Shown in pieces: positions 1-64,000 of a stretch of DNA of 64,000 nt; position 1 is the first letter of the stretch; the number at the start of each line of letters is the position of its first letter. A program made the translations under genes and the position numbers. The notes under the pieces were generated by a model. The model searched no databases. It had not been told where the DNA came from and saw nothing but the letters and a program-made list of their open reading frames with translations. The DNA lies in assembly GCA_021732215.1 (NCBI GenBank), contig JAKFVL010000006.1, positions 62,001-126,000 on the forward strand, given 5' to 3'. The DNA comes from Hyphomicrobiales bacterium (GTDB lineage Bacteria; Pseudomonadota; Alphaproteobacteria; Rhizobiales; Xanthobacteraceae).

Positions 1-1
1 A

Positions 2-811
2 CCCGCCACAATTGACCTTGCCGCCGTCAAGACGCGCCAGCACGGCGCATGGTCGTCCGGCAATTATGCGATTGTCGGGACCACGCTGCAGATTGTCGGC
101 GAGATGCTCTGCGAGGCCGTCGACCTGCGCAGTAACCAGCGTGTTCTCGACGTCGCCGCCGGCAACGGCAATGCGACGCTGGCCGCAGCGCGCCGCTTCG
201 CCGAGGTGGTATCGACGGACTACGTCGCCGCACTTCTCGAACGCGGCCGGGCACGCGCCGAGGCTGATGGATTGCAGGTCTCTTTCCGGGAAGCCGATGC
301 GGAGAATCTGCCGTTCGCCGACGCCACTTTTGATGTCGTTCTTTCAACCTTCGGCGTCATGTTCACGCCGAACCAAGAGCAGGCTGCACGCGAACTGATG
401 CGCGTCTGTCGTCCGGGCGGCAAGATCGGCTTGGCCAACTGGACGCCGGAGAGTTTCATCGGTCAGTTGTTCAAGACCATCGGCCAGTACGTTCCGCCAG
501 CCCCTGGCGTGAAGTCTCCCGCACTATGGGGCAACAGGGCGCATCTCGACACCCTGTTCGGTTCGCAGGCGACCGTCGCAGCGGAAAGCAGGAATTTTGT
601 CTTCCGATACAGGTCGCCAAAGCATTGGCTGGAAGTTTTCCGCAACTACTATGGTCCGGTCCTGAAGGCATTCGCGGCGATCGACCCGCAGGCGCGCGAG
701 GCGCTTGAAGCCGACCTCCATGGTTTGATCGGAAAATTCAACATCGCCCGGGACGGCACGCTGATTATCCCCGGCGAATATCTCGAAGCGGTCGTTACCA
801 GAAAAAAATGA
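2..811 (+). CDS. SAM-dependent methyltransferase (5' end outside window)
   Basis: The open frame enters from the left edge of the window, so the start is missing; 269 codons are visible before the TGA. The glycine-rich SAM motif VLDVAAGNGNATLAAA lies near visible residues 48-63, followed by the acidic motif II (VVSTDY), an ADAENLPFADATFDVV segment and a motif-III-like RVCRPGGKIGLANW. This is the class I Rossmann methyltransferase layout of the UbiE/ArsM-like small-molecule enzymes. The substrate cannot be read from the sequence. It is convergent with radC, with a gap of about 70 bp that holds nothing recognisable. Confidence 0.85.
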   Translation, partial: PATIDLAAVKTRQHGAWSSGNYAIVGTTLQIVGEMLCEAVDLRSNQRVLDVAAGNGNATLAAARRFAEVVSTDYVAALLERGRARAEADGLQVSFREADAENLPFADATFDVVLSTFGVMFTPNQEQAARELMRVCRPGGKIGLANWTPESFIGQLFKTIGQYVPPAPGVKSPALWGNRAHLDTLFGSQATVAAESRNFVFRYRSPKHWLEVFRNYYGPVLKAFAAIDPQAREALEADLHGLIGKFNIARDGTLIIPGEYLEAVVTRKK

Positions 812-880
812 TCTGGAGTTTCGTGGTGGGCGCGGCGAATATGCCGCGCCCGTACTCGTTGGGTTTATAGGTGAATCCCG

Positions 881-1597
881 TCACATCAGCTTCATGCCCT
901 TCAGGCTGGCATGACCGTTCTTGCCGACAATGATGTGATCGTGCACGGCAATGCCGAGCGTGCTTGCGATGTCCACGATCGATTTCGTCATCTGGATATC
1001 CGCCGTCGATGGGGTGGGGTCGCCGGACGGATGGTTGTGCACCAGAATGATGGCGGTCGCCGACAATTCCAGCGCGCGCTTGACCACTTCGCGCGGATAG
1101 ACCGGCGTGTGATCGACGGTGCCGACCTGTTGCAGTTCGTCGGCGATGAGCTGGTTTCGCTTGTCGAGAAACAGGATGCGGAACTGCTCCTTGTCGGCGA
1201 ACGCCATCGCGGTCCGGCAATAGTCGATCACCGAAGACCACGACGACAGCAACGTTCGCTGCTTGACCTGGCCCTTGGCAACGCGGCTGGCGGTGGCGGC
1301 GATCAGCTTGATTTCGACGACGACAGTATCGCCGATCCCGTTCACTTCTCGCAGCCGGGCTTCGGGCGCATGAACCACCTCTGCGAATGAGCCAAACCGT
1401 TGGATGAGGTCCTTGGCGATTGGCTTGACGTCGCGGCGCGGCAGTGCGCGAAACAGAACCATTTCGAGCAGTTCGTAGTCGCTCAGCGCATCCGCGCCGA
1501 CGTTACGGAATCGGCCGCGAAGCCGTTCGCGGTGGCCATGATAATGCGGCGCTTCGGAGAAGCCTGCTTGCTGGGGATCGTCGTTGTCGTCAGACAT
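881..1597 (-). CDS. radC: RadC family protein (JAB/MPN domain)
   Basis: 238 aa from the ATG at 1597; an upstream start at 1663 would add 22 residues unlike the family. The N-terminal part has the helix-hairpin-helix-like UPF0758 region ([17 protein letters not shown]). The C-terminal part is a JAB1/MPN metalloprotease-like domain with the full [15 protein letters not shown] motif (HxH, S and D ligands). The family was named for DNA repair, but its biochemical role is unsettled. It is the last gene of the minus-strand run mscS-sfsA-map-radC. Confidence 0.93.
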
Positions 1598-1714
1598 CGG
1601 GTCGCGGGCGCACCTCGGTTGAGGGTCCAGAATGCGCGGCCCCGGCGGCAATGGAAACGGCAAGAAATTGCGCTTGCGGCAGCCTCGGAAATGGCCTCGC
1701 GGACTTCAGGCCAA

Positions 1715-2536
1715 TCAGACGAAAGGCGGCTTGTCGCGCTTGCCCGGCGACAGCGTGAAAATCTCCACGCCGGTCTGGGTCACGCCGACCGAATGCTCGA
1801 ACTGGGCCGACAGCGAGCGGTCGCGCGTCACCGCGGTCCATCCGTCGGACAGGATTTTGACGTGCGGCTTGCCGAGATTGATCATCGGCTCGATGGTGAA
1901 GAGCATGCCGGGTTTCAGCTCGACGCCTTCGCCTGGGCGGCCGACGTGGATGATGTTGGGTTCGTCGTGGAACATCCGGCCGAGGCCGTGGCCGCAGAAA
2001 TCGCGCACCACGCTCATCTGCTGCGGTTCGACGAAGCTCTGGATCGCATGGCCGATATCGCCGGTGGTCGCGCCGGGTTTGACAGCGGCAATTCCGCGCA
2101 TCATCGCCTCGTAGGTGACTTCGATCAGCCGCTGGGATTTCCGCGAGATTTCGCCGATCGCATACATGCGGCTCGAATCGCCATACCAGCCGTCGACGAT
2201 GAAGGTGACATCGACGTTGACGATATCGCCTTCTTTCAGCGGCCGGTCACCCGGCATGCCATGGCAAACCACATGATTGATCGAGGTGCAGGTCGAATAG
2301 CGATAGCCGCGGTACATCAGCGTCGCCGGATAAGCGCCGTTGCTGAAGGCGAATTCGCGGACGAAGTCGTCGATGTCCGAGGTCGGCACGCCCGGCTTGA
2401 CGATGTCCGCCAGTTCATCGAGACACCGTGCGACCAGCGCCCCGGCGGTGCGCATGCCGGCGAACGCCGACGGGCCGTGCAGTTTGATCTGGCCGGTCTT
2501 GCGGAGGGATGTCTCGGTGGCTTCGACGTAATTCAT
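1715..2536 (-). CDS. map: Methionine aminopeptidase, type I
   Basis: 273 aa. It removes the initiator methionine from nascent proteins in the cytosol. The five dimetal ligands are all visible: D in NVDVTF, D in YGDSSRM, H in FCGHGLG, E in FTIEPM and E in QFEHSV. Length and motif order fit type Ia enzymes, with a somewhat longer N-terminus (about 20 residues). The start at 2536 is an ATG and the gene lies between sfsA and radC on the same strand. Confidence 0.96.
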   Translation of the reverse strand: MNYVEATETSLRKTGQIKLHGPSAFAGMRTAGALVARCLDELADIVKPGVPTSDIDDFVREFAFSNGAYPATLMYRGYRYSTCTSINHVVCHGMPGDRPLKEGDIVNVDVTFIVDGWYGDSSRMYAIGEISRKSQRLIEVTYEAMMRGIAAVKPGATTGDIGHAIQSFVEPQQMSVVRDFCGHGLGRMFHDEPNIIHVGRPGEGVELKPGMLFTIEPMINLGKPHVKILSDGWTAVTRDRSLSAQFEHSVGVTQTGVEIFTLSPGKRDKPPFV

Positions 2537-2661
2537 CAGGATTTCGTGCTGCGGGATTCGGCGGGTATGCCGCTAATCTAAGGATTGTGAGCCGTCTTGC
2601 AAGTCAACCCTTGGCCTATAAGCCATTGGCGTCACACCGGAATGCCTTTCAGCCGCAAAGT

Positions 2662-3375
2662 TCAGAACACGATCGGGACCGGTTTGGCAATGCCGATGCT
2701 CTCCGTGGTGATCTGGCAGCTCAGCGCCAGTGCTTCGACGCCGGATGCCCGCGCCCGATCGAACGCGCTGCCATAGGCCGGATCGATATCGCGGGCCAGC
2801 GTGAACGAGGTGGCCGAACTGATCTGGATCACGAACAGCATCACGGCTCGCGCGCCGGTTTCGACCATCGCCGTCATTTCGTCGAGATGCTTGGCGCCGC
2901 GCGCGGTGACCGAATCGGGAAATTCGGCCAGATCTGCCTCGCGCATCAGATGGACATTCTTGACCTCCACGTAGCAGGGCGAGCGTCCATCCTGCTCGAG
3001 CAGAAAATCGATCCGGGAGGATTTCCCGTACTTCACCTCGCGGCGGATCGATGCGTAGCCCGCCAGTTCCGGAATGCTGCCTTGCGCCAGCGCTTCAGCA
3101 ACAATCGTATTGGGATGCGCCGTATTGACGCCGACCAGCTCTGAGCCGTGGCCGAAGTCGGCCTCGATCAGTTCCCACGAGAACGGCAATTTGCGCGTCG
3201 CGCTCGGCGATTTCGACAGCCACACGCGGGCTCCTGCGGTCTGCAGTCCCGTCATCGCGCCGGGATTGGCGACGTGCACCGTGATGACATTGCCATCGGC
3301 GAGCTCGACGTCCGCGAGAAAACGCTTGTATCGCCGGATCAGCGTGGCCGGAACCAGCGGCGAGACAAATTTCAT
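2662..3375 (-). CDS. sfsA: SfsA, sugar fermentation stimulation protein homolog
   Basis: 237 aa, the full family length. Characteristic segments are [10 protein letters not shown] near the N-terminus, [12 protein letters not shown], the [17 protein letters not shown] core and YVEVKNVHL. The family has an OB-fold-like N-terminus and a PD-(D/E)xK-like nuclease fold (D and ExK visible in SRIDFLLE...YVEVKNV). Its cellular role is not established beyond the E. coli maltose phenotype. It starts 13 bp after the mscS stop, which suggests co-transcription. Confidence 0.93.
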
Positions 3376-3388
3376 GGGAGAAACCCAC

Positions 3389-4693
3389 TCAGCTCGGGTT
3401 CTCGATCGTAACCTCGGCCGGCAGAGTTCCTCGTACGCGGATATCGCGAACCGGATAAGGCACGCGGATGCCTTCGCGCTTGAAGGCGTCCCACAGCGCC
3501 ATCATCACGTCGCTCTTGACGTTGTCCATGCCCGCATAGGGATCGTTGATCCAGAACGTGAGCGAGAAGCGCATGCCGTATTCGGCAAACTCTGAAATCT
3601 GGCAGCCAGCCTTCTTGACCCGATCCGTCGCGCTGGCGACATCGACGGCCAGCTTGCACACCAGACGCGGGTCCGCGTCGTAGTTGGTCGAGAACGGGAC
3701 CTTCACCAGTGTATCCTTGTCGGTGTAAGTCCAGTTCACGACCTTCTGGGTGATCAGGTCTTCGTTCGGAATCAGGAATTCGCGTCCGTCGCCGGCGGCA
3801 ACCGAGATATAGCGCGTATTCATGGTGTTGATCCGGCCGAAACTGTCGCCGATCGTCACCAGATCGCCTGGCTTCACCGACTTGTCGGCGAGCAGGATCA
3901 CCCCCGAAACGAAATTGGCGACGATTTTCTGCAAGCCGAAACCGACGCCGACGCCGACCGCGCCGCTGAAGACTGCAAGCGCGGCGAGATTTATGCCGAC
4001 CGCGCCCATCACCAGCGCGACAGCCAGCACCATCAGGATCAACCGGACCAGCTTGGTCAGCAAGACCTGAACCGACGGCGTCAGGTCGTGCGACTGCTTG
4101 ATGCGGCCTTCGATGAAGTTGCTGATCAGGTTGGCGATCCACAACGTGATTGCGAGCAGGACGAGCAGCTTGATGATGAGGAGCGGCGTCAATCGCAGAC
4201 CGCCAAGATCGATTCCAATCGAGTCGAGGGCGTCCGTCGTCGGCTTGAGCAGACCGACGATGCTCAGCGCGGCGATCACCCAGGCCGAGATCGAAATCAT
4301 CCGCACCACAAACTCGTTGCGGATGAAACTGGTGGCGAAGCGGATGATGAGCCAGGCCGTGGCGAGGCTTGCCGCGATCGCCAGCAGATAGCTGCGGCTC
4401 GGCCCGGTGGACGCGGTCATCACAACGCGCGCGATTCCCACCAGCAGGGCAAAGATCACCGTGGTCAGGCTGCGCATCAGAATGCGGATGAAAAGCCGTA
4501 GCGGCGCCGGCCACCCCATGGCAAGCGATGACACGTCGGTTCTGGCGCGGACGGCGGCTGAAGCGGCATAGGCAATTCCGGCGGCGGCAACAATGAGCCC
4601 GATCTGCAAATAGAACCAGGGCGACATGAATTCCGCTCCCACCAGGCGGATGGCGGTTTGCAGCAGTCCGTCAATTTTATTCCAGTTCATCAT
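3389..4693 (-). CDS. Mechanosensitive ion channel family protein (MscS type)
   Basis: 434 aa inner-membrane protein. Four or five hydrophobic segments precede the conserved pore-lining helix and beta domain ([17 protein letters not shown], then [21 protein letters not shown] and INTMNTRYI), the hallmark of MscS channels that vent solutes under hypo-osmotic stress. The cytoplasmic C-terminal alpha/beta domain is complete. It is longer than E. coli MscS (286 aa) because of extra N-terminal membrane helices. First gene of the run leading to sfsA, map and radC. Confidence 0.92.
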
Positions 4694-4929
4694 CGTCCAG
4701 TCTCTCGTATCCCTGCGGAAGCGCTTGACCGATGCAGCGCCGGACCGGCGCGCGATTCGGATCGTGCGTCAGTTTGTACCGCGAGCCTTGCAGATGCCAT
4801 GTGAAGCGCCTGCGTGACTGCGGATACCCCCGGAAATGCGGCTGATTTGCGGTCGGCCGCAATTGGGGTTGGCGTTCCGGCGCTGCACCGATATGCATGG
4901 AGGCGGCGCCTCTCAACATCGCAGGGTCA

Positions 4930-6723
4930 ATGGGTTCGCTCGATTCGGTCAGCATTGCTATCTTGCTCGGCGCTGTACTGGTGATGGCGGGCATCATGTC
5001 GAGCCTGATCGCCCTGCGGTTCGGTGCACCTCTGTTGCTGGTATTCCTTGGTGTCGGCGTTCTGGCCGGCGAGAGCGGGCCGGGGGGGCTGCATTTCAAC
5101 GATGTGCAAACCACCTATCTCGTCGGTTCGGTGGCGCTGGCTCTGATCCTGTTCGATGGCGGATTGCGGACGCGCTTCTCAAGCATACGCGCGGTGCTCG
5201 CGCCCTCGATGGCGCTGGCGACAGTGGGCGTGCTTTTGACGGCTCTGCTCACTGCGCCTGTCGCTCATTATTTCCTCAACATCAGCTGGACAGAATCGCT
5301 GCTGGTCGGCGCGGTCGTGGCATCCACCGACGCGGCAGCGGTGTTTCTGCTGATCCACGCCCAGGGACTGCGCCTTCGTCCGCGCGTCGGCGCGACGCTT
5401 GAGGTTGAATCCGGCACCAACGATCCGTTCGCGGTGTTCCTGACGCTGATGCTTGTTGAACTGCTGTCGCTCGGCCAGAGCACGGTCTGGCAGGTGCTCG
5501 GTCAGTTTGCGCGGGAAGCGCTGCTTGGAACGATCTTTGGCGTCGCCGGCGGGCGGCTGGTGGTGCTCGGCCTCAATCGCATCGCTTTGCCGCAAGGGCT
5601 GCATGCGCCATTCGTCGCAACCGCGGCGCTCGTCATCTTTGGCACGGCGCAAATCTCCCACGCATCGGGATTTCTTGCCGTTTATCTGGCCGGCATGGTG
5701 ATCGGCAATCGCCCGACGCGCGCGCACAATTCGGTGGTTGCCTTTCTCGACGCGGCGACATGGCTGGCGCAAATCGTGATGTTCGTGCTGCTCGGCCTCC
5801 TGGTCTGGCCGGGGCGGCTGCTCGACACGCTTGTCCCGGCCATACTGGTGGCGCTGACCCTGACGCTGGTCGCGCGGCCGGTCGCGGTGTTTGTCTGCCT
5901 GCTGCCGTTTCGATTTCAGTGGCGTGAGAAGATTTTCATCTCGTGGGTCGGGCTGCGCGGCGCTGTTGCGATCTTTCTGGCGTCGATCCCGCTGCTGGTA
6001 GGCCTGCCGAAGGCGTACATCTACTTCGACGTCGCCTTCGTCGTCGTGGCCATATCGCTGTTGTTTCAGGGATGGACGATCGGACTGGCAGCCCGGCAAC
6101 TGCACGTCGCGCTGCCCCGCGCCGAAGGCTCGCCCCGCCGTATCGAGCTCGATCTGCCTGGCCAGCTCGAGCAGCAGCTGGTCGGTTATCCGGTGCGCTC
6201 CAAGAGCCTGTTTTTCCGGCGCGGACTGTTTCCGTCGTGGTCGAAGCCGACGCTGGTGATCCGCGACGAGAAGATTCTCTCGCCGGCGGAAGCCGAGCCG
6301 ATCGCGCCGGGCGATTACATTTACCTGCTGGCGCCGCCCGAACGTGCGCAGGCGCTCGACCGTTTCTTCGTGGATATGCCGCCGACATCCGCGCCCGATC
6401 CGCATCTCCTCGGCGAGTTCGCCGTGTCCGGCGAAACCGTTCTGCAGGATCTTGCTGCAATCTACGGGATCGCCGTTGATCCGAACGAGGCCGCACGAAC
6501 GGTTGCCGATTATTTCGATCTGCATCTGGATCGCACGCCGGTTGCGGGTGCGACCTTGCCGCTCGACAGTATCGTGCTCGTGGTGCGCGCGGTGAGCGGC
6601 AGCCGTGCCCACGTCGTCGGTCTTCGTCTGCCGGAAGACGAGGACGACGCAAAGCCGCCGACGCGCGGCGATATTGTCAGGCAGCGGTTGCGCAAGGCGT
6701 GGAAAGAGCTGTCGGGCGCATAA
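4930..6723 (+). CDS. Potassium/proton antiporter, NhaP2/CvrA type
   Basis: About 597 aa from the ATG at 4930, which has an AGGG-like ribosome binding site; an in-frame ATG at 4897 is the alternative. The N-terminal ~400 residues are a CPA1 Na+/H+ exchanger domain of about 12 helices with ESGTNDPFAVFLTL and VGLRGAVAIFLASIPLL. The C-terminal cytosolic part resembles a TrkA-C domain followed by a CorC/HlyC-type domain, the layout of NhaP2/CvrA rather than NhaA or NhaB. It exports K+ (or Na+) for protons at the inner membrane. Ion preference is inferred from the architecture. It is divergent from mscS, another osmotic-stress protein. Confidence 0.9.
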   Translation: MGSLDSVSIAILLGAVLVMAGIMSSLIALRFGAPLLLVFLGVGVLAGESGPGGLHFNDVQTTYLVGSVALALILFDGGLRTRFSSIRAVLAPSMALATVGVLLTALLTAPVAHYFLNISWTESLLVGAVVASTDAAAVFLLIHAQGLRLRPRVGATLEVESGTNDPFAVFLTLMLVELLSLGQSTVWQVLGQFAREALLGTIFGVAGGRLVVLGLNRIALPQGLHAPFVATAALVIFGTAQISHASGFLAVYLAGMVIGNRPTRAHNSVVAFLDAATWLAQIVMFVLLGLLVWPGRLLDTLVPAILVALTLTLVARPVAVFVCLLPFRFQWREKIFISWVGLRGAVAIFLASIPLLVGLPKAYIYFDVAFVVVAISLLFQGWTIGLAARQLHVALPRAEGSPRRIELDLPGQLEQQLVGYPVRSKSLFFRRGLFPSWSKPTLVIRDEKILSPAEAEPIAPGDYIYLLAPPERAQALDRFFVDMPPTSAPDPHLLGEFAVSGETVLQDLAAIYGIAVDPNEAARTVADYFDLHLDRTPVAGATLPLDSIVLVVRAVSGSRAHVVGLRLPEDEDDAKPPTRGDIVRQRLRKAWKELSGA

Positions 6724-6741
6724 CCAGTGCCGCCGCGGCGC

Positions 6742-7521
6742 TTACAGTGCGCGCGATGGAATCAGCAGCGGCCCGTCAGGCGTTTCGATCCGGTTGACGG
6801 ATACGCCGAACACGCTGGCAATCCGCTCCGGGGTCAGGGTTTCTTGAGGCGGGCCGCTCGCTACCACCCGCCCTTCGTTCATCAGCACGATCTTGTCGGC
6901 AAAGCGCATGGCAAGGGCAAGGTTGTGAATGATGGCAACCACGGCCGCGCCCTGCCGCGCGATCGTCTGCAACAGCTCCATCACGATCAGCCGATGCCGT
7001 TCGTCGAGCGAGGCGGTCGGCTCGTCGGCGATCAGCACCGACGCCTCGGTCGCAAGCGCGCGGGCAATCGCCACGCGAGCGCATTCGCCGCCTGACAGCG
7101 TCGTGATCAGCCGGTCCGCAAACGGCGTGATGGATGCGGCGGCCATGGCGCGGGCGACGGCGGCACGGTCGGCATCGGTGGTCCGGGAGAACGGATCGGA
7201 GTGCGGCTCGCGGCCGAGCGCCACGATGGCATCGACCCGCATTGGCCAGTGAAACTCATGGCCTTGCGGCAGGTAGGCCAGTGCGCGTGCGCGCTCCCGC
7301 AGCGGCATTGCCTGAAGCGGCTTGCCATCGAACGTCACAGTGCCATCGCAATCGATCAGCCCGGCCAGCGCTCGCGCCAGCGTCGTCTTGCCTGCACCAT
7401 TGGGGCCAGCCAGGATCGTCAGCTCGCCGGGGATCAACGAAATGGCCGCGTCGTCGACGATGCGCCGGCCGCTCCGCGTCACGGTGATGGACCGACTTTC
7501 AAGTCGCGGCGCTATGCTCAT
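6742..7521 (-). CDS. FecCD-type ABC importer, ATP-binding subunit (siderophore/heme/B12 class)
   Basis: 259 aa ATPase. Walker A is GPNGAGKTTLARALA (about residues 39-53), the signature is LSGGECARVAIARAL and Walker B is VLIADEPTASLD. The AYLPQGHEFHWPM stretch is typical of the HmuV/BtuD/FecE branch. The Cys-Ala after LSGGE, in place of the usual QR or RQ, is slightly unusual. Its start overlaps the permease stop by 4 bp (ATGA at 7518-7521), so the two are translationally coupled. Whether the cargo is heme, ferric siderophore or cobalamin cannot be decided; no cobalamin riboswitch is visible upstream. Confidence 0.88.
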   Translation of the reverse strand: MSIAPRLESRSITVTRSGRRIVDDAAISLIPGELTILAGPNGAGKTTLARALAGLIDCDGTVTFDGKPLQAMPLRERARALAYLPQGHEFHWPMRVDAIVALGREPHSDPFSRTTDADRAAVARAMAAASITPFADRLITTLSGGECARVAIARALATEASVLIADEPTASLDERHRLIVMELLQTIARQGAAVVAIIHNLALAMRFADKIVLMNEGRVVASGPPQETLTPERIASVFGVSVNRIETPDGPLLIPSRAL

Positions 7522-8528
7522 GTCGTGCTGTCCTCCAGCACGCGGCGTTCCCGGAAAATCATCGCCAGAAAAAACGGCACGCCGATCAGCGCGGTAACGA
7601 CGCCGATCTTGATCTCGATGGGGACGGGTACGAGCCGGACCGCAATGTCGGCCGCGATCAGCAATGCAGCGCCGGCAAGTGCTGCAGGCAGCATCACGCG
7701 CGCCGGATCGGAGCCGTAAAATCTGCGAACGAGATGCGGCGCGACCAGCCCGACGAACGAAATCGCGCCTGCGACCGACACGGCTGCGCCGACGCCGAGC
7801 GCCACGCCAATCACCACCAGAATACGTGTGCGTTCGACATTGACGCCGAGCGAGGCGGCGGCATCCTCACCGAGAGCGAGCGCGCGGAATGCGCTGGCGT
7901 TCAATGCGAGCAGAAGCCAGCTCGCGACCATGAAAGGCGCGGCAAGCCAGACATGCGCCATGCTGCGATCCTGCAGCGAGCCCAGCAGCCAGAATGCGAT
8001 TTCAAGCGCGATAAACGGATTGGGTGCGAGATTGAGGATCAGCGCGATCGCCGCCCCCGCGAGGCTGGCCAATGCAAGGCCAGCAAGCAGCGTGACCGTC
8101 AGCGATGCGCGGCGTCCGGCAATTGCCACGAGTGCGCCGACCGACAGCAATGCACCGGCGATGCCGCCGAGCGGGACCGCAACGGAAAGCGCGCTGGCGA
8201 ATCCAAAAGCCATGATCGCCGAGGCGGCAGCCGCTGCCGCTTGTGGCGCGCCGAACAGGCTCGGTTCGGCCAGCGGATTGCGCAGCAAGCCCTGCAGCGA
8301 GGCACCTGCCAATCCGAAGGTTGCGCCGATCAACATCGCCAGCAGCGTTCGCGGCAAGCGGATATCGCGGACGATGATGGTCTCGACGCCCTGATCCGAT
8401 ACGAGTGCTTTCCAGACCGAGCCGAGCGGAAACTGCGCCGGGCCGGTCATCAGCGATACGATCGTCAGCGCAACGACCAGAGCAGCGAGCATCAGCGTTA
8501 GCAGGCGGGACGGCGTGGAGGAAGTCAT
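7518..8528 (-). CDS. FecCD-type ABC importer, permease subunit
   Basis: 336 aa from the ATG at 8528, where the protein begins MTSSTPSRLLTLMLAAL; the open frame runs further upstream but that part is non-coding and overlaps the divergent binding-protein gene. The family motifs are present: RLPRTLLAMLIGATFGLAGASLQGLLRNPLAEP at the cytoplasmic coupling region and GAISFVGLVAPHLVRRFYG near the C-terminus. About ten membrane helices are expected. It forms the translocation pore for the ATPase encoded downstream. The divergent gene encodes the partner binding protein. Confidence 0.9.
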   Translation of the reverse strand: MTSSTPSRLLTLMLAALVVALTIVSLMTGPAQFPLGSVWKALVSDQGVETIIVRDIRLPRTLLAMLIGATFGLAGASLQGLLRNPLAEPSLFGAPQAAAAAASAIMAFGFASALSVAVPLGGIAGALLSVGALVAIAGRRASLTVTLLAGLALASLAGAAIALILNLAPNPFIALEIAFWLLGSLQDRSMAHVWLAAPFMVASWLLLALNASAFRALALGEDAAASLGVNVERTRILVVIGVALGVGAAVSVAGAISFVGLVAPHLVRRFYGSDPARVMLPAALAGAALLIAADIAVRLVPVPIEIKIGVVTALIGVPFFLAMIFRERRVLEDSTT

Positions 8529-8594
8529 ACGGGTCCAGTCGCGGGCTGCGCGGCAGGCTGACGCGCACGGCGAGGCGTGGCATAACAGGTCGGC

Positions 8595-9428
8595 ATGATC
8601 AAGAAAACCATTCAGGTGTTTGCGATTGCCGGCGTTCTCGCGGCCATCAGCCTGCCTGTGGCGAATGCGGCGGACAAGCCCAGCCGGATCGTGTCGTTCA
8701 ATCTCTGCACCGACCAGCTCCTGCTGGCGCTTGCCGATCCCTCGCAGATTGCCGGGCTCTCGCCTTATGCGGCCAATCCGGGCATGTCGGTGATGACGGA
8801 CGCGGCGAAGCCCTATCGCAAGCTCGATTGGGACGCGGAGTCGGTGGTCAATCTCGCACCCGATCTGGTTCTGCTTGCGCCGAGCCATCGCCCGATCCGG
8901 GCGATGCTCAGAACCATGGGCGTGCGTGTGGCTGAAATTCCGTTCATCACCGATCTCGGTGCAGCGAAACAGCAGGCGCGCGACGTCGGGAAACTGGTCG
9001 GGCATCCGGAGCGCGGCGAGGCGCTGGCGAAAGCGATCGAGGACGCCGAGCGCAAGCTCGCATCCGCTCAACCGGTTCGCAGCGCGCTTCTGATCGGCCG
9101 TGGCGGCTATACCGAAGGAGCGGCGAGTCTCCCCGCTTCGATGCTGAACGCTGCGGGATTGCAGCCGCCGTCAAATGGTCCGAAAGGATTCGGGGGCGTC
9201 GTGTCGCTCGAGCAATTGCTGGTCGACGGCCCTGATGTTCTGGTGACGCAGGATCCTCCGCGCGAGGCCAGCGATCAGGGCGCGTTGTTCATCACCCATC
9301 CGGCGGTGTTTGCGCGCTATGGCGCCGACCGGCGGATCAATCTTCCGGCGCGATATACATTGTGCGGGGGGCCGGCACTGGTGCAGGGGCTCAACCATCT
9401 CGGTGAAGCCATCAAGCGGCTGCGCTAG
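8595..9428 (+). CDS. Periplasmic binding protein of FecCD-type importer (BtuF/FepB-like)
   Basis: 277 aa with a clear signal peptide (MIKKTIQVFAIAGVLAAI, cleavage after VANAA). The mature part has the class III binding-protein layout: RIVSFNLCTDQLLLALAD, a Asn-Leu-Ala-Pro-Asp-Leu-Val segment, and a long connecting helix. The stretch around LNLCTDQ resembles binding proteins assigned to cobalamin or iron-chelate uptake in alphaproteobacteria. It is transcribed divergently from the permease across only 66 bp, so both promoters must share that gap. Its TAG stop overlaps the modC stop in a CTAG (9425-9428). Confidence 0.85.
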   Translation: MIKKTIQVFAIAGVLAAISLPVANAADKPSRIVSFNLCTDQLLLALADPSQIAGLSPYAANPGMSVMTDAAKPYRKLDWDAESVVNLAPDLVLLAPSHRPIRAMLRTMGVRVAEIPFITDLGAAKQQARDVGKLVGHPERGEALAKAIEDAERKLASAQPVRSALLIGRGGYTEGAASLPASMLNAAGLQPPSNGPKGFGGVVSLEQLLVDGPDVLVTQDPPREASDQGALFITHPAVFARYGADRRINLPARYTLCGGPALVQGLNHLGEAIKRLR

Positions 9429-10090
9429 TTCGGTAACAGCTCGGTGCCGCCCGATGCGGTAATGCGCCCGCGCTTGATCAGTACGATGTGCCCGGCGAGC
9501 TGGCGCAGTTCGTCGGCGTCATGGCTGACATAGACCATCGGCACGCCTGTCTCGTCGCGCAGACGTATCAGGTAGGGCAGGATTTCGGCCTTGCGTTCGT
9601 CATCCAGCGAGCCCAGCGGCTCGTCGAGCAACAGCAATCTCGGTTTGGCGAGCAGCGCGCGGCCGAGCGCGATGCGCTGACGTTCGCCGCCGGAGAGATT
9701 GCCCGGGCGCCGGTCCAGCAGATAGCCGATATCGAGCAGGTCTGCGACGCGGGTCTGGTCATCGGTGCTCGGTTCGAGGCGGTTCATGCGCCGGCCGTAA
9801 TCGAGATTTTGCCGCACGCTCATTTGCGGAAACAGGCGCGCGTCCTGGAATACATATCCGATACGGCGGCGATGCGATGGAACGTGGATACCGGCAGCCG
9901 TGTCGTCCAGCGTGTCGGCATCGATCGAGATCATGCCCCGATCGGGCTTGAGCAGACCCGCAATCATGCTGATCAGCGATGTCTTGCCCGCCCCGGACAT
10001 GCCGAACAATCCGGTCACACGATCCTGGCTAATAATCGAGGCTTCGATCGAGAACGCCCCGAGACGTTTGACGACATCCATGCGCAGCAT
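9425..10090 (-). CDS. modC: Molybdate ABC transporter ATPase, short form without Mop domain
   Basis: 221 aa. Walker A GMSGAGKTSLISMIAGLL, Q-loop YVFQDARLFPQMSV, signature LSGGERQRIALGRAL, Walker B LLLLDEPLGSLDD and H-loop YVSHDADEL are intact. ModC proteins are usually 350 aa or more, with a C-terminal Mop/TOBE domain that binds molybdate; here the protein ends soon after the ATPase domain. The stop codon lies in a CTAG shared with the convergent binding-protein gene. It starts 2 bp after the modB stop, so it belongs to modABC. Confidence 0.92.
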   Translation of the reverse strand: MLRMDVVKRLGAFSIEASIISQDRVTGLFGMSGAGKTSLISMIAGLLKPDRGMISIDADTLDDTAAGIHVPSHRRRIGYVFQDARLFPQMSVRQNLDYGRRMNRLEPSTDDQTRVADLLDIGYLLDRRPGNLSGGERQRIALGRALLAKPRLLLLDEPLGSLDDERKAEILPYLIRLRDETGVPMVYVSHDADELRQLAGHIVLIKRGRITASGGTELLPN

Positions 10091-10092
10091 TG

Positions 10093-10788
10093 TCAGGCTC
10101 CGTGCAGACGCTGTGTCGCGCGACGGGCGAGGATTTCGGAGGCGATCAGCGCAGCAACCGCAATCATGATTGAAATCACGACAAGCCGCAGGGCGGCAGT
10201 GTCGCCGTTCGGCGTCTGGATCAACGAATAAATAGCTGCCGATATGGTCTGGGTTTCACCCGGAATATTGGACACAAAGGTAATGGTCGCACCGAACTCG
10301 CCGATCGCCTTGGCGAAGGCGAGCACCATGCCCGCGACGACGCCCGGCAGCGCGAGCGGCAAGGTGATCGTCGTGAACACCCGCCATGGCGACGCGCCAA
10401 GCGTGCTGGCCGCCTGTTCGAGCCGACGATCAACCGCTTCGATCGAGAGGCGAATGGGCCGGACCAGCAGCGGAAACGCCATCACGCCGCAAGCGAGCGC
10501 CGCGCCCGTCCAGCGAAACGAGAACACGATCCCCAGATTGTCGGCGAGCCACGCGCCAACGAGACCGCGGCGCCCGAACGTCAGCAGCAGGAGATAGCCG
10601 GTGACCACCGGCGGCAGCACCAGTGGCAGATAGACGATGGCATCGATTGCGGCCTTGCCCGGAAACTCAACGCGCGCCAGCAGCCATGCGACGCCGATGG
10701 CGATCGGCGTCGCGACCAGCGTCGCGACCGTGGCGACGCGAATCGACAGCAGAATGGCTGTCCATTCCTCGGGCGTCAGATCGATCAT
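10093..10788 (-). CDS. modB: Molybdate ABC transporter permease
   Basis: 231 aa inner-membrane protein with about five helices. The EAA loop that docks on ModC is visible as LEQAASTLGASPWRVFTTITLPLALPG. The segment AFAKAIGEFGATITFVSNIPGETQT is characteristic of ModB/CysT-family permeases. It starts 5 bp after the modA stop and ends 2 bp before modC, so modA, modB and modC form one operon. Confidence 0.95.
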   Translation of the reverse strand: MIDLTPEEWTAILLSIRVATVATLVATPIAIGVAWLLARVEFPGKAAIDAIVYLPLVLPPVVTGYLLLLTFGRRGLVGAWLADNLGIVFSFRWTGAALACGVMAFPLLVRPIRLSIEAVDRRLEQAASTLGASPWRVFTTITLPLALPGVVAGMVLAFAKAIGEFGATITFVSNIPGETQTISAAIYSLIQTPNGDTAALRLVVISIMIAVAALIASEILARRATQRLHGA

Positions 10789-10793
10789 GTGGC

Positions 10794-11615
10794 TCAGGAG
10801 GTCGGGCGGATCAGGTAGCTGAATCCGTATTTCTCGAACACGGTTTTGGCGGTCTGCGAGCGCAGGAAAGCAAGATAGCTGGCCGCGTTGCTGTTGGCGG
10901 TCGCCGTCGCCGCCACCGGATAGGTCACGGGAGGATAGGATTCTTGCGGGAAGGCGCCGATGATTTTCACGCCGGGTTCGACCTTGGCGTCGGTCTCATA
11001 GACGATGCCGAGCACGGCCTCGTTGCGTGCAACCAGAATGAGCGCTGCGCGGACGTTGTCGGCCATCGCGAATTTGGAGGCCGCCGCATCCCATGAGCCG
11101 AGTTTTTCGAGTGCCGCCTTGGCGTACTTTCCGACCGGCACCGATTGCACATCGCCGGTTGCGATCCTGCCGTCGCCGGCAAGTTTGGCGAGATCGAAGC
11201 CCTGCGCGATGCTCACGTTGTCGACTTTGGAGTCCTTTGGTGCAATCAGCACCAGCTTGTTGCCGAGCAGGTTGACGCGGGTCGTATCGTTCACTGATTT
11301 TTTCTCGAGCGCGTAATCCATCCACGCGATGTCGGCCGAAATGAAGATGTCCGCCGGCGCGCCCTGCTCGAGCTGCTTGGCGAGCGCCGAGCTTGCGGCA
11401 TAGCTCGACGTCACTTTGACGCCGCTGGTGTTGCTGTAGGCGGCGTTCAGTTCGTCGAGCGCATTCTTCATCGATGCCGCGGCGAATACGGTGAGGGTCT
11501 TGCCGATGGCTTGCGATGCGGCGGCGGGCGCGCCTTTGCTCGCGTCCTGTGACAGCACCGGAGTTGAAAAAGCCAACGCCGCAAACGCGATGAGAAGAGG
11601 GGAAAGACGACGCAT
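10794..11615 (-). CDS. modA: Molybdate-binding periplasmic protein
   Basis: 273 aa from the ATG at 11615, which has GGAG about 8 nt upstream; a further ATG at 11630 is possible. A signal peptide is clear (MRRLSPLLIAFAALAFSTPVLSQ). The mature protein has the ModA motifs: LTVFAAASMKNALDEL, KVTSSYAASSALAKQLEQGAPADIFISAD and a C-terminal YPVAATATANSNAASYLAFL. It binds molybdate or tungstate and delivers it to ModBC. The roughly 170 bp upstream would carry the operon promoter; I could not identify a convincing ModE-type operator there. Confidence 0.95.
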   Translation of the reverse strand: MRRLSPLLIAFAALAFSTPVLSQDASKGAPAAASQAIGKTLTVFAAASMKNALDELNAAYSNTSGVKVTSSYAASSALAKQLEQGAPADIFISADIAWMDYALEKKSVNDTTRVNLLGNKLVLIAPKDSKVDNVSIAQGFDLAKLAGDGRIATGDVQSVPVGKYAKAALEKLGSWDAAASKFAMADNVRAALILVARNEAVLGIVYETDAKVEPGVKIIGAFPQESYPPVTYPVAATATANSNAASYLAFLRSQTAKTVFEKYGFSYLIRPTS

Positions 11616-11788
11616 GATATGGCGCTCCATGTCCGCCGCGCGGATATCGCGCGTGCAGGAGAAATGACGATGTGCGGAAGCGCCGTTCCGTCGTGCCGGG
11701 TGAGCTTACGGCAAACCTGACAGGATCAAGTCTTACAGGATGGGAGCTCGGTTGGCAAAGCCTTGAGATAGCTGCCAAAGGTCGCGCG

Positions 11789-12715
11789 TCACGGCGCCAG
11801 CAGCACTTGACGGCACTCTGGCGGCAATTGCGACATAGTCATCGGCGGCTTCGGCTTCGGCGGTGTTTTGGGGGGCTTCGGATTCAGAACCGCGTCGCTG
11901 AACCAGTAGGCGAGGTCGCCGGTGCTGCACCCTTCCGCATCCGACGGCGGCTCCTGCGGCGTGCAATTGCCCTCGCCGGACGGACACTTCATCCGGACGT
12001 GGAAATGATAGTTGTGTCCCCACATCGGCCGCACCTTGGCGAGCCAGCTCCGGTCGCCCTTGGCCTCGCGGCATAGAGCCTTCTTGATCGCTGCGTTGAC
12101 GAAGATGCGCTCGACCGCGGGCTCTTGCGCGGCGGCGCGGATGACGAGCGCATGCGTCGGCAGCCAGACCGCGGGATCGACGTCGCGCTTGTCGGCCGCG
12201 ACGACATTGGTCGCGGACATTTCCTCTCGCTCGTTGCGCGAGAGCGTTCGGTTCGGCATCGGCGTCAGCCAGATGTCGGCGTCGAGGCCGACCTGATGAC
12301 TGGCGTGCCCGGTCAGCATGGGCCCGCCGCGCGGCTGCGACATATCGCCGACCAGCAGACCGTTCCAGCCTGCGACCTTCTCCACCTTGGACGACAGCCG
12401 TTCCAGCAACTTGACGAGATCGGGGTGTCCCCAGTTGCGATTGCGCGACAGCCGCATCACCTGCCAGGTTTTCCCGTTGATCGGCAGGGCTTCGGCGCCG
12501 GCCACGCAGCCTTTCGCGTAGAAGCCGATCGCGCGCGCCGCGAGTGGCGCTGCGGTCGTCTTGCGGCCAAACAATTCCTTGGCCGGCGTGTTCGGATCGT
12601 TGGGATTGGCGAGCGGTGGCAGCGGTTTTGGATCGACGGTTCCCTTGTCCTGCGCAACCGCAGCGGCCGGCAGCAGACAAACGGCGGCGGCAAGAATCAG
12701 CGGGCGAACCATCAT
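11789..12715 (-). CDS. mepA: Penicillin-insensitive murein endopeptidase MepA
   Basis: 308 aa from the ATG at 12715 (a second ATG is at 12712); the frame extends to 12805 but this start gives a proper signal peptide (MMVRPLILAAAVCLLPAAAVAQ). The zinc-peptidase motifs of the LAS family are seen: GHASHQVGLDADIWLTPMP and the C-terminal WGHNYHFHVRMKCP. MepA cleaves D-Ala-meso-DAP crosslinks in peptidoglycan in the periplasm. The end is Pro/Lys-rich (PKPPKTPPKPKPP), and the cysteines fit disulfides in an exported protein. Confidence 0.93.
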   Translation of the reverse strand: MMVRPLILAAAVCLLPAAAVAQDKGTVDPKPLPPLANPNDPNTPAKELFGRKTTAAPLAARAIGFYAKGCVAGAEALPINGKTWQVMRLSRNRNWGHPDLVKLLERLSSKVEKVAGWNGLLVGDMSQPRGGPMLTGHASHQVGLDADIWLTPMPNRTLSRNEREEMSATNVVAADKRDVDPAVWLPTHALVIRAAAQEPAVERIFVNAAIKKALCREAKGDRSWLAKVRPMWGHNYHFHVRMKCPSGEGNCTPQEPPSDAEGCSTGDLAYWFSDAVLNPKPPKTPPKPKPPMTMSQLPPECRQVLLAP

Positions 12716-13112
12716 GAGGCTGCTTATAGCGCAGGCAGATTTCACAGGCGAGGGATCCAAGTGGTATGGCAATCCGATTAAAGCGTTCATCGTCTTTACT
12801 CGCATTTAACCTTGCCATCGATTGGTATAAATTGATGCGGATACGCGATCATCTGAATATTTGCGAAGCAGACGCAGCAAGTGCGGTTCGTATCGTGGCT
12901 GCCAAACTGCGGCTCTGTTTGAATTGCTCAGGCAAAACCAGCATTCCGGTGACCTGCAAGGCTTCAGGACGAAGCTCCAGTGTGCCTTACGATAAGGCAC
13001 GAGTTTCGCTTCATGACAAGATTTCAGCAACTTAAGCCGCCCATGCGAACCTGCTGGATACACTTTTTTCAGACACTTCTCGCACAAACGTTTTGCAGGA
13101 TGCGAAAGAGGC
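12716..13112. other. Intergenic region, ~400 bp, no convincing gene
   Basis: The spacer between divergent mepA and the GGDEF/EAL gene is lower in GC than its surroundings. Two overlapping open frames on opposite strands (12766-13035 plus, 12806-13087 minus) lack recognisable domains, and their amino-acid composition is unlike the neighbours. A perfect 8-bp inverted repeat with a 3-nt loop (GTGCCTTA/TAAGGCAC) is at 12982-13000 but has no T-run, so it is not a standard terminator. The region presumably holds both promoters. Confidence 0.5.
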
Positions 13113-15281
13113 GTGGACGTGGGAATTCAGAAGCAGCGGCCGAAGTCTGCCCAGGGGCGGGGCGGCAAACGGCGCCTGAGGGCGAAGACGTCGCCGGTCG
13201 ATGTTCGCGAGATGGTCCGAAAACGCGCCGAGGCTGCCGCCGCGATCGCCGATGCGCGCAAGGCGCATGAACGGCTTCGCGACGCTCTCAACATTCTTCC
13301 GCAGGGTATCGTCTTTCTCGATCCGGAGGGCCGCTACATCCTCTGGAACGAAAAGTATGCCGAGATCTACAAGCGAAGCTCGGACCTGTTCAAACCTGGC
13401 GCAAAATTCGAGGACACCTTGCGCGTTGGCGTGGCGCGCGGCGATTATCCAGAAGCCGTTGGCCGCGAGGAAGAATGGCTGGCGGAACGGCTGTCGCGGC
13501 TTCACGAGCCGGGCCAGCGCCATGAGCAGACGCTTGCCGACGGCCGCTGCGTTCTGATCGAGGAGCGGCAGACCGGCGACGGCTCCGTGATCGGCCTGCG
13601 CGTCGATATCACCGAACTCAAGCAACGCGAGGCATCGTTCCGGCTGCTGTTCGAGGGCAATCCGGTGCCGATGATCCTGTGTTCGCCCGACGACGGACTT
13701 GTCCGTTATGTCAACGATGCCGCGATCGAGCACTACGGCTTTGCCCGTGACGAATTTCACAAGCTCAGGATCCGCGACCTTCAGGCGTTCGAATCCGAAA
13801 TGCCGTGGGTGATTGACGAATCCGTCGAGCAGCAAAACGCACGCATGTGGAAACATGTGAAAGCGGACGGATCGCTGATCGATCTTGCGATCTATTCGCG
13901 AAAGCTCGTCTACAACGATCAGCAGATGGTGATGCTGGCGCTGGTCGACATGACCGAACGCAAACGCGCCGAAGCGCGGCTCGCCTTCATGGCGCAGCAT
14001 GACGGCCTCACCGGATTGCCGAACCGCAATCTGTTGCGGCAGCGGGTGGATGAATTGCTCGCGCACGGCCGGCGCAGCGGCGACAAGTTCGCATTGCTGT
14101 TCGTCGATCTCGATAATTTCAAGATCATCAACGATACGCTCGGCCACGGTATCGGCGACCAGTTGCTCAAGAGCGTCAACAAGCGCCTGCGATCCTCGTT
14201 GCGCGACGAGGACGCGATTGCGCGACTTGGCGCGGACGAATTCGCCATCGTGCAGACCGGCTGCGGACGGCCGGAAGATGTTGCGCTTCTTGCAAAGCGG
14301 CTGCTGGAGGCGGTCAACGTTCCGCATCTGATCGGCGATCACTCGATCATGATCGGCGCCAGCATCGGAATCGCCATGGCGCCCGGCGACGGCGACAACG
14401 CCGAACGCCTGATGAAAAGCGCCGACATGGCGCTGTCTCGCGCCAAGCAGGAGACGCGCGGAACGTTTTCGTTCTTCGAGGCGGAAATGGACGCTCGCGC
14501 CCAGGCGCGGCGGCGGATCGAAACCGATCTGCGCGCGGCGATCGAGGATGGCGTTCTGTGTCCGCATTATCAGCCGCTGATCGATCTCAAAAGCGGCCGC
14601 ATCACCGGCTTCGAGGCGCTGGTGCGCTGGCCTGACCCGGAGCGCGGCATGATCCCGCCGTCCGAGTTCATTCCCGTTGCGGAGGAAACCGGACTGATCG
14701 GCGCGCTCGGCGGGCTGATGCTGCGCCGCGCCTGTTCGGATGCCGCGCAATGGGCGGACGAGGTGCGCGTCGCGGTGAACCTGTCGCCGCTGCAGTTCCG
14801 TGCCGGCAATCTGCTGGCCACCGTGATGGATGCCCTGAAACAATCCGGACTTGCGCCAGCGCGGCTCGAACTCGAGATCACCGAGACGCTGCTGCTCGAC
14901 AAGAGCGATCAGGTGCTGGCCACGTTGCATGCGCTGCGCGCTCTGGGCGTGCGCATTTCGATGGATGATTTCGGCACCGGCTATTCGTCGCTCAGCTATC
15001 TGCGCAGTTTCCCGTTCGACAAGATCAAGATCGACCAGTCGTTCGTGCGCGATCTCGGCTCCAATCGCGATGCACAGGCGATCGTCCGCTCGATCATCAG
15101 CCTCGGCATCGGTCTCGGCGTCACGATCACGGCGGAGGGCGTCGAGACCGAAGCCGAATTCAGTTGCCTGCGCGCTGAAGGCTGCCACGAAGGCCAGGGT
15201 TATCTGTTCAGCAAGGCGCGGCCGAATGCCGACATCGCGGCATTGCTGCAGGCCCAGGTGGCGACGACGCTGGTGGCGTGA
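13113..15281 (+). CDS. PAS-GGDEF-EAL cyclic-di-GMP signalling protein
   Basis: 722 aa from a GTG at 13113 with AAAGAG upstream. The order is: basic N-terminus, short coiled region, PAS domain (about 55-165), second PAS (about 170-285), GGDEF domain (about 290-455), EAL domain (about 465-715). No membrane segment is seen, so it is probably cytosolic. The GGDEF signature reads GADEF (near residue 372), a Gly-to-Ala change, so cyclase activity is uncertain. The EAL side looks intact (EALVRW, DDFGTGYSSLSYL, KIDQSFV), which favours net phosphodiesterase activity. The PAS ligands are unknown. It stands alone between divergent mepA and the convergent cupredoxin gene. Confidence 0.93.
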   Translation: MDVGIQKQRPKSAQGRGGKRRLRAKTSPVDVREMVRKRAEAAAAIADARKAHERLRDALNILPQGIVFLDPEGRYILWNEKYAEIYKRSSDLFKPGAKFEDTLRVGVARGDYPEAVGREEEWLAERLSRLHEPGQRHEQTLADGRCVLIEERQTGDGSVIGLRVDITELKQREASFRLLFEGNPVPMILCSPDDGLVRYVNDAAIEHYGFARDEFHKLRIRDLQAFESEMPWVIDESVEQQNARMWKHVKADGSLIDLAIYSRKLVYNDQQMVMLALVDMTERKRAEARLAFMAQHDGLTGLPNRNLLRQRVDELLAHGRRSGDKFALLFVDLDNFKIINDTLGHGIGDQLLKSVNKRLRSSLRDEDAIARLGADEFAIVQTGCGRPEDVALLAKRLLEAVNVPHLIGDHSIMIGASIGIAMAPGDGDNAERLMKSADMALSRAKQETRGTFSFFEAEMDARAQARRRIETDLRAAIEDGVLCPHYQPLIDLKSGRITGFEALVRWPDPERGMIPPSEFIPVAEETGLIGALGGLMLRRACSDAAQWADEVRVAVNLSPLQFRAGNLLATVMDALKQSGLAPARLELEITETLLLDKSDQVLATLHALRALGVRISMDDFGTGYSSLSYLRSFPFDKIKIDQSFVRDLGSNRDAQAIVRSIISLGIGLGVTITAEGVETEAEFSCLRAEGCHEGQGYLFSKARPNADIAALLQAQVATTLVA

Positions 15282-15304
15282 TCCTGTCGGGCTGACCTTC
15301 ATAC

Positions 15305-15358
15305 GTGCGCATGCCCTGATCCGAAAACCGGAATCCACTTTTCGGGGTCATGCGCATG
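15305..15358. repeat. Palindromic repeat family E, copy 1
   Basis: An interrupted palindrome whose ends TGCGCATG and CATGCGCA pair, enclosing CCGAAAACCGGAATCCACTT. The same core is found at 57694-57742 in this window. It fills the gap between the convergent EAL gene and the cupredoxin stop (15359), where it may serve as a bidirectional terminator-like hairpin. Confidence 0.75.
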
Positions 15359-15841
15359 TTATTCGATGACGATCTCGCCGGTCATGCCCTGATCGGCGTG
15401 GGTCTTGCCGTCGGCGCTCTTGATGTCGCAACGCAGATCTGTGGCGCGGCCCGCCGCGACCGGCACCAGCCACCATTCCGCGGAATGTCCCGGATAGACC
15501 TCGATCTCGCGCATCGGGCCCTTGAATTCGGCAAGCGTGATGCTTTTGCCGTCCCTGATCTGCGTCACCTGCGCCTTGCGCGTCCACACCATCGCGGAGA
15601 ACGCATGCGAGGTGAAGTAATGAGGATCGTTACTCGCGTTGCGCAGGGTGAGCTTGTAGAGCTTGCCGGTCTCGAACTTGATCACCTTCGGCATGAACTC
15701 GTGCTTGCCCGGCGAGCCGAGATCGACGGTGACCTCGATCGGCGTCTGCCGTGACAGATCGCCGGCCGCGAGTGCCGCGCCTGATGCGAGTCCGAGCGTA
15801 ATCGCAGCTCCGAATACGGCGCGATTTCCTGACATCCACAT
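15359..15841 (-). CDS. Secreted cupredoxin-domain protein
   Basis: 160 aa from the ATG at 15841; the frame extends to 15895, but the later start gives a proper signal peptide (MWMSGNRAVFGAAITLGLASGAALA). The mature part resembles a plastocyanin/azurin-like fold. Candidate type-1 copper ligands are His in HYFTSHAF and the C-terminal Cys-His-Met set (LRCDIKSADGKTHADQGM). It is likely periplasmic. The function is not identified; related cupredoxins accompany copper or iron handling. A TGCAA-type inverted repeat lies just upstream (15885-15905). Confidence 0.75.
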   Translation of the reverse strand: MWMSGNRAVFGAAITLGLASGAALAAGDLSRQTPIEVTVDLGSPGKHEFMPKVIKFETGKLYKLTLRNASNDPHYFTSHAFSAMVWTRKAQVTQIRDGKSITLAEFKGPMREIEVYPGHSAEWWLVPVAAGRATDLRCDIKSADGKTHADQGMTGEIVIE

Positions 15842-15884
15842 GATGATTCCCCTCTCCAAAAGTATCGACGAACCAATACTCACA

Positions 15885-15905
15885 TGCAATTGCAAATGAC
15901 TTGCA
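15885..15905 (-). promoter_or_regulatory. Candidate operator: overlapping TGCAA inverted repeats
   Basis: The sequence has a perfect palindrome TGCAATTGCA (15885-15894) overlapping TGCAA-N5-TTGCA (15891-15905), about 45-65 bp upstream of the cupredoxin ATG. TGCAAAT-rich dyads are reminiscent of Fur/Mur-family operators in alphaproteobacteria. The regulator assignment is inference only. Confidence 0.35.
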
Positions 15906-16085
15906 AAGTCAAGTAAATGGATAAGCGCTGCGGGTGCGAGGAATATGCACGGGTGGGCTGTATGGCGTCGGGCAACGTGAGCCTCGAAGGATGACGCGCC
16001 GAGATACTAAAGAAGATTGGCCGTCGCCCTTCGAGGCTCAAGCTTCGCTTTCGCACCTCAGGGTGACGGCACTAACTCCATACTC

Positions 16086-16250
16086 GTCATTCCGGGGCGC
16101 GCCACTTGGCGCGAGCCCGGAATCCATAACCACGATGTTCGTTGGGATTCGCTGAAGGAGTCGCAGAGCTACTTCTACTGTTCGTCAAACTTCTGCTGCG
16201 GCGTATGGATTACGGGCTTGGGCGTGAAGAACGCGCATCCCGGAATGACG
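16086..16250. repeat. Repeat family A, copy 1 (inverted ends)
   Basis: An element of about 165 bp whose ends are inverted copies (GTCATTCCGGGGCGCG at the left, CGCGCATCCCGGAATGAC at the right). Further copies are at 26361-26478 and 31225-31336. This type is abundant in Bradyrhizobiaceae genomes. It contains no convincing gene; the short ORFs through it are repeat-derived. With family B it fills the 500-bp gap between the cupredoxin and lepA genes. Confidence 0.75.
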
Positions 16251-16289
16251 GGCTGAGAGTAAGATGCCGCTTTTGCGCTCATTCAATTC

Positions 16290-16380
16290 GTCATGGCCGG
16301 GCTTGACCCGGCCATTCACGCCTTACTTTCTGTGCGTGCTGCTAAGACGTGGATCACCGGGTCAGGCCCGGTGATGACAG
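16290..16380. repeat. Repeat family B, copy 1 (GGCCGGGnnnGACCCGGCC type)
   Basis: Two short palindromes, GGCCGGGCTTGACCCGGCC (starting at 16296) and TCACCGGGTCAGGCCCGGTGA (16353-16373), are separated by about 38 bp and bounded by GTCAT/ATGAC ends. Related elements are at 22535-22626 and 47335-47366. It ends 17 bp before the lepA stop and could end transcription there. Confidence 0.7.
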
Positions 16381-16397
16381 CTTAACAAAGCCGCTCC

Positions 16398-18209
16398 TCA
16401 ACTATCCACCTTCAGCGCGGCGATGAAGGCTTCCTGCGGGATATCGACCTTGCCGAACTGCCGCATCTTCTTCTTGCCTTCCTTCTGCTTCTCCAGAAGT
16501 TTGCGTTTGCGCGAGATGTCGCCGCCGTAACACTTCGCGGTGACGTCCTTGCGCAGCGCGCGCACGGTCTCGCGCGCGATCACCTTGCCGCCGATCGCCG
16601 CCTGGATCGGAATGACGAACATGTGCGGCGGGATCAGTTCCTTCATCTTTTCGACCATGGCGCGGCCGCGGCCTTCCGCGCGGGTGCGATGGACCAGCAT
16701 CGACAGCGCATCGACCGGCTCGAGATTGACGAGGATCTGCATCTTCACCAGATCGGCCGGCTTGTAGTCGGTGAGATGGTAGTCGAACGAGGCATAGCCC
16801 TTCGACACGCTCTTCAGCCGATCGTAAAAATCGAACACCACCTCGTTGAGCGGCAGCTCATACTTCACCATCGCGCGCGAGCCGACGTAGGTGAGTTCTT
16901 TCTGGTTGCCGCGGCGGTCCTGGCACAGCTTCAGCACGCTACCAAGATATTCGTCGGGCGTGAGGATGGTCGCCTCGATCCACGGCTCGTGAATCTCCTC
17001 GATCTTCACCACGTCCGGCATGTCCACCGGGTTGTGAATCTCGATCTCCGACCCGTCGGTGAGATGCATCTTGTAGATGACGCTCGGCGCGGTGGCGATC
17101 AGGTTGAGGTTGAATTCGCGGCTCAAGCGTTCCTGAATGATTTCCAGATGCAGCAGGCCGAGGAAGCCGCAGCGAAAGCCGAAGCCGAGAGCGGCGGAGG
17201 TTTCCATCTCGAACGAGAAGCTCGCATCGTTGAGCCGCAGCTTGCCCATCGCGCCGCGCAGTGTCTCGAAGTCGTCGGCATCGACCGGAAACAGGCCGCA
17301 GAACACCACCGGGATCGCAGGCTTGAAGCCCGGCAGCATGTCGGTGACCGGCTTGCGGTCGTCGGTGATGGTGTCGCCGACGCGGGTGTCGGCGACCTCC
17401 TTGATGGCGGCGGTAATGAAGCCGATCTCGCCGGGACCAAGCTCGTCGATCTGCGTCATCTTCGGCGTGAAGAAGCCGACGCGCTCGACGTCGTAGGCTG
17501 CGCCGGTGCCGAGCATGCGGACACGCTGGCCTTTTTTCATCACACCATCGACGACCCGCACCAGCACGACGACGCCGAGATAGACGTCGTACCAGCTGTC
17601 GACCAAAAGCGCCTTCAGCGTCGCATCGCGGTCGCCCTTCGGCGCGGGCAGGCGATGCACGATGGCTTCCAGCACATCGCCGATGCCGATTCCGGTTTTC
17701 GCCGAGATCATCACCGCATCGGAGGCGTCGATGCCGATCACGTCCTCGATCTGCCGTTTGACCTGGTCGGGCTCGGCGGCGGGCAGGTCTATCTTGTTGA
17801 GGATCGGGACGATCTCATGGCCGGCGTCGAAGGCGTGATAGACGTTGGCGAGCGTCTGCGCCTCGACGCCCTGCGAGGCATCGACCACCAGCAGCGAGCC
17901 TTCGCAGGCGGCGAGCGAGCGCGAGACCTCGTAGGCGAAATCGACGTGGCCCGGCGTGTCGATCAGATTGAGGATGTAGGTGTTGCCGTCCTTTGCCGGA
18001 TACGACAAGCGCACGGTCTGCGCCTTGATGGTGATGCCGCGTTCGCGCTCGATGTCCATCGAGTCGAGCACCTGCTCCTTGCCCGCCATCTCGCGATCAG
18101 TCAGCCCGCCGGTGATCTGGATCAGGCGGTCGGCCAGTGTCGATTTGCCATGGTCGATATGGGCGACGATGGAAAAGTTGCGGATGTTGGCGATGGGGGC
18201 AGTCGTCAT
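16398..18209 (-). CDS. lepA: Elongation factor 4 (LepA)
   Basis: 603 aa from the ATG at 18209 ([14 protein letters not shown]); an upstream frame to 18326 is not needed. GTPase motifs are G1 [10 protein letters not shown]3 DTPGHVDF and G4 NKIDL. EF-G-like domains II-IV follow, then the LepA-specific C-terminal domain ending in lysine-rich [19 protein letters not shown]. LepA acts on the ribosome, back-translocating or remodelling stalled complexes. Length and motifs are standard. Confidence 0.97.
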
Positions 18210-18413
18210 TTGCTGCTTGCGCTGGAGGAGCTTCAACTCGGCGGTACTGCGCGCGGGATAGCATCCGTGTCGCGGTGCGGCAACCGGATAACCCCGCAAT
18301 TTGCAGGTGTTTTGGACAATCCGCACGGTTCATGTCCGGCAGAGAGAAACATCTCGCCACTCGCGGGCGTAACTGCTGCGGACCAATCGAGTTTCCAGGG
18401 AAGGACGCGGATC

Positions 18414-18911
18414 ATGTCGCCGTTCTGGCGAGGCGTTGCGATATTTCTGCTTGGCGGCGTGTTCGGCACAGGCCTGGGCTTCGCCGCCGGGATCATCGGT
18501 TTCCCGTATATCTTTCCGCCGCCTCCCGCCGCTGAGGTCCTCTCGGATGCCGATCGCGCGCGGCTGGTCGCGACCGGTTCCTTCATCCATGCCAATCCCG
18601 CCGATCCGGTGCACTGGGGCAAGGGCAAGGTCAGCGTCTACGCGCGCGCGGTGTTTCTCGAAGGCGATTTCAAGGTCGGACCGGGACCGAAATATCATGT
18701 GCTGCTCGTGCCCAAGGCCGGCGTGCGCAGCGAAAGCGACGTGCAACGCGCCACCTGGGTCGATCTCGGCCGCCTGCGCGCGTTCGAGGGCAGCCAGCGC
18801 TATCCGATTCCAGCCGGTGTCAATCTCGACGACTACAAGAGCGTGGTGATCTGGTGCGAGCGGTTCGGTGTGCTGATCTCGCCGGCCGATCTGATGCGCG
18901 GCAAGTCTTGA
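18414..18911 (+). CDS. DM13-domain exported protein
   Basis: 165 aa from the ATG at 18414, with AAGGACGCGG as the ribosome-binding region. An N-terminal hydrophobic segment (ATIFLLGGVFGTGLGFAAG-like, residues 8-30) looks like a signal anchor. The rest is a DM13 domain: GSFIHANPADPVHWGKGKVSVY and the typical VVIWCERFGVLISPADL end with its conserved Cys. DM13 domains are proposed to act in redox or electron transfer. The TGA stop lies inside the first unit of a 15-bp tandem repeat (18905-19009). Confidence 0.82.
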   Translation: MSPFWRGVAIFLLGGVFGTGLGFAAGIIGFPYIFPPPPAAEVLSDADRARLVATGSFIHANPADPVHWGKGKVSVYARAVFLEGDFKVGPGPKYHVLLVPKAGVRSESDVQRATWVDLGRLRAFEGSQRYPIPAGVNLDDYKSVVIWCERFGVLISPADLMRGKS

Positions 18912-19009
18912 AGCGGCACGTCTTGAAGCGGCACGTCTTGAAGCGGCAAGTCTTGAAGCGAGATGGCTTGAGGCAAGCCGTGTTGAGGCAGGACGTGTTG
19001 AGGAAGGAC
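18905..19009 (+). repeat. 15-bp tandem repeat, seven units
   Basis: Units starting GTCTTG, GGCTTG or GTGTTG occur at 18905, 18920, 18935, 18950, 18965, 18980 and 18995, exactly 15 bp apart. The first four are nearly identical (GTCTTGAAGCGGCAC); the last three diverge. The array begins in the stop codon of the DM13 gene. In one plus-strand frame it reads VLKRH VLKRH VLKRQ VLKRD GLRQA VLRQD VLRKD, but no start or ribosome site supports translation. Confidence 0.9.
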
Positions 19010-19047
19010 TCGCGTGTCGAGACGAGATTGCGAAACGGCTTGCCGCG

Positions 19048-19371
19048 CTATTCGTCTTCGTTGAACTTGTTGCCGAGCAGCGTGGTCAACGCATCGACCA
19101 CCTCCTGAGCCTGCGTGCCGGTGGCGGAGACGGTGATCGAGGTGCCGATGCCGGCGGCCAGCATCATCAGTCCCATGATCGAGGTGCCGCCGACGGTCTC
19201 GCTGTTGCGCGTCACCTTCACGTCTGCATCGAACTTCTCGACCATCTGCACGAACTTGGCAGACGCCCGCGCATGCAGACCGCGCTTGTTGATGATGGGA
19301 ATCTCCCGCGTCACCGCGCTGGCAGCCGACGACGAAGCGCTGGTGCCTGGTTTCCGAAGTTCGTCACTCAT
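19048..19371 (-). CDS. ptsH: HPr-family phosphocarrier protein
   Basis: 107 aa. The phosphorylatable His is in NKRGLHARASAKF (residue 32) and the Ser region target of HPr kinase is GGTSIMGLMMLAA. The family is about 85-90 aa; this one has an N-terminal extension (MSDELRKPGTSASSSAASAV) whose first codons come from a repeat element. The start codon (19369-19371) and its GAGAG site lie in the loop of a 16-bp hairpin. With EIIA and HPr kinase it makes the regulatory, transport-independent PTS of alphaproteobacteria; enzyme I is not in the window. Confidence 0.94.
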   Translation of the reverse strand: MSDELRKPGTSASSSAASAVTREIPIINKRGLHARASAKFVQMVEKFDADVKVTRNSETVGGTSIMGLMMLAAGIGTSITVSATGTQAQEVVDALTTLLGNKFNEDE

Positions 19372-19507
19372 CGCGGCAATCTCTCAAACGAACTTCGGAA
19401 ACCGAAAGGTACTAGCAAATGATTGATGCTGGTGCCGCTTTCGATCTGAAGTTCCTGATGACGACCATGTAGCAACGATGCAGGAACTTCAGATCGGCGG
19501 TGCTGGC
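19340..19507 (-). repeat. Two-hairpin composite repeat family F, copy 1 (contains ptsH start)
   Basis: Hairpin F1 has perfect 16-bp arms at 19349-19364 and 19388-19403 with a 23-nt loop; hairpin F2 has perfect 15-bp arms at 19443-19457 and 19481-19495. On the minus strand the order is F2, a spacer containing ATCAT...TTGCTAGT, then F1. The same order and spacer recur on the plus strand at 58453-58617. It lies between the EIIA stop and the ptsH start and includes the ptsH initiation codon. Confidence 0.85.
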
Positions 19508-19521
19508 GTCCGGCGCATCGC

Positions 19522-19923
19522 TCATTTGCCGGCGAGAACCCGGCTGGCGATGGTGACGTATTTGCGTCCGGCTTCCTGGGCGGCGGCGATGGCTTCGGGA
19601 AGCGGGCGCTCCTCGCGCACCTTGGCGAGCTTCACCAGCATCGGCAGGTTGATGCCGGCGAGCACCTCCACCTTGGGACGGCTCATGCACGAGATCGCGA
19701 GGTTCGACGGCGTGCCGCCGAACATGTCGGTGAGAATGGCGACGCCATCTCCACTGTCGACGCGATTCACGGCCTCGATGATGTCGCTCCGACAGAGGTC
19801 GGCATCATCTTCCGCACCGATCGTGATCGCTTCGATTTGCTTTTGCGGGCCCATGACGTGTTCGAGCGCTGCCCTGAACTCATCGGCAAGGCGCCCGTGG
19901 GTCACCAGAACGAGACCAATCAT
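19522..19923 (-). CDS. PTS EIIA component, mannose family
   Basis: 133 aa from the ATG at 19923. The phosphorylated His is residue 9 (MIGLVLVTHG), and LTDMFGGTPSNLAIS is the typical EIIA-Man loop. No IIB, IIC or IID genes are near, so it is regulatory rather than a sugar permease part. It lies between the HPr kinase and HPr genes, the order conserved in Rhizobiales, and probably passes phosphate from HPr to regulatory targets. Confidence 0.93.
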   Translation of the reverse strand: MIGLVLVTHGRLADEFRAALEHVMGPQKQIEAITIGAEDDADLCRSDIIEAVNRVDSGDGVAILTDMFGGTPSNLAISCMSRPKVEVLAGINLPMLVKLAKVREERPLPEAIAAAQEAGRKYVTIASRVLAGK

Positions 19924-20060
19924 CGAAAACTCCTCGCGGGTGCTTTTGGTGCACCGCACGAACGGGCCACATGTTGACCATCCGCAGCCCCGTTGCAAGG
20001 GGGCATCTTGGCGCTTTCCGGGCCAAAAGGCCCCGGAGGGGGTGGGTAGCGCCCGGCCGA

Positions 20061-20615
20061 CTAGGTGGCAATCATGGGCCTTATATGGTTACCAAATGCT
20101 TGCTGGCAATCATCCGAAAGTGGCTGGCCGGCCAGACTGGCCGTCCCTGAAACCGCCTCTGTCGTAAGCGCTGCCAGCACAATAGGCAGTGGGCGGTACC
20201 CGGCTGCAACCGGCAGTCGAGGCAGGCGGACGCCGCATAGCCCGGTCATCAGGGCATCGTAAGCGGGTAGGCGCTCGCCGTCGGGCGCGGCCAGATCGAC
20301 GACCAGGCGGACCTCGGCCTCGCCCGCGAACTCACAGCGCCGGATGCCGAGGCCGCGAATTTCGATCAGGCCCTTCAGACCGTCGGCCGGGCGCACGACG
20401 ACGGCATTGTTCCGCGCCTCGACATGGACGCGGTCGTCGCCGACCAGCGTGGCGGGCGGGACCTGTCCGGCGCGTCCTGCGAGAATGAGATCGAACGCCA
20501 GTTGCGATTTGCCGGAGCCCGACGGCCCGCGAATGAGAATGCCGGTGTTGCCGCAGACGATGGCGGAGGCGTGGATCGAGCGATTGGCTTGCTTGCTCAT
20601 TTCAACGTAGCTCAT
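20061..20615 (-). CDS. hprK: HPr kinase/phosphorylase, short alphaproteobacterial form
   Basis: 184 aa from the ATG at 20615; an in-frame ATG at 20600 is possible. Only the catalytic domain is present: Walker A GPSGSGKSQLAFDLI, and an ALMTGLCGVRLPRLPVAAG region, without the N-terminal domain of Firmicutes HprK (about 310 aa). Short forms are usual in alphaproteobacteria. It phosphorylates a serine of HPr. Its start overlaps the ChvG-type kinase stop by 4 bp (20612-20615), giving translational coupling with the two-component system. Confidence 0.93.
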   Translation of the reverse strand: MSYVEMSKQANRSIHASAIVCGNTGILIRGPSGSGKSQLAFDLILAGRAGQVPPATLVGDDRVHVEARNNAVVVRPADGLKGLIEIRGLGIRRCEFAGEAEVRLVVDLAAPDGERLPAYDALMTGLCGVRLPRLPVAAGYRPLPIVLAALTTEAVSGTASLAGQPLSDDCQQAFGNHIRPMIAT

Positions 20616-22489
20616 ATGGACGGCAGCCGCACCACGAAGCGCGCACCAGCGATGCGCGGCTCCTGGCCTGCCGCTGCCGGCGCCATGCGATTCTCGGCCC
20701 AGATGCGCCCGCCATGCGCGTCGAGAATCTGTTTCGAGATCGACAACCCAAGGCCGGAGTTCTGGCCAAAACCCTGATGCGGGCGATCCGTGTAAAAGCG
20801 TTCGAAGATTTTCTCCAGCGCGTCGGGCTGGATGCCGGGGCCGTCGTCATCGATCACGATTTCGACCTCACCTTTGACGCGCCGGCACATCACGCGCACC
20901 GTGCCGCCCTTGGCCGAGAACGATCGCGCGTTGCTGAGCAGGTTGGACACCACCTGTCCGAGCCGCGAATCGTGACCCGGTACCGAGAATGTATCGGCGC
21001 CATTGCCCTCGAAGCGCAACAGCACGGCGATGTCGCTGCCGAGTTTGGTCTCGTTGGCGACCGCGGTCAGCGTGTTGAGCAGGCGGCGGACATCGACCGG
21101 CGCTGCGTCCTGCCGCTGCAATTCCGCATCGAGGCGGCTGGCGTCGGAAATGTCCGAGATCAGGCGATCGAGACGGCGCACGTCGTGTTCGATCACCGCG
21201 AGCAATCGCGTTTTGCTCTCCTCGGATTTGGCGAGCGGCAGCGTCTCCACCGCCGAGCGCATCGAGGTCAGCGGATTTTTCAGTTCATGCGCCACGTCGG
21301 CGGCGAAGCGCTCGATCGCCTCGATGCGGTTGTAAAGTGCATCGGTCATGCCCCGCAGCGAACTCGAGAGATGGCCAATCTCATCGCGGCGGCCGGAGAA
21401 ATCGGGAATCTCCACGCGGGTGCGGACGCGGTGGCGGACGCGCTCGGCGCCGTCGGCGAGCCGCCGCACCGGGCCGGCGATGGTGCTGGCCAGCAGCAGC
21501 GACAGTACGATCATGACGCCGGCGGCGATGCCGAACACTTTCAGAATGGCGACGCGCTCGGCCGTCACCATTTTGTCGATGTCGCCGCCCTGGGTCGAAA
21601 TCATCAGCGCGCCATGCACCGCGCGGAAGCGTTGCACCGGCACCGCCACCGAGACGATGACTTCGCCGCGGTCGTTGATGCGCACCATGCTGCCCTTGAT
21701 GCCGCCGAGCGCCTGGGCGACTTCCGAATAGCCGTTGCCGTTCTCGGGGCCGAGTTCGCGATACAGCGGCAGGTCGCCGCGGTTGAACCAGGTGCGCACG
21801 GCGATGGTCATGCGCTCGGCGAAACCGGGCTTCTTCTCGGATGGCGGCGGCAGGTCGAAGCGCAGCACGTCGCCGCGGCCGAACAGACTGCGGCTGTCAA
21901 TCGTCAGCACGCCGTCGCGGTCATAGATGCGCGCGCGGGTTTTGGTCGGCGAAATCAGGCGGCGCAACACCGGCGCGACACGTTCGGGATTGATCGCGAA
22001 ATCGAGTCCGGACCCGATTTCATCGCCGAGACCGTAGGTTTCGCCGGGTTTGAGATCGAGCAGGCGATCCGGATCGATGGTAATGGTGTTGGTTTCGACG
22101 GTGGCGCTCGCCGCGATCGCGCCGGCGATAATTTCGGCCTGCACCAGCAGCGACTGCGCGCGCGCGTCGATCAGGCCGGCGCGAAATTGCGAGAGGTAAA
22201 GAATGCCGATCACCAGCGCGATCAGGCCCGCAAGATTCAGCGAGACGATGCGGCGGGTGAGGCTCGAAAACGTCAGCGAGACGATGTACTGCCATGCGCC
22301 GCGGAGCCATCCGAGCGGGCGCTGCCAGCGGGAGCGTGTCTCAACAGCCGGAGCGGCGGCCGCATCGTTGTCCGGCACGAGCGGCGGCGACACGCCCTCG
22401 GCGCTGTCGCGCCGGTCGCCGGTGGTCTGGTCCGGAAGTGGTCGATCCAGCAATGTCAAAGCTGCCTGGTCCGTTCGTGGCTCCAGCAC
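20612..22489 (-). CDS. chvG: ChvG-type sensor histidine kinase
   Basis: About 625 aa if started at the GTG at 22489; the open frame reaches 22561, but that part lies in a palindromic repeat. The order is: Pro/Asp-rich cytosolic N-terminus, membrane helix (about 80-100), large periplasmic sensing domain, second helix (VFGIAAGVMIVLSLLLASTI), HAMP, HisKA with FAADVAHELKNPLTSM (phospho-His), HATPase with VSNLLSNARSFS, DDDGPGI and GLGLSISKQI. ChvG/ExoS kinases sense acidity or envelope stress and phosphorylate ChvI. It is downstream of chvI and coupled to hprK. Confidence 0.93.
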   Translation of the reverse strand: MLEPRTDQAALTLLDRPLPDQTTGDRRDSAEGVSPPLVPDNDAAAAPAVETRSRWQRPLGWLRGAWQYIVSLTFSSLTRRIVSLNLAGLIALVIGILYLSQFRAGLIDARAQSLLVQAEIIAGAIAASATVETNTITIDPDRLLDLKPGETYGLGDEIGSGLDFAINPERVAPVLRRLISPTKTRARIYDRDGVLTIDSRSLFGRGDVLRFDLPPPSEKKPGFAERMTIAVRTWFNRGDLPLYRELGPENGNGYSEVAQALGGIKGSMVRINDRGEVIVSVAVPVQRFRAVHGALMISTQGGDIDKMVTAERVAILKVFGIAAGVMIVLSLLLASTIAGPVRRLADGAERVRHRVRTRVEIPDFSGRRDEIGHLSSSLRGMTDALYNRIEAIERFAADVAHELKNPLTSMRSAVETLPLAKSEESKTRLLAVIEHDVRRLDRLISDISDASRLDAELQRQDAAPVDVRRLLNTLTAVANETKLGSDIAVLLRFEGNGADTFSVPGHDSRLGQVVSNLLSNARSFSAKGGTVRVMCRRVKGEVEIVIDDDGPGIQPDALEKIFERFYTDRPHQGFGQNSGLGLSISKQILDAHGGRIWAENRMAPAAAGQEPRIAGARFVVRLPSI

Positions 22490-22534
22490 TTTAGAACTTA
22501 ACCCGCAGTCCGTGAACTGCCTGAATATCCTCAC

Positions 22535-22626
22535 CGTCATGCCCGCGCTTGTCGCGGGCATCCACCTCTTCCTTGAATCTCAAACAAGAAAGACATGGAT
22601 GGCCGGGTCAAGCCCGGTCATGACGG
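22535..22626. repeat. Repeat family B, copy 2
   Basis: GTCATGCCCGCGCTTGTCGCGGGCAT at the left and ATGGCCGGGTCAAGCCCGGTCATGAC at the right, with about 40 bp between. It sits in the chvI-chvG gap and creates an artificial N-terminal extension (MPATSAGMT) for the chvG frame. A shorter TCGCAAT...CTCGCAATGACGGG motif follows up to 22680, resembling family C. Confidence 0.72.
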
Positions 22627-22681
22627 GGACATTTGCTCGCAATACCCTTACGCGATGCACTGGGCTCGCAATGACGGGTTC

Positions 22682-23383
22682 TCAGGTTTCCTTAAAGCGG
22701 TAGCCGACGCCGTAGAGCGTCTCGATCATCTCGAAATCGTCGTCCACCAGCTTGAATTTCTTGCGCAGCCGCTTGATGTGGCTGTCGATGGTCCGGTCGT
22801 CGACATAGACCTGGTCGTCGTAGGCGGCGTCCATCAGCGCGTTGCGGCTCTTGACCACGCCAGGGCGGGTGGCGAGCGCCTGCAGGATCAGAAACTCGGT
22901 GACGGTGAGCGTCACCGGATCGTTCTTCCAGGTGCAGGTGTGGCGCTCCGGGTCCATGCGCAGCAGGCCGCGCTCGAGCGCCTTCGCATCCATTTCCTTC
23001 TGCACGACGGTCGGATCTTTCGGGATCGCGCGGCGCAGCACCGCCTTGACGCGCTCGACCAGCAATCGCTGCGAGAATGGTTTGCGGATGAAATCGTCGG
23101 CGCCCATCTTGAGGCCGAACAGTTCGTCGATCTCCTCGTCCTTCGAGGTGAGGAAGATCACCGGCAAATCCGATTTCTGCCGCAGCCGGCGCAGCGTCTC
23201 CATGCCGTCCATGCGCGGCATCTTGATATCGAGGATCGCCATGTCCGGCGGTGAGGTCTTGAAGCCTTCGAGCGCCGACGCACCGTCGGTATAGGTCATG
23301 ATGCGATAGCCTTCGGCTTCCAGCGCGATCGAGACCGATGTGAGAATGTTGCGATCGTCGTCGACGAGGGCGATTGTGGGCAT
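22682..23383 (-). CDS. chvI: ChvI-type response regulator
   Basis: 233 aa OmpR/PhoB-type regulator. The receiver has the acidic pair in LVDDDRN, phospho-Asp in [12 protein letters not shown] and the Lys in FLTSKDEE. The DNA-binding domain has [13 protein letters not shown] and [10 protein letters not shown], ending YGVGYRFKE. ChvI/ExoI regulators control acid and envelope genes, and in Agrobacterium pckA. Here pckA lies about 1.3 kb away on the other strand. Confidence 0.95.
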
Positions 23384-23640
23384 GAGGTGCTTTCTGGATC
23401 AGAGGTCGCGCAGGGGACGGGCCACCGGATCAGTTGTCCCCCCGACGGGTGGCCTTGGACGCCGGCCAGCGAGCAATGCAAGCTGGGCTGAAATGTGACC
23501 GGTTTTTAAGAAACTCGCGACTTTTCCGAGGGTTCCCGGAGGCCTGTCAGGTTATATAAGCCCGAACAGGACCACGATAACCCCCCAGCTCGGGCTATTT
23601 GCCTTATTTTGAAGGACGTTACCAGACACGGGTTCCGCGC

Positions 23641-24375
23641 ATGCCGTTCTCCGAACAACAGTCTCCCGCCGAAATAACCAAATCGCTGTTGCGCACGAGC
23701 CGCCATGGCGCGCTGGCGACCCTGATGCCAACAAGCGGCGATCCGTATTGCTCGCTGGTGAATCTCGCTTCCGCCCCGGGAGGCCAGCCCGTCGTGCTGA
23801 TCTCGAAACTGGCGCGGCATACCCAAAACATCAAACGCGACGCGCGGGTTTCCGTCCTCTTGCAGGACAGCGTCGATGGCGACCCGCTGGAGCATGCCCG
23901 GATCATGGTGTCCGGCAAGGCGATCAAGGCTGAACCTGATAACGATGCCGTGGTGCGCCGGCGATTTCTGTCCGCTCATCCGTCGGCCGAAACCTACGCT
24001 GCATTTGCCGACTTCATGTTCTTCACGATCGAGCCGTCGAACGTGCATCTGGTCGCCGGTTTCGGCCGCATCGTCGATGTCGAGCCCGAGAAAATTCTCA
24101 CCGATCTTACTGGCGCGGATGGGTTGATCGAAGCCGAGCCGGGAATCGTCGAGCACATGAACGAGGATCATCGCGATGCGACACTGCTCTACGCGACCAA
24201 ACTGCTCGGCGCGGAGGACGGTGCGTGGCGCATGACCGGGGTCGATCCGGACGGCGTCGATCTGGCGCTGGACGGCAAGCGGCTGCGGTTGCCGTTCCGC
24301 GCGCGCGTGACCAATGCGAACGAGGCCCGCAAGGCGCTGGTGGCGCTGGTGGCTGAGGCGCGGGGCAAGGCCTGA
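23641..24375 (+). CDS. HugZ-like split-barrel FMN/heme-binding family protein
   Basis: 244 aa from the ATG at 23641. The N-terminal half is a pyridoxamine-5'-phosphate-oxidase-like split barrel (SRHGALATLMPTSGDPYCSLVNLA, LISKLARHTQNIKRDARVSVL). The C-terminal part from about residue 170 is a DUF2470 domain (VEHMNEDHRDATLLYATKL). This architecture is that of HugZ/HutZ proteins, some of which degrade or store heme; actual activity is unknown. It lies between chvI and pckA, divergent from chvI. Confidence 0.85.
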   Translation: MPFSEQQSPAEITKSLLRTSRHGALATLMPTSGDPYCSLVNLASAPGGQPVVLISKLARHTQNIKRDARVSVLLQDSVDGDPLEHARIMVSGKAIKAEPDNDAVVRRRFLSAHPSAETYAAFADFMFFTIEPSNVHLVAGFGRIVDVEPEKILTDLTGADGLIEAEPGIVEHMNEDHRDATLLYATKLLGAEDGAWRMTGVDPDGVDLALDGKRLRLPFRARVTNANEARKALVALVAEARGKA

Positions 24376-24673
24376 GGCGTTGAATCTTGTGCGCCGCAAT
24401 AGCTGAGGATGCGGCGATTTGCGGCGATATCAGCTTTTGGCGACATGGCCTCAAGAGGGTAGCGCTACCAATTTCGGCAGTGCGATCAACGACTGGCCGT
24501 TCACCATGCCATCAACCAAATTGTCATTGTTCGGCTTGGCAAAACCGGCGTTGACCACTATTAGGTCGCGCCACCGGGGCCGGACGGATATAATCCACGG
24601 CCAACCGCAGGCATGCGCATCGGGCGGCTTGATGCGCGGCGTTCAGCACTGCGGACCTTGAGAGGAGAATTCC

Positions 24674-26290
<1,617 letters not shown>

Positions 26291-26320
26291 TCGACGCTTT
26301 CAAAATTTCATGAATGCAGA

Positions 26321-26349
26321 AACGGCGGCTCATCGGGCCGCCGTTTTTT
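26321..26349 (+). terminator. Rho-independent terminator of pckA
   Basis: A perfect 9-bp stem AACGGCGGC/GCCGCCGTT with a 7-nt loop, followed by a run of six T, 31 bp after the pckA stop. Confidence 0.9.
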
Positions 26350-26360
26350 GTTTTCTCTAC

Positions 26361-26478
26361 GTCATTCCGGGGCGCGCATTCTTTAGGCGCGAACCCGGAA
26401 TCCGATGCGCCGCAGACTCGAAGATTGTTGAGGTTGGATTGCCGGGCTCGCTCATAGAAAGCGAGCGCGCCGCAATCA
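26361..26478. repeat. Repeat family A, copy 2 (right half degenerate)
   Basis: The left half (GTCATTCCGGGGCGCGC...GAACCCGGAATCC, 26361-26402) matches copies 1 and 3. The right half is recognisable only as GGATTGCCGGGCTCGCT and a GCGAGCGCGCC stretch. It fills the gap between the pckA terminator and the convergent LuxR gene. Confidence 0.6.
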
Positions 26479-26525
26479 CCACGAGAAGTATACTGCATCA
26501 TTGCAGGACGTGTTTCGGCAGCGAA

Positions 26526-27623
26526 TTACTCCGGCATTCCGACATTTACCCCCGCGAGCAATCTGACCAGATCCTGCTGCCTCGACAGACCTGTCTTTGC
26601 CAGCACAGCCTTGACGTGATTTCGAATTGTTTCCCGTGAGACGCCAGACTTGATTGCAAGCTCTTCGATTCGCTGTCCCTGTGCGATGCCACGCGCCACG
26701 CGCGCCTCCGTCGGCGTAAGATCGAACAAGCCCTGAATGACTTCGGCTGTTGGCACCGCAGTTCGATCGATTGGATTAACGATCAAGAGGGATGTCGCGC
26801 TGGAAAAGAAATCGTTCGCAGCCCCACGGATAGGCAGCAAGTGAAGAACATGCGGCAAACGTTCGGATCGGGCCTTCAACGGAATCGAGTTGACATGCGC
26901 AGGTTCTTTAGTGAGTGACAATCCGCTCAGAGCATCCGCCAGCAACCGGTCCGCGGCTGCATCGACAATATGCAGCCGATCAAGCCGATCCTCGACGAGG
27001 TCGGGGATCATCGCCAGAAATTGAGCATTGGCAGCGAGCATTTTGCCATTGTAGCGCAATACGGCACATGGAAGACCGACAAGCTCCATTGCCCGTGCCA
27101 TCGATCGAGCGTGTTCAAGCCCGAGCCGAGCCGAAAAGAGCGCGGCGCGCGCAAGATGGGGACGTAGACCATCAAGCAAATCAACGAGCTCACGCTCGAC
27201 CGGACCGTCGACGCGCCGTCGTTCAACGTGGAAAATGAGCGTTTCGCCGCTGGGAACGGGAATAATCGTTGCCGCCCCCCAACCCAATCCCCGGGGAAGC
27301 CAGAATTGTTGAAATGCTGGATCGGCAAGCTCTTCGCCGGGCTGGAAGACGTCTGAGTCAGTGATAAAGCCCGAGTGCTGCTTCGCCAGCAAACGCCGCG
27401 TGCGTTCGTTTCCGGTATGAAGCCCGCTTGCGAAGTAGTCCGCGGCGACTTGCGCAAACGCCGGAGAGGCCATCCATTTCGCGTCGCCATTGGCCTGCGC
27501 GCTAAGGACCAACGCTCCGCTCGCCCTGATTCGCTCGGTGAGTGACGCGAGCGCCTTGGGCCACAACTCCGGGACAGCGCCAGCCTCGTAAATGTCGTCC
27601 AGTAACCTCAAAGGGCTGTCCAC
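26526..27623 (-). CDS. LuxR-type HTH transcriptional regulator, paralog 1
   Basis: 365 aa from a GTG at 27623. The C-terminal 60 residues are a LuxR/GerE helix-turn-helix: FDLTPTEARVARGIAQGQRIEELAIKSGVSRETIRNHVKAVLAKTGLSRQQDLVRLL. The N-terminal 290 residues have no named sensor I can assign, though the middle (ARAMELVGLPCAVLRYNGKMLAAN) resembles a PAS-like fold. The next gene upstream is a paralog with the same layout. Target genes are unknown; the adjacent autotransporter is the obvious candidate. Confidence 0.85.
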   Translation of the reverse strand: MDSPLRLLDDIYEAGAVPELWPKALASLTERIRASGALVLSAQANGDAKWMASPAFAQVAADYFASGLHTGNERTRRLLAKQHSGFITDSDVFQPGEELADPAFQQFWLPRGLGWGAATIIPVPSGETLIFHVERRRVDGPVERELVDLLDGLRPHLARAALFSARLGLEHARSMARAMELVGLPCAVLRYNGKMLAANAQFLAMIPDLVEDRLDRLHIVDAAADRLLADALSGLSLTKEPAHVNSIPLKARSERLPHVLHLLPIRGAANDFFSSATSLLIVNPIDRTAVPTAEVIQGLFDLTPTEARVARGIAQGQRIEELAIKSGVSRETIRNHVKAVLAKTGLSRQQDLVRLLAGVNVGMPE

Positions 27624-27794
27624 AATGAATCTCTATGCTCAAGGCCGGCCTCAAATGAACGGGACACTCGCTTATGATCTTCGGCGGCACTAGACCCATT
27701 TGGGCCTGAGCGAAGGCTCAAATCCAGACTAACGGACATCTTTCGGATCCTGTCTCGTTATGCGAATCCTGATCTTATGGCTTTGAAACGGCAA

Positions 27795-28922
27795 TCAGCG
27801 CAGCACCAGCCTTGCGAGCAGCGCGGTCAATTCGCTTTGTCTCGATACTCCGGTTTTCCCGAACACACGCTTGAGAACATTGCGTGCGGTCTCTTCCGCA
27901 ATCCCGAGCCGATGCGCCGCCTCCCTGGGAGCAAGGCCTGCTCCAACCATGGCGGCAACGCGCGCTTCTCCCAACGTAAGCCCCAGCACGTCACGCACCA
28001 CCGCCGGGTCGGCGGGTTCGTCTATCTTCTGTTCGATCACCAGAACGATCGCACGGGTCTTGGTCAGAAAATTCTCCGCAAGATGAACCGGGGCTGAGAT
28101 AGGCAGCAGGTGGATGACGACGCGCCGGCCGGTTTCGTCCGAGTGCAGCAGGATGGGGCGAGTTTCAAGATTTCCGATGTTGCCGTGCAAGACATGGGCG
28201 ACTGCGTCCCTGAAGGCCTCATGGACAGCGCTGGCGCGAATTCGCAACTGATTGTCGATGATGGTCAACGTATCGCCGACATGACCCTGTGCAGCGGGAT
28301 TGGAAAAGACGACTCGACCACGAGCATCGAGGGCAAAAACTCCGATGCCGATCCGCGTCAACGCCTCACCCAGGCCGACGTTGGCCAGTTCAGCATCGAG
28401 CAGTCTGATCGAGAGTCTGAGCGACCTTTCAATATGTCGGCCGATGATCCCGATGGTTTCAAGCTCGTAATCCGAATACCGCGGCTTGATCTTGAAATTG
28501 CGCTGGATGGACAGCATCACGCCGACGTGCGGGTCTGGAGATACGGCAATGCCGCCGAACCAACCCAAGCCATGCTTTGTCAGGAATTGCGTCGTGAACG
28601 GATGATTCAGGAAATCGACACCGGTCGATTCAATATGACGGTCGGTGAATGGCTCGCCGCTGAAAAACAGTCCACTCCGTTCACAGAGCTCGGCCTTGAT
28701 ATCCTGCTTTCCCCAGCCATCGATGTAATCTTGCTGGGCGGCTGCCAAGCTCGGCGAGGCGACTGAACCGAACGTCTCATTATCCCGCCGCCAAAGCATG
28801 ACTGCGCCGACATCGCCGAATACATCGGCGACACAACCCAGAACCACCGGCCATTGATGATAGTCGAGTGAAGCGGCGTAAATCGCTTCGATGGTCGCGA
28901 GAAGCCTGTTGCTATCGGTCAT
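27795..28922 (-). CDS. LuxR-type HTH transcriptional regulator, paralog 2
   Basis: 375 aa from the ATG at 28922 (MTDSNRLLATIEAIY); the frame extends to 28964. The C-terminal HTH reads LGLTLGEARVAAMVGAGLAPREAAHRLGIAEETARNVLKRVFGKTGVSRQSELTALL. The N-terminus parallels paralog 1 (an IYxA..P..WP start, a GLGW...I..VP/SPD segment and a central PAS-like GIGVFALDARGRVVFSN). Neither protein carries a recognisable receiver or autoinducer domain. It is divergent from the autotransporter gene across about 310 bp. Confidence 0.85.
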   Translation of the reverse strand: MTDSNRLLATIEAIYAASLDYHQWPVVLGCVADVFGDVGAVMLWRRDNETFGSVASPSLAAAQQDYIDGWGKQDIKAELCERSGLFFSGEPFTDRHIESTGVDFLNHPFTTQFLTKHGLGWFGGIAVSPDPHVGVMLSIQRNFKIKPRYSDYELETIGIIGRHIERSLRLSIRLLDAELANVGLGEALTRIGIGVFALDARGRVVFSNPAAQGHVGDTLTIIDNQLRIRASAVHEAFRDAVAHVLHGNIGNLETRPILLHSDETGRRVVIHLLPISAPVHLAENFLTKTRAIVLVIEQKIDEPADPAVVRDVLGLTLGEARVAAMVGAGLAPREAAHRLGIAEETARNVLKRVFGKTGVSRQSELTALLARLVLR

Positions 28923-29233
28923 GGAGCGGTTAGCGGACGTTTGCCACTCAGCTTGTCCATTCAATCATAGCGATCGTGCGCGCTCCATCGATTACCATTT
29001 ATTGCCACGGAATGACGATCGACCATGACCTCGAGCGTCTCGTGAAAACCCCTCCGTGCCGATATATTCGGAGTGCTGCCGTATCAAAATACCTATAAAT
29101 AGTGTTGCTTTGGAGCATCACCCGCGCCGGTATTTTTACACGAATCTCAACCTCTGGCCCAAACGGGTCATGCGCGAGATACCGCCGCCCGATACCCAAA
29201 GAACGGGAAGTTCTTTCGTTTTTGGGGGCTGGC
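28923..29233. other. Divergent promoter region between LuxR paralog 2 and autotransporter
   Basis: About 310 bp without a gene. An AT-rich stretch near 29085-29105 (ATACCTATAAATAGTG) is a possible -10 region for the esterase gene. I found no strong dyad that would mark the LuxR binding site. Confidence 0.35.
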
Positions 29234-31165
29234 GTGAATTTCAGAACGATATTTGTTGCAGGTCTGCTTCTTACGCCGGTCCCTGCCTACTCTCAAAATT
29301 TCAATCAGTTTGTCGCTTTCGGCGATAGCTCCGTCGATTCCGGCTGGTTTCGCTACAGCACGATCGGAAGTCCGTTCTTTGATGCCAGGATCGCAGCGGC
29401 TGTCGCCAATGGCGCGACCGGCGGCTGGGCAGGGCCTGCGGTTGTGAATCCGCAATTGCTTTCTGCGCGGTTTGGACTTCTGGCCGATCCGGCGAACAGG
29501 CCTGGCGGTGGTACGAACTACGCGATCGGCGGCGGCTTGATCGCCCAGTTCAACGGGATCGGAAATAACATTGCAACGGCTGCGGGATCGGCCGCCGCGG
29601 ATACCCAGATCAACAACTATCTGGCATCCAATGGAGGGCGCGCGAACCCAAACGCATTGTATGTGTTCAGTTCAGGGGGCAACGACGTTCGTTTCGCTAA
29701 CGATCCGGCGAACGGCTTTCTGACCGACGCCGCACGGCAAGCCTTTATCGCGGGTCAAATCGCCCGAGCAACAACGTCGATCCAGAGATTACAGGCCGCC
29801 GGCGCAAGAAATATCGTCGTGTACAACAGCTACGGTGCCTCGACGACCAATGCGTTCTCAAACCTCTGGCCATCCCTATCCCAGGCTGGAGTGAACTTCA
29901 TTCCAGCCGACATTTTCTCTGTGACCGCATTCGTGCGCGCGAACCCAGCCCGTTTTGGTTTCACGCCTGCGACTGTGCTTCCCGGAGTCGTGGGAGCAGG
30001 AACGGGTTCGGCGTGTGTGACGGCCCTGGGTTCACCTCCCACAACGAGCGGCTGGGGTCTGGTCTGCGCAAATACGACTACGCCCACCAACCAGTTTGCC
30101 TATCTGCGCTCCGCCGATGCGCAGCAGACCAGCCTGTTCGCAGACGACTTGCATCTGTCGCAGGCGGGCCACCGCATCGTCTCGGACTATGTCTACAGCC
30201 TGATCGTGGCCCCCAGCCAAATCTCGTTCCTCGCCGAAAATGCGATCCAGTTTCGCCGCGGCATCACGGGCGGTATTCAGGACCAGATCGATGTGTCGCA
30301 GCGGCGGCGCGTGTCCGGATTCAATGTCTGGTTTAATGGCGATGTGTCGTCGCTGAGACTGAACAACAGCTCCAACGGTTTTCCTAGCGATCCGAGTACG
30401 CCGGTATCCGGCACGCTCGGCGTGAACTACACGTTCGCGAACAGTTTCCTGCTCGGCGGCGCAATAACGGTCGGATCGCAAGACCCGAGCTTCTCGTCAG
30501 GCGGTGGATTCAAGGAGCGGGAAGTCGCAGGAAGCCTCTACGGTGCCATGCGCGCCGGCCCGGTCTGGGGCAATGCCATCCTGACCTATGGTTACATCGA
30601 TTTCGACGTGAACCGGATCGTGCCGATCGGCATCAGCTTCGACAGCAACAATGCGAAGACCCACGGCGGCAATGCGTCGTTCGCCGCGCTCGCGGGCTAT
30701 GATTTCAAGTTCGGAGCCTTCACCGTCGCCCCGGTCGCCGGAGTCGAAATCCAGTCGGTGCGGGTCAATTCATTCGCCGAGACTGGCGCTTTCACCAATC
30801 TGGCGTTTTCGAACATCGGACGCGAATCGATCGTCAGCGCGTTGGGCGTGCGGGCGTCACTGGACTACGGAGTCTGGCGGCCGTTCGTCCAGGCGACCTG
30901 GAACCACGAGATCGAGAACACACGAAACCGGACGGTTACAGCGACCCTGTTGTCGACTGCTGCCCCGAGCTACTCGCTGCCGATCGTTCAGTTTGGCCGG
31001 GACTGGGCCAGTGCGACGGCTGGAACTACGCTCGATCTCGGCAGCGGACTAACTGGCATTGCCGCTATCACTGGCCAGCTCGGCCAAAACAGAGTGACCA
31101 ACTACGGCGGTCGCTTCGGTCTGAACTACGCTTTTGGTCCGGCTTCACCTCCAGCCAAGCTCTGA
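29234..31165 (+). CDS. GDSL/SGNH-esterase autotransporter
   Basis: 643 aa from a GTG at 29234 (TGGGGG upstream), giving signal peptide VNFRTIFVAGLLLTPVPAYSQ; the longer open frame has no exported N-terminus. The passenger is an SGNH esterase: block I FGDSSVDSG (nucleophile Ser), block III SGGNDVR, block V DDLHLSQAGH (Asp-His). The last ~270 residues form an autotransporter beta-barrel (alternating aromatic strands, GLNYAFG at the end), with a slightly extended Leu/Pro/Lys tail after it. It resembles EstA/lipase autotransporters that hydrolyse esters or lipids at the cell surface. A terminator follows. Confidence 0.92.
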   Translation: MNFRTIFVAGLLLTPVPAYSQNFNQFVAFGDSSVDSGWFRYSTIGSPFFDARIAAAVANGATGGWAGPAVVNPQLLSARFGLLADPANRPGGGTNYAIGGGLIAQFNGIGNNIATAAGSAAADTQINNYLASNGGRANPNALYVFSSGGNDVRFANDPANGFLTDAARQAFIAGQIARATTSIQRLQAAGARNIVVYNSYGASTTNAFSNLWPSLSQAGVNFIPADIFSVTAFVRANPARFGFTPATVLPGVVGAGTGSACVTALGSPPTTSGWGLVCANTTTPTNQFAYLRSADAQQTSLFADDLHLSQAGHRIVSDYVYSLIVAPSQISFLAENAIQFRRGITGGIQDQIDVSQRRRVSGFNVWFNGDVSSLRLNNSSNGFPSDPSTPVSGTLGVNYTFANSFLLGGAITVGSQDPSFSSGGGFKEREVAGSLYGAMRAGPVWGNAILTYGYIDFDVNRIVPIGISFDSNNAKTHGGNASFAALAGYDFKFGAFTVAPVAGVEIQSVRVNSFAETGAFTNLAFSNIGRESIVSALGVRASLDYGVWRPFVQATWNHEIENTRNRTVTATLLSTAAPSYSLPIVQFGRDWASATAGTTLDLGSGLTGIAAITGQLGQNRVTNYGGRFGLNYAFGPASPPAKL

Positions 31166-31189
31166 GCCATCGGTCTGTTCAGATGCGAG

Positions 31190-31220
31190 ACGGCGGCCAT
31201 GAGGCCGCCGTTTTATTTTT
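31190..31220 (+). terminator. Rho-independent terminator of the autotransporter
   Basis: A 9-bp stem ACGGCGGCC/GGCCGCCGT with a 4-nt loop ATGA, followed by TTTATTTTT, 24 bp after the stop codon. Confidence 0.9.
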
Positions 31221-31224
31221 CCGC

Positions 31225-31336
31225 GTCATTCCGGGGCGCGAGCAATTGCGAGCGAGCCCGGAATCCATCGCCGCATATTCTGAATTTGTTGAGATATGGA
31301 TTCCGGGTTCGTCGCTCCGCGACGCCCCGGAATGAC
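31225..31336. repeat. Repeat family A, copy 3 (perfect ends)
   Basis: The cleanest copy: 14-bp ends GTCATTCCGGGGCG and CGCCCCGGAATGAC are perfect inverted repeats, with inner copies of GAATCCAT/ATGGATTCC. It ends 3 bp before the ligD stop codon. Confidence 0.85.
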
Positions 31337-31339
31337 GGC

Positions 31340-34066
31340 TTATGACAGCTTCCTGATCGCCGCCTTCAGCGATGACGCGGCCTTGTCGTAATCCGCCCAC
31401 GCCTTGCTGCGCCTGAGCAAGGCGGGCGTGGTGCGGATGGTGAAAGCCTGCGGATCGAGACCCTTCTTCACTTGCGCCCAGGTCACCGGCATCGAGACGG
31501 GAGCGCCCTCCCGCGCACGCGGTGACAGCGGCGCAACGGCGGTGGATTTGCGATCGTTGCGCAGATAGTCGAGGAAAATCTTTCCCGCGCGCGCGGCCTT
31601 TGACATCTTGATGAGGTAACGATCCGGACTGTCGGCGGCCATCCGCGCGCAGATGGTTTGCGCGAAGCGCTTTGCTTCCGGCCATGTCACGCGATCGCGC
31701 GCGCCGTGCAACAGCGGCGTCACCACATGCAGCCCCTTGCCGCCGGTGGTCTTGCAGAAGGTGGCGAGGCCGACCGCCTCCAGCCGCTCCTTCATCTGCC
31801 TTGCCGTCGCGATCACGTCAGCGAACGTGACATCCAGCGCGGGATCGAGATCGAACACCAGCCGTCCGGGTATCGTTGGCTCATCCGGCGCGCAATTCCA
31901 CGGATGCAATTCGAGGCCGCCGCTCTGGGCGACCGCGATCAGTCCTTCGATGCGATCGATCTGCAGATACGGCTTCTTGTCGTCGGAGATGTTCACTTCA
32001 CCGAGAAACTCGGACTTTCCCGGCATGGCATGCCGCTGGAAGAAAACCTCGGCCTCGATGCCGTCCGGCGCGCGCACGATCGAACACGGGCGGCCTTTGA
32101 GGTGCGGCAGCATCCAGTCGCCAACCGCTTCAAGGTACTGTGCGAGATCGAGCTTGGTGACGGGTTTGCCGTCGTCGCCATCGGGCCACAGCGCCTTGTC
32201 CGGATGGGAGATGGTCACGTCCATCACGGCGGCCGGCTTCGAGGAACGCGAACCGCCGCGTGCCGCCCTGTACTTCGCTGCGCGTGCGGCGGCACGGTCG
32301 CTTGATGCGCTGGTTCTTTTTGCGAGGGCGGGTGCAGCCTTCGCTGTGATCTCGGCGCTGACCTCGCGCGCCGGCTTGTCGCTGCGCAGGCCTTTGAAGG
32401 CGGCCTGCCGCACCATGCCATCGGCGGTGAAGCCGGCGAATTCGATTTCGGCGACGAGCACCGGCTTGAGCCAATGCACGTCCTTGCCGCCGTCCGGTGC
32501 GTTCTTGCCGGAGAACGGACTCTTCGTTGCTGCCGCGGCTTTCAATGCCGGCATGATGCGGTTGACGACGTCGCGGCCGTAACCGGTGCCGACGATGCCG
32601 GTGTAGACGAAGTCCTTGCCCTTGCTGACGCCGACCATCAGCGAGCGGAACTTGCCGTTGGTGGTTTTCCAGCCGCCGACCACCACCTCGTGGCCCGGCC
32701 GGCTCTTGATCCGGACCCAGTTGCCACTGCGGCCGGAGCGATAGGGCGCGTCGGTGCGTTTGGAAATGATGCCTTCGAGGTCCGCTTGAGTTGCCGATTG
32801 CAGAACCGCATCGCCGTCGGCATCGAAATGTTCGGCATAGCGGATCAGCGATCCTTTTGATCGCGCATGTTTTGTGATGAGCGCCTGCAGGCGCAGTTTG
32901 CGCTCCAGCAGCGTGAGCGGGCGCAAATCTTCGCCGTTCGCGAACAGCAGATCGAATGCGAAGAACACCAGACCTCCAGTGTTCTCGTTGGCGAGTGCGG
33001 CCTGCATCGCGGAGAAATCCGGATTGCCGTTGCCGTCGAGCGCGACGATCTCGCCATCGATCAGCGAATTTGGAAGTTTCGCCGCAGCGTCGGCGATCTT
33101 CTGAAACTTTCCGGTCCAGTCGAGGCCGGTGCGTGTACGCAGGGCAACCTTGCCGTTCTCGATGCGCATCTGCACGCGATAGCCGTCGAACTTGATCTCA
33201 TGCACCCAGCCTTCACTTGACGGCGGCCTCGCTGCGGTTTCGCACAATTGAGGCGCAACGAACGGCGGCATGTCGGCCTTGATCGGGCGGCCTTTTGGTT
33301 TAGCTCGGGCTTTTGCAGGCGGCGGCTTCACCGCTGCCTTGCTTGTCCCCGCAACCTTTGCAGCGTTGACGGATGTCAGCTTCGAACGTTTCGCCCGCGC
33401 GTCTGCCGCCGCGCCCTTGTTGGAATTCCAGACCGCGGCGGCGCCTGCGGTCTGCTTGCTCATCATGAACGGTTTTGGTGGCTTGCCCTTGCCGGCGGCG
33501 ATCTCCTCAAGCGTGCGGCCCGATGCGACCGAGCGATCGTTCTCCAGCACCGCCTCGTCGCTGCCAGGCTCCGCATACTCGTCGCGATGCTTGATCAGCA
33601 GCCAATTGGTGCGCTTGCCGCCGTTGCGGTCGTGCTTCATCCGCACCAGCACCCATTCACCCTTCAGCTTCTCGCCCAGCAGCGCGAATTTGAGGTCGCC
33701 CTTGGCGATGCCCTTCTCCGCGTCGTCTGTCAGCCAGTAGCCGCGATCCCAAATCTGGACGGTGCCACCGCCATACTGGCCCTTGGGAATGATGCCTTCG
33801 AAGTCGCCGTAATCGAGCGGATGATATTCGACCTCGACGGCAAGCCGCTTCTGCTCCGGATCGAGCGAGGGGCCGCGCGTCACCGCCCACGACTTGAACA
33901 CGCCGTCCATCTCGAGACGAAGATCCCAATGCAGCCGCGTGGCGTCGTGCATCTGGATCACGAAACGCGGCAGCCGCGATTTCGCCACGCGAGCTTTGCC
34001 GCTCGGCTCGGCCGTCTTGGTGAAGTCGCGTTTCGTGCGATAGGGGGTGAGATTGTCGGATGCCAT
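31340..34066 (-). CDS. ligD: Multifunctional ATP-dependent DNA ligase LigD (NHEJ)
   Basis: 908 aa. The order is: 3'-phosphoesterase domain (about 15-180; [29 protein letters not shown]), a Lys/Ala-rich linker, ATP-dependent ligase domain (about 285-590; adenylated Lys in [28 protein letters not shown]), and a C-terminal primase-like polymerase domain (about 625-908; [17 protein letters not shown]). It processes and seals double-strand breaks held by Ku. ku lies just upstream on the same strand, separated by a 63-aa gene. Confidence 0.97.
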
Positions 34067-34087
34067 CGTGATCCCGATGTTTCCGGT

Positions 34088-34279
34088 TTATGCCTTGCCG
34101 GTCTTGAGCACGCTCTTCTTCAACGCATCCTTCAGGTCGAGCGGCACGCCGTGCTTCTTCAACAGGTCGGCAAAGGCTTCGTCGGCGAGGTCCTGCAGCG
34201 TCGCCATCCGGTCGCGGCCGAGTTGCGTCAACGCACTCATCGTCTCGTCATCGAAAGCGATCAGCTTGCGCGGCGCCAC
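34088..34279 (-). CDS. Small conserved protein between ku and ligD
   Basis: 63 aa: basic ends, a middle predicted as helical (LTQLGRDRMATLQDLADEAFADLLKKHG). The pattern of a short strand (KLIAFDDET) followed by two helices resembles a ribbon-helix-helix protein, but this is a guess from shape. It is spaced 5 bp from the ku stop and about 20 bp from ligD, so the three are likely one transcript. From memory, similar small genes accompany NHEJ loci in Bradyrhizobium relatives. No function is assigned. Confidence 0.75.
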   Translation of the reverse strand: MAPRKLIAFDDETMSALTQLGRDRMATLQDLADEAFADLLKKHGVPLDLKDALKKSVLKTGKA

Positions 34280-34284
34280 GTCGA

Positions 34285-35274
34285 TCAGCCGGCTTTCTTC
34301 CTGGCGGCGGTGGCGCGGGCAGGCCGCTTCGCGGTCTTCTCAGGCTTAGCGGTTGTTTTGGCTGCTGCCTTGTCACCTTTGCCTGCAATAGCGAACAGCA
34401 TCTCGCGCTGGCCTTCGGCGCGCTTCTTGGCCTTGCCGGCCTTCTTCGCTGACGCGGTTTCCTTTGCCGGTGCGGACTCTTTCGACACAGGCGCGGCCTT
34501 GCCGCCCTTCAGACTCTGGCGCAGCGCATCCATCAGGTTGATGACGTTGCCTTCGGTCTTCACCTTGGCTTTGGCGATCGGGTGGCCAGCCTGCTTCTGG
34601 TTGATCAGCTCGATCAGCGCGGCTTCATAATGATCTTCGAACTTCGCCGGTTCGAAGTGACCCGACTTCTGATCGACGATGTGCCTGGCGAGGTCGAGCA
34701 TATCCTTGGTGATCTTCACGTCCTGGATGTCGTCGAAGTAGTCGTCCGCCGCGCGGACTTCGTACGGATAGCGCAGCAGCAGTCCGACCAGACCCTTGCC
34801 GCGGGCTTCGAGCGCGACAACGTGTTCGCGATTGGTCAGCACGAGGCGCGCCAGAGCGACCTTGCCGGTAGTGCGAATGGTGTCGCGGATCACGGCGTAG
34901 GCGTCGTGGCCGACCTTGCCGTCCGGTACGATGTAATAGGGCCGCACGACGTAAAGATCGTCGATCTCGGTACGGGGCACGAACTGGTCGATATCGATGG
35001 TGTGGTTGGAGTCGAGCGCGATGTTGTCGAGCTCGTCCTTGGTCACCTCGATGTAGCTGTCGGTATCGACCTTGTAGCCCTTGACGATGTCCTCGTTGTC
35101 GACGTCCTCGCCGGTCTCGGCGTCGACCCGCTGATACTTGATGCGATTGCCGGTGCGCTTGTTGATCTGGTTGAACGAAACCTTGTCGGCCTCGGAGGTC
35201 GCGGGAAACAGGGCGACGGGGCAAGTCACAAGCGAAAGGCGCAAAAAGCCCTTCCAATTCGCACGCGGGGCCAT
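34285..35274 (-). CDS. ku: Non-homologous end-joining protein Ku
   Basis: 329 aa from the ATG at 35274 (MAPRANWKGFLRLSLV); an upstream ATG at 35316 adds an unlikely hydrophobic tail. The Ku core covers about residues 1-235 (CPVALFPATSEADKVSFNQINK, EVTKDELDNIALDSNHTIDI, YYIVPDGKVGHDAYAVIRD). The C-terminus is Lys/Ala-rich, as in other bacterial Ku proteins that use such tails to bind DNA. It dimerises on DNA ends and recruits LigD. Confidence 0.97.
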   Translation of the reverse strand: MAPRANWKGFLRLSLVTCPVALFPATSEADKVSFNQINKRTGNRIKYQRVDAETGEDVDNEDIVKGYKVDTDSYIEVTKDELDNIALDSNHTIDIDQFVPRTEIDDLYVVRPYYIVPDGKVGHDAYAVIRDTIRTTGKVALARLVLTNREHVVALEARGKGLVGLLLRYPYEVRAADDYFDDIQDVKITKDMLDLARHIVDQKSGHFEPAKFEDHYEAALIELINQKQAGHPIAKAKVKTEGNVINLMDALRQSLKGGKAAPVSKESAPAKETASAKKAGKAKKRAEGQREMLFAIAGKGDKAAAKTTAKPEKTAKRPARATAARKKAG

Positions 35275-35444
35275 CGAAAACTCCAGATACAACAAAACAA
35301 GAATGATCGAGATCATATCACGGAGAATGTCTTTCTCCGAGTCGCGATCATGGTAAACGCTTCAGCCGCGCTTGTGGTTGCATCGCTTGCAGCCACGACC
35401 GATTGCGATGGTCGTGCGCCGTTCTGGATGTGTTCTGGAGAGCG

Positions 35445-36458
35445 TCAAGTTCCGCGACCGTTTGCCCCGATCGCGTTGCTCGGCGTGCGGCGGTCGGTGA
35501 TCTGCTGCCCGAACAGCGAGCCGATCAGTTCGACCGCGACCCGCGCGGTGCATCCACGCTCGTCGAGGAACGGATTGAGCTCCACCACATCGACCGAGTG
35601 CACCAGGCCTGAATCGTGCAGCAGCTCCATGATGAGATGCGCTTCGCGATAGGTTGCGCCACCCTGCACGGTTGTTCCGACGCCGGGCGCGAGGCCGGGA
35701 TCGAGAAAATCCACGTCGAAGCTGAGATGCAGCACGCCGTTGCGGGCGTGGACGCGCTCGATGACCTGCTTGATCAGAACCCCGACGCCGAACTCGTCGA
35801 TCTGGCGCATGTCGGCAAGCGCGATCTGACGTTGGCGCACCAGCGCTTTCTCCAGCGGATCGATCGAGCGGATGCCGAACAGATCGAGCTGAGTGGGTGA
35901 TATGGTGGCGCGGGGTTCGGCATTGCCGAGCAGTCCGTCGAGGCCTGGCTCGCCGCAGAGAAACGCGGCCGCCATGCCATGCATGTTGCCGGTCAGGGTC
36001 GTGGCGGGTGTGTTGTAGTCGGCGTGGGCATCGAGCCACAGCACGAACAGTTCGCGGCCCTTCGCCTGCCAGTGGCGGGCAACGCCGTTGATCGAGCCCA
36101 TGGCGAGGCTGTGGTCGCCGCCGAGAAAAATCGGCGTCGCGCCCGATTGCGCCAGTTGGTAGGCGTGCGGGCTGATGGCGCGAACCCATTTCTGGATGTC
36201 GCGGTAATGTTTCGCATTTGCCGGCGGCGTGTCGTCGGCTGACGTGCAATCCGCGATCGACAGGTTGCCGTGATCCTCCACGGCAATGCCGAGCGTCTCC
36301 AGCACGGCGCCGAGGCCAGCGGTGCGCATCGCATCCGGCCCCATCAGAGTACCGCGTTGCGAGGCGCCGATATCGACCGGAATGCCGAGCAACGCAACGC
36401 GCTTGCCTGGGTTTTTGTTATTCCCGCTCACGGTCACCTCGCTTTTTCTCGGCATCAT
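35445..36458 (-). CDS. rocF: Arginase (ureohydrolase family)
   Basis: 337 aa from the ATG at 36458 (or 36455). The dimanganese motifs are GGDHSLAMGS, DAHADYNTPATT (with GNMHGM as arginase-type substrate loop) and SFDVDFLDPGLAPGVGTT. NMHGM and the overall spacing favour arginase over agmatinase. It converts arginine to ornithine and urea for nitrogen use. It is transcribed away from ku across a gap of about 170 bp, and no Lrp-type regulator is adjacent. Confidence 0.93.
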   Translation of the reverse strand: MMPRKSEVTVSGNNKNPGKRVALLGIPVDIGASQRGTLMGPDAMRTAGLGAVLETLGIAVEDHGNLSIADCTSADDTPPANAKHYRDIQKWVRAISPHAYQLAQSGATPIFLGGDHSLAMGSINGVARHWQAKGRELFVLWLDAHADYNTPATTLTGNMHGMAAAFLCGEPGLDGLLGNAEPRATISPTQLDLFGIRSIDPLEKALVRQRQIALADMRQIDEFGVGVLIKQVIERVHARNGVLHLSFDVDFLDPGLAPGVGTTVQGGATYREAHLIMELLHDSGLVHSVDVVELNPFLDERGCTARVAVELIGSLFGQQITDRRTPSNAIGANGRGT

Positions 36459-36485
36459 AACATGGTCAGATCGGGCTAGCCGCGC

Positions 36486-36516
36486 AAAGAAAAAGGCCCG
36501 GCAGTTACCGGGCCTT
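36486..36516 (-). terminator. Rho-independent terminator of the 42-aa ORF
   Basis: A perfect 9-bp stem AAGGCCCGG/CCGGGCCTT (36493-36501 and 36508-36516) with a 6-nt loop. Read on the minus strand it is followed by TTTTTCTTT. It lies 25 bp after the stop of the small ORF at 36541. Confidence 0.88.
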
Positions 36517-36540
36517 CCTGTCGCAGTTGATGGCTGCGTA

Positions 36541-36669
36541 TTACTTCTGCTGTTCGCCCGGCTTTTGCTCGGTCTTGTTGTCCTGATTCTGCTGCGGCGC
36601 AGGCTTCACATTGCTGTCCGGTGCAACGGGCTTCGTCGTATCGGCTGCAACTGTGGGCGAATTGGACAT
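36541..36669 (-). CDS. Small hydrophilic 42-aa protein
   Basis: A short ORF from an ATG at 36669 with AAAGGA about 8 nt upstream, and a strong terminator 25 bp after its TAA. The protein is rich in Pro, Gln, Lys, Asn and Asp (ends QDNKTEQKPGEQQK), has no cysteine, aromatic residue or hydrophobic segment, and is expected to be disordered. I do not recognise a family. The compact promoter-sized leader, ribosome site and terminator together argue that it is a real monocistronic gene. Confidence 0.68.
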   Translation of the reverse strand: MSNSPTVAADTTKPVAPDSNVKPAPQQNQDNKTEQKPGEQQK

Positions 36670-36824
36670 GAGTTATTCCTTTAAGACCGGCCTGAAAGGA
36701 TATTCAGACACTCCATGGAGATGGCTACCGCAGCATTGATTACAAGCGCGTGAGATCAAGATAAGCCGATGGTTGCGCAAAGATAACGTTGGCTATTGTT
36801 GCATATTGAGCGCATGATCGATCG

Positions 36825-37115
36825 ATGTTCGATTACAGCGCGGACGCAGAGTTGTTTCCGAGGCGCTCCGGACTTAAAGCACGCAATAAACTCGTATACC
36901 GGCGCTTTTCGCGCGCGGCGGATGCGATTGCGTTCGCTATCGAGACATTGACGCCCGATATGCTTCACGGCGCGTATCTCGAAGTGAACGAAGAACGCTT
37001 CGATGCCAGCCAGATTCGGCTGCTCTATGACGATGCAAACTTCCCCCTGCCGAGGAAGGCGATCCCTGTGAACGCAAGTCCTATAAGCTCAGGTCCGGGA
37101 AACGCGACCCTATGA
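36825..37115 (+). CDS. Conserved hypothetical protein (96 aa)
   Basis: 96 aa starting MFDYSADAELFPRR. The centre (FSRAADAIAFAIETLTPDMLHGAYLEVNEERFDASQIRLLYDDANFPLPRKA) looks like a small alpha/beta domain of a type common in Bradyrhizobium hypothetical proteins. No catalytic motif is seen. Its stop overlaps the next start (ATGA, 37112-37115). It opens a run of five small same-strand genes. Confidence 0.75.
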   Translation: MFDYSADAELFPRRSGLKARNKLVYRRFSRAADAIAFAIETLTPDMLHGAYLEVNEERFDASQIRLLYDDANFPLPRKAIPVNASPISSGPGNATL

Positions 37116-37378
37116 CCGTCCGCTCGCGCCGGGAGACCGTGGTGTTCAGACATTCGTTCCGCATCAAGGGTGTGGATCGCATGCTGCCCGCCGGCTCCTA
37201 CGAGGTCGTGACCGATGAGGAAATGATCGAAGGGCTGTCGTTTGCAAGTTTCCGGCGTATCGCCACCATGATCATGGTGCCGGGTGAGCCGCCGCATCGC
37301 TCGTCGATGGAAATGTTCTCAATCGGCTCGGTCGACCTCGCAGATGCGCAACGCATCGATGCAAGCGCGCCGCTGTGA
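37112..37378 (+). CDS. Conserved hypothetical protein (88 aa)
   Basis: 88 aa, overlapping both neighbours by 4 bp, a strong sign of translational coupling. It starts with VVFRHSFRIKGVDRMLPAGSYEVVTDEEMIEGLSF, a beta-rich pattern that is predicted soluble. I recognise it only as a recurring Bradyrhizobiaceae hypothetical family; function unknown. Confidence 0.75.
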   Translation: MTVRSRRETVVFRHSFRIKGVDRMLPAGSYEVVTDEEMIEGLSFASFRRIATMIMVPGEPPHRSSMEMFSIGSVDLADAQRIDASAPL

Positions 37379-37671
37379 CCGACCACCCGGTCAATCTCGA
37401 CAAGCATCGCGGCATTGCCGCGCAGAAGGCGACCGATATCCGGCGCGTACTGGCCGATGTGGAAGCCAACGCCGCGGCGCTGCGCGAACGGCAACGCGAT
37501 ATCGAAGCGCAGATGATGGCGCTTCCGGCGTCATCCTGGCCCGAGGCCGCGGCGAAAGCCCGCTACGTCCTGAATTTGTACGCGGCCGCGCTCGGACCCG
37601 AAGACACCCGGCACCGTAAACTTGTCACCGCCGTGCTGGACGATCTCGAACGGATGTCAGGTGCGTCATGA
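37375..37671 (+). CDS. Hypothetical coiled-coil protein (98 aa)
   Basis: 98 aa from a GTG at 37375 that overlaps the previous stop (GTGA). Residues 10-50 have heptad-like spacing (AAQKATDIRRVLADVEANAAALRERQRDIEAQM), suggesting a coiled coil; the rest is helical. No known domain is visible. The 4-bp overlap ties it to the previous two genes in one operon. Confidence 0.7.
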   Translation: MTDHPVNLDKHRGIAAQKATDIRRVLADVEANAAALRERQRDIEAQMMALPASSWPEAAAKARYVLNLYAAALGPEDTRHRKLVTAVLDDLERMSGAS

Positions 37672-37753
37672 TGTTTGCTGCCGGTTGCACGGCGGACGCG
37701 GCACTATTTCTCCAACTCATCTCCAGTTCACCCCTGTCACATAAGGATACCCC

Positions 37754-37936
37754 ATGAAAAATCTCTCGCCGCGACACGTCCAGATAGAGGAAGCAGCCCG
37801 CCTTGGCGTTGAGTCCGGCTGGTACAGCACCAAGGTCAGTGGAACGTTCGTCAGCGGACCGCATGTCACCGAGACCGATTGTCTGACGAGGATCGCGGAA
37901 ATCAACCCGCCGCTGGCGGCCAAGCGCAGGTTTTGA
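37754..37936 (+). CDS. Hypothetical protein (60 aa)
   Basis: 60 aa with AAGGA 8 nt before the ATG. The sequence HVQIEEAARLGVESGWYSTKVSGTFVSGPHVTETDCLTRIAEI looks like a compact alpha/beta fold; I recognise no named domain. It follows the three-gene coupled set after 80 bp and precedes the DUF1488 gene by 32 bp. Confidence 0.65.
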   Translation: MKNLSPRHVQIEEAARLGVESGWYSTKVSGTFVSGPHVTETDCLTRIAEINPPLAAKRRF

Positions 37937-37968
37937 ACGCCGATCGCTCCAACAAGGTATTTTCAGCT

Positions 37969-38244
37969 ATGGCGCTGATGCAGGGTGAATACCTGTCCTA
38001 CGATATCGATCGCAGTGTCGTGCTGTTCACGATGCTGGACGGGACCACGGACGTGCCATGCGCGATCAGCACGTCGGCGATGGACGATCTCGACGGGTCG
38101 AAAAGCACCCGCCCCGCGCAGCGTGAGGAGCAGTTCGTCCGGCTGCGTGACCGGATCGAGGCGCGTGCGATCCGCAAGTTTGCGGACGGTGAACTGGAAG
38201 GCCGTCCGCCGGGCATCATCCTGCGCAGCATCGATTTCCGCTGA
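37969..38244 (+). CDS. DUF1488-like protein (91 aa)
   Basis: 91 aa from the ATG at 37969; a further ATG is at 37978. The pattern SYDIDRSVVLFTMLDGTTDVPCAISTSAMDDL, followed by a basic helical part (FVRLRDRIEARAIRKF) and a short strand, matches the DUF1488 family as I recall it. The family's function is unknown. It is the last gene of the small-protein run and converges with the thioesterase gene 3 bp away. Confidence 0.7.
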   Translation: MALMQGEYLSYDIDRSVVLFTMLDGTTDVPCAISTSAMDDLDGSKSTRPAQREEQFVRLRDRIEARAIRKFADGELEGRPPGIILRSIDFR

Positions 38245-38247
38245 TCG

Positions 38248-39081
38248 TCAGGCCTTGAAGTACGTCACCTGCTGCGTGGTGGCGAGCAGCTTGCCGTCCG
38301 GCGTCCATAGTTCGGCGATCTGGTCGCCGTAGCTCTTGTGGAACACGCTGGCGTCGGCCACGCCGAGCACGGTGTCAGCGCTCATCGCTGCGAGCTCTTC
38401 GGCGTCTGTATGAAAATAGGTCGTCATCGACACGGTGCCGAACGGTACGATCTCCTTGCGGACATGGAAGATGCGACCGAAGAATGCGTCACCCATAGAC
38501 GCCAGCGATATCGCATCGAGCCTGCGCGGCACGGCGTCGCGAATCCAGAGCTTGGTATGAGCGCTGGCCAGCGCGCCGTCTCCGCTTTCGCCGATCTGCG
38601 GGCCGCGATCGACAAAGCGAAATTGATACTGCCTGACCCAGTTCGCCGCCGCCTCGCGGTAAGGCTTCGCATCCCCGAACGGCGTGACTTGCGGCATGGT
38701 CTTCGGCTGATGCGACCAGCTTGGGCGGCGGACCGCAAACACGGCGGTAGCGAAGGCGGCCACGTCCTCGCCCTGCGTGAGTTCGACCGACCAGTGCTGC
38801 GACGAGCGATTCGGCTTGATCAGGCGCACGTTGAGATCGAACGGACCTTTCGCGATCGGCGCGCAGTAGTTCACCGTTAGCGCCAGCGGATCGCCCTCGC
38901 GCTTCGGATGATCCATCATCGCGCGCAGCATGGTGGCAGCGGTGGTGCCGCCGAACGGGCCGACGAACGCCCAGTAAGCGTCGCTGGTATGCCCGATGGT
39001 ACGGCCGTCGCGCGTGGTGATGCGCGTGGCAAGATCGAATGGATCGTCAGTCTGTGTTTTTGCGTCCAACGCGATGCTCAT
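38248..39081 (-). CDS. Acyl-CoA thioesterase family protein (double hotdog)
   Basis: 277 aa from the ATG at 39081 (MSIALDAKTQTDDPFDL); the frame extends to 39150 through a tandem repeat and that part is unlikely to be coding. Two hotdog halves are seen: FVGPFGGTTAATMLRAMMDHP with the first sheet, and MGDAFFGRIF...VSMTTYFHTDAEEL in the second, as in TesB/PaaI-type acyl-CoA thioesterases. Substrate unknown. Confidence 0.82.
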   Translation of the reverse strand: MSIALDAKTQTDDPFDLATRITTRDGRTIGHTSDAYWAFVGPFGGTTAATMLRAMMDHPKREGDPLALTVNYCAPIAKGPFDLNVRLIKPNRSSQHWSVELTQGEDVAAFATAVFAVRRPSWSHQPKTMPQVTPFGDAKPYREAAANWVRQYQFRFVDRGPQIGESGDGALASAHTKLWIRDAVPRRLDAISLASMGDAFFGRIFHVRKEIVPFGTVSMTTYFHTDAEELAAMSADTVLGVADASVFHKSYGDQIAELWTPDGKLLATTQQVTYFKA

Positions 39082-39085
39082 TCTG

Positions 39086-39152
39086 TTTTTCTGGAGCCAG
39101 GTTTTTTCTGGAGCCGAGTGCTTTCTGGAGCCAATTGTTTCTGGAGCCAAGT
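39086..39152. repeat. Tandem array with TTTCTGGAGCC core, four units
   Basis: CTGGAGCC occurs at 39091, 39108, 39125 and 39141 (spacing 17, 17, 16 bp), each after a run of T. The array directly precedes the thioesterase ATG on the minus strand. Unit junctions vary (CAGG, GAGTG, CAATTG, CAAGTG). Confidence 0.85.
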
Positions 39153-39322
39153 GTCCGCGAGATCGAGACGGCCTTCAATAAGTGCGGACGTCATGGCGGA
39201 CGGATCGCGACGCTGAATTGTCATAGAACAAATATAGAACACTTTAACAAGTATCTGATATCATTATGATTCGCGGCGTCTTTCGCACAACATATAGGGG
39301 CGTCGCGCAGTGAGAGCACCAG

Positions 39323-39751
39323 ATGTCTGCAACCCGTTTGCCTTTCGCCGTCACCCGCATTGCCGATTTCGCCCGGCCGCTGTCGCGCCTGCATGCATTG
39401 ACTCGCCGCGTCAGCGTCGCCGACGACGATATCGACCGCGCATTCAACGCCGCCTGCCTCTCGGTGTGGGGCTATACCATCGACGATGTCACCGACGGCC
39501 TGTTTTCGGATGCCGATCATGCCTGGCTCGATGCGCTGGATGAATCGGCCGCGCGCATTTTCGCCGCCGAACACGGCTACGATCTGGTCGATGATAACGG
39601 CATGCTCACCGATTGGTGGGGCTTCTGCTGGATGATCCTCGCCGAGAAGCGCGGCCTGCTGACGCCGGACAATCGCGCCGCGGCGCGCCTCGCGATGGAG
39701 GAGAAATATCTCGCCGCGCCGAACGTGATCGGCGTCATTGTGGGGCGGTGA
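39323..39751 (+). CDS. Hypothetical protein (142 aa)
   Basis: 142 aa, ATG at 39323 with GTGAGAG upstream. The protein is soluble and helical, with several Trp/Tyr residues (TDWWGFCWMILAEKRG). No known domain is recognised. A longer open frame on the other strand (39221-39769) is a codon shadow. It is followed directly by a family C palindrome that may end transcription. Confidence 0.68.
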   Translation: MSATRLPFAVTRIADFARPLSRLHALTRRVSVADDDIDRAFNAACLSVWGYTIDDVTDGLFSDADHAWLDALDESAARIFAAEHGYDLVDDNGMLTDWWGFCWMILAEKRGLLTPDNRAAARLAMEEKYLAAPNVIGVIVGR

Positions 39752-39764
39752 GCTGTCAACGACT

Positions 39765-39838
39765 GTCATTGCGAGGAGCGAATGCGACGAAGCAATCCAT
39801 ATCCTATATCTGGATTGCTTCGCTTCGCTCGCAATGAC
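39765..39838. repeat. Palindromic repeat family C, copy 1
   Basis: GTCATTGCGAG at the left and CTCGCAATGAC at the right, enclosing GAAGCAATCCA and TGGATTGCTTC, with a short loop. Copies are at 49945-50022 and 60877-60991. It lies 13 bp after the 142-aa gene. Confidence 0.85.
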
Positions 39839-39859
39839 GCAGATAAATCGCGCTCTGAG

Positions 39860-40267
39860 TCACACCGGTTCGTAGGTCTCCGACCCGCATCCGCTTGAAT
39901 CGTCGGCGAGACGGCGGTCGCCGATAGCGCCCTGGTCGATCGAGAGCAGATAGGTCTTCACGCCGATCGAGCGGCCGGTGACGCCAGCGACGTCGGCGCG
40001 GACGCAAGCAGTCCAGCCTGGTCCTGAGGGTTTGCGCCGAGGGACCGAAACCTGGATGTTTTTAGGCGGCGCGCGTGTCGAGAAGACGTTGGCGGGATTC
40101 TCGCGCAGCATCGCCTTCACGTCGGGAATGATTTCAGGCTGAGGTACGGTCGTCTTGTAGCGCAGCATTTCCGGGACGAACGTGGCGTTTGCGTCTGCAT
40201 AGCCGCATCCGCCGGCGCTTGCGGCGATGGCAGACAACACGACGCAAGTGGCGATCACACGCATCAT
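39860..40267 (-). CDS. Putative lipoprotein (135 aa)
   Basis: 135 aa from the ATG at 40267. The N-terminus MMRVIATCVVLSAIAASAGGC is a short lipoprotein signal with lipobox-like SAGGC, so Cys-21 would be lipidated. The body has several cysteines (TACVRADVAG, DSSGCGSETYEPV) and no recognisable domain. It is envelope-located, function unknown. It is separated from the DUF2865 gene by about 90 bp. Confidence 0.72.
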   Translation of the reverse strand: MMRVIATCVVLSAIAASAGGCGYADANATFVPEMLRYKTTVPQPEIIPDVKAMLRENPANVFSTRAPPKNIQVSVPRRKPSGPGWTACVRADVAGVTGRSIGVKTYLLSIDQGAIGDRRLADDSSGCGSETYEPV

Positions 40268-40355
40268 CGAAACGGACTCATCACGCGACTGACACCTCAT
40301 TCAGGGCCTGGATTTTACCCCAAAGCGGCCGCCATGACCACTGGCGAGGCCGCGC

Positions 40356-41165
40356 TCAGTTCAAGTCGGCGCGTTTGTCCCGCAGTCCGGGCGATTTCGG
40401 CAACGTCGTAATCGGCGCAACCGAGGTAGCAGTCGCGGAAGCAGGCATCGAGGTATCGTCGGCAACGTCGGCAGTGACAGGCGCGACCTTCATCTCGCCA
40501 AGTTTCGCCCGCACCGAAGCCGTCAGCCCGGGATAGGACGCAACCGGCGTGAAATCCGCCGCCTGCTCGACGCCGAGCCGGACGCCGGTATAGGCCATCA
40601 GCCCATCGGCGGTCGCCACAACGTCGCCGGCTTTCAGCGTGGTGTCGAAGGCGAGGTCGACCGGCGCGAGGCCGACCGGATCGCGGCCGTTGCAGGTGCA
40701 GTCGCTCCTCAAGGCTTTGCGGTAGGCAAAGGCGTTGTCGATGTCGGTGTAGCGTTCGCCGTTGCTGGAGGCGTGTTCGATGTTGCTTGAGCCGGAGAAC
40801 AGACGGGTTGCGCTGGCCGGGCAGAACGCCTGGCACATCTGGGCGGCGCTGGTGCCGCCGCGGGCCACGACCGGAAAATACTTGCCGTCGCACATCCGCA
40901 CGCAGTAGCCGGAGCTGCGCCCGCTGGCGCTTTGAACCGGTTTGGGCAGTGCGGGTGTGTTGAACGGATCGGCAAAGGCCGACGTCAGAGGTGCGGCGGG
41001 AGCCTGCTGCTGCGGCTTCGTCAGGCCGCCAAACAGAAGGCTGAAGAGATCCTGGGCGGTGGCGCTCACCGGAGCGAGCCCCGAGGCAAGCACGACCAGG
41101 GCCGCAAGCGCCATGCGCCGCCGCACGCGCGAAAAACGCAAACCGTTACGCAATGCCAACTCCAC
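40356..41165 (-). CDS. DUF2865-type exported protein
   Basis: About 269 aa from a GTG at 41165; a TTG at 41213 and the ATG at 41114 are alternatives. An N-terminal Arg-rich segment and hydrophobic stretch (MALAALVVLASGLAPVSATAQ) indicate export. The core has Cys-rich motifs (YCVRMCDGKYFPV, CQAFCPASATRLF, DCTCNGRDP) that define DUF2865, known mainly in Rhizobiales. The cysteines are likely paired in the periplasm. Function unknown. Confidence 0.75.
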   Translation of the reverse strand: MELALRNGLRFSRVRRRMALAALVVLASGLAPVSATAQDLFSLLFGGLTKPQQQAPAAPLTSAFADPFNTPALPKPVQSASGRSSGYCVRMCDGKYFPVVARGGTSAAQMCQAFCPASATRLFSGSSNIEHASSNGERYTDIDNAFAYRKALRSDCTCNGRDPVGLAPVDLAFDTTLKAGDVVATADGLMAYTGVRLGVEQAADFTPVASYPGLTASVRAKLGEMKVAPVTADVADDTSMPASATATSVAPITTLPKSPGLRDKRADLN

Positions 41166-41267
41166 CCAACGCAACTCACGCGCCGGGCGGCATCCGCCAA
41201 CAGGCGGCGTCAACCCGGCGAATGCACCTTAGGCCGGAGATGGTAAACGAGCGGTGAGCGGGAGCAG

Positions 41268-42683
41268 TCAGGGAAAGAAAATAAAGGTAGCGATCAGGAA
41301 AGTCGGTATCAGCACCGCGCCTGACCACAGCATGTAGCCAAAGAAACTCGGCATATTGATGCCGGCCTGCTTGGCGATCGCGTAGACCATGAAGTTGGGT
41401 GCGTTGCCGATATAGGTGTTGGCGCCCATGTAGACTGCACCGGAGGAAATCGCAGCCAGCGTAGCCGACTTCGCGGTCATCAGCGTTTGCGCGTCGCCGC
41501 CGGCGAGCTGGAAGAACACGAGATAGGTCGGCGCGTTGTCGAGGAACGAGGACAATCCGCCGCTCAGCCAGAAGTAGGCTGCGTGGTTGGTCGAACCGTC
41601 GGCATTGGTGACCAGCGCCAGCAGGGGCGCGAACGGCCCCTTTTCCCCCGCCTGCAGCATCGCCATCACCGGCACGATGCAGGTGAAGATCGCCGCAAAC
41701 AGGATGGCGACTTCCCGGATCGGCCCCCACGAGAATCCGTTGGCTTTACGATCCTGCTTCTTGGTCAGCGCCAGCGATGCGAACACGACCGCGACGAAGA
41801 TGCCGTCGCGGATCAGGTCCTGCAGCTTGAGTTCAGTGCCGAGCACGTTGAACACGATGCCCGGCTTCCAGTAGGCGCTCATCAGGATAGCGGCGATGAT
41901 GACGCCGATCAGCAGCAGATTGATCTTGCCGTGCAGCTTGAGCGGGGAATCCGGGGTCGGGTCCTTGATGCTGCCGGCGCGCTCCTTGCGGTGGAGATAG
42001 ATGTCGAGCACCATGAAAACGCCGAGGACGATGCCGCCAACGAAAAGAGTCTCCGACAGCAGGTTCGTCGTGGTCCAGAAGAAATCGACGCCTTTGAGAA
42101 ATCCGATGAACAGCGGCGGATCTCCGAGCGGAGACAGCGCGCCGCCGATGTTGGCGACGATGAAGATGAAGAACACCACGACGTGGGCGTTGTACTTGCG
42201 ATCGTCGTTGGCGCGGATCAGCGGGCGGATCAGGATCATCGATGCGCCGGTGGTGCCGACCACGCTCGCCATCGTGCCGCCGATCGCCAGCAGCGCCGTG
42301 TTGGTGAACACGCTGTCGTGCAGGTTGCCCTGGAGATAGATGCCGCCCGCGGTGGTGAACAGGGCGAGCAGCAGCAGAATGAACGGCATGTACTCCAGCA
42401 GTGCGGTGTGGGCGATGATCGCCGCAGCGCTGGAAGGTCCGACGCTGATCAGCAGCGGCAGCACGACGAGCGCCCCGATCACGAGCGAGAACTTGTCGTA
42501 ATGATGCTCCCATAGATGCGAATACAGCACCGGGCCTGTGGCGATGCACAGCAGGATCGCGACGAAAGGCAACGCCCAGAGAATCGACAGCTTCGCGCCG
42601 TCCAGCGCATCGGCGGCAAATGCCGGGGACGGGAGCGCCAGGGCAGCAACAGCGAGCGCGGCAACACCAACTGCTTTTCTCAT
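41268..42683 (-). CDS. nhaD: NhaD-type sodium/proton antiporter
   Basis: 471 aa from the ATG at 42683. An N-terminal signal-like segment (MRKAVGVAALAVAALALPSPAFA) is followed by about 11 helices of the ion-transporter superfamily. GGALSPLGDPPLF and SSFLDNAPTYLVFF, with their Asp/Asn-Pro motifs, are typical NhaD signatures. It exchanges Na+ (or Li+) for H+ at the inner membrane. It follows pyrE by 44 bp, so the two may be co-transcribed. Confidence 0.87.
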   Translation of the reverse strand: MRKAVGVAALAVAALALPSPAFAADALDGAKLSILWALPFVAILLCIATGPVLYSHLWEHHYDKFSLVIGALVVLPLLISVGPSSAAAIIAHTALLEYMPFILLLLALFTTAGGIYLQGNLHDSVFTNTALLAIGGTMASVVGTTGASMILIRPLIRANDDRKYNAHVVVFFIFIVANIGGALSPLGDPPLFIGFLKGVDFFWTTTNLLSETLFVGGIVLGVFMVLDIYLHRKERAGSIKDPTPDSPLKLHGKINLLLIGVIIAAILMSAYWKPGIVFNVLGTELKLQDLIRDGIFVAVVFASLALTKKQDRKANGFSWGPIREVAILFAAIFTCIVPVMAMLQAGEKGPFAPLLALVTNADGSTNHAAYFWLSGGLSSFLDNAPTYLVFFQLAGGDAQTLMTAKSATLAAISSGAVYMGANTYIGNAPNFMVYAIAKQAGINMPSFFGYMLWSGAVLIPTFLIATFIFFP

Positions 42684-42727
42684 TGCATCAGCCCTCTGTT
42701 GTCCGATGACGTGGTCAGGGAGAGATA

Positions 42728-43300
42728 TCAAGGTTTGGCGGCGGCGAGGAACTCGCCGGCCTTGTAGAGCGAACGGAACGGCACGCCCGCTTCGCTGAAG
42801 GTCTTGTCCGCGCCCTCGTCGCGATCGATCATCGTGAACACCAGCGCGACCTCGGCGCCGGCTTCGCGCACCGACTCGACCGCTTTCAGCGCCGAGCCGC
42901 CGGTGGTGGTGACGTCCTCGACGATCACGACGCGCTTGCCTTGTAACGTCTCGGTCTTGGCGAGCCCCTCGATGGCGAGCTTCGCCCCGTGCTCCTTGGG
43001 TTTCTTGCGCACAAAGAATGCCGCGATCGGATGACCCTTGATCCACGACAGCTGGGCGATGGCGCCTGCCAGCGGGACTGCGCCCATCTCAAGGCCGCCG
43101 ATATAATCGAGATTGTCATCCTTCAGCGCATCGAAGGTGAGTTCGGCCAGCAAGGCTGCGCCCTCCGGATCGAGCATCGTCGGCTTCAGGTTGAAGTAGA
43201 AGTCGCTTTTGCGGCCGGAGGCCAGCGTGATCTCGCCGCGGCCGAACGAGCGGGTGGCGATGATCTTGGCGAGGCGCGCGCGGGATGCGGAAATTGACAA
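42728..43300 (-). CDS. pyrE: Orotate phosphoribosyltransferase
   Basis: 190 aa from a TTG at 43300 with AGAGA upstream. The PRPP-binding motif is [33 protein letters not shown] and [11 protein letters not shown] are the other family blocks. It joins orotate to PRPP in pyrimidine synthesis. Its length is that of the short (class without extra N-terminal) alphaproteobacterial form. Confidence 0.95.
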
Positions 43301-43435
43301 AGGCTTGATCTCTTTTGAGCGGTATTTCGGGCGAATTTACAGGGCGCTGCGTGGACATTCCATACCGGATCGCGCACCGTCAACAGCACGCGGCGAAACG
43401 CAGCAGCGCGGAATTCACAAGAACAAGGACCGGAA

Positions 43436-44062
43436 ATGACCATCGACTTCTATACTTGGAACACGCCGAACGGCCGCAAGATCAGCGTTGCGCTGGAAGA
43501 AATGGGCTTGGCCTACAAAATTCATCCGATCAACATTTCCAAGGACGAGCAGTTCGCGCCGGCGTTTCTTGCGATCAGCCCGAACAATCGCATCCCCGCG
43601 ATTGTCGACCCCGACGGTCCGGGCGGCAAACCGGTCAGTGTGTTCGAATCCGGCGCGATTTTGCTTTATCTCGGCGAGAAGACCGGCAAGTTTCTGCCGA
43701 AGGATTTTGGCGAGCGCATTCCGGTGCTGGAATGGCTGATGTGGCAGATGGGCGGCTTCGGGCCGATGCCCGGGCAGGCGCATCACTTCCTCCAGGTCGA
43801 GAAGGAAGAAGATCGCCGCTACGGCCTTGAGCGCTACCTGAAGGAAACGCGCAGGCTCTACGGCGTGCTCGACAAGCGGCTTGCCGATCGCGAATTCGTC
43901 GCGGGCGCGTTGTCGGTGGCCGACTTCGCCATTCTCGGCTGGGCGTGGCGGCACGAGCGCCACAAGGTGTCGTTCGACGATTATCCGAACGTCGGCCGCT
44001 GGTACAACACGCTGATGGCGCGCCCGAAGGTGAAGAAGGGTTTTGACGTCGAGTTTGTTTGA
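43436..44062 (+). CDS. Glutathione S-transferase family protein
   Basis: 208 aa. The thioredoxin-fold N-domain includes TWNTPNGRKISVALEEMGL, IPAIVDPDG and SVFESGAILLYLGEK; the helical C-domain begins near residue 95. The N-domain pattern resembles the YfcG/Ure2p-like Nu class, several of which have disulfide-bond reductase activity. Its substrate is not indicated. Confidence 0.88.
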   Translation: MTIDFYTWNTPNGRKISVALEEMGLAYKIHPINISKDEQFAPAFLAISPNNRIPAIVDPDGPGGKPVSVFESGAILLYLGEKTGKFLPKDFGERIPVLEWLMWQMGGFGPMPGQAHHFLQVEKEEDRRYGLERYLKETRRLYGVLDKRLADREFVAGALSVADFAILGWAWRHERHKVSFDDYPNVGRWYNTLMARPKVKKGFDVEFV

Positions 44063-44081
44063 AAATTTTTTGCTCAGCTTC

Positions 44082-44171
44082 AGCGGGTGAGGGGTAAGCA
44101 CGCAGTTCATCTCGCCCCTCACCCGGCTCGCAATGCTCGCCGACCTCTCCCCGCGGGCGGGGAGAGGTTAA
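44082..44171. repeat. Repeat family D, copy 1
   Basis: GGGTGAGGGG...CCCCTCACCC followed by CCTCTCCCCGC/GCGGGGAGAGG. Two hairpins in tandem, filling the convergent gap between GST and polA. Related copies are at 51529-51621 (inside hrpB) and 52591-52694. Confidence 0.8.
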
Positions 44172-44177
44172 GGTCTC

Positions 44178-47100
44178 TCAATGCGCCTCGTCCCAGTTGG
44201 TCGCGGCGCGAGCGTCAACCTGCAACGGCACCGACAGAACGACCGCCGGGAACGGCGCGTCCTCCATCACCTTCTGCACCACCGGGAGCGTCTTCTCGAC
44301 TTCCTTGTCCGGCACCTCGAAAATCAGCTCGTCGTGAACCTGCAACAGCATCTGTGCGGAGAGCTTCTTTTTCGCCAGCGCGTCGTCCATGCGGATCATG
44401 GCGCGGCGGATGATATCGGCGGCCGAGCCCTGCAGCCGCGCATTGATGGCGGCGCGTTCGTTGAAGGAGCGAATAGATGGATTTGACGCCTTGATATCGG
44501 GGTAGTGACATTTGCGCCCGAAGATCGTTTCCACATAGCCGTGCTCGCGGCAGAAGTCGCGGGTCTGGTCCATGTAGGCGCGGATGCCGGGGAAGCGTTC
44601 GAAGTATTTCTTGATGTAGGCGGAGGCTTCCTCGCGCGGAATGCCGAGCTGGTTGGCGAGGCCGAACGCCGAGATGCCGTAGATGATGCCGAAATTGATC
44701 GCCTTGGCGCGGCGGCGGATTTCCGCCGGCATGCCCTTGATCGGCACGCCGAACATTTCCGACGCGGTCATGGCGTGAATATCGAGCCCTTCGGTGAAGG
44801 CGTTCTTCAGCGACGGAATGTCGGCGATCTCGGCGAGCAGCCGCAGTTCGATCTGCGAGTAATCGGCCGACACCAGCTTGTGGCCCGGCGTCGCGATGAA
44901 GGCTTTTCGTATTTTGCGGCCTTCCTCGGTCCGAACCGGGATGTTCTGCAGGTTCGGCTCGTTCGACGACAGCCGTCCCGTCGTCGTCGCCGCCAGCGAG
45001 TATGTGGTGTGCACGCGCCGGGTCTGCGGATTGACGTATTCAGGCAGCGCGTCGGTGTAGGTTGATTTGAGCTTTGAGACCTGACGCCATTCCAGAATCT
45101 TCTTCGGGAACTCGTGGCCTTCTTCGGCAAGCTCGTCGAGAATCTGCGCCGATGTCGACCATGCGCCGGTCTTGGTCTTGCTGCCGCCCGGCAGGCCCAT
45201 CTTGCCGAACATGATGTCGCCGAGCTGTTTCGGACTGCCGGGATTGACAGGCTCGCCCGCGATTGCCTGGATGTCGGCCTCGACGCGCGCGGCCGTCTGG
45301 GCGAATTCGCCGGACAGCCGCGACAGCGTTTGCCGGTCGATCGAGATGCCGCGACGTTCCATGCGGGTCAGCACCGGCACCATCGGACGCTCGAGCGTCT
45401 CGTAGACGGTGTTCAAGCGCTCGGCGACGAGTCGCGGCTTCAACACATGCGCCAGCCGTATCGCGATGTCGGCTGTCTCGGCGGCGTATTCCGCCGCTTT
45501 CTCGATCGGTATCTGATTGTATGGCAGGCGGTTCTTTCCGGTGCCGGAAATGCTGTCGTAGGAAATCGGCGTGTGGCCCAGCCATCGTTCGGACAGTTGC
45601 TCGATGCCGTGGCCGCCGCGCCCGGCATCGAGCACGTAGGACATCAGCATCACGTCCTCGATCGGAGTCATCGTGATGCCGTGCTGGGCGAACACCAGCG
45701 CGTCGAACTTGACGTTCCGCCCGATCTTGAGGACGCCTGCGTTCTCGAGCAACGGCTTCAGCGCCGCCAGCGCCTCGCGGACATCGATCTGGTCCGCCGC
45801 CAGTCCGCCGGCGAAAAGTCCCGCGCCGTCGCCGCCTTTCTTGTGCGTCAGCGGAATATAGCAAGCCTGATTGGCCGCTGTAGCGAGCGAGATGCCGCAA
45901 AGTTCGGTCTGCATCGGATCGTCGCTGAGCGTCTGCGCGCCGATGGCGACATGAGCCTTGTCCTGCGCGCGCGCGATCCATGTCTGGAGTTGCGCCAGCG
46001 TCCGCACGGTTTCGTATTTGGCGCGATCGACGGGAGTCTTCTTCGCGGCTTCGGCGCGGGTCGCGGCGAGGGAGACAGGGGTTTGTGATACACTGGTCCC
46101 CGGTTTGCTCGATGCGCTCCCTCCGCCCATAGCCCGTCGAAGACGGGCGTCAACGCCCTTTTGGTGGGGGAGGGTTGGGGAGGGGGGGCTATTAAACAAG
46201 TCGCCAGTACCCCCCTCCCGAACGGCTTCGCCGTCCGACCTCCCCCACAAGGGGGGAGGTGACGAAGAGGCGGCCGCTCCGCTCGCCATCTTCGTGTCCG
46301 CTTCGATCTCTGAGGCGTTGACCTCGGAATACTCCGCGACGCGCTTGGTCAGCGTCGAGAACTCCATGGCTTTCAGAAACGCGATCAGTTTCTTCCCGTC
46401 GGGTTCGTGCACGGCGAGGTCGTCGAGCGGCACGTCGAGCGCAACCTTGTCGTCGAGCAGCACCAGTTCGCGCGAGATGCGTGCCTTGTCGGCATTTTCG
46501 ATCAGCGCTTCGCGCCGCTTCGGCTGCTTGATCTCGCCGGCGCGGGCCAGCAGCGTATCGAGATCGCCGTATTCGGTGATGAGCTGCGCCGCGGTCTTGA
46601 TGCCGATGCCGGGAACGCCGGGGACGTTGTCGACGCTGTCGCCCGCCAGCGCCTGCACCTCGACCACCTTCTCGGGCGGCACGCCGAATTTCTCGATCAC
46701 CTCGGGGATGCCGATGCGGCGATCCTTCATGGTGTCGTACATCACCACTTTATCGGTGACGAGCTGCATCAGGTCCTTGTCAGACGAGACGATGGTCGCG
46801 GTCGCGCCGCGCTCCGCCGCTTCGCGGGCGTAGGTCGCGATCAGATCGTCGGCCTCGAAGCCGGCCTGCTCGAGACACGGCAGGTCGAATGCGCGCACCG
46901 CCTCGCGGATCAGCGCGAATTGCGGAATGAGGTCGTCCGGCGCGGGCGGGCGATGCGCCTTGTAATCGGGATAGAGTTTGTTGCGGAACGTGATTTCGGA
47001 TTTGTCGAACACGATGGCGAGATGCGTCGGCCGGTTGTCCGGCGGCATGTCGCGCAGCAGCTTCCACAGCATGTTGCAGAAGCCGAGCACCGCATTGACT

Positions 47101-47261
47101 TGCAGGCCATCCGACTTGCGGGTCAGCGGCGGCAGCGCGTGATAGGCGCGGAAAATGTAGGAGGAACCATCGACCAGAAAGACGTGAGCGCCTTTGGTCA
47201 GGGGCTCGGACGCGGATGTGGCGGGCGCGCTCTTTGCGGCGGGTGCAGGCTTTTTCGGCAT
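44178..47261 (-). CDS. polA: DNA polymerase I, with degenerate proofreading site
   Basis: 1027 aa, about 100 longer than E. coli Pol I. The 5'-3' exonuclease (residues 20-310) has FDKSEITFRNKLYPDYKA and GDSVDNVPGVPGIG. A linker at about residues 330-385 contains a repeat-derived insert. The 3'-5' exonuclease region keeps its fold but not its catalytic residues (see findings): motif I reads IGAQT near residue 438 and motif III YAAETAD near 591. The polymerase domain is intact: DYSQIELRLLAEIA, RRAKAINFGIIYG, QVHDELIFEVP. It probably acts in Okazaki-fragment and repair synthesis without proofreading. Confidence 0.97.
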   Translation of the reverse strand: MPKKPAPAAKSAPATSASEPLTKGAHVFLVDGSSYIFRAYHALPPLTRKSDGLQVNAVLGFCNMLWKLLRDMPPDNRPTHLAIVFDKSEITFRNKLYPDYKAHRPPAPDDLIPQFALIREAVRAFDLPCLEQAGFEADDLIATYAREAAERGATATIVSSDKDLMQLVTDKVVMYDTMKDRRIGIPEVIEKFGVPPEKVVEVQALAGDSVDNVPGVPGIGIKTAAQLITEYGDLDTLLARAGEIKQPKRREALIENADKARISRELVLLDDKVALDVPLDDLAVHEPDGKKLIAFLKAMEFSTLTKRVAEYSEVNASEIEADTKMASGAAASSSPPPLWGRSDGEAVREGGTGDLFNSPPSPTLPHQKGVDARLRRAMGGGSASSKPGTSVSQTPVSLAATRAEAAKKTPVDRAKYETVRTLAQLQTWIARAQDKAHVAIGAQTLSDDPMQTELCGISLATAANQACYIPLTHKKGGDGAGLFAGGLAADQIDVREALAALKPLLENAGVLKIGRNVKFDALVFAQHGITMTPIEDVMLMSYVLDAGRGGHGIEQLSERWLGHTPISYDSISGTGKNRLPYNQIPIEKAAEYAAETADIAIRLAHVLKPRLVAERLNTVYETLERPMVPVLTRMERRGISIDRQTLSRLSGEFAQTAARVEADIQAIAGEPVNPGSPKQLGDIMFGKMGLPGGSKTKTGAWSTSAQILDELAEEGHEFPKKILEWRQVSKLKSTYTDALPEYVNPQTRRVHTTYSLAATTTGRLSSNEPNLQNIPVRTEEGRKIRKAFIATPGHKLVSADYSQIELRLLAEIADIPSLKNAFTEGLDIHAMTASEMFGVPIKGMPAEIRRRAKAINFGIIYGISAFGLANQLGIPREEASAYIKKYFERFPGIRAYMDQTRDFCREHGYVETIFGRKCHYPDIKASNPSIRSFNERAAINARLQGSAADIIRRAMIRMDDALAKKKLSAQMLLQVHDELIFEVPDKEVEKTLPVVQKVMEDAPFPAVVLSVPLQVDARAATNWDEAH
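46120..46261. repeat. Palindromic repeat inside polA coding sequence
   Basis: The interval contains hairpin GCCCGTC-GAA-GACGGGC (46132-46148), a G-run GGTGGGGGAGGGTTGGGGAGG, and CCTCCCCCACAAGGGGGGAGG (46239-46259). It keeps the polA frame open and encodes a Pro/Ser/Gly-rich segment (SPPPLWGRSDGEAVREGG and beyond). This is an interspersed element type, not polA-derived sequence. Confidence 0.75.
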
Positions 47262-47334
47262 GGGCGCAACTTAAAGATTTCTTGCGCGATTGGTACCCTC
47301 GACTTATGCGCGTCTACTGGGAAATTCGTCAAAA

Positions 47335-47366
47335 GATGGATGCCTGGATCAAGTCCGGGCATGACG
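47335..47366. repeat. Repeat family B, short copy 3
   Basis: ATGGATGCCTGGATCAAGTCCGGGCATGACG, the half-element form of family B, between the polA start and the convergently ended acyltransferase gene. Confidence 0.55.
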
Positions 47367-47374
47367 CCGGGGCA

Positions 47375-48427
47375 TCATTCCGCCGCTTGCAGTTTCGGCG
47401 CGGCCTTCTTCGGAGCGATCCAGAACATCGCCGGACGCTCGAACAGGAAATTGAGCCTGGCGGCGCGCGCCGCCCACCAGACCGCAACCGCGCCGGCCAC
47501 ACCCATCATCGTCACTGTCAGCGACATGCTGCCAATATCCGGCATGATGCCGGTTTTGAGCAGCGCCACCCGCGTGATCGCCATCGGCAGGAAGAAGGCG
47601 AGGTAGACGACGATGGAATGCTCGCCGAGATAGCGCAGCACGCCGTGCCAGTTCACCAGCGTCAGCAGCGTGGCTGCGGCGATGATCGCCATCGCGCCGG
47701 CAAAGCCGAGCGCCAGCGAGAACACCGGCCAGTCGCCGAAGCCGGTGAAAACCAGCATCGCGTTGACAAAAGCCCAAACGCACAGACCGGCCATTGCGAT
47801 CAACGGATGCGCGCGGACGCGATCGGCCAGCGTAAAAATTTGCTCGGCAAAAATGTAGCCGGAATAGAAATAGACGAACCGCGCGGCGAACTCGTCGATC
47901 ACCGTCCATCCCGTCGACATGTGCGTCATTTCGAGCGCGGCGGCGGCGGACCACACGACCACCGGCGACATCGTCCGCGTCAGCTTGGTGACGACGAAGA
48001 ACACCGGCAGCAGATAGATGAACCACAGCGTGCCGAACGGCTCGATGAAGGATTGCAGGAACAGCACGCCGACCCTGGCCCAGCCCATGTCGGCGGCGAA
48101 ACCGGGCGCCTTGAAGGCGAACTGGATCACCATCCAGAGGACGTAGAAGTACGCAAAGTGCACGACCTTGCGATCGAGATAGGTGCGCCAGTCGCGATCG
48201 ATCACACGCGCGAGGAACAGGCCCGAGATCAGGAAGAAATCCGGCATGCGAAACGGTTTGGCGAATTCGACGACCGGATGCATCCAGCCGTGCTGACCGG
48301 CGGCGGCCTCGACGCCCAGTACCGAATGCATCATCACCACCATGACGATGCAGATGCCCTTGGCGGTATCGACCCAGTCCACGCGCTCGGCTGGCGGGGC
48401 CATGGCAAATGTGTCGTTTGAGATCAT
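47375..48427 (-). CDS. Acyltransferase family 3 membrane protein
   Basis: 350 aa from the ATG at 48427 (MISNDTFAMAPPAERVDWVD); the frame extends further but not convincingly. Roughly ten membrane helices. The family marks are a conserved Asp-Thr-Lys-Gly start (WVDTAKGICIVMVVMMHS, with the catalytic-type His) and the FRMPDFFLISGLFLARV block. These enzymes transfer acyl groups to glycans such as exopolysaccharide or cell-wall sugars. Target unknown. Confidence 0.85.
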   Translation of the reverse strand: MISNDTFAMAPPAERVDWVDTAKGICIVMVVMMHSVLGVEAAAGQHGWMHPVVEFAKPFRMPDFFLISGLFLARVIDRDWRTYLDRKVVHFAYFYVLWMVIQFAFKAPGFAADMGWARVGVLFLQSFIEPFGTLWFIYLLPVFFVVTKLTRTMSPVVVWSAAAALEMTHMSTGWTVIDEFAARFVYFYSGYIFAEQIFTLADRVRAHPLIAMAGLCVWAFVNAMLVFTGFGDWPVFSLALGFAGAMAIIAAATLLTLVNWHGVLRYLGEHSIVVYLAFFLPMAITRVALLKTGIMPDIGSMSLTVTMMGVAGAVAVWWAARAARLNFLFERPAMFWIAPKKAAPKLQAAE

Positions 48428-48626
48428 GTTGTACCGATCCGGGGCAGGTCTGTCGCAGCATCCGACAGAGGGGTTTCTTTCGGGTTTACTTACGCAAACA
48501 CCGTGCCTGATCCCGGCATTGTGATAAGCCTGCAAAATCGCGGGTTCCGGGCGGTTTTCATTGTCGTCAAAAGCAGATAAAACGCGCCGCGGCTGCGCCC
48601 GTTAACCAGAGAAATCAGAGACTTCG

Positions 48627-49940
48627 ATGCGTATCGCGATGATCGGCACCGGCTATGTGGGTCTGGTGTCCGGGGCCTGTTTCGCCGACTTCGGCCACCA
48701 CGTCACCTGCGTCGACATGGATGCCGGCAAGATCGCGGCGCTCAAGCGCGGCGAGATTCCCATCTTCGAGCCGGGACTTGATGCGCTGGTCAAGACCAAC
48801 GCGGACGCCAAGCGGCTGGATTTCACCACTGACCTCAAGGGTCCGGTTGGAGAAGCTGACGCGGTGTTTATCGCGGTCGGCACGCCGTCGCGGCGCGGCG
48901 ACGGTCATGCGGACCTGAGCTATGTACACGCGGCTGCGCGCGAGATCGCCATCGCGTTGAAGGGTTTCACCGTCGTCATCACCAAATCCACCGTGCCCGT
49001 CGGCACCGGCGACGAGGTCGAGCGCATCATCCGCGAGACCAATCCGAAAGCCGATGTGGTGGTGGCGTCGAATCCGGAATTTTTGCGCGAAGGTGCGGCG
49101 ATTCGCGACTTCAAGCATCCCGACCGCATCGTGATCGGCACCGACGACGAACGCGCGCGCAAGGTGACGACGGAGATCTATCGTCCGCTGTACCTCAATC
49201 AGGCGCCGCTGATGTTCACCGACCGACGCACGGCGGAATTGATCAAGTACGCGGCCAACGCTTTTCTTGCGACCAAGATCACCTTCATCAACGAGATCGC
49301 CGATCTCGCCGAGAAAGCCGGCGCGGACGTGCAGGAAGTCGCGCGCGGCATCGGGCTCGACAATCGCATCGGCGGAAAATTCCTGCACGCCGGTCCCGGC
49401 TTCGGCGGCTCGTGCTTTCCAAAGGATACCCGCGCGCTGGTGAAGACCGCGCAGGATCACGACGTGCCGCTGCGTATCGTCGAGGCGGTCTTGATGGTCA
49501 ACGATAATCGCAAGCGTGCGATGGCGCGAAAAGTCTCGGCGGCGCTGGGCGGCCATCTGCGCGGCAAGACCATCGGCGTGCTCGGGCTGACCTTCAAACC
49601 GAACACCGACGACATGCGCGAGGCTCCGTCCATCCCGCTCATCATCGCGCTGCGCGATCAGGGTGCGGTGGTGCGCGCCTACGATCCGGTCGGCATGGAG
49701 CAGGCCAAGCTCGAATTGCCAGAGATCGATTATGCCGCCGATCCTTATTCATGCGCCAAGGACGCGGACGCGCTCGTCATCGTCACCGAGTGGGAGCAAT
49801 TCCGCGCGCTCGATCTGGACCGGATCAAGAGCGAAATGCGCCAGCCGGTGATCGTCGATCTGCGCAACGTCTACCGGCCGGAGGAAATGGCCGAACTTGG
49901 TTTCGTCTATGAGAGCGTCGGGCGGCCGAGCAATAAATGA
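48627..49940 (+). CDS. ugd: UDP-glucose 6-dehydrogenase
   Basis: 437 aa. NAD-binding GTGYVGLVSGACFADFGH at the N-terminus, SNPEFLREGAAIRDF in the middle, and the catalytic Cys in GFGGSCFPKDT (residue about 261). The C-terminal domain has LGLTFKPNTDDMREAPS. It makes UDP-glucuronate for exopolysaccharide, lipopolysaccharide or capsule. It is divergent from the acyltransferase gene, which could share that pathway. Confidence 0.97.
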   Translation: MRIAMIGTGYVGLVSGACFADFGHHVTCVDMDAGKIAALKRGEIPIFEPGLDALVKTNADAKRLDFTTDLKGPVGEADAVFIAVGTPSRRGDGHADLSYVHAAAREIAIALKGFTVVITKSTVPVGTGDEVERIIRETNPKADVVVASNPEFLREGAAIRDFKHPDRIVIGTDDERARKVTTEIYRPLYLNQAPLMFTDRRTAELIKYAANAFLATKITFINEIADLAEKAGADVQEVARGIGLDNRIGGKFLHAGPGFGGSCFPKDTRALVKTAQDHDVPLRIVEAVLMVNDNRKRAMARKVSAALGGHLRGKTIGVLGLTFKPNTDDMREAPSIPLIIALRDQGAVVRAYDPVGMEQAKLELPEIDYAADPYSCAKDADALVIVTEWEQFRALDLDRIKSEMRQPVIVDLRNVYRPEEMAELGFVYESVGRPSNK

Positions 49941-49944
49941 TGAC

Positions 49945-50022
49945 GTCATTGCGAGCGCAGCGAAGCAATCCATTCTTGATTATCAGGCTGGATTGCTTCG
50001 TCGCTGTGCTCCTCGCAATGAC
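49945..50022. repeat. Palindromic repeat family C, copy 2
   Basis: GTCATTGCGAG...GAAGCAATCCA...TGGATTGCTTC...CTCGCAATGAC, between ugd and hrpB. The whole element fills most of the intergenic gap of about 100 bp. Confidence 0.85.
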
Positions 50023-50045
50023 GGATTGAGCAACGGTTCGCGAAC

Positions 50046-52586
50046 TTGCCCCGCAGCTTCGACACACCTCTCCCGATCGACGACGTGCTCGGCGCGTTGG
50101 CGCAGGCATTGGGCAAAAACAATACCGCCGTCCTCGTCGCGCCGCCCGGCGCGGGTAAGACCACGCGGGTGCCGTTGGCGCTGCTCGATGAGCCATGGAT
50201 CAAGAACGGCAAGATCATTGTGCTGGAGCCGCGCCGGATCGCCGCGCGCGCCGCCGCCGAACGCATGGCTCAAACCATCGGCGAGCGCGTCGGCGAAACC
50301 GTCGGCTATCGTGTTCGCTTCGGCTCGAAGGTGTCGAAAGCCACGCGCATCGAGGTCGTGACCGAGGGAATTTTCTCGCGGCAGATCGTCGACGATCCCG
50401 AATTGCGCGGCATCTCCGCCGTGCTGTTCGATGAATTCCACGAGCGCTCGCTTGATGCCGACCTCGGCCTTGCCCTCGCGCGAGACGCGCAGACCGGTCT
50501 GCGCGAGGATCTGCGCATTCTGGTGATGTCGGCGACGCTGGACGGCGCGCGGGTGGCGAAGCTGCTCGGCGATGCGCCGGTGATCGAGAGCCAAGGCCGC
50601 GCGTTTCCGGTCGAAACCCGTTATGTCGGCCGCAAGCCGGACGCGCCGATCGACCGGCAGATGGCGGATGCGATCGCAACCGCGTTGCGTGCGGAAGGCG
50701 GCTCGGTGCTGGCGTTTCTGCCGGGCGCTGGAGAAATCCGCCGCACCGAGACCATGCTGCGCGATCGGGTGCACGATGCATCGACCGAGATCGTGCCGCT
50801 GTTCGGCGCGCTCGATGCCGCCGTCCAGGACCGCGCGATTGCTCCCGCGCCGAAGGGCAAGCGCAAGGTGGTGCTGGCGACATCGATCGCCGAGACCTCG
50901 CTGACCATCGATGGGGTGCGCATCGTGGTCGATTGCGGATTGTCGCGGGTGCCGCGCTACGAGCCGGACATCGGTTTGACGCGGCTGGAGACCGTGCGCG
51001 TGTCGCGCGCCGCCGCCGATCAGCGCCGTGGCCGCGCCGGCCGCACCGAGCCCGGTGTTTGCTATCGTTTGTGGGATGAGCCGCAGACCGCCTCGCTTGA
51101 GGCTTACACGCAGCCGGAAATCCTCTCGTCCGATCTGTCGTCGCTGGTGCTCGATCTGGCGCAATGGGGCGTCAGTGATCCGGCGTCGCTGGCGTTTCTC
51201 GACGCGCCGCCCGCGCCGGCGCTGAATGAGGCCCGCGAGTTGCTGGGTGAACTGGGCGCGCTCGATACGGACGGCCGCATCACGGACGAAGGCAGGGCGC
51301 TTCGTGCGCTGGCGCTGCCGCCGCGGCTCGCACGCATGATCGTCGATGCGCATCGTCTCGGTTCGGGCGAGGAGGCGGCGATGATCGCAGCGGTGCTGAC
51401 CGAGCGCGGGCTCGGCGGCGACAGCGCCGATCTCGATGCAAGGCTCGATCAATTCCGCCGCGATCGCTCGCAACGTGCCAGCGCCGCAAGGCAACAGGCG
51501 CAGCGATGGGCAGCGCAGGTTGAACGCAGCCCCTCATCCGCCTCGCTGGACGCTCGGCACCCTCTCCCCGCAGGGCGAGGAGAGGGTCGTGAGGCGCTAA
51601 GCGCCGAGCGGGGTGAGGGGCAGCTCTCCACCGGCGCGATGCTCGCCCTGGCATTTCCGGATCGCGTTGCGCGCAATCGCGGCAGTGGCAGTTTCGTGCT
51701 GGCGAACGGACGCGGCGCGGCCGTCGATCAAACGTCGGCGCTGGCGAAAGCGCCGTTCATTGCCGTAGGTGAACTCACAGGCATCGCGGCGCAGGGCCGC
51801 ATCCTGCTCGCAGCCCCGATCACGCTCGCCGAGATCGAAACGCAGTTCGCCGACCAAATCGAAGCCGAGACCGACATCGTGTTCGACCGAAGTGCGATGG
51901 CTTTGCGCGGGCGCAAGCGTCGCAGGCTTGGCGCTGTGACGCTCAACGAATCGACGATGGCGATCAAGCCGGATGGGGAGACCGCACGCATTCTGGCGGA
52001 CGGCTTGATCGCAGCGGGGCTCGATCGCCTGCCGTGGTCGAAAGCGCTGACCCAATGGCGCGACCGCGTGATGTTCGTGCGCGGGACTGACTCCTCGTGG
52101 CCCGACCTGTCCGACGCGGCGCTTGCCGAACAGAGAGAGCATTGGCTGGTGCCCGCGCTCGCCGACAAGACGTCGCTGGCGAACTTTTCGGCGTCCGATT
52201 TCTCGGATGCGATGATGGCGCTGCTGCCCTGGGATTTACGCGCGCGGCTCGATCGCGAAGCACCCACGCATTTCGAGGCGCCGACCGGCTCGATGGTGCC
52301 GATCGACTACGAGGCCGAAGGAGGTCCGAAGATCGCGATCCGCCTGCAGGAGCTATTCGGGCTCAATGCGCATCCGTCGATCGCAAACGGCCGTCTGCCG
52401 CTGGTGGTGGAGCTGCTGTCGCCGGGACATCGCCCGGTACAGGTAACGCGCGACCTGCCGGGCTTCTGGCGTGGCAGTTACGCCGCGGTGCGTTCGGATT
52501 TGCGCGGGCGGTATCCGCGCCATCCTTGGCCGGACGATCCAGCCAACGCGATGCCTACGCGCCGCGCCAAGCCAAGGGGGACGTGA
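50046..52586 (+). CDS. hrpB: ATP-dependent helicase HrpB
   Basis: 846 aa from a TTG at 50046, the only start compatible with the family N-terminus PRSFDTPLPIDDVLGALAQ. Helicase motifs are Walker A APPGAGKTTRVPLAL, DEFH box LFDEFHERSLDADL, motif III VMSATLDG and motif VI QRRGRAGRTEPGVCY. A HrpB-specific C-terminal domain follows. Residues about 495-526 come from an in-frame palindromic repeat. It is a DEAH-box helicase whose biological substrate is not established. Confidence 0.95.
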   Translation: MPRSFDTPLPIDDVLGALAQALGKNNTAVLVAPPGAGKTTRVPLALLDEPWIKNGKIIVLEPRRIAARAAAERMAQTIGERVGETVGYRVRFGSKVSKATRIEVVTEGIFSRQIVDDPELRGISAVLFDEFHERSLDADLGLALARDAQTGLREDLRILVMSATLDGARVAKLLGDAPVIESQGRAFPVETRYVGRKPDAPIDRQMADAIATALRAEGGSVLAFLPGAGEIRRTETMLRDRVHDASTEIVPLFGALDAAVQDRAIAPAPKGKRKVVLATSIAETSLTIDGVRIVVDCGLSRVPRYEPDIGLTRLETVRVSRAAADQRRGRAGRTEPGVCYRLWDEPQTASLEAYTQPEILSSDLSSLVLDLAQWGVSDPASLAFLDAPPAPALNEARELLGELGALDTDGRITDEGRALRALALPPRLARMIVDAHRLGSGEEAAMIAAVLTERGLGGDSADLDARLDQFRRDRSQRASAARQQAQRWAAQVERSPSSASLDARHPLPAGRGEGREALSAERGEGQLSTGAMLALAFPDRVARNRGSGSFVLANGRGAAVDQTSALAKAPFIAVGELTGIAAQGRILLAAPITLAEIETQFADQIEAETDIVFDRSAMALRGRKRRRLGAVTLNESTMAIKPDGETARILADGLIAAGLDRLPWSKALTQWRDRVMFVRGTDSSWPDLSDAALAEQREHWLVPALADKTSLANFSASDFSDAMMALLPWDLRARLDREAPTHFEAPTGSMVPIDYEAEGGPKIAIRLQELFGLNAHPSIANGRLPLVVELLSPGHRPVQVTRDLPGFWRGSYAAVRSDLRGRYPRHPWPDDPANAMPTRRAKPRGT
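51529..51621. repeat. Repeat family D inserted in frame in hrpB
   Basis: A 93-bp element with inverted ends GCCCCTCA/TGAGGGGC, and inner stems CCTCTCCCCGC...GAGGAGAGGG and GGCGCTTAGCGCC-like. 93 bp is 31 codons, so the frame is kept. It encodes a Pro/Arg/Gly/Ser-rich segment (residues like PLPAGRGEGREALS). Confidence 0.82.
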
Positions 52587-52590
52587 GGCT

Positions 52591-52694
52591 CCCTCTCCCC
52601 GTTTACGGGGAGAGGGCTGGGGTGAGGGGCGGTTGCTTAACCCCTCACCCGGCTCGCTTCACTCGCCGACCTCTCCCCGCGAGCGGGGAGAGGT
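52591..52694. repeat. Repeat family D, copy 3
   Basis: CCCTCTCCCCGTTTACGGGG hairpin, then GGGGTGAGGGGCGG / CCCCTCACCCGG, then CCTCTCCCCGCGAGCGGGG. It starts 4 bp after the hrpB stop codon, so it may form the 3' end of the hrpB transcript. The remaining spacer up to 52858 shows nothing clear. Confidence 0.8.
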
Positions 52695-52858
52695 GAAGAC
52701 AGATTCTGTGGCCGGATTAACGCTTCTCTCACGCTTTTCGCCAAAATAGATCCGTCCGTCGTGAGCAGTTTGCGCAGGCTTCAGCCTGGCGTGATGAAAT
52801 TGCGGCGGTCCACGCGCGTAGCCCGCATACGCGCCAAGGCAGTAGCAGGCGTTGTGTC

Positions 52859-53386
52859 ATGCGTAACCTGATGTTCTTTGCGGCCGTGATGGTCGGCCTC
52901 GGCGTCTATATGGCGCACTCCGCCAACCGCATCGATGCGGCGAAGGCGCAGCCGTCCCAGATGAAGATGGCTGCCGTCCAGCAGCCGCAGCCGAAAATGG
53001 TGGTGTCGCCGAACACGCGCAGCGTCAGCCTCGCGCGCGACGGCCGTGGGCATTTCCAGGCCGACGCACGGGTCGAAGGCCGCAACATTTCCTTCATGGT
53101 GGATACCGGCGCGTCTGTCGTCGCGCTGAATGAGACCGCGGCAGCGCGGATCGGCGTGCGGCCCTCGCGCAGCGATTTCAATTCGACGGTCTCGACGGCG
53201 AATGGTTCGGTAAAGGCCGCGCGCGCCCGCCTTGCCAGTGTCGATATCGGCGGCGTTGTGGTGCGCGATGTCGATGCGCTGGTGCTGCCGGATACGGCGC
53301 TGTCCGAGAATTTGCTCGGCATGGCCTATCTGTCGCGCCTCAAGCGTTTCGAGTACGCCAACGGCCGGCTGGTGCTGGAACAGTAA
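52859..53386 (+). CDS. Clan AA aspartic protease (TIGR02281 type)
   Basis: 175 aa. A membrane anchor or signal (MRNLMFFAAVMVGLGVYMA) is followed by a Gln/Pro-rich linker and a single retropepsin-like domain with FMVDTGASVVALNETAA (catalytic Asp) and ENLLGMAYLSRLKRFEYANGRLVL near the end. Such small proteases work as dimers, probably facing the periplasm. The substrate is unknown. Confidence 0.85.
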   Translation: MRNLMFFAAVMVGLGVYMAHSANRIDAAKAQPSQMKMAAVQQPQPKMVVSPNTRSVSLARDGRGHFQADARVEGRNISFMVDTGASVVALNETAAARIGVRPSRSDFNSTVSTANGSVKAARARLASVDIGGVVVRDVDALVLPDTALSENLLGMAYLSRLKRFEYANGRLVLEQ

Positions 53387-53460
53387 TCACTTCACATTTC
53401 TCATGCCGTACTCGCGCGAGCGAGGACCATGCGCCGTGTCCTATCGATAATTCATCGAGT

Positions 53461-53489
53461 ATGGGTCCCTGCTTTCGCGGGGACGACGT
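53461..53489. repeat. Short repeat (GGGTCCCTGCTTTCGCGGGGACGAC type)
   Basis: GTCCCTGCTTTCGCGGGGACGAC with inner stem GTCCC/GGGAC. Repeats of this kind are widespread in Bradyrhizobiaceae and create spurious ORFs with a Ser-Pro-Arg-Lys-Gln-Gly-Pro signature. The rest of the 228-bp gap to the phosphomannomutase gene shows nothing clear. Confidence 0.55.
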
Positions 53490-53614
53490 CCATGGCGGCT
53501 TCATCCGCCTGCTACCAAACCGCCGCAATTTCACAGCACAGCCTGCATTCCCGCCTTCCCATGCGCCTTGGCGTTCGCTAAGGCTGCGCCATTGTTTCCC
53601 CAGAGGATTCCCGA

Positions 53615-55114
53615 ATGTTCCCGACGCCGAAGCCGGTTCTGACGCCGAACACCTATGCCTATGAGTCCGAGCCGATGGTGAAGGCGACCGGCTTTCGCGA
53701 ATACGACGCGCGCTGGCTGTTCGGCAAGGAAATCAACCTGATGGGGATTCAGGCGCTGGGCATGGGGCTCGGCACCATGATCGGCGAGATGGGCGTCAAG
53801 CGCGAGATCGTCACCGGCCACGATTTCCGTGGCTATTCGGCCTCGATCAAATACGCATTGATTTCCGGCCTGCTCGCATCCGGCTGCAAGGTGCATGACA
53901 TCGGGCTTTGCATGACGCCGATGGCCTATTTCGCGCAGTTCGATCTCGACGTGCCGTGCGTGGCGATGGTCACCGCATCTCACAACGACAACGGCTGGAC
54001 CGGTGTGAAGATGGGCGCCAATCGTCCGCTGACATTCGGCCCCGACGAGATGACGCGGCTGAAGGAGATCGTGCTCGGCGCGAAGTTCGATCTCAAGGGC
54101 GGCGGTTCATATGCCTTCGTCAACGATTTTCCGGCGCGCTACATCGCCGATCTGACGAAACGTCCGAAGCTGAAGCGCAAGATCCGCGCGGTGGTCGCCT
54201 GCGGCAACGGCACCGCCGGTGCGTTCGCGCCGAAGATTCTGGAAGCGCTCGGTATCGACGTGATCCCGCTCGACACCGAACTCGATCACACTTTTCCGAA
54301 ATACAATCCGAATCCGGAAGACCTGGAGATGCTTCACGCGATCCGCGATGCGGTGCTCCACCACAAGGCCGATGTCGGTCTCGGTTTCGACGGCGACGGC
54401 GATCGTTGCGGCGTGGTCGACAACACCGGCGATGAAATCTTTGCCGACAAGGTCGGCGTCATGCTGGCGCGTGATATGTCGGCGATCCACAAGGATGCGC
54501 GCTTCGTGGTCGATGTGAAGTCGACCGGTCTGTTCGTGACCGACCCAGTGCTGCAGAAACAGGGCGCGAGCACGACCTACTGGAAGACCGGCCATTCCTA
54601 CATGAAACGTCGCACTCATGAAGTCGGCGCGCTGGCGGGCTTCGAGAAATCCGGTCATTTCTTCTTTAACGCGCCCTATGGCCGCGGCTACGACGATGGC
54701 CTGATCTCGGCGATCGCAGTGTGCGACATGCTCGACCGTGCGCCCGGAAAGACGATGGCCGACCTGAAGGACGCGCTGCCGAAGACGTGGTCGTCGCCGA
54801 CCATGTCGCCGCACTGCTCGGATGAGACCAAGTATGGAATCGTCGCGCAGGTGGTGAAGCATTTCGAGGATGCGCAGGCGAAGGGCGTGAAGGTTGCCGG
54901 TCAGCCGATCCGCGATCTGGTGACGGTCAACGGCGTGCGCGTCACATCGGAAGACGGCAGCTGGGGTCTGGTGCGCGCGTCATCGAACAAGCCGGAACTC
55001 GTGGTCGTGGTCGAAAGCCCGGTTTCCGAGCAGCGCATGCGCGACATGTTCGAGGCAATGGATTCCGTGCTGCGCACGCATCCGGACGTCGGCGAGTACA
55101 ATCAGAAGATTTGA
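53615..55114 (+). CDS. Phosphomannomutase/phosphoglucomutase
   Basis: 499 aa. The phosphoserine loop is MVTASHNDNGWTG, the Mg2+ loop GFDGDGDRCGVVD and the sugar loop GHFFFNAPYGRGYDDG. This is the alpha-D-phosphohexomutase superfamily, closest in motif set to ManB/AlgC, which interconverts mannose-6-phosphate/mannose-1-phosphate (and often glucose) for sugar nucleotides. Likely serves exopolysaccharide or lipopolysaccharide synthesis along with ugd. Confidence 0.92.
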   Translation: MFPTPKPVLTPNTYAYESEPMVKATGFREYDARWLFGKEINLMGIQALGMGLGTMIGEMGVKREIVTGHDFRGYSASIKYALISGLLASGCKVHDIGLCMTPMAYFAQFDLDVPCVAMVTASHNDNGWTGVKMGANRPLTFGPDEMTRLKEIVLGAKFDLKGGGSYAFVNDFPARYIADLTKRPKLKRKIRAVVACGNGTAGAFAPKILEALGIDVIPLDTELDHTFPKYNPNPEDLEMLHAIRDAVLHHKADVGLGFDGDGDRCGVVDNTGDEIFADKVGVMLARDMSAIHKDARFVVDVKSTGLFVTDPVLQKQGASTTYWKTGHSYMKRRTHEVGALAGFEKSGHFFFNAPYGRGYDDGLISAIAVCDMLDRAPGKTMADLKDALPKTWSSPTMSPHCSDETKYGIVAQVVKHFEDAQAKGVKVAGQPIRDLVTVNGVRVTSEDGSWGLVRASSNKPELVVVVESPVSEQRMRDMFEAMDSVLRTHPDVGEYNQKI

Positions 55115-55116
55115 TC

Positions 55117-55623
55117 TCACCCAGCCAGTGCCGGCACCGGCAGCGACGTCACCGACTTGATCTTCTCCATCGCGAAGCGCGATGTGACGTTCTTCAGCGC
55201 CACCGCGCCGATCAGCTTCTTGTAGAATACGTCGTAGCTCTGCATGTCGGCGACGACGACGCGCAGCATGTAATCGACATCGCCGGCCATGCGATAGAAT
55301 TCCATCACTTCCGGCATGGCGCTGACGGCGTCGGCGAATCTCTTCAGCCACGCTTCCGAGTGGTCGCTGCTCTCCACCGACACGAACACCGTGATCCCGA
55401 GACCGATCTTGTTCTGATCGACCAGCGCCACGCGGCGCAGGATGATGCCGTCCGCTTCAAGGCGCTGAATCCGTTTCCAGCACGGCGTCGAGGAGAGTCC
55501 GACGCGGTCGCCGATCTCGGCGACGGACAGCGAGGCGTCCTCCTGCAGCACGGTCAGGATCTTGCGGTCGATGGCGTCGAGGCGGCGGCTGCTTTCGGCG
55601 GCGGGTGCGGACGTGTCTGTCAT
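55117..55623 (-). CDS. Lrp/AsnC family transcriptional regulator
   Basis: 168 aa. N-terminal HTH: DRKILTVLQEDASLSVAEIGDRVGLSSTPCWKRIQRLEADGII. The C-terminal RAM domain (YRMAGDVDYMLRVVVADMQSYDVFY) binds small effectors such as amino acids. Target genes are unknown; the PfkB kinase gene lies next upstream of it on the same strand about 90 bp away, and it converges with the phosphomannomutase gene with a 2-bp gap. Confidence 0.93.
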   Translation of the reverse strand: MTDTSAPAAESSRRLDAIDRKILTVLQEDASLSVAEIGDRVGLSSTPCWKRIQRLEADGIILRRVALVDQNKIGLGITVFVSVESSDHSEAWLKRFADAVSAMPEVMEFYRMAGDVDYMLRVVVADMQSYDVFYKKLIGAVALKNVTSRFAMEKIKSVTSLPVPALAG

Positions 55624-55715
55624 GAAAAGAACTTTTTTCCATTTCTGGCGCTAATGGACCAGATATAGAGAAAAATCTTCTCATACAAGCGGCATTTTGG
55701 CGCTCTTGAGACCTT

Positions 55716-56669
55716 CTAGACTGGCTGCGCCGCCGGGCTGGACGCCAAAAGTGCATCGACATCAACACGTTGGGGCGAGGCGAAGGCGCCGCCGAACCGG
55801 GTGCATTTCAGCGCCGCGGTGGCCGAGGCGAACCGCAGCGCCTGTTCGAGCCGCTGGCCCTCGGCAATCCCGAGCGCAAATGCGCCATGGAAGGCGTCAC
55901 CTGCGCCCAGCGTATCGACGGTGTGGACCGGAAACGCCGGCATATGCCGAGGCTCGCCATTGTCGTCGAGCCATCTCACGCCCTTCGCGCCGGAGGTGAC
56001 AGCCAGAAATGCGGGAGTCAGCTCGGCGATCTTGCGCAGCGACGAGAGATCGTCGCTCTGATCCGCGGTGGCATGCAGGGCCTCCGCGGAAAAAATGATG
56101 TGCGAGGCGACCGAGAGCAGGCCTTCGCGCAGCGACATGGTGAGGTCCGCATCGACCACCACCGGAATGCCGCGGCGCTGCGCTTCGGCGCAGATATCGG
56201 TGATGAATTCGGCGCAGCGGTTTTCGACCATGACACCCTGGACATCCTGGAGAAGCTGATCGGGTGCAGGCAGCTTCACCGTCCAGAGTTTCGGATCGCG
56301 GTAGGTGACGATGGTGCGCTCGCCGCTCGGATCGATCATGATGCCGGAGATCGGCGTGATGACGCCGTCCACCTTGATGAAGCCGCTGGTGTCGATGCCT
56401 TCCGTGGCCATCTGCTGACGGATAATCGTGTTGGCGCTGTCCTGCGCGCCGCCGATCGGCCCCGACAGCAACACGCGCCCGCCAAGGCGGCTGATGGTGA
56501 TGCCGGAGTTCAGCGCATTGCCGCCGGCGATTTCCGTGAAGCTGCTGGCATGCTCCTTGCTGCCGCGCTTCGGCACGTCCTGCACCTGATAGATCAGGTC
56601 GCGCACCGGCATGCCGATGCAGAGAATGCGCGGTTTTCTTTGATGAGGATCGTTGAGAGCGTTCATCAT
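55716..56669 (-). CDS. PfkB-family sugar kinase
   Basis: 317 aa from the ATG at 56669 (56666 also possible; a TTG is at 56678). N-terminal ribokinase motif AGGNALNSGITISRLGG; C-terminal VDTLGAGDAFHGAFALGIAEG with the catalytic Asp. The substrate cannot be told among ribose, adenosine, KDG and others. It is upstream of the Lrp gene and separate from nudC by 54 bp. Confidence 0.88.
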   Translation of the reverse strand: MMNALNDPHQRKPRILCIGMPVRDLIYQVQDVPKRGSKEHASSFTEIAGGNALNSGITISRLGGRVLLSGPIGGAQDSANTIIRQQMATEGIDTSGFIKVDGVITPISGIMIDPSGERTIVTYRDPKLWTVKLPAPDQLLQDVQGVMVENRCAEFITDICAEAQRRGIPVVVDADLTMSLREGLLSVASHIIFSAEALHATADQSDDLSSLRKIAELTPAFLAVTSGAKGVRWLDDNGEPRHMPAFPVHTVDTLGAGDAFHGAFALGIAEGQRLEQALRFASATAALKCTRFGGAFASPQRVDVDALLASSPAAQPV

Positions 56670-56723
56670 GATCGACAACAGGTCACATCAGGCCGGGTTC
56701 CGCAATTGAACCCGATGTAATAG

Positions 56724-57659
56724 CTAAGGCTGAAGCCACTGCCCCAACAGGTGATGCGCGATCGCCACCGGATGCGGGCCGGTCATGCCGTCGGGATGCT
56801 CGCGCTTGAGCATCAATGCCGCTTCGTCGCGGCTGAACCAGCGTGCATCCTCAAGCTCCATGCGATCCACCACGATGTCATCGGTGGTTGCAACAGCCGT
56901 GCAGCCGATCATCAACGAGGAGGGGTAGGGCCAAGGCTGGGCGAGATAATATCCGACGTCGCTGCAGACGATTCCGGATTCTTCAAAAATCTCGCGGCGG
57001 ACGGCATCCTCGATGGTCTCGGCCACTTCGACGAAACCGGCGAGACACGACCACATGCCGGGCGGAAATTGCTTCTGGCGGCCGAGCAGGCACTTGTCGC
57101 CCTTGGTCACCAGCATGATGACGACCGGATCGGTGCGCGGAAAATGCTCGGTCTTGCAGTTCGGGCAGTCGCGCTTCCAGCCGCCGGTGCTCATCGCCGA
57201 GCGCGTGCCGCAATTGCAGCAGAAGCCGTTGCGCTGGTGCCAGCTCACCAGCGATTTCGCCATCGCGATCGTGGACAGTTCATTCGGCGGCAGCGCGCCC
57301 TGTGTGATCTGCCCGCGCAGGTCGCCGACCACCACGTCGTTGCGGCCGATCAGTTTCTCGACAGCCGCGGCCGGGATGCCCATGCCGAACACCGCCGCGC
57401 CATCGCGCAGGCCGAGAAAAATCGTGCCGGGATTGGCGCCATATCCGCGCGCCTCGTCGAGCGTCAGGCACGCGCGCGGTCCGTCCGTATCCTGCTTCAC
57501 CAGAATGGAATCGCGATAGACCACGTAGGCCCGCGCATTGCGGTGAGTTTCCAGCGCGAACAGCTTTTCATTGTCCTCGCGCAGATGCGCTGCGCGGTCG
57601 ATGGGATTGCTGACGAAACCGGGCTGGCCGAGCGGGAACGGTTTTGCTGTTGTTGTCAT
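56724..57659 (-). CDS. nudC: NAD(+)/NADH diphosphatase NudC
   Basis: 311 aa from the ATG at 57659; upstream codons to 57725 come from spacer sequence. The zinc-ribbon Cys set is CCNCGTRSAMSTGGWKRDCPNC; the Nudix box is GFVEVAETIEDAVRREIFEESGI. The SQPWPYPSS-like motif (AQPWPYPSSLMIGC) marks NADH pyrophosphatases. It splits NAD(H), and NudC enzymes also remove NAD caps from RNA. The N-terminal domain matches the long alphaproteobacterial form. Confidence 0.95.
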   Translation of the reverse strand: MTTTAKPFPLGQPGFVSNPIDRAAHLREDNEKLFALETHRNARAYVVYRDSILVKQDTDGPRACLTLDEARGYGANPGTIFLGLRDGAAVFGMGIPAAAVEKLIGRNDVVVGDLRGQITQGALPPNELSTIAMAKSLVSWHQRNGFCCNCGTRSAMSTGGWKRDCPNCKTEHFPRTDPVVIMLVTKGDKCLLGRQKQFPPGMWSCLAGFVEVAETIEDAVRREIFEESGIVCSDVGYYLAQPWPYPSSLMIGCTAVATTDDIVVDRMELEDARWFSRDEAALMLKREHPDGMTGPHPVAIAHHLLGQWLQP

Positions 57660-57693
57660 GCGATCAACTCGAGTTTCGATCTGCGTTTCTTTT

Positions 57694-57742
57694 GGGCATG
57701 ATCCGGTCCGAAAACCGGTTTCCACTTTTCGGGATCATGCCC
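57694..57742. repeat. Palindromic repeat family E, copy 2
   Basis: GGGCATGATCC at 57694-57704 pairs perfectly with GGATCATGCCC at 57732-57742; the core CCGAAAACCGGTTTCCACTT matches the copy at 15305. The TGA stop of the HIT gene (57735-57737) and the GCA before it lie inside the right arm. Confidence 0.88.
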
Positions 57743-58154
57743 CAATCCAGATTTTCCGGCGTAGCGCCGCGATAAAATTCTTCACTTCTTCCGGGTCGTG
57801 TTCGACCGCAGGCACGACGCCCCACACCGGGCGCGGCCACGCGGCATCGGTCTTTCGGCGGGCGATGATGTGCATGTGGAGCTGCGGCACCATATTGCCG
57901 AGGGCTGCGATGTTCAGCTTGTCCGGCTTGGTGATCTCTTTCAGCGCGCGAGCGACCCGCGTCGTCTCTGTCATCAGTTGCGCCTGCTCGACCTCGTCCA
58001 GATCGGTGATGTCTACGGCGTCGGCCCGGCGCGGCACCAGCAGCAGCCAGGGGTAATTGGCGTCCTTGATGACGAGCACGCGCGACAATGGCAGATCGCC
58101 AATGTCGATGGTGTCTCTGGCGAGTTGGGGGTGCAGCGACCAGGTGGAAGGCAT
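57735..58154 (-). CDS. HIT family protein
   Basis: 139 aa from the ATG at 58154; the frame extends to 58328, but upstream residues are basic and unlike the family. The histidine triad region is NMVPQLHMHIIARR (H-x-H-x core) and the fold begins DLPLSRVLVIKDANYPWLLLVPRR. The standard fourth His-motif residues read HMHII. HIT proteins hydrolyse nucleoside phosphoramidates or dinucleotides. The last codons and stop are provided by a palindromic repeat. Confidence 0.9.
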   Translation of the reverse strand: MPSTWSLHPQLARDTIDIGDLPLSRVLVIKDANYPWLLLVPRRADAVDITDLDEVEQAQLMTETTRVARALKEITKPDKLNIAALGNMVPQLHMHIIARRKTDAAWPRPVWGVVPAVEHDPEEVKNFIAALRRKIWIGA

Positions 58155-58336
58155 GGTAATCTTTTGTTGAAAAACCGGGCGCAAGGCAAGCTGTGCTGCA
58201 CAAGATGGCAGATCGGACGACAGGGGTCTTTCGTGCTGTTTTCCTGACTGTTTTTTGCCGTGTTCCGCGGTTCTGACGCGGGTTTCGGCACTCCGGCGCG
58301 GCTTGCTTTCCGCAAGTATTCGGACCAAATAGAGGG

Positions 58337-58434
58337 TGGGAGATTGGCAGTGGACGAGCCACTCGCCAACCGGGTCAGGTCCGGAAGGAAGCAGCCCTAA
58401 CGAGATCCGGGTCGGGTCGCTTGTCAGTCTCCTA
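58337..58434 (+). ncRNA. ffs: Signal recognition particle RNA (4.5S)
   Basis: About 98 nt. The ends GGGAGA and TCTCCT pair, and the conserved domain IV tip GTCCGGAAGGAAGCAG lies in the middle (58378-58395), flanked by complementary CGGGTCAGGT and GATCCGGGTCGG sides. The position just upstream of dnaX is common in alphaproteobacteria. It guides Ffh-bound nascent membrane proteins to FtsY. Confidence 0.9.
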
Positions 58435-58452
58435 CTTTGATTTTACGCGCCC

Positions 58453-58617
58453 TGGTGCCGCCGATCTGAAGTTCCTGCACCATCGACGCGAATTCAGAAA
58501 CAGGAACTTGAGATCGAAAGCGGCACCAGAATCATAGGCTTGCTAGTGCCGTTTAGTTTTCGAAGTTTGTGTGAGTGGCTGCCTCAATGATTCACAAACT
58601 TCGAAAACTCGGCACTA
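58453..58617 (+). repeat. Two-hairpin composite repeat family F, copy 2 (between ffs and dnaX)
   Basis: F2 arms at 58463-58477 and 58501-58515 (one mismatch), spacer ATCATAGGCTTGCTAGT, then F1 arms at 58556-58571 and 58593-58608 (perfect 16 bp, 21-nt loop). Order and spacer are those of the minus-strand copy at 19340-19507. The ATG of a 32-codon ORF lies in the F1 loop (58587-58589). Confidence 0.85.
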
Positions 58618-58685
58618 GATCTGCTTCGGGCCGCCGAACCGTGCCCGCTTCAAAACACATCAGATTCGGACCGCTTGATGGCTGA
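58587..58685 (+). other. Short upstream ORF overlapping the dnaX start
   Basis: ATG at 58587, TGA at 58683-58685; the stop overlaps the dnaX ATG at 58678. It starts MIHKLRKLGTRS, resembling the HPr N-terminus MSDELRKPGTS encoded by the other family F copy. A GTGAG lies upstream of the ATG. Translation is not shown; the position would permit coupling to dnaX. Confidence 0.35.
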
Positions 58686-60528
58686 TGCTGGACATTCCGG
58701 ACCGGATCATCAGGGCGGGTTCGACATCGGCCTGGATCTGGGTGAGCCCGCGCCGCCGCCGAAAAACTATCGCGTGCTGGCGCGCAAATACCGCCCCTCG
58801 GGTTTCGACGATCTGATCGGTCAGGATGCGATGGTCCGTACCGTCTCGAATGCTTTCGAGACTGGGCGCGTTCCGCAGGCGTGGATTCTCACCGGTATCC
58901 GCGGCGTCGGCAAAACCACCACCGCACGCATTCTCGCTCGCGCACTGAACTACGAACTGCCCGACGGTTCGGTCAAAGGCCCGACCATTCATATGCCGGC
59001 CATCGGCGTGCATTGTCAGGCGATCATGGAAAGCCGGCACATCGATGTGCTGGAAATGGACGCGGCCTCGCACACCGGCATTGACGATGTGCGTCAGATC
59101 ACCGACGGCGTGCGCTATGCGCCGTCCAGTGCCCGCTACAAGGTCTATATCATCGACGAAGTTCACATGCTGTCGGAGAAGGCGTTCAACGCCTTTCTCA
59201 AGACGCTTGAAGAACCGCCGGAGCACGCCAAGTTTGTATTCGCGACTACCGAAATCCGGCAGGTGCCGGTGACGGTGTTGTCGCGCTGCCAGCGTTTTGA
59301 TTTGCGGCGGGTGGATGCGGACGTGCTGATGGCGCATCTCGCAGGCATCGCGGCCAAGGAGAACGTGAAGGCCGAATCCGAAGCGCTCGGGCTGATCGCG
59401 CGCGCCGCGGAAGGCTCGGTACGCGATTCGCTGTCGCTGTTCGATCAGGCGATCGCGCATGCGGCGGGCGAGGTGAAAGCCGACGACGTGCGGCAGATGC
59501 TCGGTCTCGCCGACCGCACCCGCGTGATGGATTTGTTCGAGTCGCTCGCGTCAGGGGACATCGCCGGTGCGTTCAAGGAGTTCCGCGATCAATACGACAC
59601 CGGCGCCGATCCGGTGGTGGTGCTGAGCGACCTTGCCGAGTTCGTGAACTTCATCACCCGCGTCAAGGTCGTACCCGCGACCGCTGATAACGTCTCGCTC
59701 GGCGAGACCGAACGCCTGCGCGGGCGCGAGTTCGCGGCCAAACTGTCGATGCGGGTGCTGTCGCGGATGTGGCAGATGCTTTTGAAGGGCATCGCCGAGG
59801 TGCAGGCGGCAACGCGGCCGCAGGCCGCAGCCGAAATGGTGCTGGTGCGCATCGCCTACGTTTCCGATCTGCCGACGCCCGATGAAGCGATCAGAATGAT
59901 CGATCAGGGCGGCGGCGCATCGCCGGTGATGAACGGCGGCGGGTCGCGGCCGGCTTTGCCTCCGTCAGGGCCGGCGCTGTCCGCCGTGCCGCAGGCCCCG
60001 CGCGCGATGGCGCAGCGTTCCGGAGGCGAAGCACCGGCGCGGGCGCCGCTTGTTGCGCCCGAGGCCAATTCAACGCCGGCGAAGGAAACTGTCGCGCATC
60101 GGCGACTCGACGACTATCCGGCGATCGTGGCGCTGGCTGCCGAAAAGCGCGACCTGCAGATCAAGGCCGCGCTCGAAGCGGACATGCGGCTGGTGCGGAT
60201 GGAAGACGGCCGTCTCGAAGTGGCGCTGGAGCGAAGTGCCGTGCGCACGCTGGTCAACGAGCTGTCGCGCAAACTCGAGCAATGGACCGGGCGGCGCTGG
60301 ACTGTGATCGTTTCCAACGAGCAAGGTGCTCCGACCTTGCGCGCGCAGGCACAGGAAGAAAAAGAGCAGCTGTCGCGCGGTATCCACGATGATCCGCGGA
60401 TCAAGGCGGTGATGGCGCGCTTCCCCGGGGCGCAGGTGGTCGACGTGCGCAAGCTCGCGCCCGAACCTCCGTCGGACGATGCGTCCAGCGACATGCCGCC
60501 CGACGATTTCGACAGCGACGACCGCTAA
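58678..60528 (+). CDS. dnaX: DNA polymerase III subunits gamma/tau
   Basis: 616 aa from the ATG at 58678 (a TTG directly precedes). Walker A is GIRGVGKTTTARILA, Walker B YIIDEVHMLS, sensor ATTEIRQVP, SRC motif VLSRCQRFDLRR. The zinc-binding Cys cluster of E. coli DnaX is mostly lost: only one Cys remains in IGVHCQAIMESRH. The Pro/Ala-rich linker (about 420-475) and a C-terminal tau domain follow. It is the clamp-loader ATPase and links the polymerase cores. First of dnaX-ybaB-recR. Confidence 0.96.
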   Translation: MADAGHSGPDHQGGFDIGLDLGEPAPPPKNYRVLARKYRPSGFDDLIGQDAMVRTVSNAFETGRVPQAWILTGIRGVGKTTTARILARALNYELPDGSVKGPTIHMPAIGVHCQAIMESRHIDVLEMDAASHTGIDDVRQITDGVRYAPSSARYKVYIIDEVHMLSEKAFNAFLKTLEEPPEHAKFVFATTEIRQVPVTVLSRCQRFDLRRVDADVLMAHLAGIAAKENVKAESEALGLIARAAEGSVRDSLSLFDQAIAHAAGEVKADDVRQMLGLADRTRVMDLFESLASGDIAGAFKEFRDQYDTGADPVVVLSDLAEFVNFITRVKVVPATADNVSLGETERLRGREFAAKLSMRVLSRMWQMLLKGIAEVQAATRPQAAAEMVLVRIAYVSDLPTPDEAIRMIDQGGGASPVMNGGGSRPALPPSGPALSAVPQAPRAMAQRSGGEAPARAPLVAPEANSTPAKETVAHRRLDDYPAIVALAAEKRDLQIKAALEADMRLVRMEDGRLEVALERSAVRTLVNELSRKLEQWTGRRWTVIVSNEQGAPTLRAQAQEEKEQLSRGIHDDPRIKAVMARFPGAQVVDVRKLAPEPPSDDASSDMPPDDFDSDDR

Positions 60529-60553
60529 CCCAAATCCTAAAAGGACATTCCGG

Positions 60554-60874
60554 ATGGCTGATTTTCTCGGCATGATGAAGCAGGCGGCGCAGCTGCAATC
60601 GAAGATGAAGGAGATGCAGGACCAGCTCGATCACATCGAGGTGGAAGGCATTTCCGGCGGCGGCCTCGTCAACGTGCGCATGACCGCGAAGATGGAAGTG
60701 AAAGCCGTCAAGATCGATCCGTCTCTGATCAAACCGGACGAAGCCGAAATTCTCGAAGATTTGCTCGTGACGGCGATGGGCGACGCGCGGCGCAAGGCGG
60801 AAGCGGCGATGCAGCAGAAGATGCAGGAGCTGACCGGCGGGCTGTCGCTGCCGCCGGGACTGGGATTTTCTTGA
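60554..60874 (+). CDS. ybaB: Nucleoid-associated protein YbaB/EbfC
   Basis: 106 aa from the ATG at 60554 (AAGGAC upstream), 25 bp after the dnaX stop. MADFLGMMKQAAQLQSKMKEMQDQL then GGGLVNVRMTAKMEVKAVKIDP, with a DARRKAEAAMQQKMQELTGGLSLPPG end. It forms dimers that bind DNA. It sits in the conserved dnaX-ybaB-recR block. Confidence 0.95.
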   Translation: MADFLGMMKQAAQLQSKMKEMQDQLDHIEVEGISGGGLVNVRMTAKMEVKAVKIDPSLIKPDEAEILEDLLVTAMGDARRKAEAAMQQKMQELTGGLSLPPGLGFS

Positions 60875-60876
60875 TC

Positions 60877-60991
60877 GTCATTGCGAGCCGCCGGGTCTCG
60901 CCTCTGGCGAGCCCGATGACGGGCTACGCGAAGCAATCCAGACCGATAGTCAAGGGCTGGATTGCTTCGTCGCCTTGCTCCTCGCAGTGAC
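60877..60991. repeat. Palindromic repeat family C, copy 3 (with extra hairpin)
   Basis: GTCATTGCGAG at the left, CTCGCAGTGAC at the right; inside are GAAGCAATCCA / TGGATTGCTTC plus an extra hairpin CGGGTCTCGCCTCTGGCGAG followed by CCCGATGACGGGC. It separates ybaB and recR, leaving only about 20 bp for recR initiation. Confidence 0.8.
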
Positions 60992-61012
60992 AAGTGTATA
61001 GAGCTTTATCTG

Positions 61013-61618
61013 ATGTCATCTTCCGTCGCCGGCCCTGAAATCGAGCGGCTGATCCAGTTGCTGGCGCGCTTGCCGGGCCTGGGTCCGCGCTCGGCGCGCC
61101 GCGCGGCGCTGCATCTGATCAAGAAGCGCGATGCGCTGATGATGCCGCTGTCGGCTGCGCTTGACGTCGCGATCGAGAAAATCGAGGTCTGCAAGACCTG
61201 CGGCAACATCGATACGCAGAATCCCTGCACGGTCTGTATCGATCCGCGGCGCGATTCGGCGATCCTTGTTGTTGTCGCCGATGTGGCCGATCTATGGGCG
61301 CTTGAACGCGCTCGCGCAACAAACGGACGTTACCACGTTCTCGGTGCAACGCTGTCGCCGCTCGACGGTGTCGGGCCGGATGATCTCACCATCGAGGCGC
61401 TGGTGGCGCGGGCACACGACGAGAAGGTGACTGAGATCGTTCTCGCGCTCAACGCCACCGTCGACGGGCAAACCACGGCGCACTACATCACCGACTTGCT
61501 GCAAGATGCCAGCGTGCGTGTCACGCGGCTGGCGCATGGTGTGCCTGTCGGGGGAGAGCTGGACTATCTCGACGAGGGTACGCTATCGGCGGCGATGCGG
61601 CAGCGGACACTGTTTTGA
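61013..61618 (+). CDS. recR: Recombination mediator protein RecR
   Basis: 201 aa from the ATG at 61013. N-terminal HhH ([20 protein letters not shown]), the four-Cys zinc finger [16 protein letters not shown], then a Toprim domain ([32 protein letters not shown]) and the Walker-B-like C-terminus ([21 protein letters not shown]). It helps RecF or RecO load RecA at gaps. Follows a repeat rather than joining ybaB directly. Confidence 0.96.
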
Positions 61619-61624
61619 AACGGT

Positions 61625-62026
61625 ATGAGACGATCGACAATGCGAGTAAAATCTATGTGGGCGGCGCTTGCCGCGATCTATCTGGGTGTCGGACTATCCA
61701 CCGATGCATCCGCTCAGCAGGCCATCAAAACGGGCGATACGCTGACCGGAGAATTGCGTGCGCTGCGCAGCGGCTCGAAGCGCAAGCGCGTCATCACCTA
61801 TCAGATCAAGAGCGAGCCCAAGAAGCTGCCGGGTGGCGATGGACTCTGTAATCTGGAAACCGGTCCGGAAACGTTTCAACTGGTGACCCATGGCGACAGC
61901 GAAGCCAAGGCGCTGAAGGCTTTCGTCGGCAAGACCATCAAGGTGAAGGTCAACTCGGTCGCCTGCTCGCAAGCTGCGGGTCAGCTCAGCGATGCGATTG
62001 TGTCGCAGTGGAGTGTCGTGAACTAA
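61625..62026 (+). CDS. Exported hypothetical protein (133 aa)
   Basis: 133 aa from the ATG at 61625, or 128 from 61640. Signal peptide MRVKSMWAALAAIYLGVGLSTDASAQ. The mature part is small and beta-rich with two Cys (DGLCNLETGPETF, NSVACSQAAG), no named domain. It follows recR by 6 bp. Its TAA overlaps the ampG stop in CTAA (62023-62026). Confidence 0.75.
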   Translation: MRRSTMRVKSMWAALAAIYLGVGLSTDASAQQAIKTGDTLTGELRALRSGSKRKRVITYQIKSEPKKLPGGDGLCNLETGPETFQLVTHGDSEAKALKAFVGKTIKVKVNSVACSQAAGQLSDAIVSQWSVVN

Positions 62027-63390
62027 CCAGCAGCGCGTCTCAACTCCGCGAAATGCCCGCGATGCTGCAGCCAAGCCAGCAGCATCAGGCTTGGAATCGC
62101 CACGAGCACGCTCAGGATGAAGAACAGCGGCCAGCCGGTGGCTTGCGCGACGAAGCCGGCCCCTGACGACAGGTAAGTTCTGCCGATGGCCGCGAAGGCC
62201 GTGAGCAGCGCGTACTGCGTGGCGGTATGAAGCGGGCTCTGGCACAGCGACGACAGATACGCGACGAAGATCACCGTGCCGATGGCGCCGGTGAAATTTT
62301 CCACGGTGATCGCCAGCGCCAGCGCCCATTGATTGACGCCGACAAACGCCAGCCACGCGAACGCGAGATTCGAGACCGCTTGCAGGATTCCGCCGGTCCA
62401 CAGGCAGGCTTCCAGCGACCATGCGCGGGCGAGAAAACCGCCGGCAAAGCCCCCGATCAGCGTGGCGGCGAGGCCCACGCCCTTCACGATCGCGGCATAG
62501 TCGTTGCGTGTGAAGCCGAGGTCGATGACGAACGGCGCGGTCATGGTGCCGGAGAATGCATCGGTGAACTTGTAGAAGATCACGAAGGCCAGGATCGCCA
62601 TGACGTCCTTGCGCGTGAGGAATTCCGTGAATGCGCCGACCGCGGCATTGACGACGCGGGTGAAGCTGCTTTCGCCGCGCGTCGCTTCCGCCGCTTGCTT
62701 CGATTGCTCCGGTTCGGTCGCAAGCAATGCAGCCGCGGTGCCCAGCAGCACCATTGCTGCCATCACGAGGTAGCCCCACGTCCAGGCGTTAGGCTTCGCC
62801 GAACCCCACGCCTCAAAACCGCTGACCAGAAACAGCACACCCGCGGTCGAGATCAGCAGGCCGACGCGATAGGCGGCGACATAAGCGGCCATGCCGGCGG
62901 CCTGCTCGTTCTCGGAGAGGCTCTCGACGCGAAACGCATCGACCACGATATCCTGCGTCGCCGAAGCAGCCGCCACCAGCAGCGCGCCAAGCGCTACATA
63001 GAACGGCGAGCGCGCGGGATCAGTGAAGGCGAGCAGTACAATCGCCGCGATCAGCAGCAGTTGCGCGAACACCAGCCAGCCGCGGCGGCGGCCGAATGCG
63101 CGCGTCAGCAGCGGCACGTTGAGCGCATCGGCCAGCGGCGCCCAGAGAAACTTCAGCGTGTAGGGCGTGCCGACCAGGGCGAACAGCCCGATGGTGCCGA
63201 GATCGACGCCGGACTCGCGCATCCACACCAGCAGCGTCGAGCCGGACAGCGCCAGCGGCAGGCCGGACGAAAAGCCGAGGAACAGCACGATCAGCACGCG
63301 CGGCTGCAGATACACCGCCATCGCCTCGCGCCACGATGCGCGGGCGGCAGATTTGTCTTGCGGCGTCGTTGTAGCGTCGGGAGTGGTCAT
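62023..63390 (-). CDS. ampG: AmpG-family MFS muropeptide permease
   Basis: 455 aa with 12-14 predicted helices. The start FLGFSSGLPLALSGSTLLVWMRESGVDL and PYTLKFLWAPLAD, with RRRGWLVFAQ and SATQDIVVDAFRVE, are diagnostic of AmpG. It imports GlcNAc-anhMurNAc peptides for cell-wall recycling and is needed for AmpC induction in species that have ampC; no ampC is visible here. The stop overlaps the preceding plus-strand gene. Confidence 0.92.
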   Translation of the reverse strand: MTTPDATTTPQDKSAARASWREAMAVYLQPRVLIVLFLGFSSGLPLALSGSTLLVWMRESGVDLGTIGLFALVGTPYTLKFLWAPLADALNVPLLTRAFGRRRGWLVFAQLLLIAAIVLLAFTDPARSPFYVALGALLVAAASATQDIVVDAFRVESLSENEQAAGMAAYVAAYRVGLLISTAGVLFLVSGFEAWGSAKPNAWTWGYLVMAAMVLLGTAAALLATEPEQSKQAAEATRGESSFTRVVNAAVGAFTEFLTRKDVMAILAFVIFYKFTDAFSGTMTAPFVIDLGFTRNDYAAIVKGVGLAATLIGGFAGGFLARAWSLEACLWTGGILQAVSNLAFAWLAFVGVNQWALALAITVENFTGAIGTVIFVAYLSSLCQSPLHTATQYALLTAFAAIGRTYLSSGAGFVAQATGWPLFFILSVLVAIPSLMLLAWLQHRGHFAELRRAAG

Positions 63391-63435
63391 GGCCGCGTTG
63401 GTAGCAGATTCGGAGCGTGCCAGACGAAAGAGGTG

Positions 63436-64000
63436 CTATTCCCCCGCCTGCATCTTGCGGGCGAATTGCGGCGGGAACAGCTCGGTCGCGGGCGCGGCCT
63501 TTCCGCGCGGCGCATTCGCAAGGACTTCGGCAGGGGCTTCCGCGACATCGAAATCGAGCTCCTCGATCTTTGCCGCGCGCTTGCCGATCTTGCCGACCGA
63601 GATCAGCACCTGGCGCACATCCTCGTTGACCTGCTCGAAATGGCGTCCGAGCTTGCTGACGCGATCGCGCAATAGCTCGATGTCGCCCATCATGTTCATG
63701 ACTTCGGTGCGCACCTGATCGGCCGCATCGCGCATCCGCGCGTCTTTCAGGATCTGCTGCATCACCTGGATCGCAAGCATCAAGAGGGAGGGCGAGACCA
63801 GCACCACACGGGCGCGATAGGCCTTCTGGATGATGTCGTCGAAACCGTCGTGAATTTCCGCGTAGACCGATTCCGACGGCACGAACATCAGCGCGGTTTC
63901 CTGCGTCTCGCCCGCGATCAGATACTTGTCAGCGATGTCGGCGATGTGCCGCGTCACGTCGAGGCGCATGCGCTGCGCCGCGGCTTTCTTCTCTTCGTCC
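63436..64000 (-). CDS. rmuC: DNA recombination protein RmuC (5' end outside window)
   Basis: 188 codons visible; the frame stays open to the right edge (upstream reads DEEKKAAAQ) so the start is missing. RLDVTRHIADIADKYLIAGETQETALMFVPSESVYAEIH is the RmuC nuclease-fold signature. The C-terminus ends with a variable tail (PAEVLANAPRGKAAPATELFPPQFARKMQAGE). RmuC limits inversions at short inverted repeats in E. coli; this genome segment is rich in those. Confidence 0.93.
   Translation of the reverse strand, partial: DEEKKAAAQRMRLDVTRHIADIADKYLIAGETQETALMFVPSESVYAEIHDGFDDIIQKAYRARVVLVSPSLLMLAIQVMQQILKDARMRDAADQVRTEVMNMMGDIELLRDRVSKLGRHFEQVNEDVRQVLISVGKIGKRAAKIEELDFDVAEAPAEVLANAPRGKAAPATELFPPQFARKMQAGE

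Follow-up and report, generated by a model that had tools for sequence, protein, structure and literature searches.

Rickettsia palindromic elements (RPE) are small palindromic repeats that lie within protein genes and add peptide sequence to their products (PMC10969869, PMC2229807), and intragenic palindromes are also described among the REPs (PMC3733652). GTAG/CGTC REPs, present in Bradyrhizobium and Rhodopseudomonas among others, are palindromes that often form dimers and sometimes sit at gene N-termini; their description gives stems of 5-13 bp, loops of 2-20 nt, an unpaired GTAG/CGTC tag and, for GTAG, a link to RAYT (PMC3733652). In enterobacteria, the MITE-like RU/ERIC elements have become part of annotated proteins, in wbbJ near the N-terminus, in a paper that contains neither 'start codon' nor 'initiation' (PMC2759123). 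For the QMITEs, no effect on the 5' end of any gene with a known function is apparent (PMC5896051). The short ORFs of class 1 integrons (ORF-11 of attI1, and those of attC) pass ribosomes on to the following start through termination-reinitiation, opening stem-loops (PMC8876359).

Here we describe a two-hairpin element from a window of 64,000 nucleotides (the whole stretch of DNA analyzed) of a Hyphomicrobiales bacterium of the Xanthobacteraceae. As far as the available text of these papers goes, RPE, REP, RU/ERIC, QMITE and integron ORF-11 each share a part with it. Like RPE, it is a small palindromic repeat within protein genes that adds peptide; RPE, however, are read through in frame as one ORF, whereas in the present case the native frame reaches a stop codon within the repeat and an internal start would take over. 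The likeness to REPs lies in palindromes of the same bacterial group, often dimeric and in some cases at gene N-termini, but the present stems of ~25 bp (51 pairs in two hairpins) and loops of ~23 nt fall outside the REP sizes, its ends are CTAG-like, paired and covarying rather than an unpaired GTAG/CGTC, and no RAYT link was found, the one RAYT-like gene of the genome being flanked by another palindrome. RU/ERIC fusions arise by the element's own ORF, in contrast to an element that would supply a start to the interrupted gene. Integron ORF-11 works alike, being a short ORF on a mobile element with termination-reinitiation and stem-loop opening, but it serves cassettes that have no ribosome-binding site, needs the integrase and, in the text available, has no described role in tagging interrupted host genes. 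Outward start codons in the loops of both hairpins are not described in the text available for any of these elements, and among the papers listed by full-text searches, with most subscription journals outside their coverage, none reports a repeat that supplies starts in this manner. The element appears to be a small palindromic mobile element, a variant unlike those described.

An inserted element at the 5' end of ptsH

A preliminary description of this DNA had placed the ptsH initiation codon and its GAGAG site in a loop of 23 nt flanked by perfect arms of 16 bp, and re-measurement gave the same geometry. On the minus strand, the 5' arm of this hairpin (hairpin A; 19388-19403) and its 3' arm (19349-19364) pair at 16 of 16 positions around a loop of 23 nt (19365-19387), within which lie GAGAG (complement 19385-19381) and the ATG (19369-19371). 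The gene read from this ATG (19048-19371, minus strand) encodes an HPr of 107 aa and begins ATG AGT GAC GAA CTT CGG AAA CCA GGC ACC AGC..., the 3' arm encoding the ELRKP of an N-terminal tag. The HPr domain profile begins after the tag, at residue 20, and solved HPr structures align to this protein from residue 18 or later. No second ptsH gene was found in the window's genome.

Hairpin A forms one half of a 167-bp element on the minus strand (19340-19506; the repeat itself stands as first described, its end having been given one position too far, at 19507), located inside the 5' coding end of ptsH in the sense order hairpin B, spacer, hairpin A. The 5' or outer arm of hairpin B occupies 19481-19495 and its 3' or inner arm 19443-19457. 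The second copy that had been claimed is real; it lies on the plus strand at 58454-58620, after the small SRP RNA and before dnaX, and is not in frame with the next gene. An Rfam search of the window matched neither of these two copies; the small SRP RNA was the sole feature to reach the gathering score.

Missing from the preliminary description was a surviving native ptsH start upstream of the element. This ATG (complement 19525-19523) overlaps the TGA of manX, the upstream EIIA-type gene (19522-19998, minus strand, as listed from its most upstream start codon), as ATGA (complement 19525-19522); MSDAPDAST follows and then the element. It opens an orphan leader ORF of 37 codons (19412-19525, minus strand) that ends at a TGA at 19414-19412. 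In the congener G001 the gene order is the same, the element is absent and the ptsH ATG overlaps the manX stop (GGCAAATGACG..., MTPPPDATSSDTGAVTREIP). Because the site is empty in G001 and the native ATGA is kept upstream in the window, we take the element to have been inserted into the first codons of ptsH. The gene differs from that of G001 by 19 synonymous and 2 nonsynonymous changes in 88 codons, and part of this divergence must be older than the insertion. Across 41 HPr loci, an in-frame start of NTGA form lies upstream of the domain in 39, the overlap of these starts with a manX stop not being verified locus by locus. The repeat-derived tag is found in the window's ptsH only (1 of 41); an ortholog with the same N-terminus and no flanking repeat, which had been named as evidence against the first reading, is thus not among the 40 others.

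Folding of the leader, as had been proposed, yielded a structure of -46.2 kcal/mol (z -2.69; 2 of 200 shuffles were equally good) that contains the hairpin A stem. The GAGAG of this copy is a weak Shine-Dalgarno (SD) sequence, at -2.9 kcal/mol vs a random mean of -2.6. Beyond the other end of the gene, TTGAAGCGGCACGTC-like units form a degenerate tandem at 18900-19015, in the interval from the stop of a plus-strand ORF (18911) to the ptsH 3' end.

Copies, stems and ends of the element

A genome-wide search, also suggested in the preliminary description, located the element far beyond chance: at least 30 distinct places in the window's genome (4.2 Mb, 32 contigs; E <= 1.1e-7) and at least 29 in G001 (E <= 1e-8), both counts being lower bounds, with 40 of ~75 candidates scored. 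Element matches occurred in 34 of 149 sampled family genomes and in 19 of 47 genera. Of 391 family genomes, 57 gave a match to the loop-and-arm pattern, some of the matches being unrelated histidine-kinase motifs, and a reversed control pattern gave one match in each of 4 genomes. Matches of the form MSHELRTP (L205, L210, L264, L265, L268), which we take to be a histidine-kinase motif, were set aside by eye as not being tags. By a home-made gene caller, none of 100 entries, 12 of which repeat a listed copy, places a copy inside a gene body.

The aligned copies consist of two related hairpin modules in inverted order, each with a stem of ~25 bp that includes GAAGTTC/GAACTTC, ends of CTAGTRCC/GGYACTAG and a loop of ~23 nt. 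In 60 of the 78 listed copies, 38 of 51 stem pairs have changed on both sides and 95.9% of cells are still paired; with the partners slid by 1-3 columns as a control, these values were 10-15 pairs and 26-43%. At the outermost positions, bases covary with their partner in the same hairpin (0 of 2000 permutations were as high), and no covariation was seen between them and the opposite element end in inverted order. Because the pairs covary strongly, the stems appear to matter to the element itself. Such covariation would be produced either by selection on structure or by template-switch correction of palindromes. In a test for terminal repeats of the MITE kind, CTAGTRCC...GGYACTAG was found at both element ends, each end pairing inside its own hairpin. 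Of a target-site duplication there is a weak signal: the two 4-mers outside the element are identical a little more often than in shuffled pairs (P 0.03), with CCAG/CCAG at both ptsH and hmgA. A plasmid search gave no match to the element, and one with UbiA returned distant homologs only.

Tagged genes and empty sites

Read outward from the hairpin A loop, long ORFs with MxxELRK(P/Q/R)GT(S/R/...) lead into known proteins. Those tagged in the window's genome are RNase J, a Suv3-like helicase, an IclR-family regulator, a histidine kinase, 3-hydroxyisobutyryl-CoA hydrolase, SdhA, SdhC, a DUF2125 protein and a TetR regulator; three of these, SdhA, SdhC and the helicase, carry the tag in G001 as well, where HmgA is also tagged. 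One hundred stretches from family genomes add tagged LepA (G248, G265, G082), UbiA and DciA, and KdtA carries the tag in G019 and a flavin-monooxygenase-like protein in G137. In the opposite orientation, the hairpin B loop gives the MVQELQIGGTS start of YdjC-like and HD-domain proteins; the upstream sequences ATGAACTCGCG (MNS) and ATGACC (MT) resemble cut-off native starts, which for all genes outside ptsH, ubiA and lepA were chosen by eye, with no empty-site ortholog as a guide. Profiles begin soon after the tag, residue 13 of SdhC corresponding to profile position 2, 25 of SdhA to 1, 15 of HmgA to 3, 12 of the YdjC-like protein to 1, 17 of DciA to 2, 15 of LepA to 2 and 16 of RNase J to 2 (a fragment, with 397.5 bits vs a cut-off of 400). 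A kinase-like ORF of G113 (L240), similar to the tagged kinase of the window's genome, was left uncounted: no hairpin arm precedes it and the fragment has no Pfam match. The empty ptsH site of the congener and the like events in unrelated genes bear out two earlier proposals, that the HPr N-terminus MSDELRKPGT is derived from the repeat and that a repeat was recruited as a gene start.

Filled and empty sites were also compared at ubiA and lepA. Within one genus, 15 of 107 genomes have a tagged UbiA, with matches from residue 1. In a comparison of 30 ubiA loci, 14 are tagged and 16 start with M(S/N)D(T/A)SARVADS at an ATGA, and the downstream sequence is the same. In the interrupted gene the native ATG opens an ORF of 7 codons. 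The scatter of the tagged alleles over the gene tree makes it likely that they recombined or that the tag was gained and lost repeatedly. In G085, ubiA has kept the start and the tag with a truncated stem; folding of this locus shows a shortened hairpin, not the loss of it. In another genus, 2 of 26 matching genomes have a tagged LepA; there the near relative G196 has CCCATGACAACCAGCCCTATC and G248 has CCCATGACAACCAGC-element-ATGCCTATT; in G248 an ATG exactly at the element junction could serve as the start instead.

Leader frames and loop starts

In the interrupted genes, a leader ORF from the cut-off native start passes through hairpin B and the 5' arm of hairpin A and stops near the loop AUG. 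There are 23 such cases, which are loci and not independent genes. The leader stops inside the element in 21 of them (L158 is open and L121 unscored), and in 17 the end of the stop lies within -16 to +8 nt of the loop AUG: at +4 (AUGA) in five (RNase J, both helicases, the kinase and SdhC of G001), at +1 (UGAUG) in two LepA, at +8 in the IclR, DUF2125 and DciA genes, and at -1 to -16 in seven more. A coupled stop is absent from ptsH (-40), hmgA (-101) and two ubiA (-121 and -122), and two further cases are unscored. L158 (G070) alone among the 23 has a native frame without a stop across the entire element and on into the gene (527 aa), and a full fusion and a restart are thus both possible there.

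Compared by frame, the native frame stops within -16 to +9 nt of the loop ATG in 13 of 15 copies vs 4 of 15 for the other open frame (P 0.001), and at independent sites in 10 of 12 vs 4 of 12 (P 0.018); all other frames do so in 4 of 30. In 12 of 15 in-gene copies and in 16 of 28 other copies of both congeners, the usual native frame (f1) stays open to 20 nt or less from the loop ATG; it is mostly closed in other genera (open in 5 of 19). The leader-stop positions have the geometry expected of termination-reinitiation (translational coupling). At ptsH, where the leader ends 8 nt before the hairpin A arm and 40 nt before the loop ATG, this coupling appears to have been lost; because the leader stops so early, HPr is probably started at the loop ATG independently of it, or by weak reinitiation.

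For several tagged genes, the loop ATG has no near substitute. Downstream of it, an in-frame ATG, GTG or TTG first occurs at codon 41 in SdhA, 37 in KdtA, 27 in the IclR regulator and 27 in RNase J, there inside the conserved GEIGMN; leaving aside a GTG that adjoins the loop ATG in each, it occurs at codon 35 in the YdjC-like gene, and the HD gene has no further in-frame start up to codon 44. Across the genus, 36 of 52 copies have an ATG or GTG in the exit frame of loop A, and 26 of 43 have one in that of loop B (3 and 12 copies, respectively, were dropped for want of a readable arm), vs 3-5 in either other frame, and wherever there is an exit-frame loop start that frame is open to the element edge. 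In other genera, the loop B start is in the exit frame in 11 of 19 copies vs 1 and 1 in the other frames; the pattern is weaker there because for loop A frame 1 (16 of 26) nearly equals frame 0 (18 of 26). The exit frame is also the frame of the called neighboring gene in 12 of 19 cases in the window's genome (P 0.007), and in 22 of 47 when all are pooled (P 0.04); an excess over one third is absent from G001 (6 of 15) and other genera (4 of 13). We do not use this excess as a general proof, its significance being confined to the window's genome. The 12 include cases that are not rescues: GlmS (L013), although in frame with a loop ATG, must start downstream at its own MCGIIGILG, since the enzyme requires an N-terminal cysteine, and L006 has no loop ATG. 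The SD strength of the loops is modest, with 21 of 44 at or below -4.4 kcal/mol vs 20% at random, and folding of 8 cases gave models with the SD region 44-82% and the AUG 22-89% unpaired.

Together, these observations make it likely that a dispersed two-hairpin element supplies interrupted genes with a new start and an N-terminal tag, by restart after a leader ORF. The sites, frames, missing near starts, stems and stops are read from sequence, and from them we infer use of the start, reinitiation and mobility. The element would be non-autonomous, each of its loops tending to carry an outward-facing start codon with a frame open to the element edge. Insertion within the first codons of a gene would cut off the native start and provide a new start and tag in its place, and the orientation would set the tag, MxxELRKPGTS with hairpin A toward the gene and MVQELQIGGTS with hairpin B. 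In most interrupted genes examined the native start would still drive translation of the leader ORF across hairpin B and the 5' arm of hairpin A, and the ribosome that translates it would open the hairpin, stop at or near the loop AUG (AUGA, UGAUG) and restart there. A broader reading, which we hold more tentatively and at somewhat less than even odds, is that this is a class of mobile element that rescues broken genes at translation, with outward starts in both hairpins and, in either orientation, a tagged working protein.

An ordinary palindromic repeat in the 5' UTR, with HPr started at the downstream GTG (MTREIPIINKRG; 19312-19314, minus strand, residue 20) and the in-frame loop ATG a coincidence, would be an unlikely alternative. 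This GTG leaves a complete HPr domain, 6 of the 40 other HPr loci, including G001, have a start codon at the same place, the in-frame loop ATG of GlmS is just such a coincidence, and the home-made gene caller, used for context only, picked the GTG for ptsH. In the text available, many REPs at ORF N-termini are also considered possibly extragenic (PMC3733652). An in-frame start codon further downstream, a start there having been named at the outset as evidence against the loop start, is present in the sequence; however, it lies 11 aa before GLHARA, whereas all 40 other loci, including each of the six, have a start at least 15 aa before it, the longest NTGA-type starts of the 41 loci lying 15-37 aa before and the loop start 30. 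Moreover, no purine-rich stretch precedes the GTG, as judged by eye, and coincidence fails for SdhA, KdtA and the YdjC-like and HD genes, which lack a near alternative start, and for ubiA, whose native ATG leads into the 7-codon ORF.

The stems invite two regulatory explanations. That hairpin A is a switch hiding or showing the HPr start agrees with the strong stem around the SD and AUG of ptsH and with stems conserved through compensatory change; but the stem is also conserved in copies that start no gene, and because of this it would serve the element and not ptsH. The start and tag of the G085 ubiA persist with a truncated stem, and in the folded models SD and AUG are partly unpaired and no alternative fold appears, all of which makes such a switch very improbable. 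It seems hardly probable at all that the copies are a structured regulatory RNA or leader positively selected before many genes, the start being incidental: the strong stem covariation and the lack of copies flagged inside gene bodies would fit, but the ptsH insertion is absent in the congener, the tagged genes have no evident common function, the filled ubiA alleles are scattered on their tree and neither copy in the window matches an Rfam family.

If the restart reading holds, the element would be a source of new protein N-termini. An insertion near the beginning of a gene would normally be expected to inactivate it; this one seems to carry an initiation site with it, and that would account for the presence of the repeat in rnj, sdhA, sdhC, lepA and ubiA. 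Start-codon annotation in the Xanthobacteraceae calls for corresponding caution, and the natural pairs with and without the element offer material for testing reinitiation.

Other palindromes were met in the course of this analysis. The genome of the window has one RAYT-like transposase gene (L031:1254-2284, contig C13) with GTAGGATGGGTAGAGCGCAGCGAAACC palindromes alongside, a REP family distinct from the element; a RAYT origin of the element was considered and set aside, as the palindromes flanking this gene are of another kind and its 3.3-kb locus contains no element arm. Sibling hairpins with similar CTAGTG/CACTAG-type ends and other stems (e.g. AACATTCGC) occur at L139, L163, L165 and L202, which suggests a wider superfamily of such hairpin modules. 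In several copies (L005, L007, L135, L136, L160, L161 and others, by home-made gene calls), the upstream gene ends 3 nt inside the element, and the TAG of the element's CTAG end is perhaps used as the stop codon of these genes.
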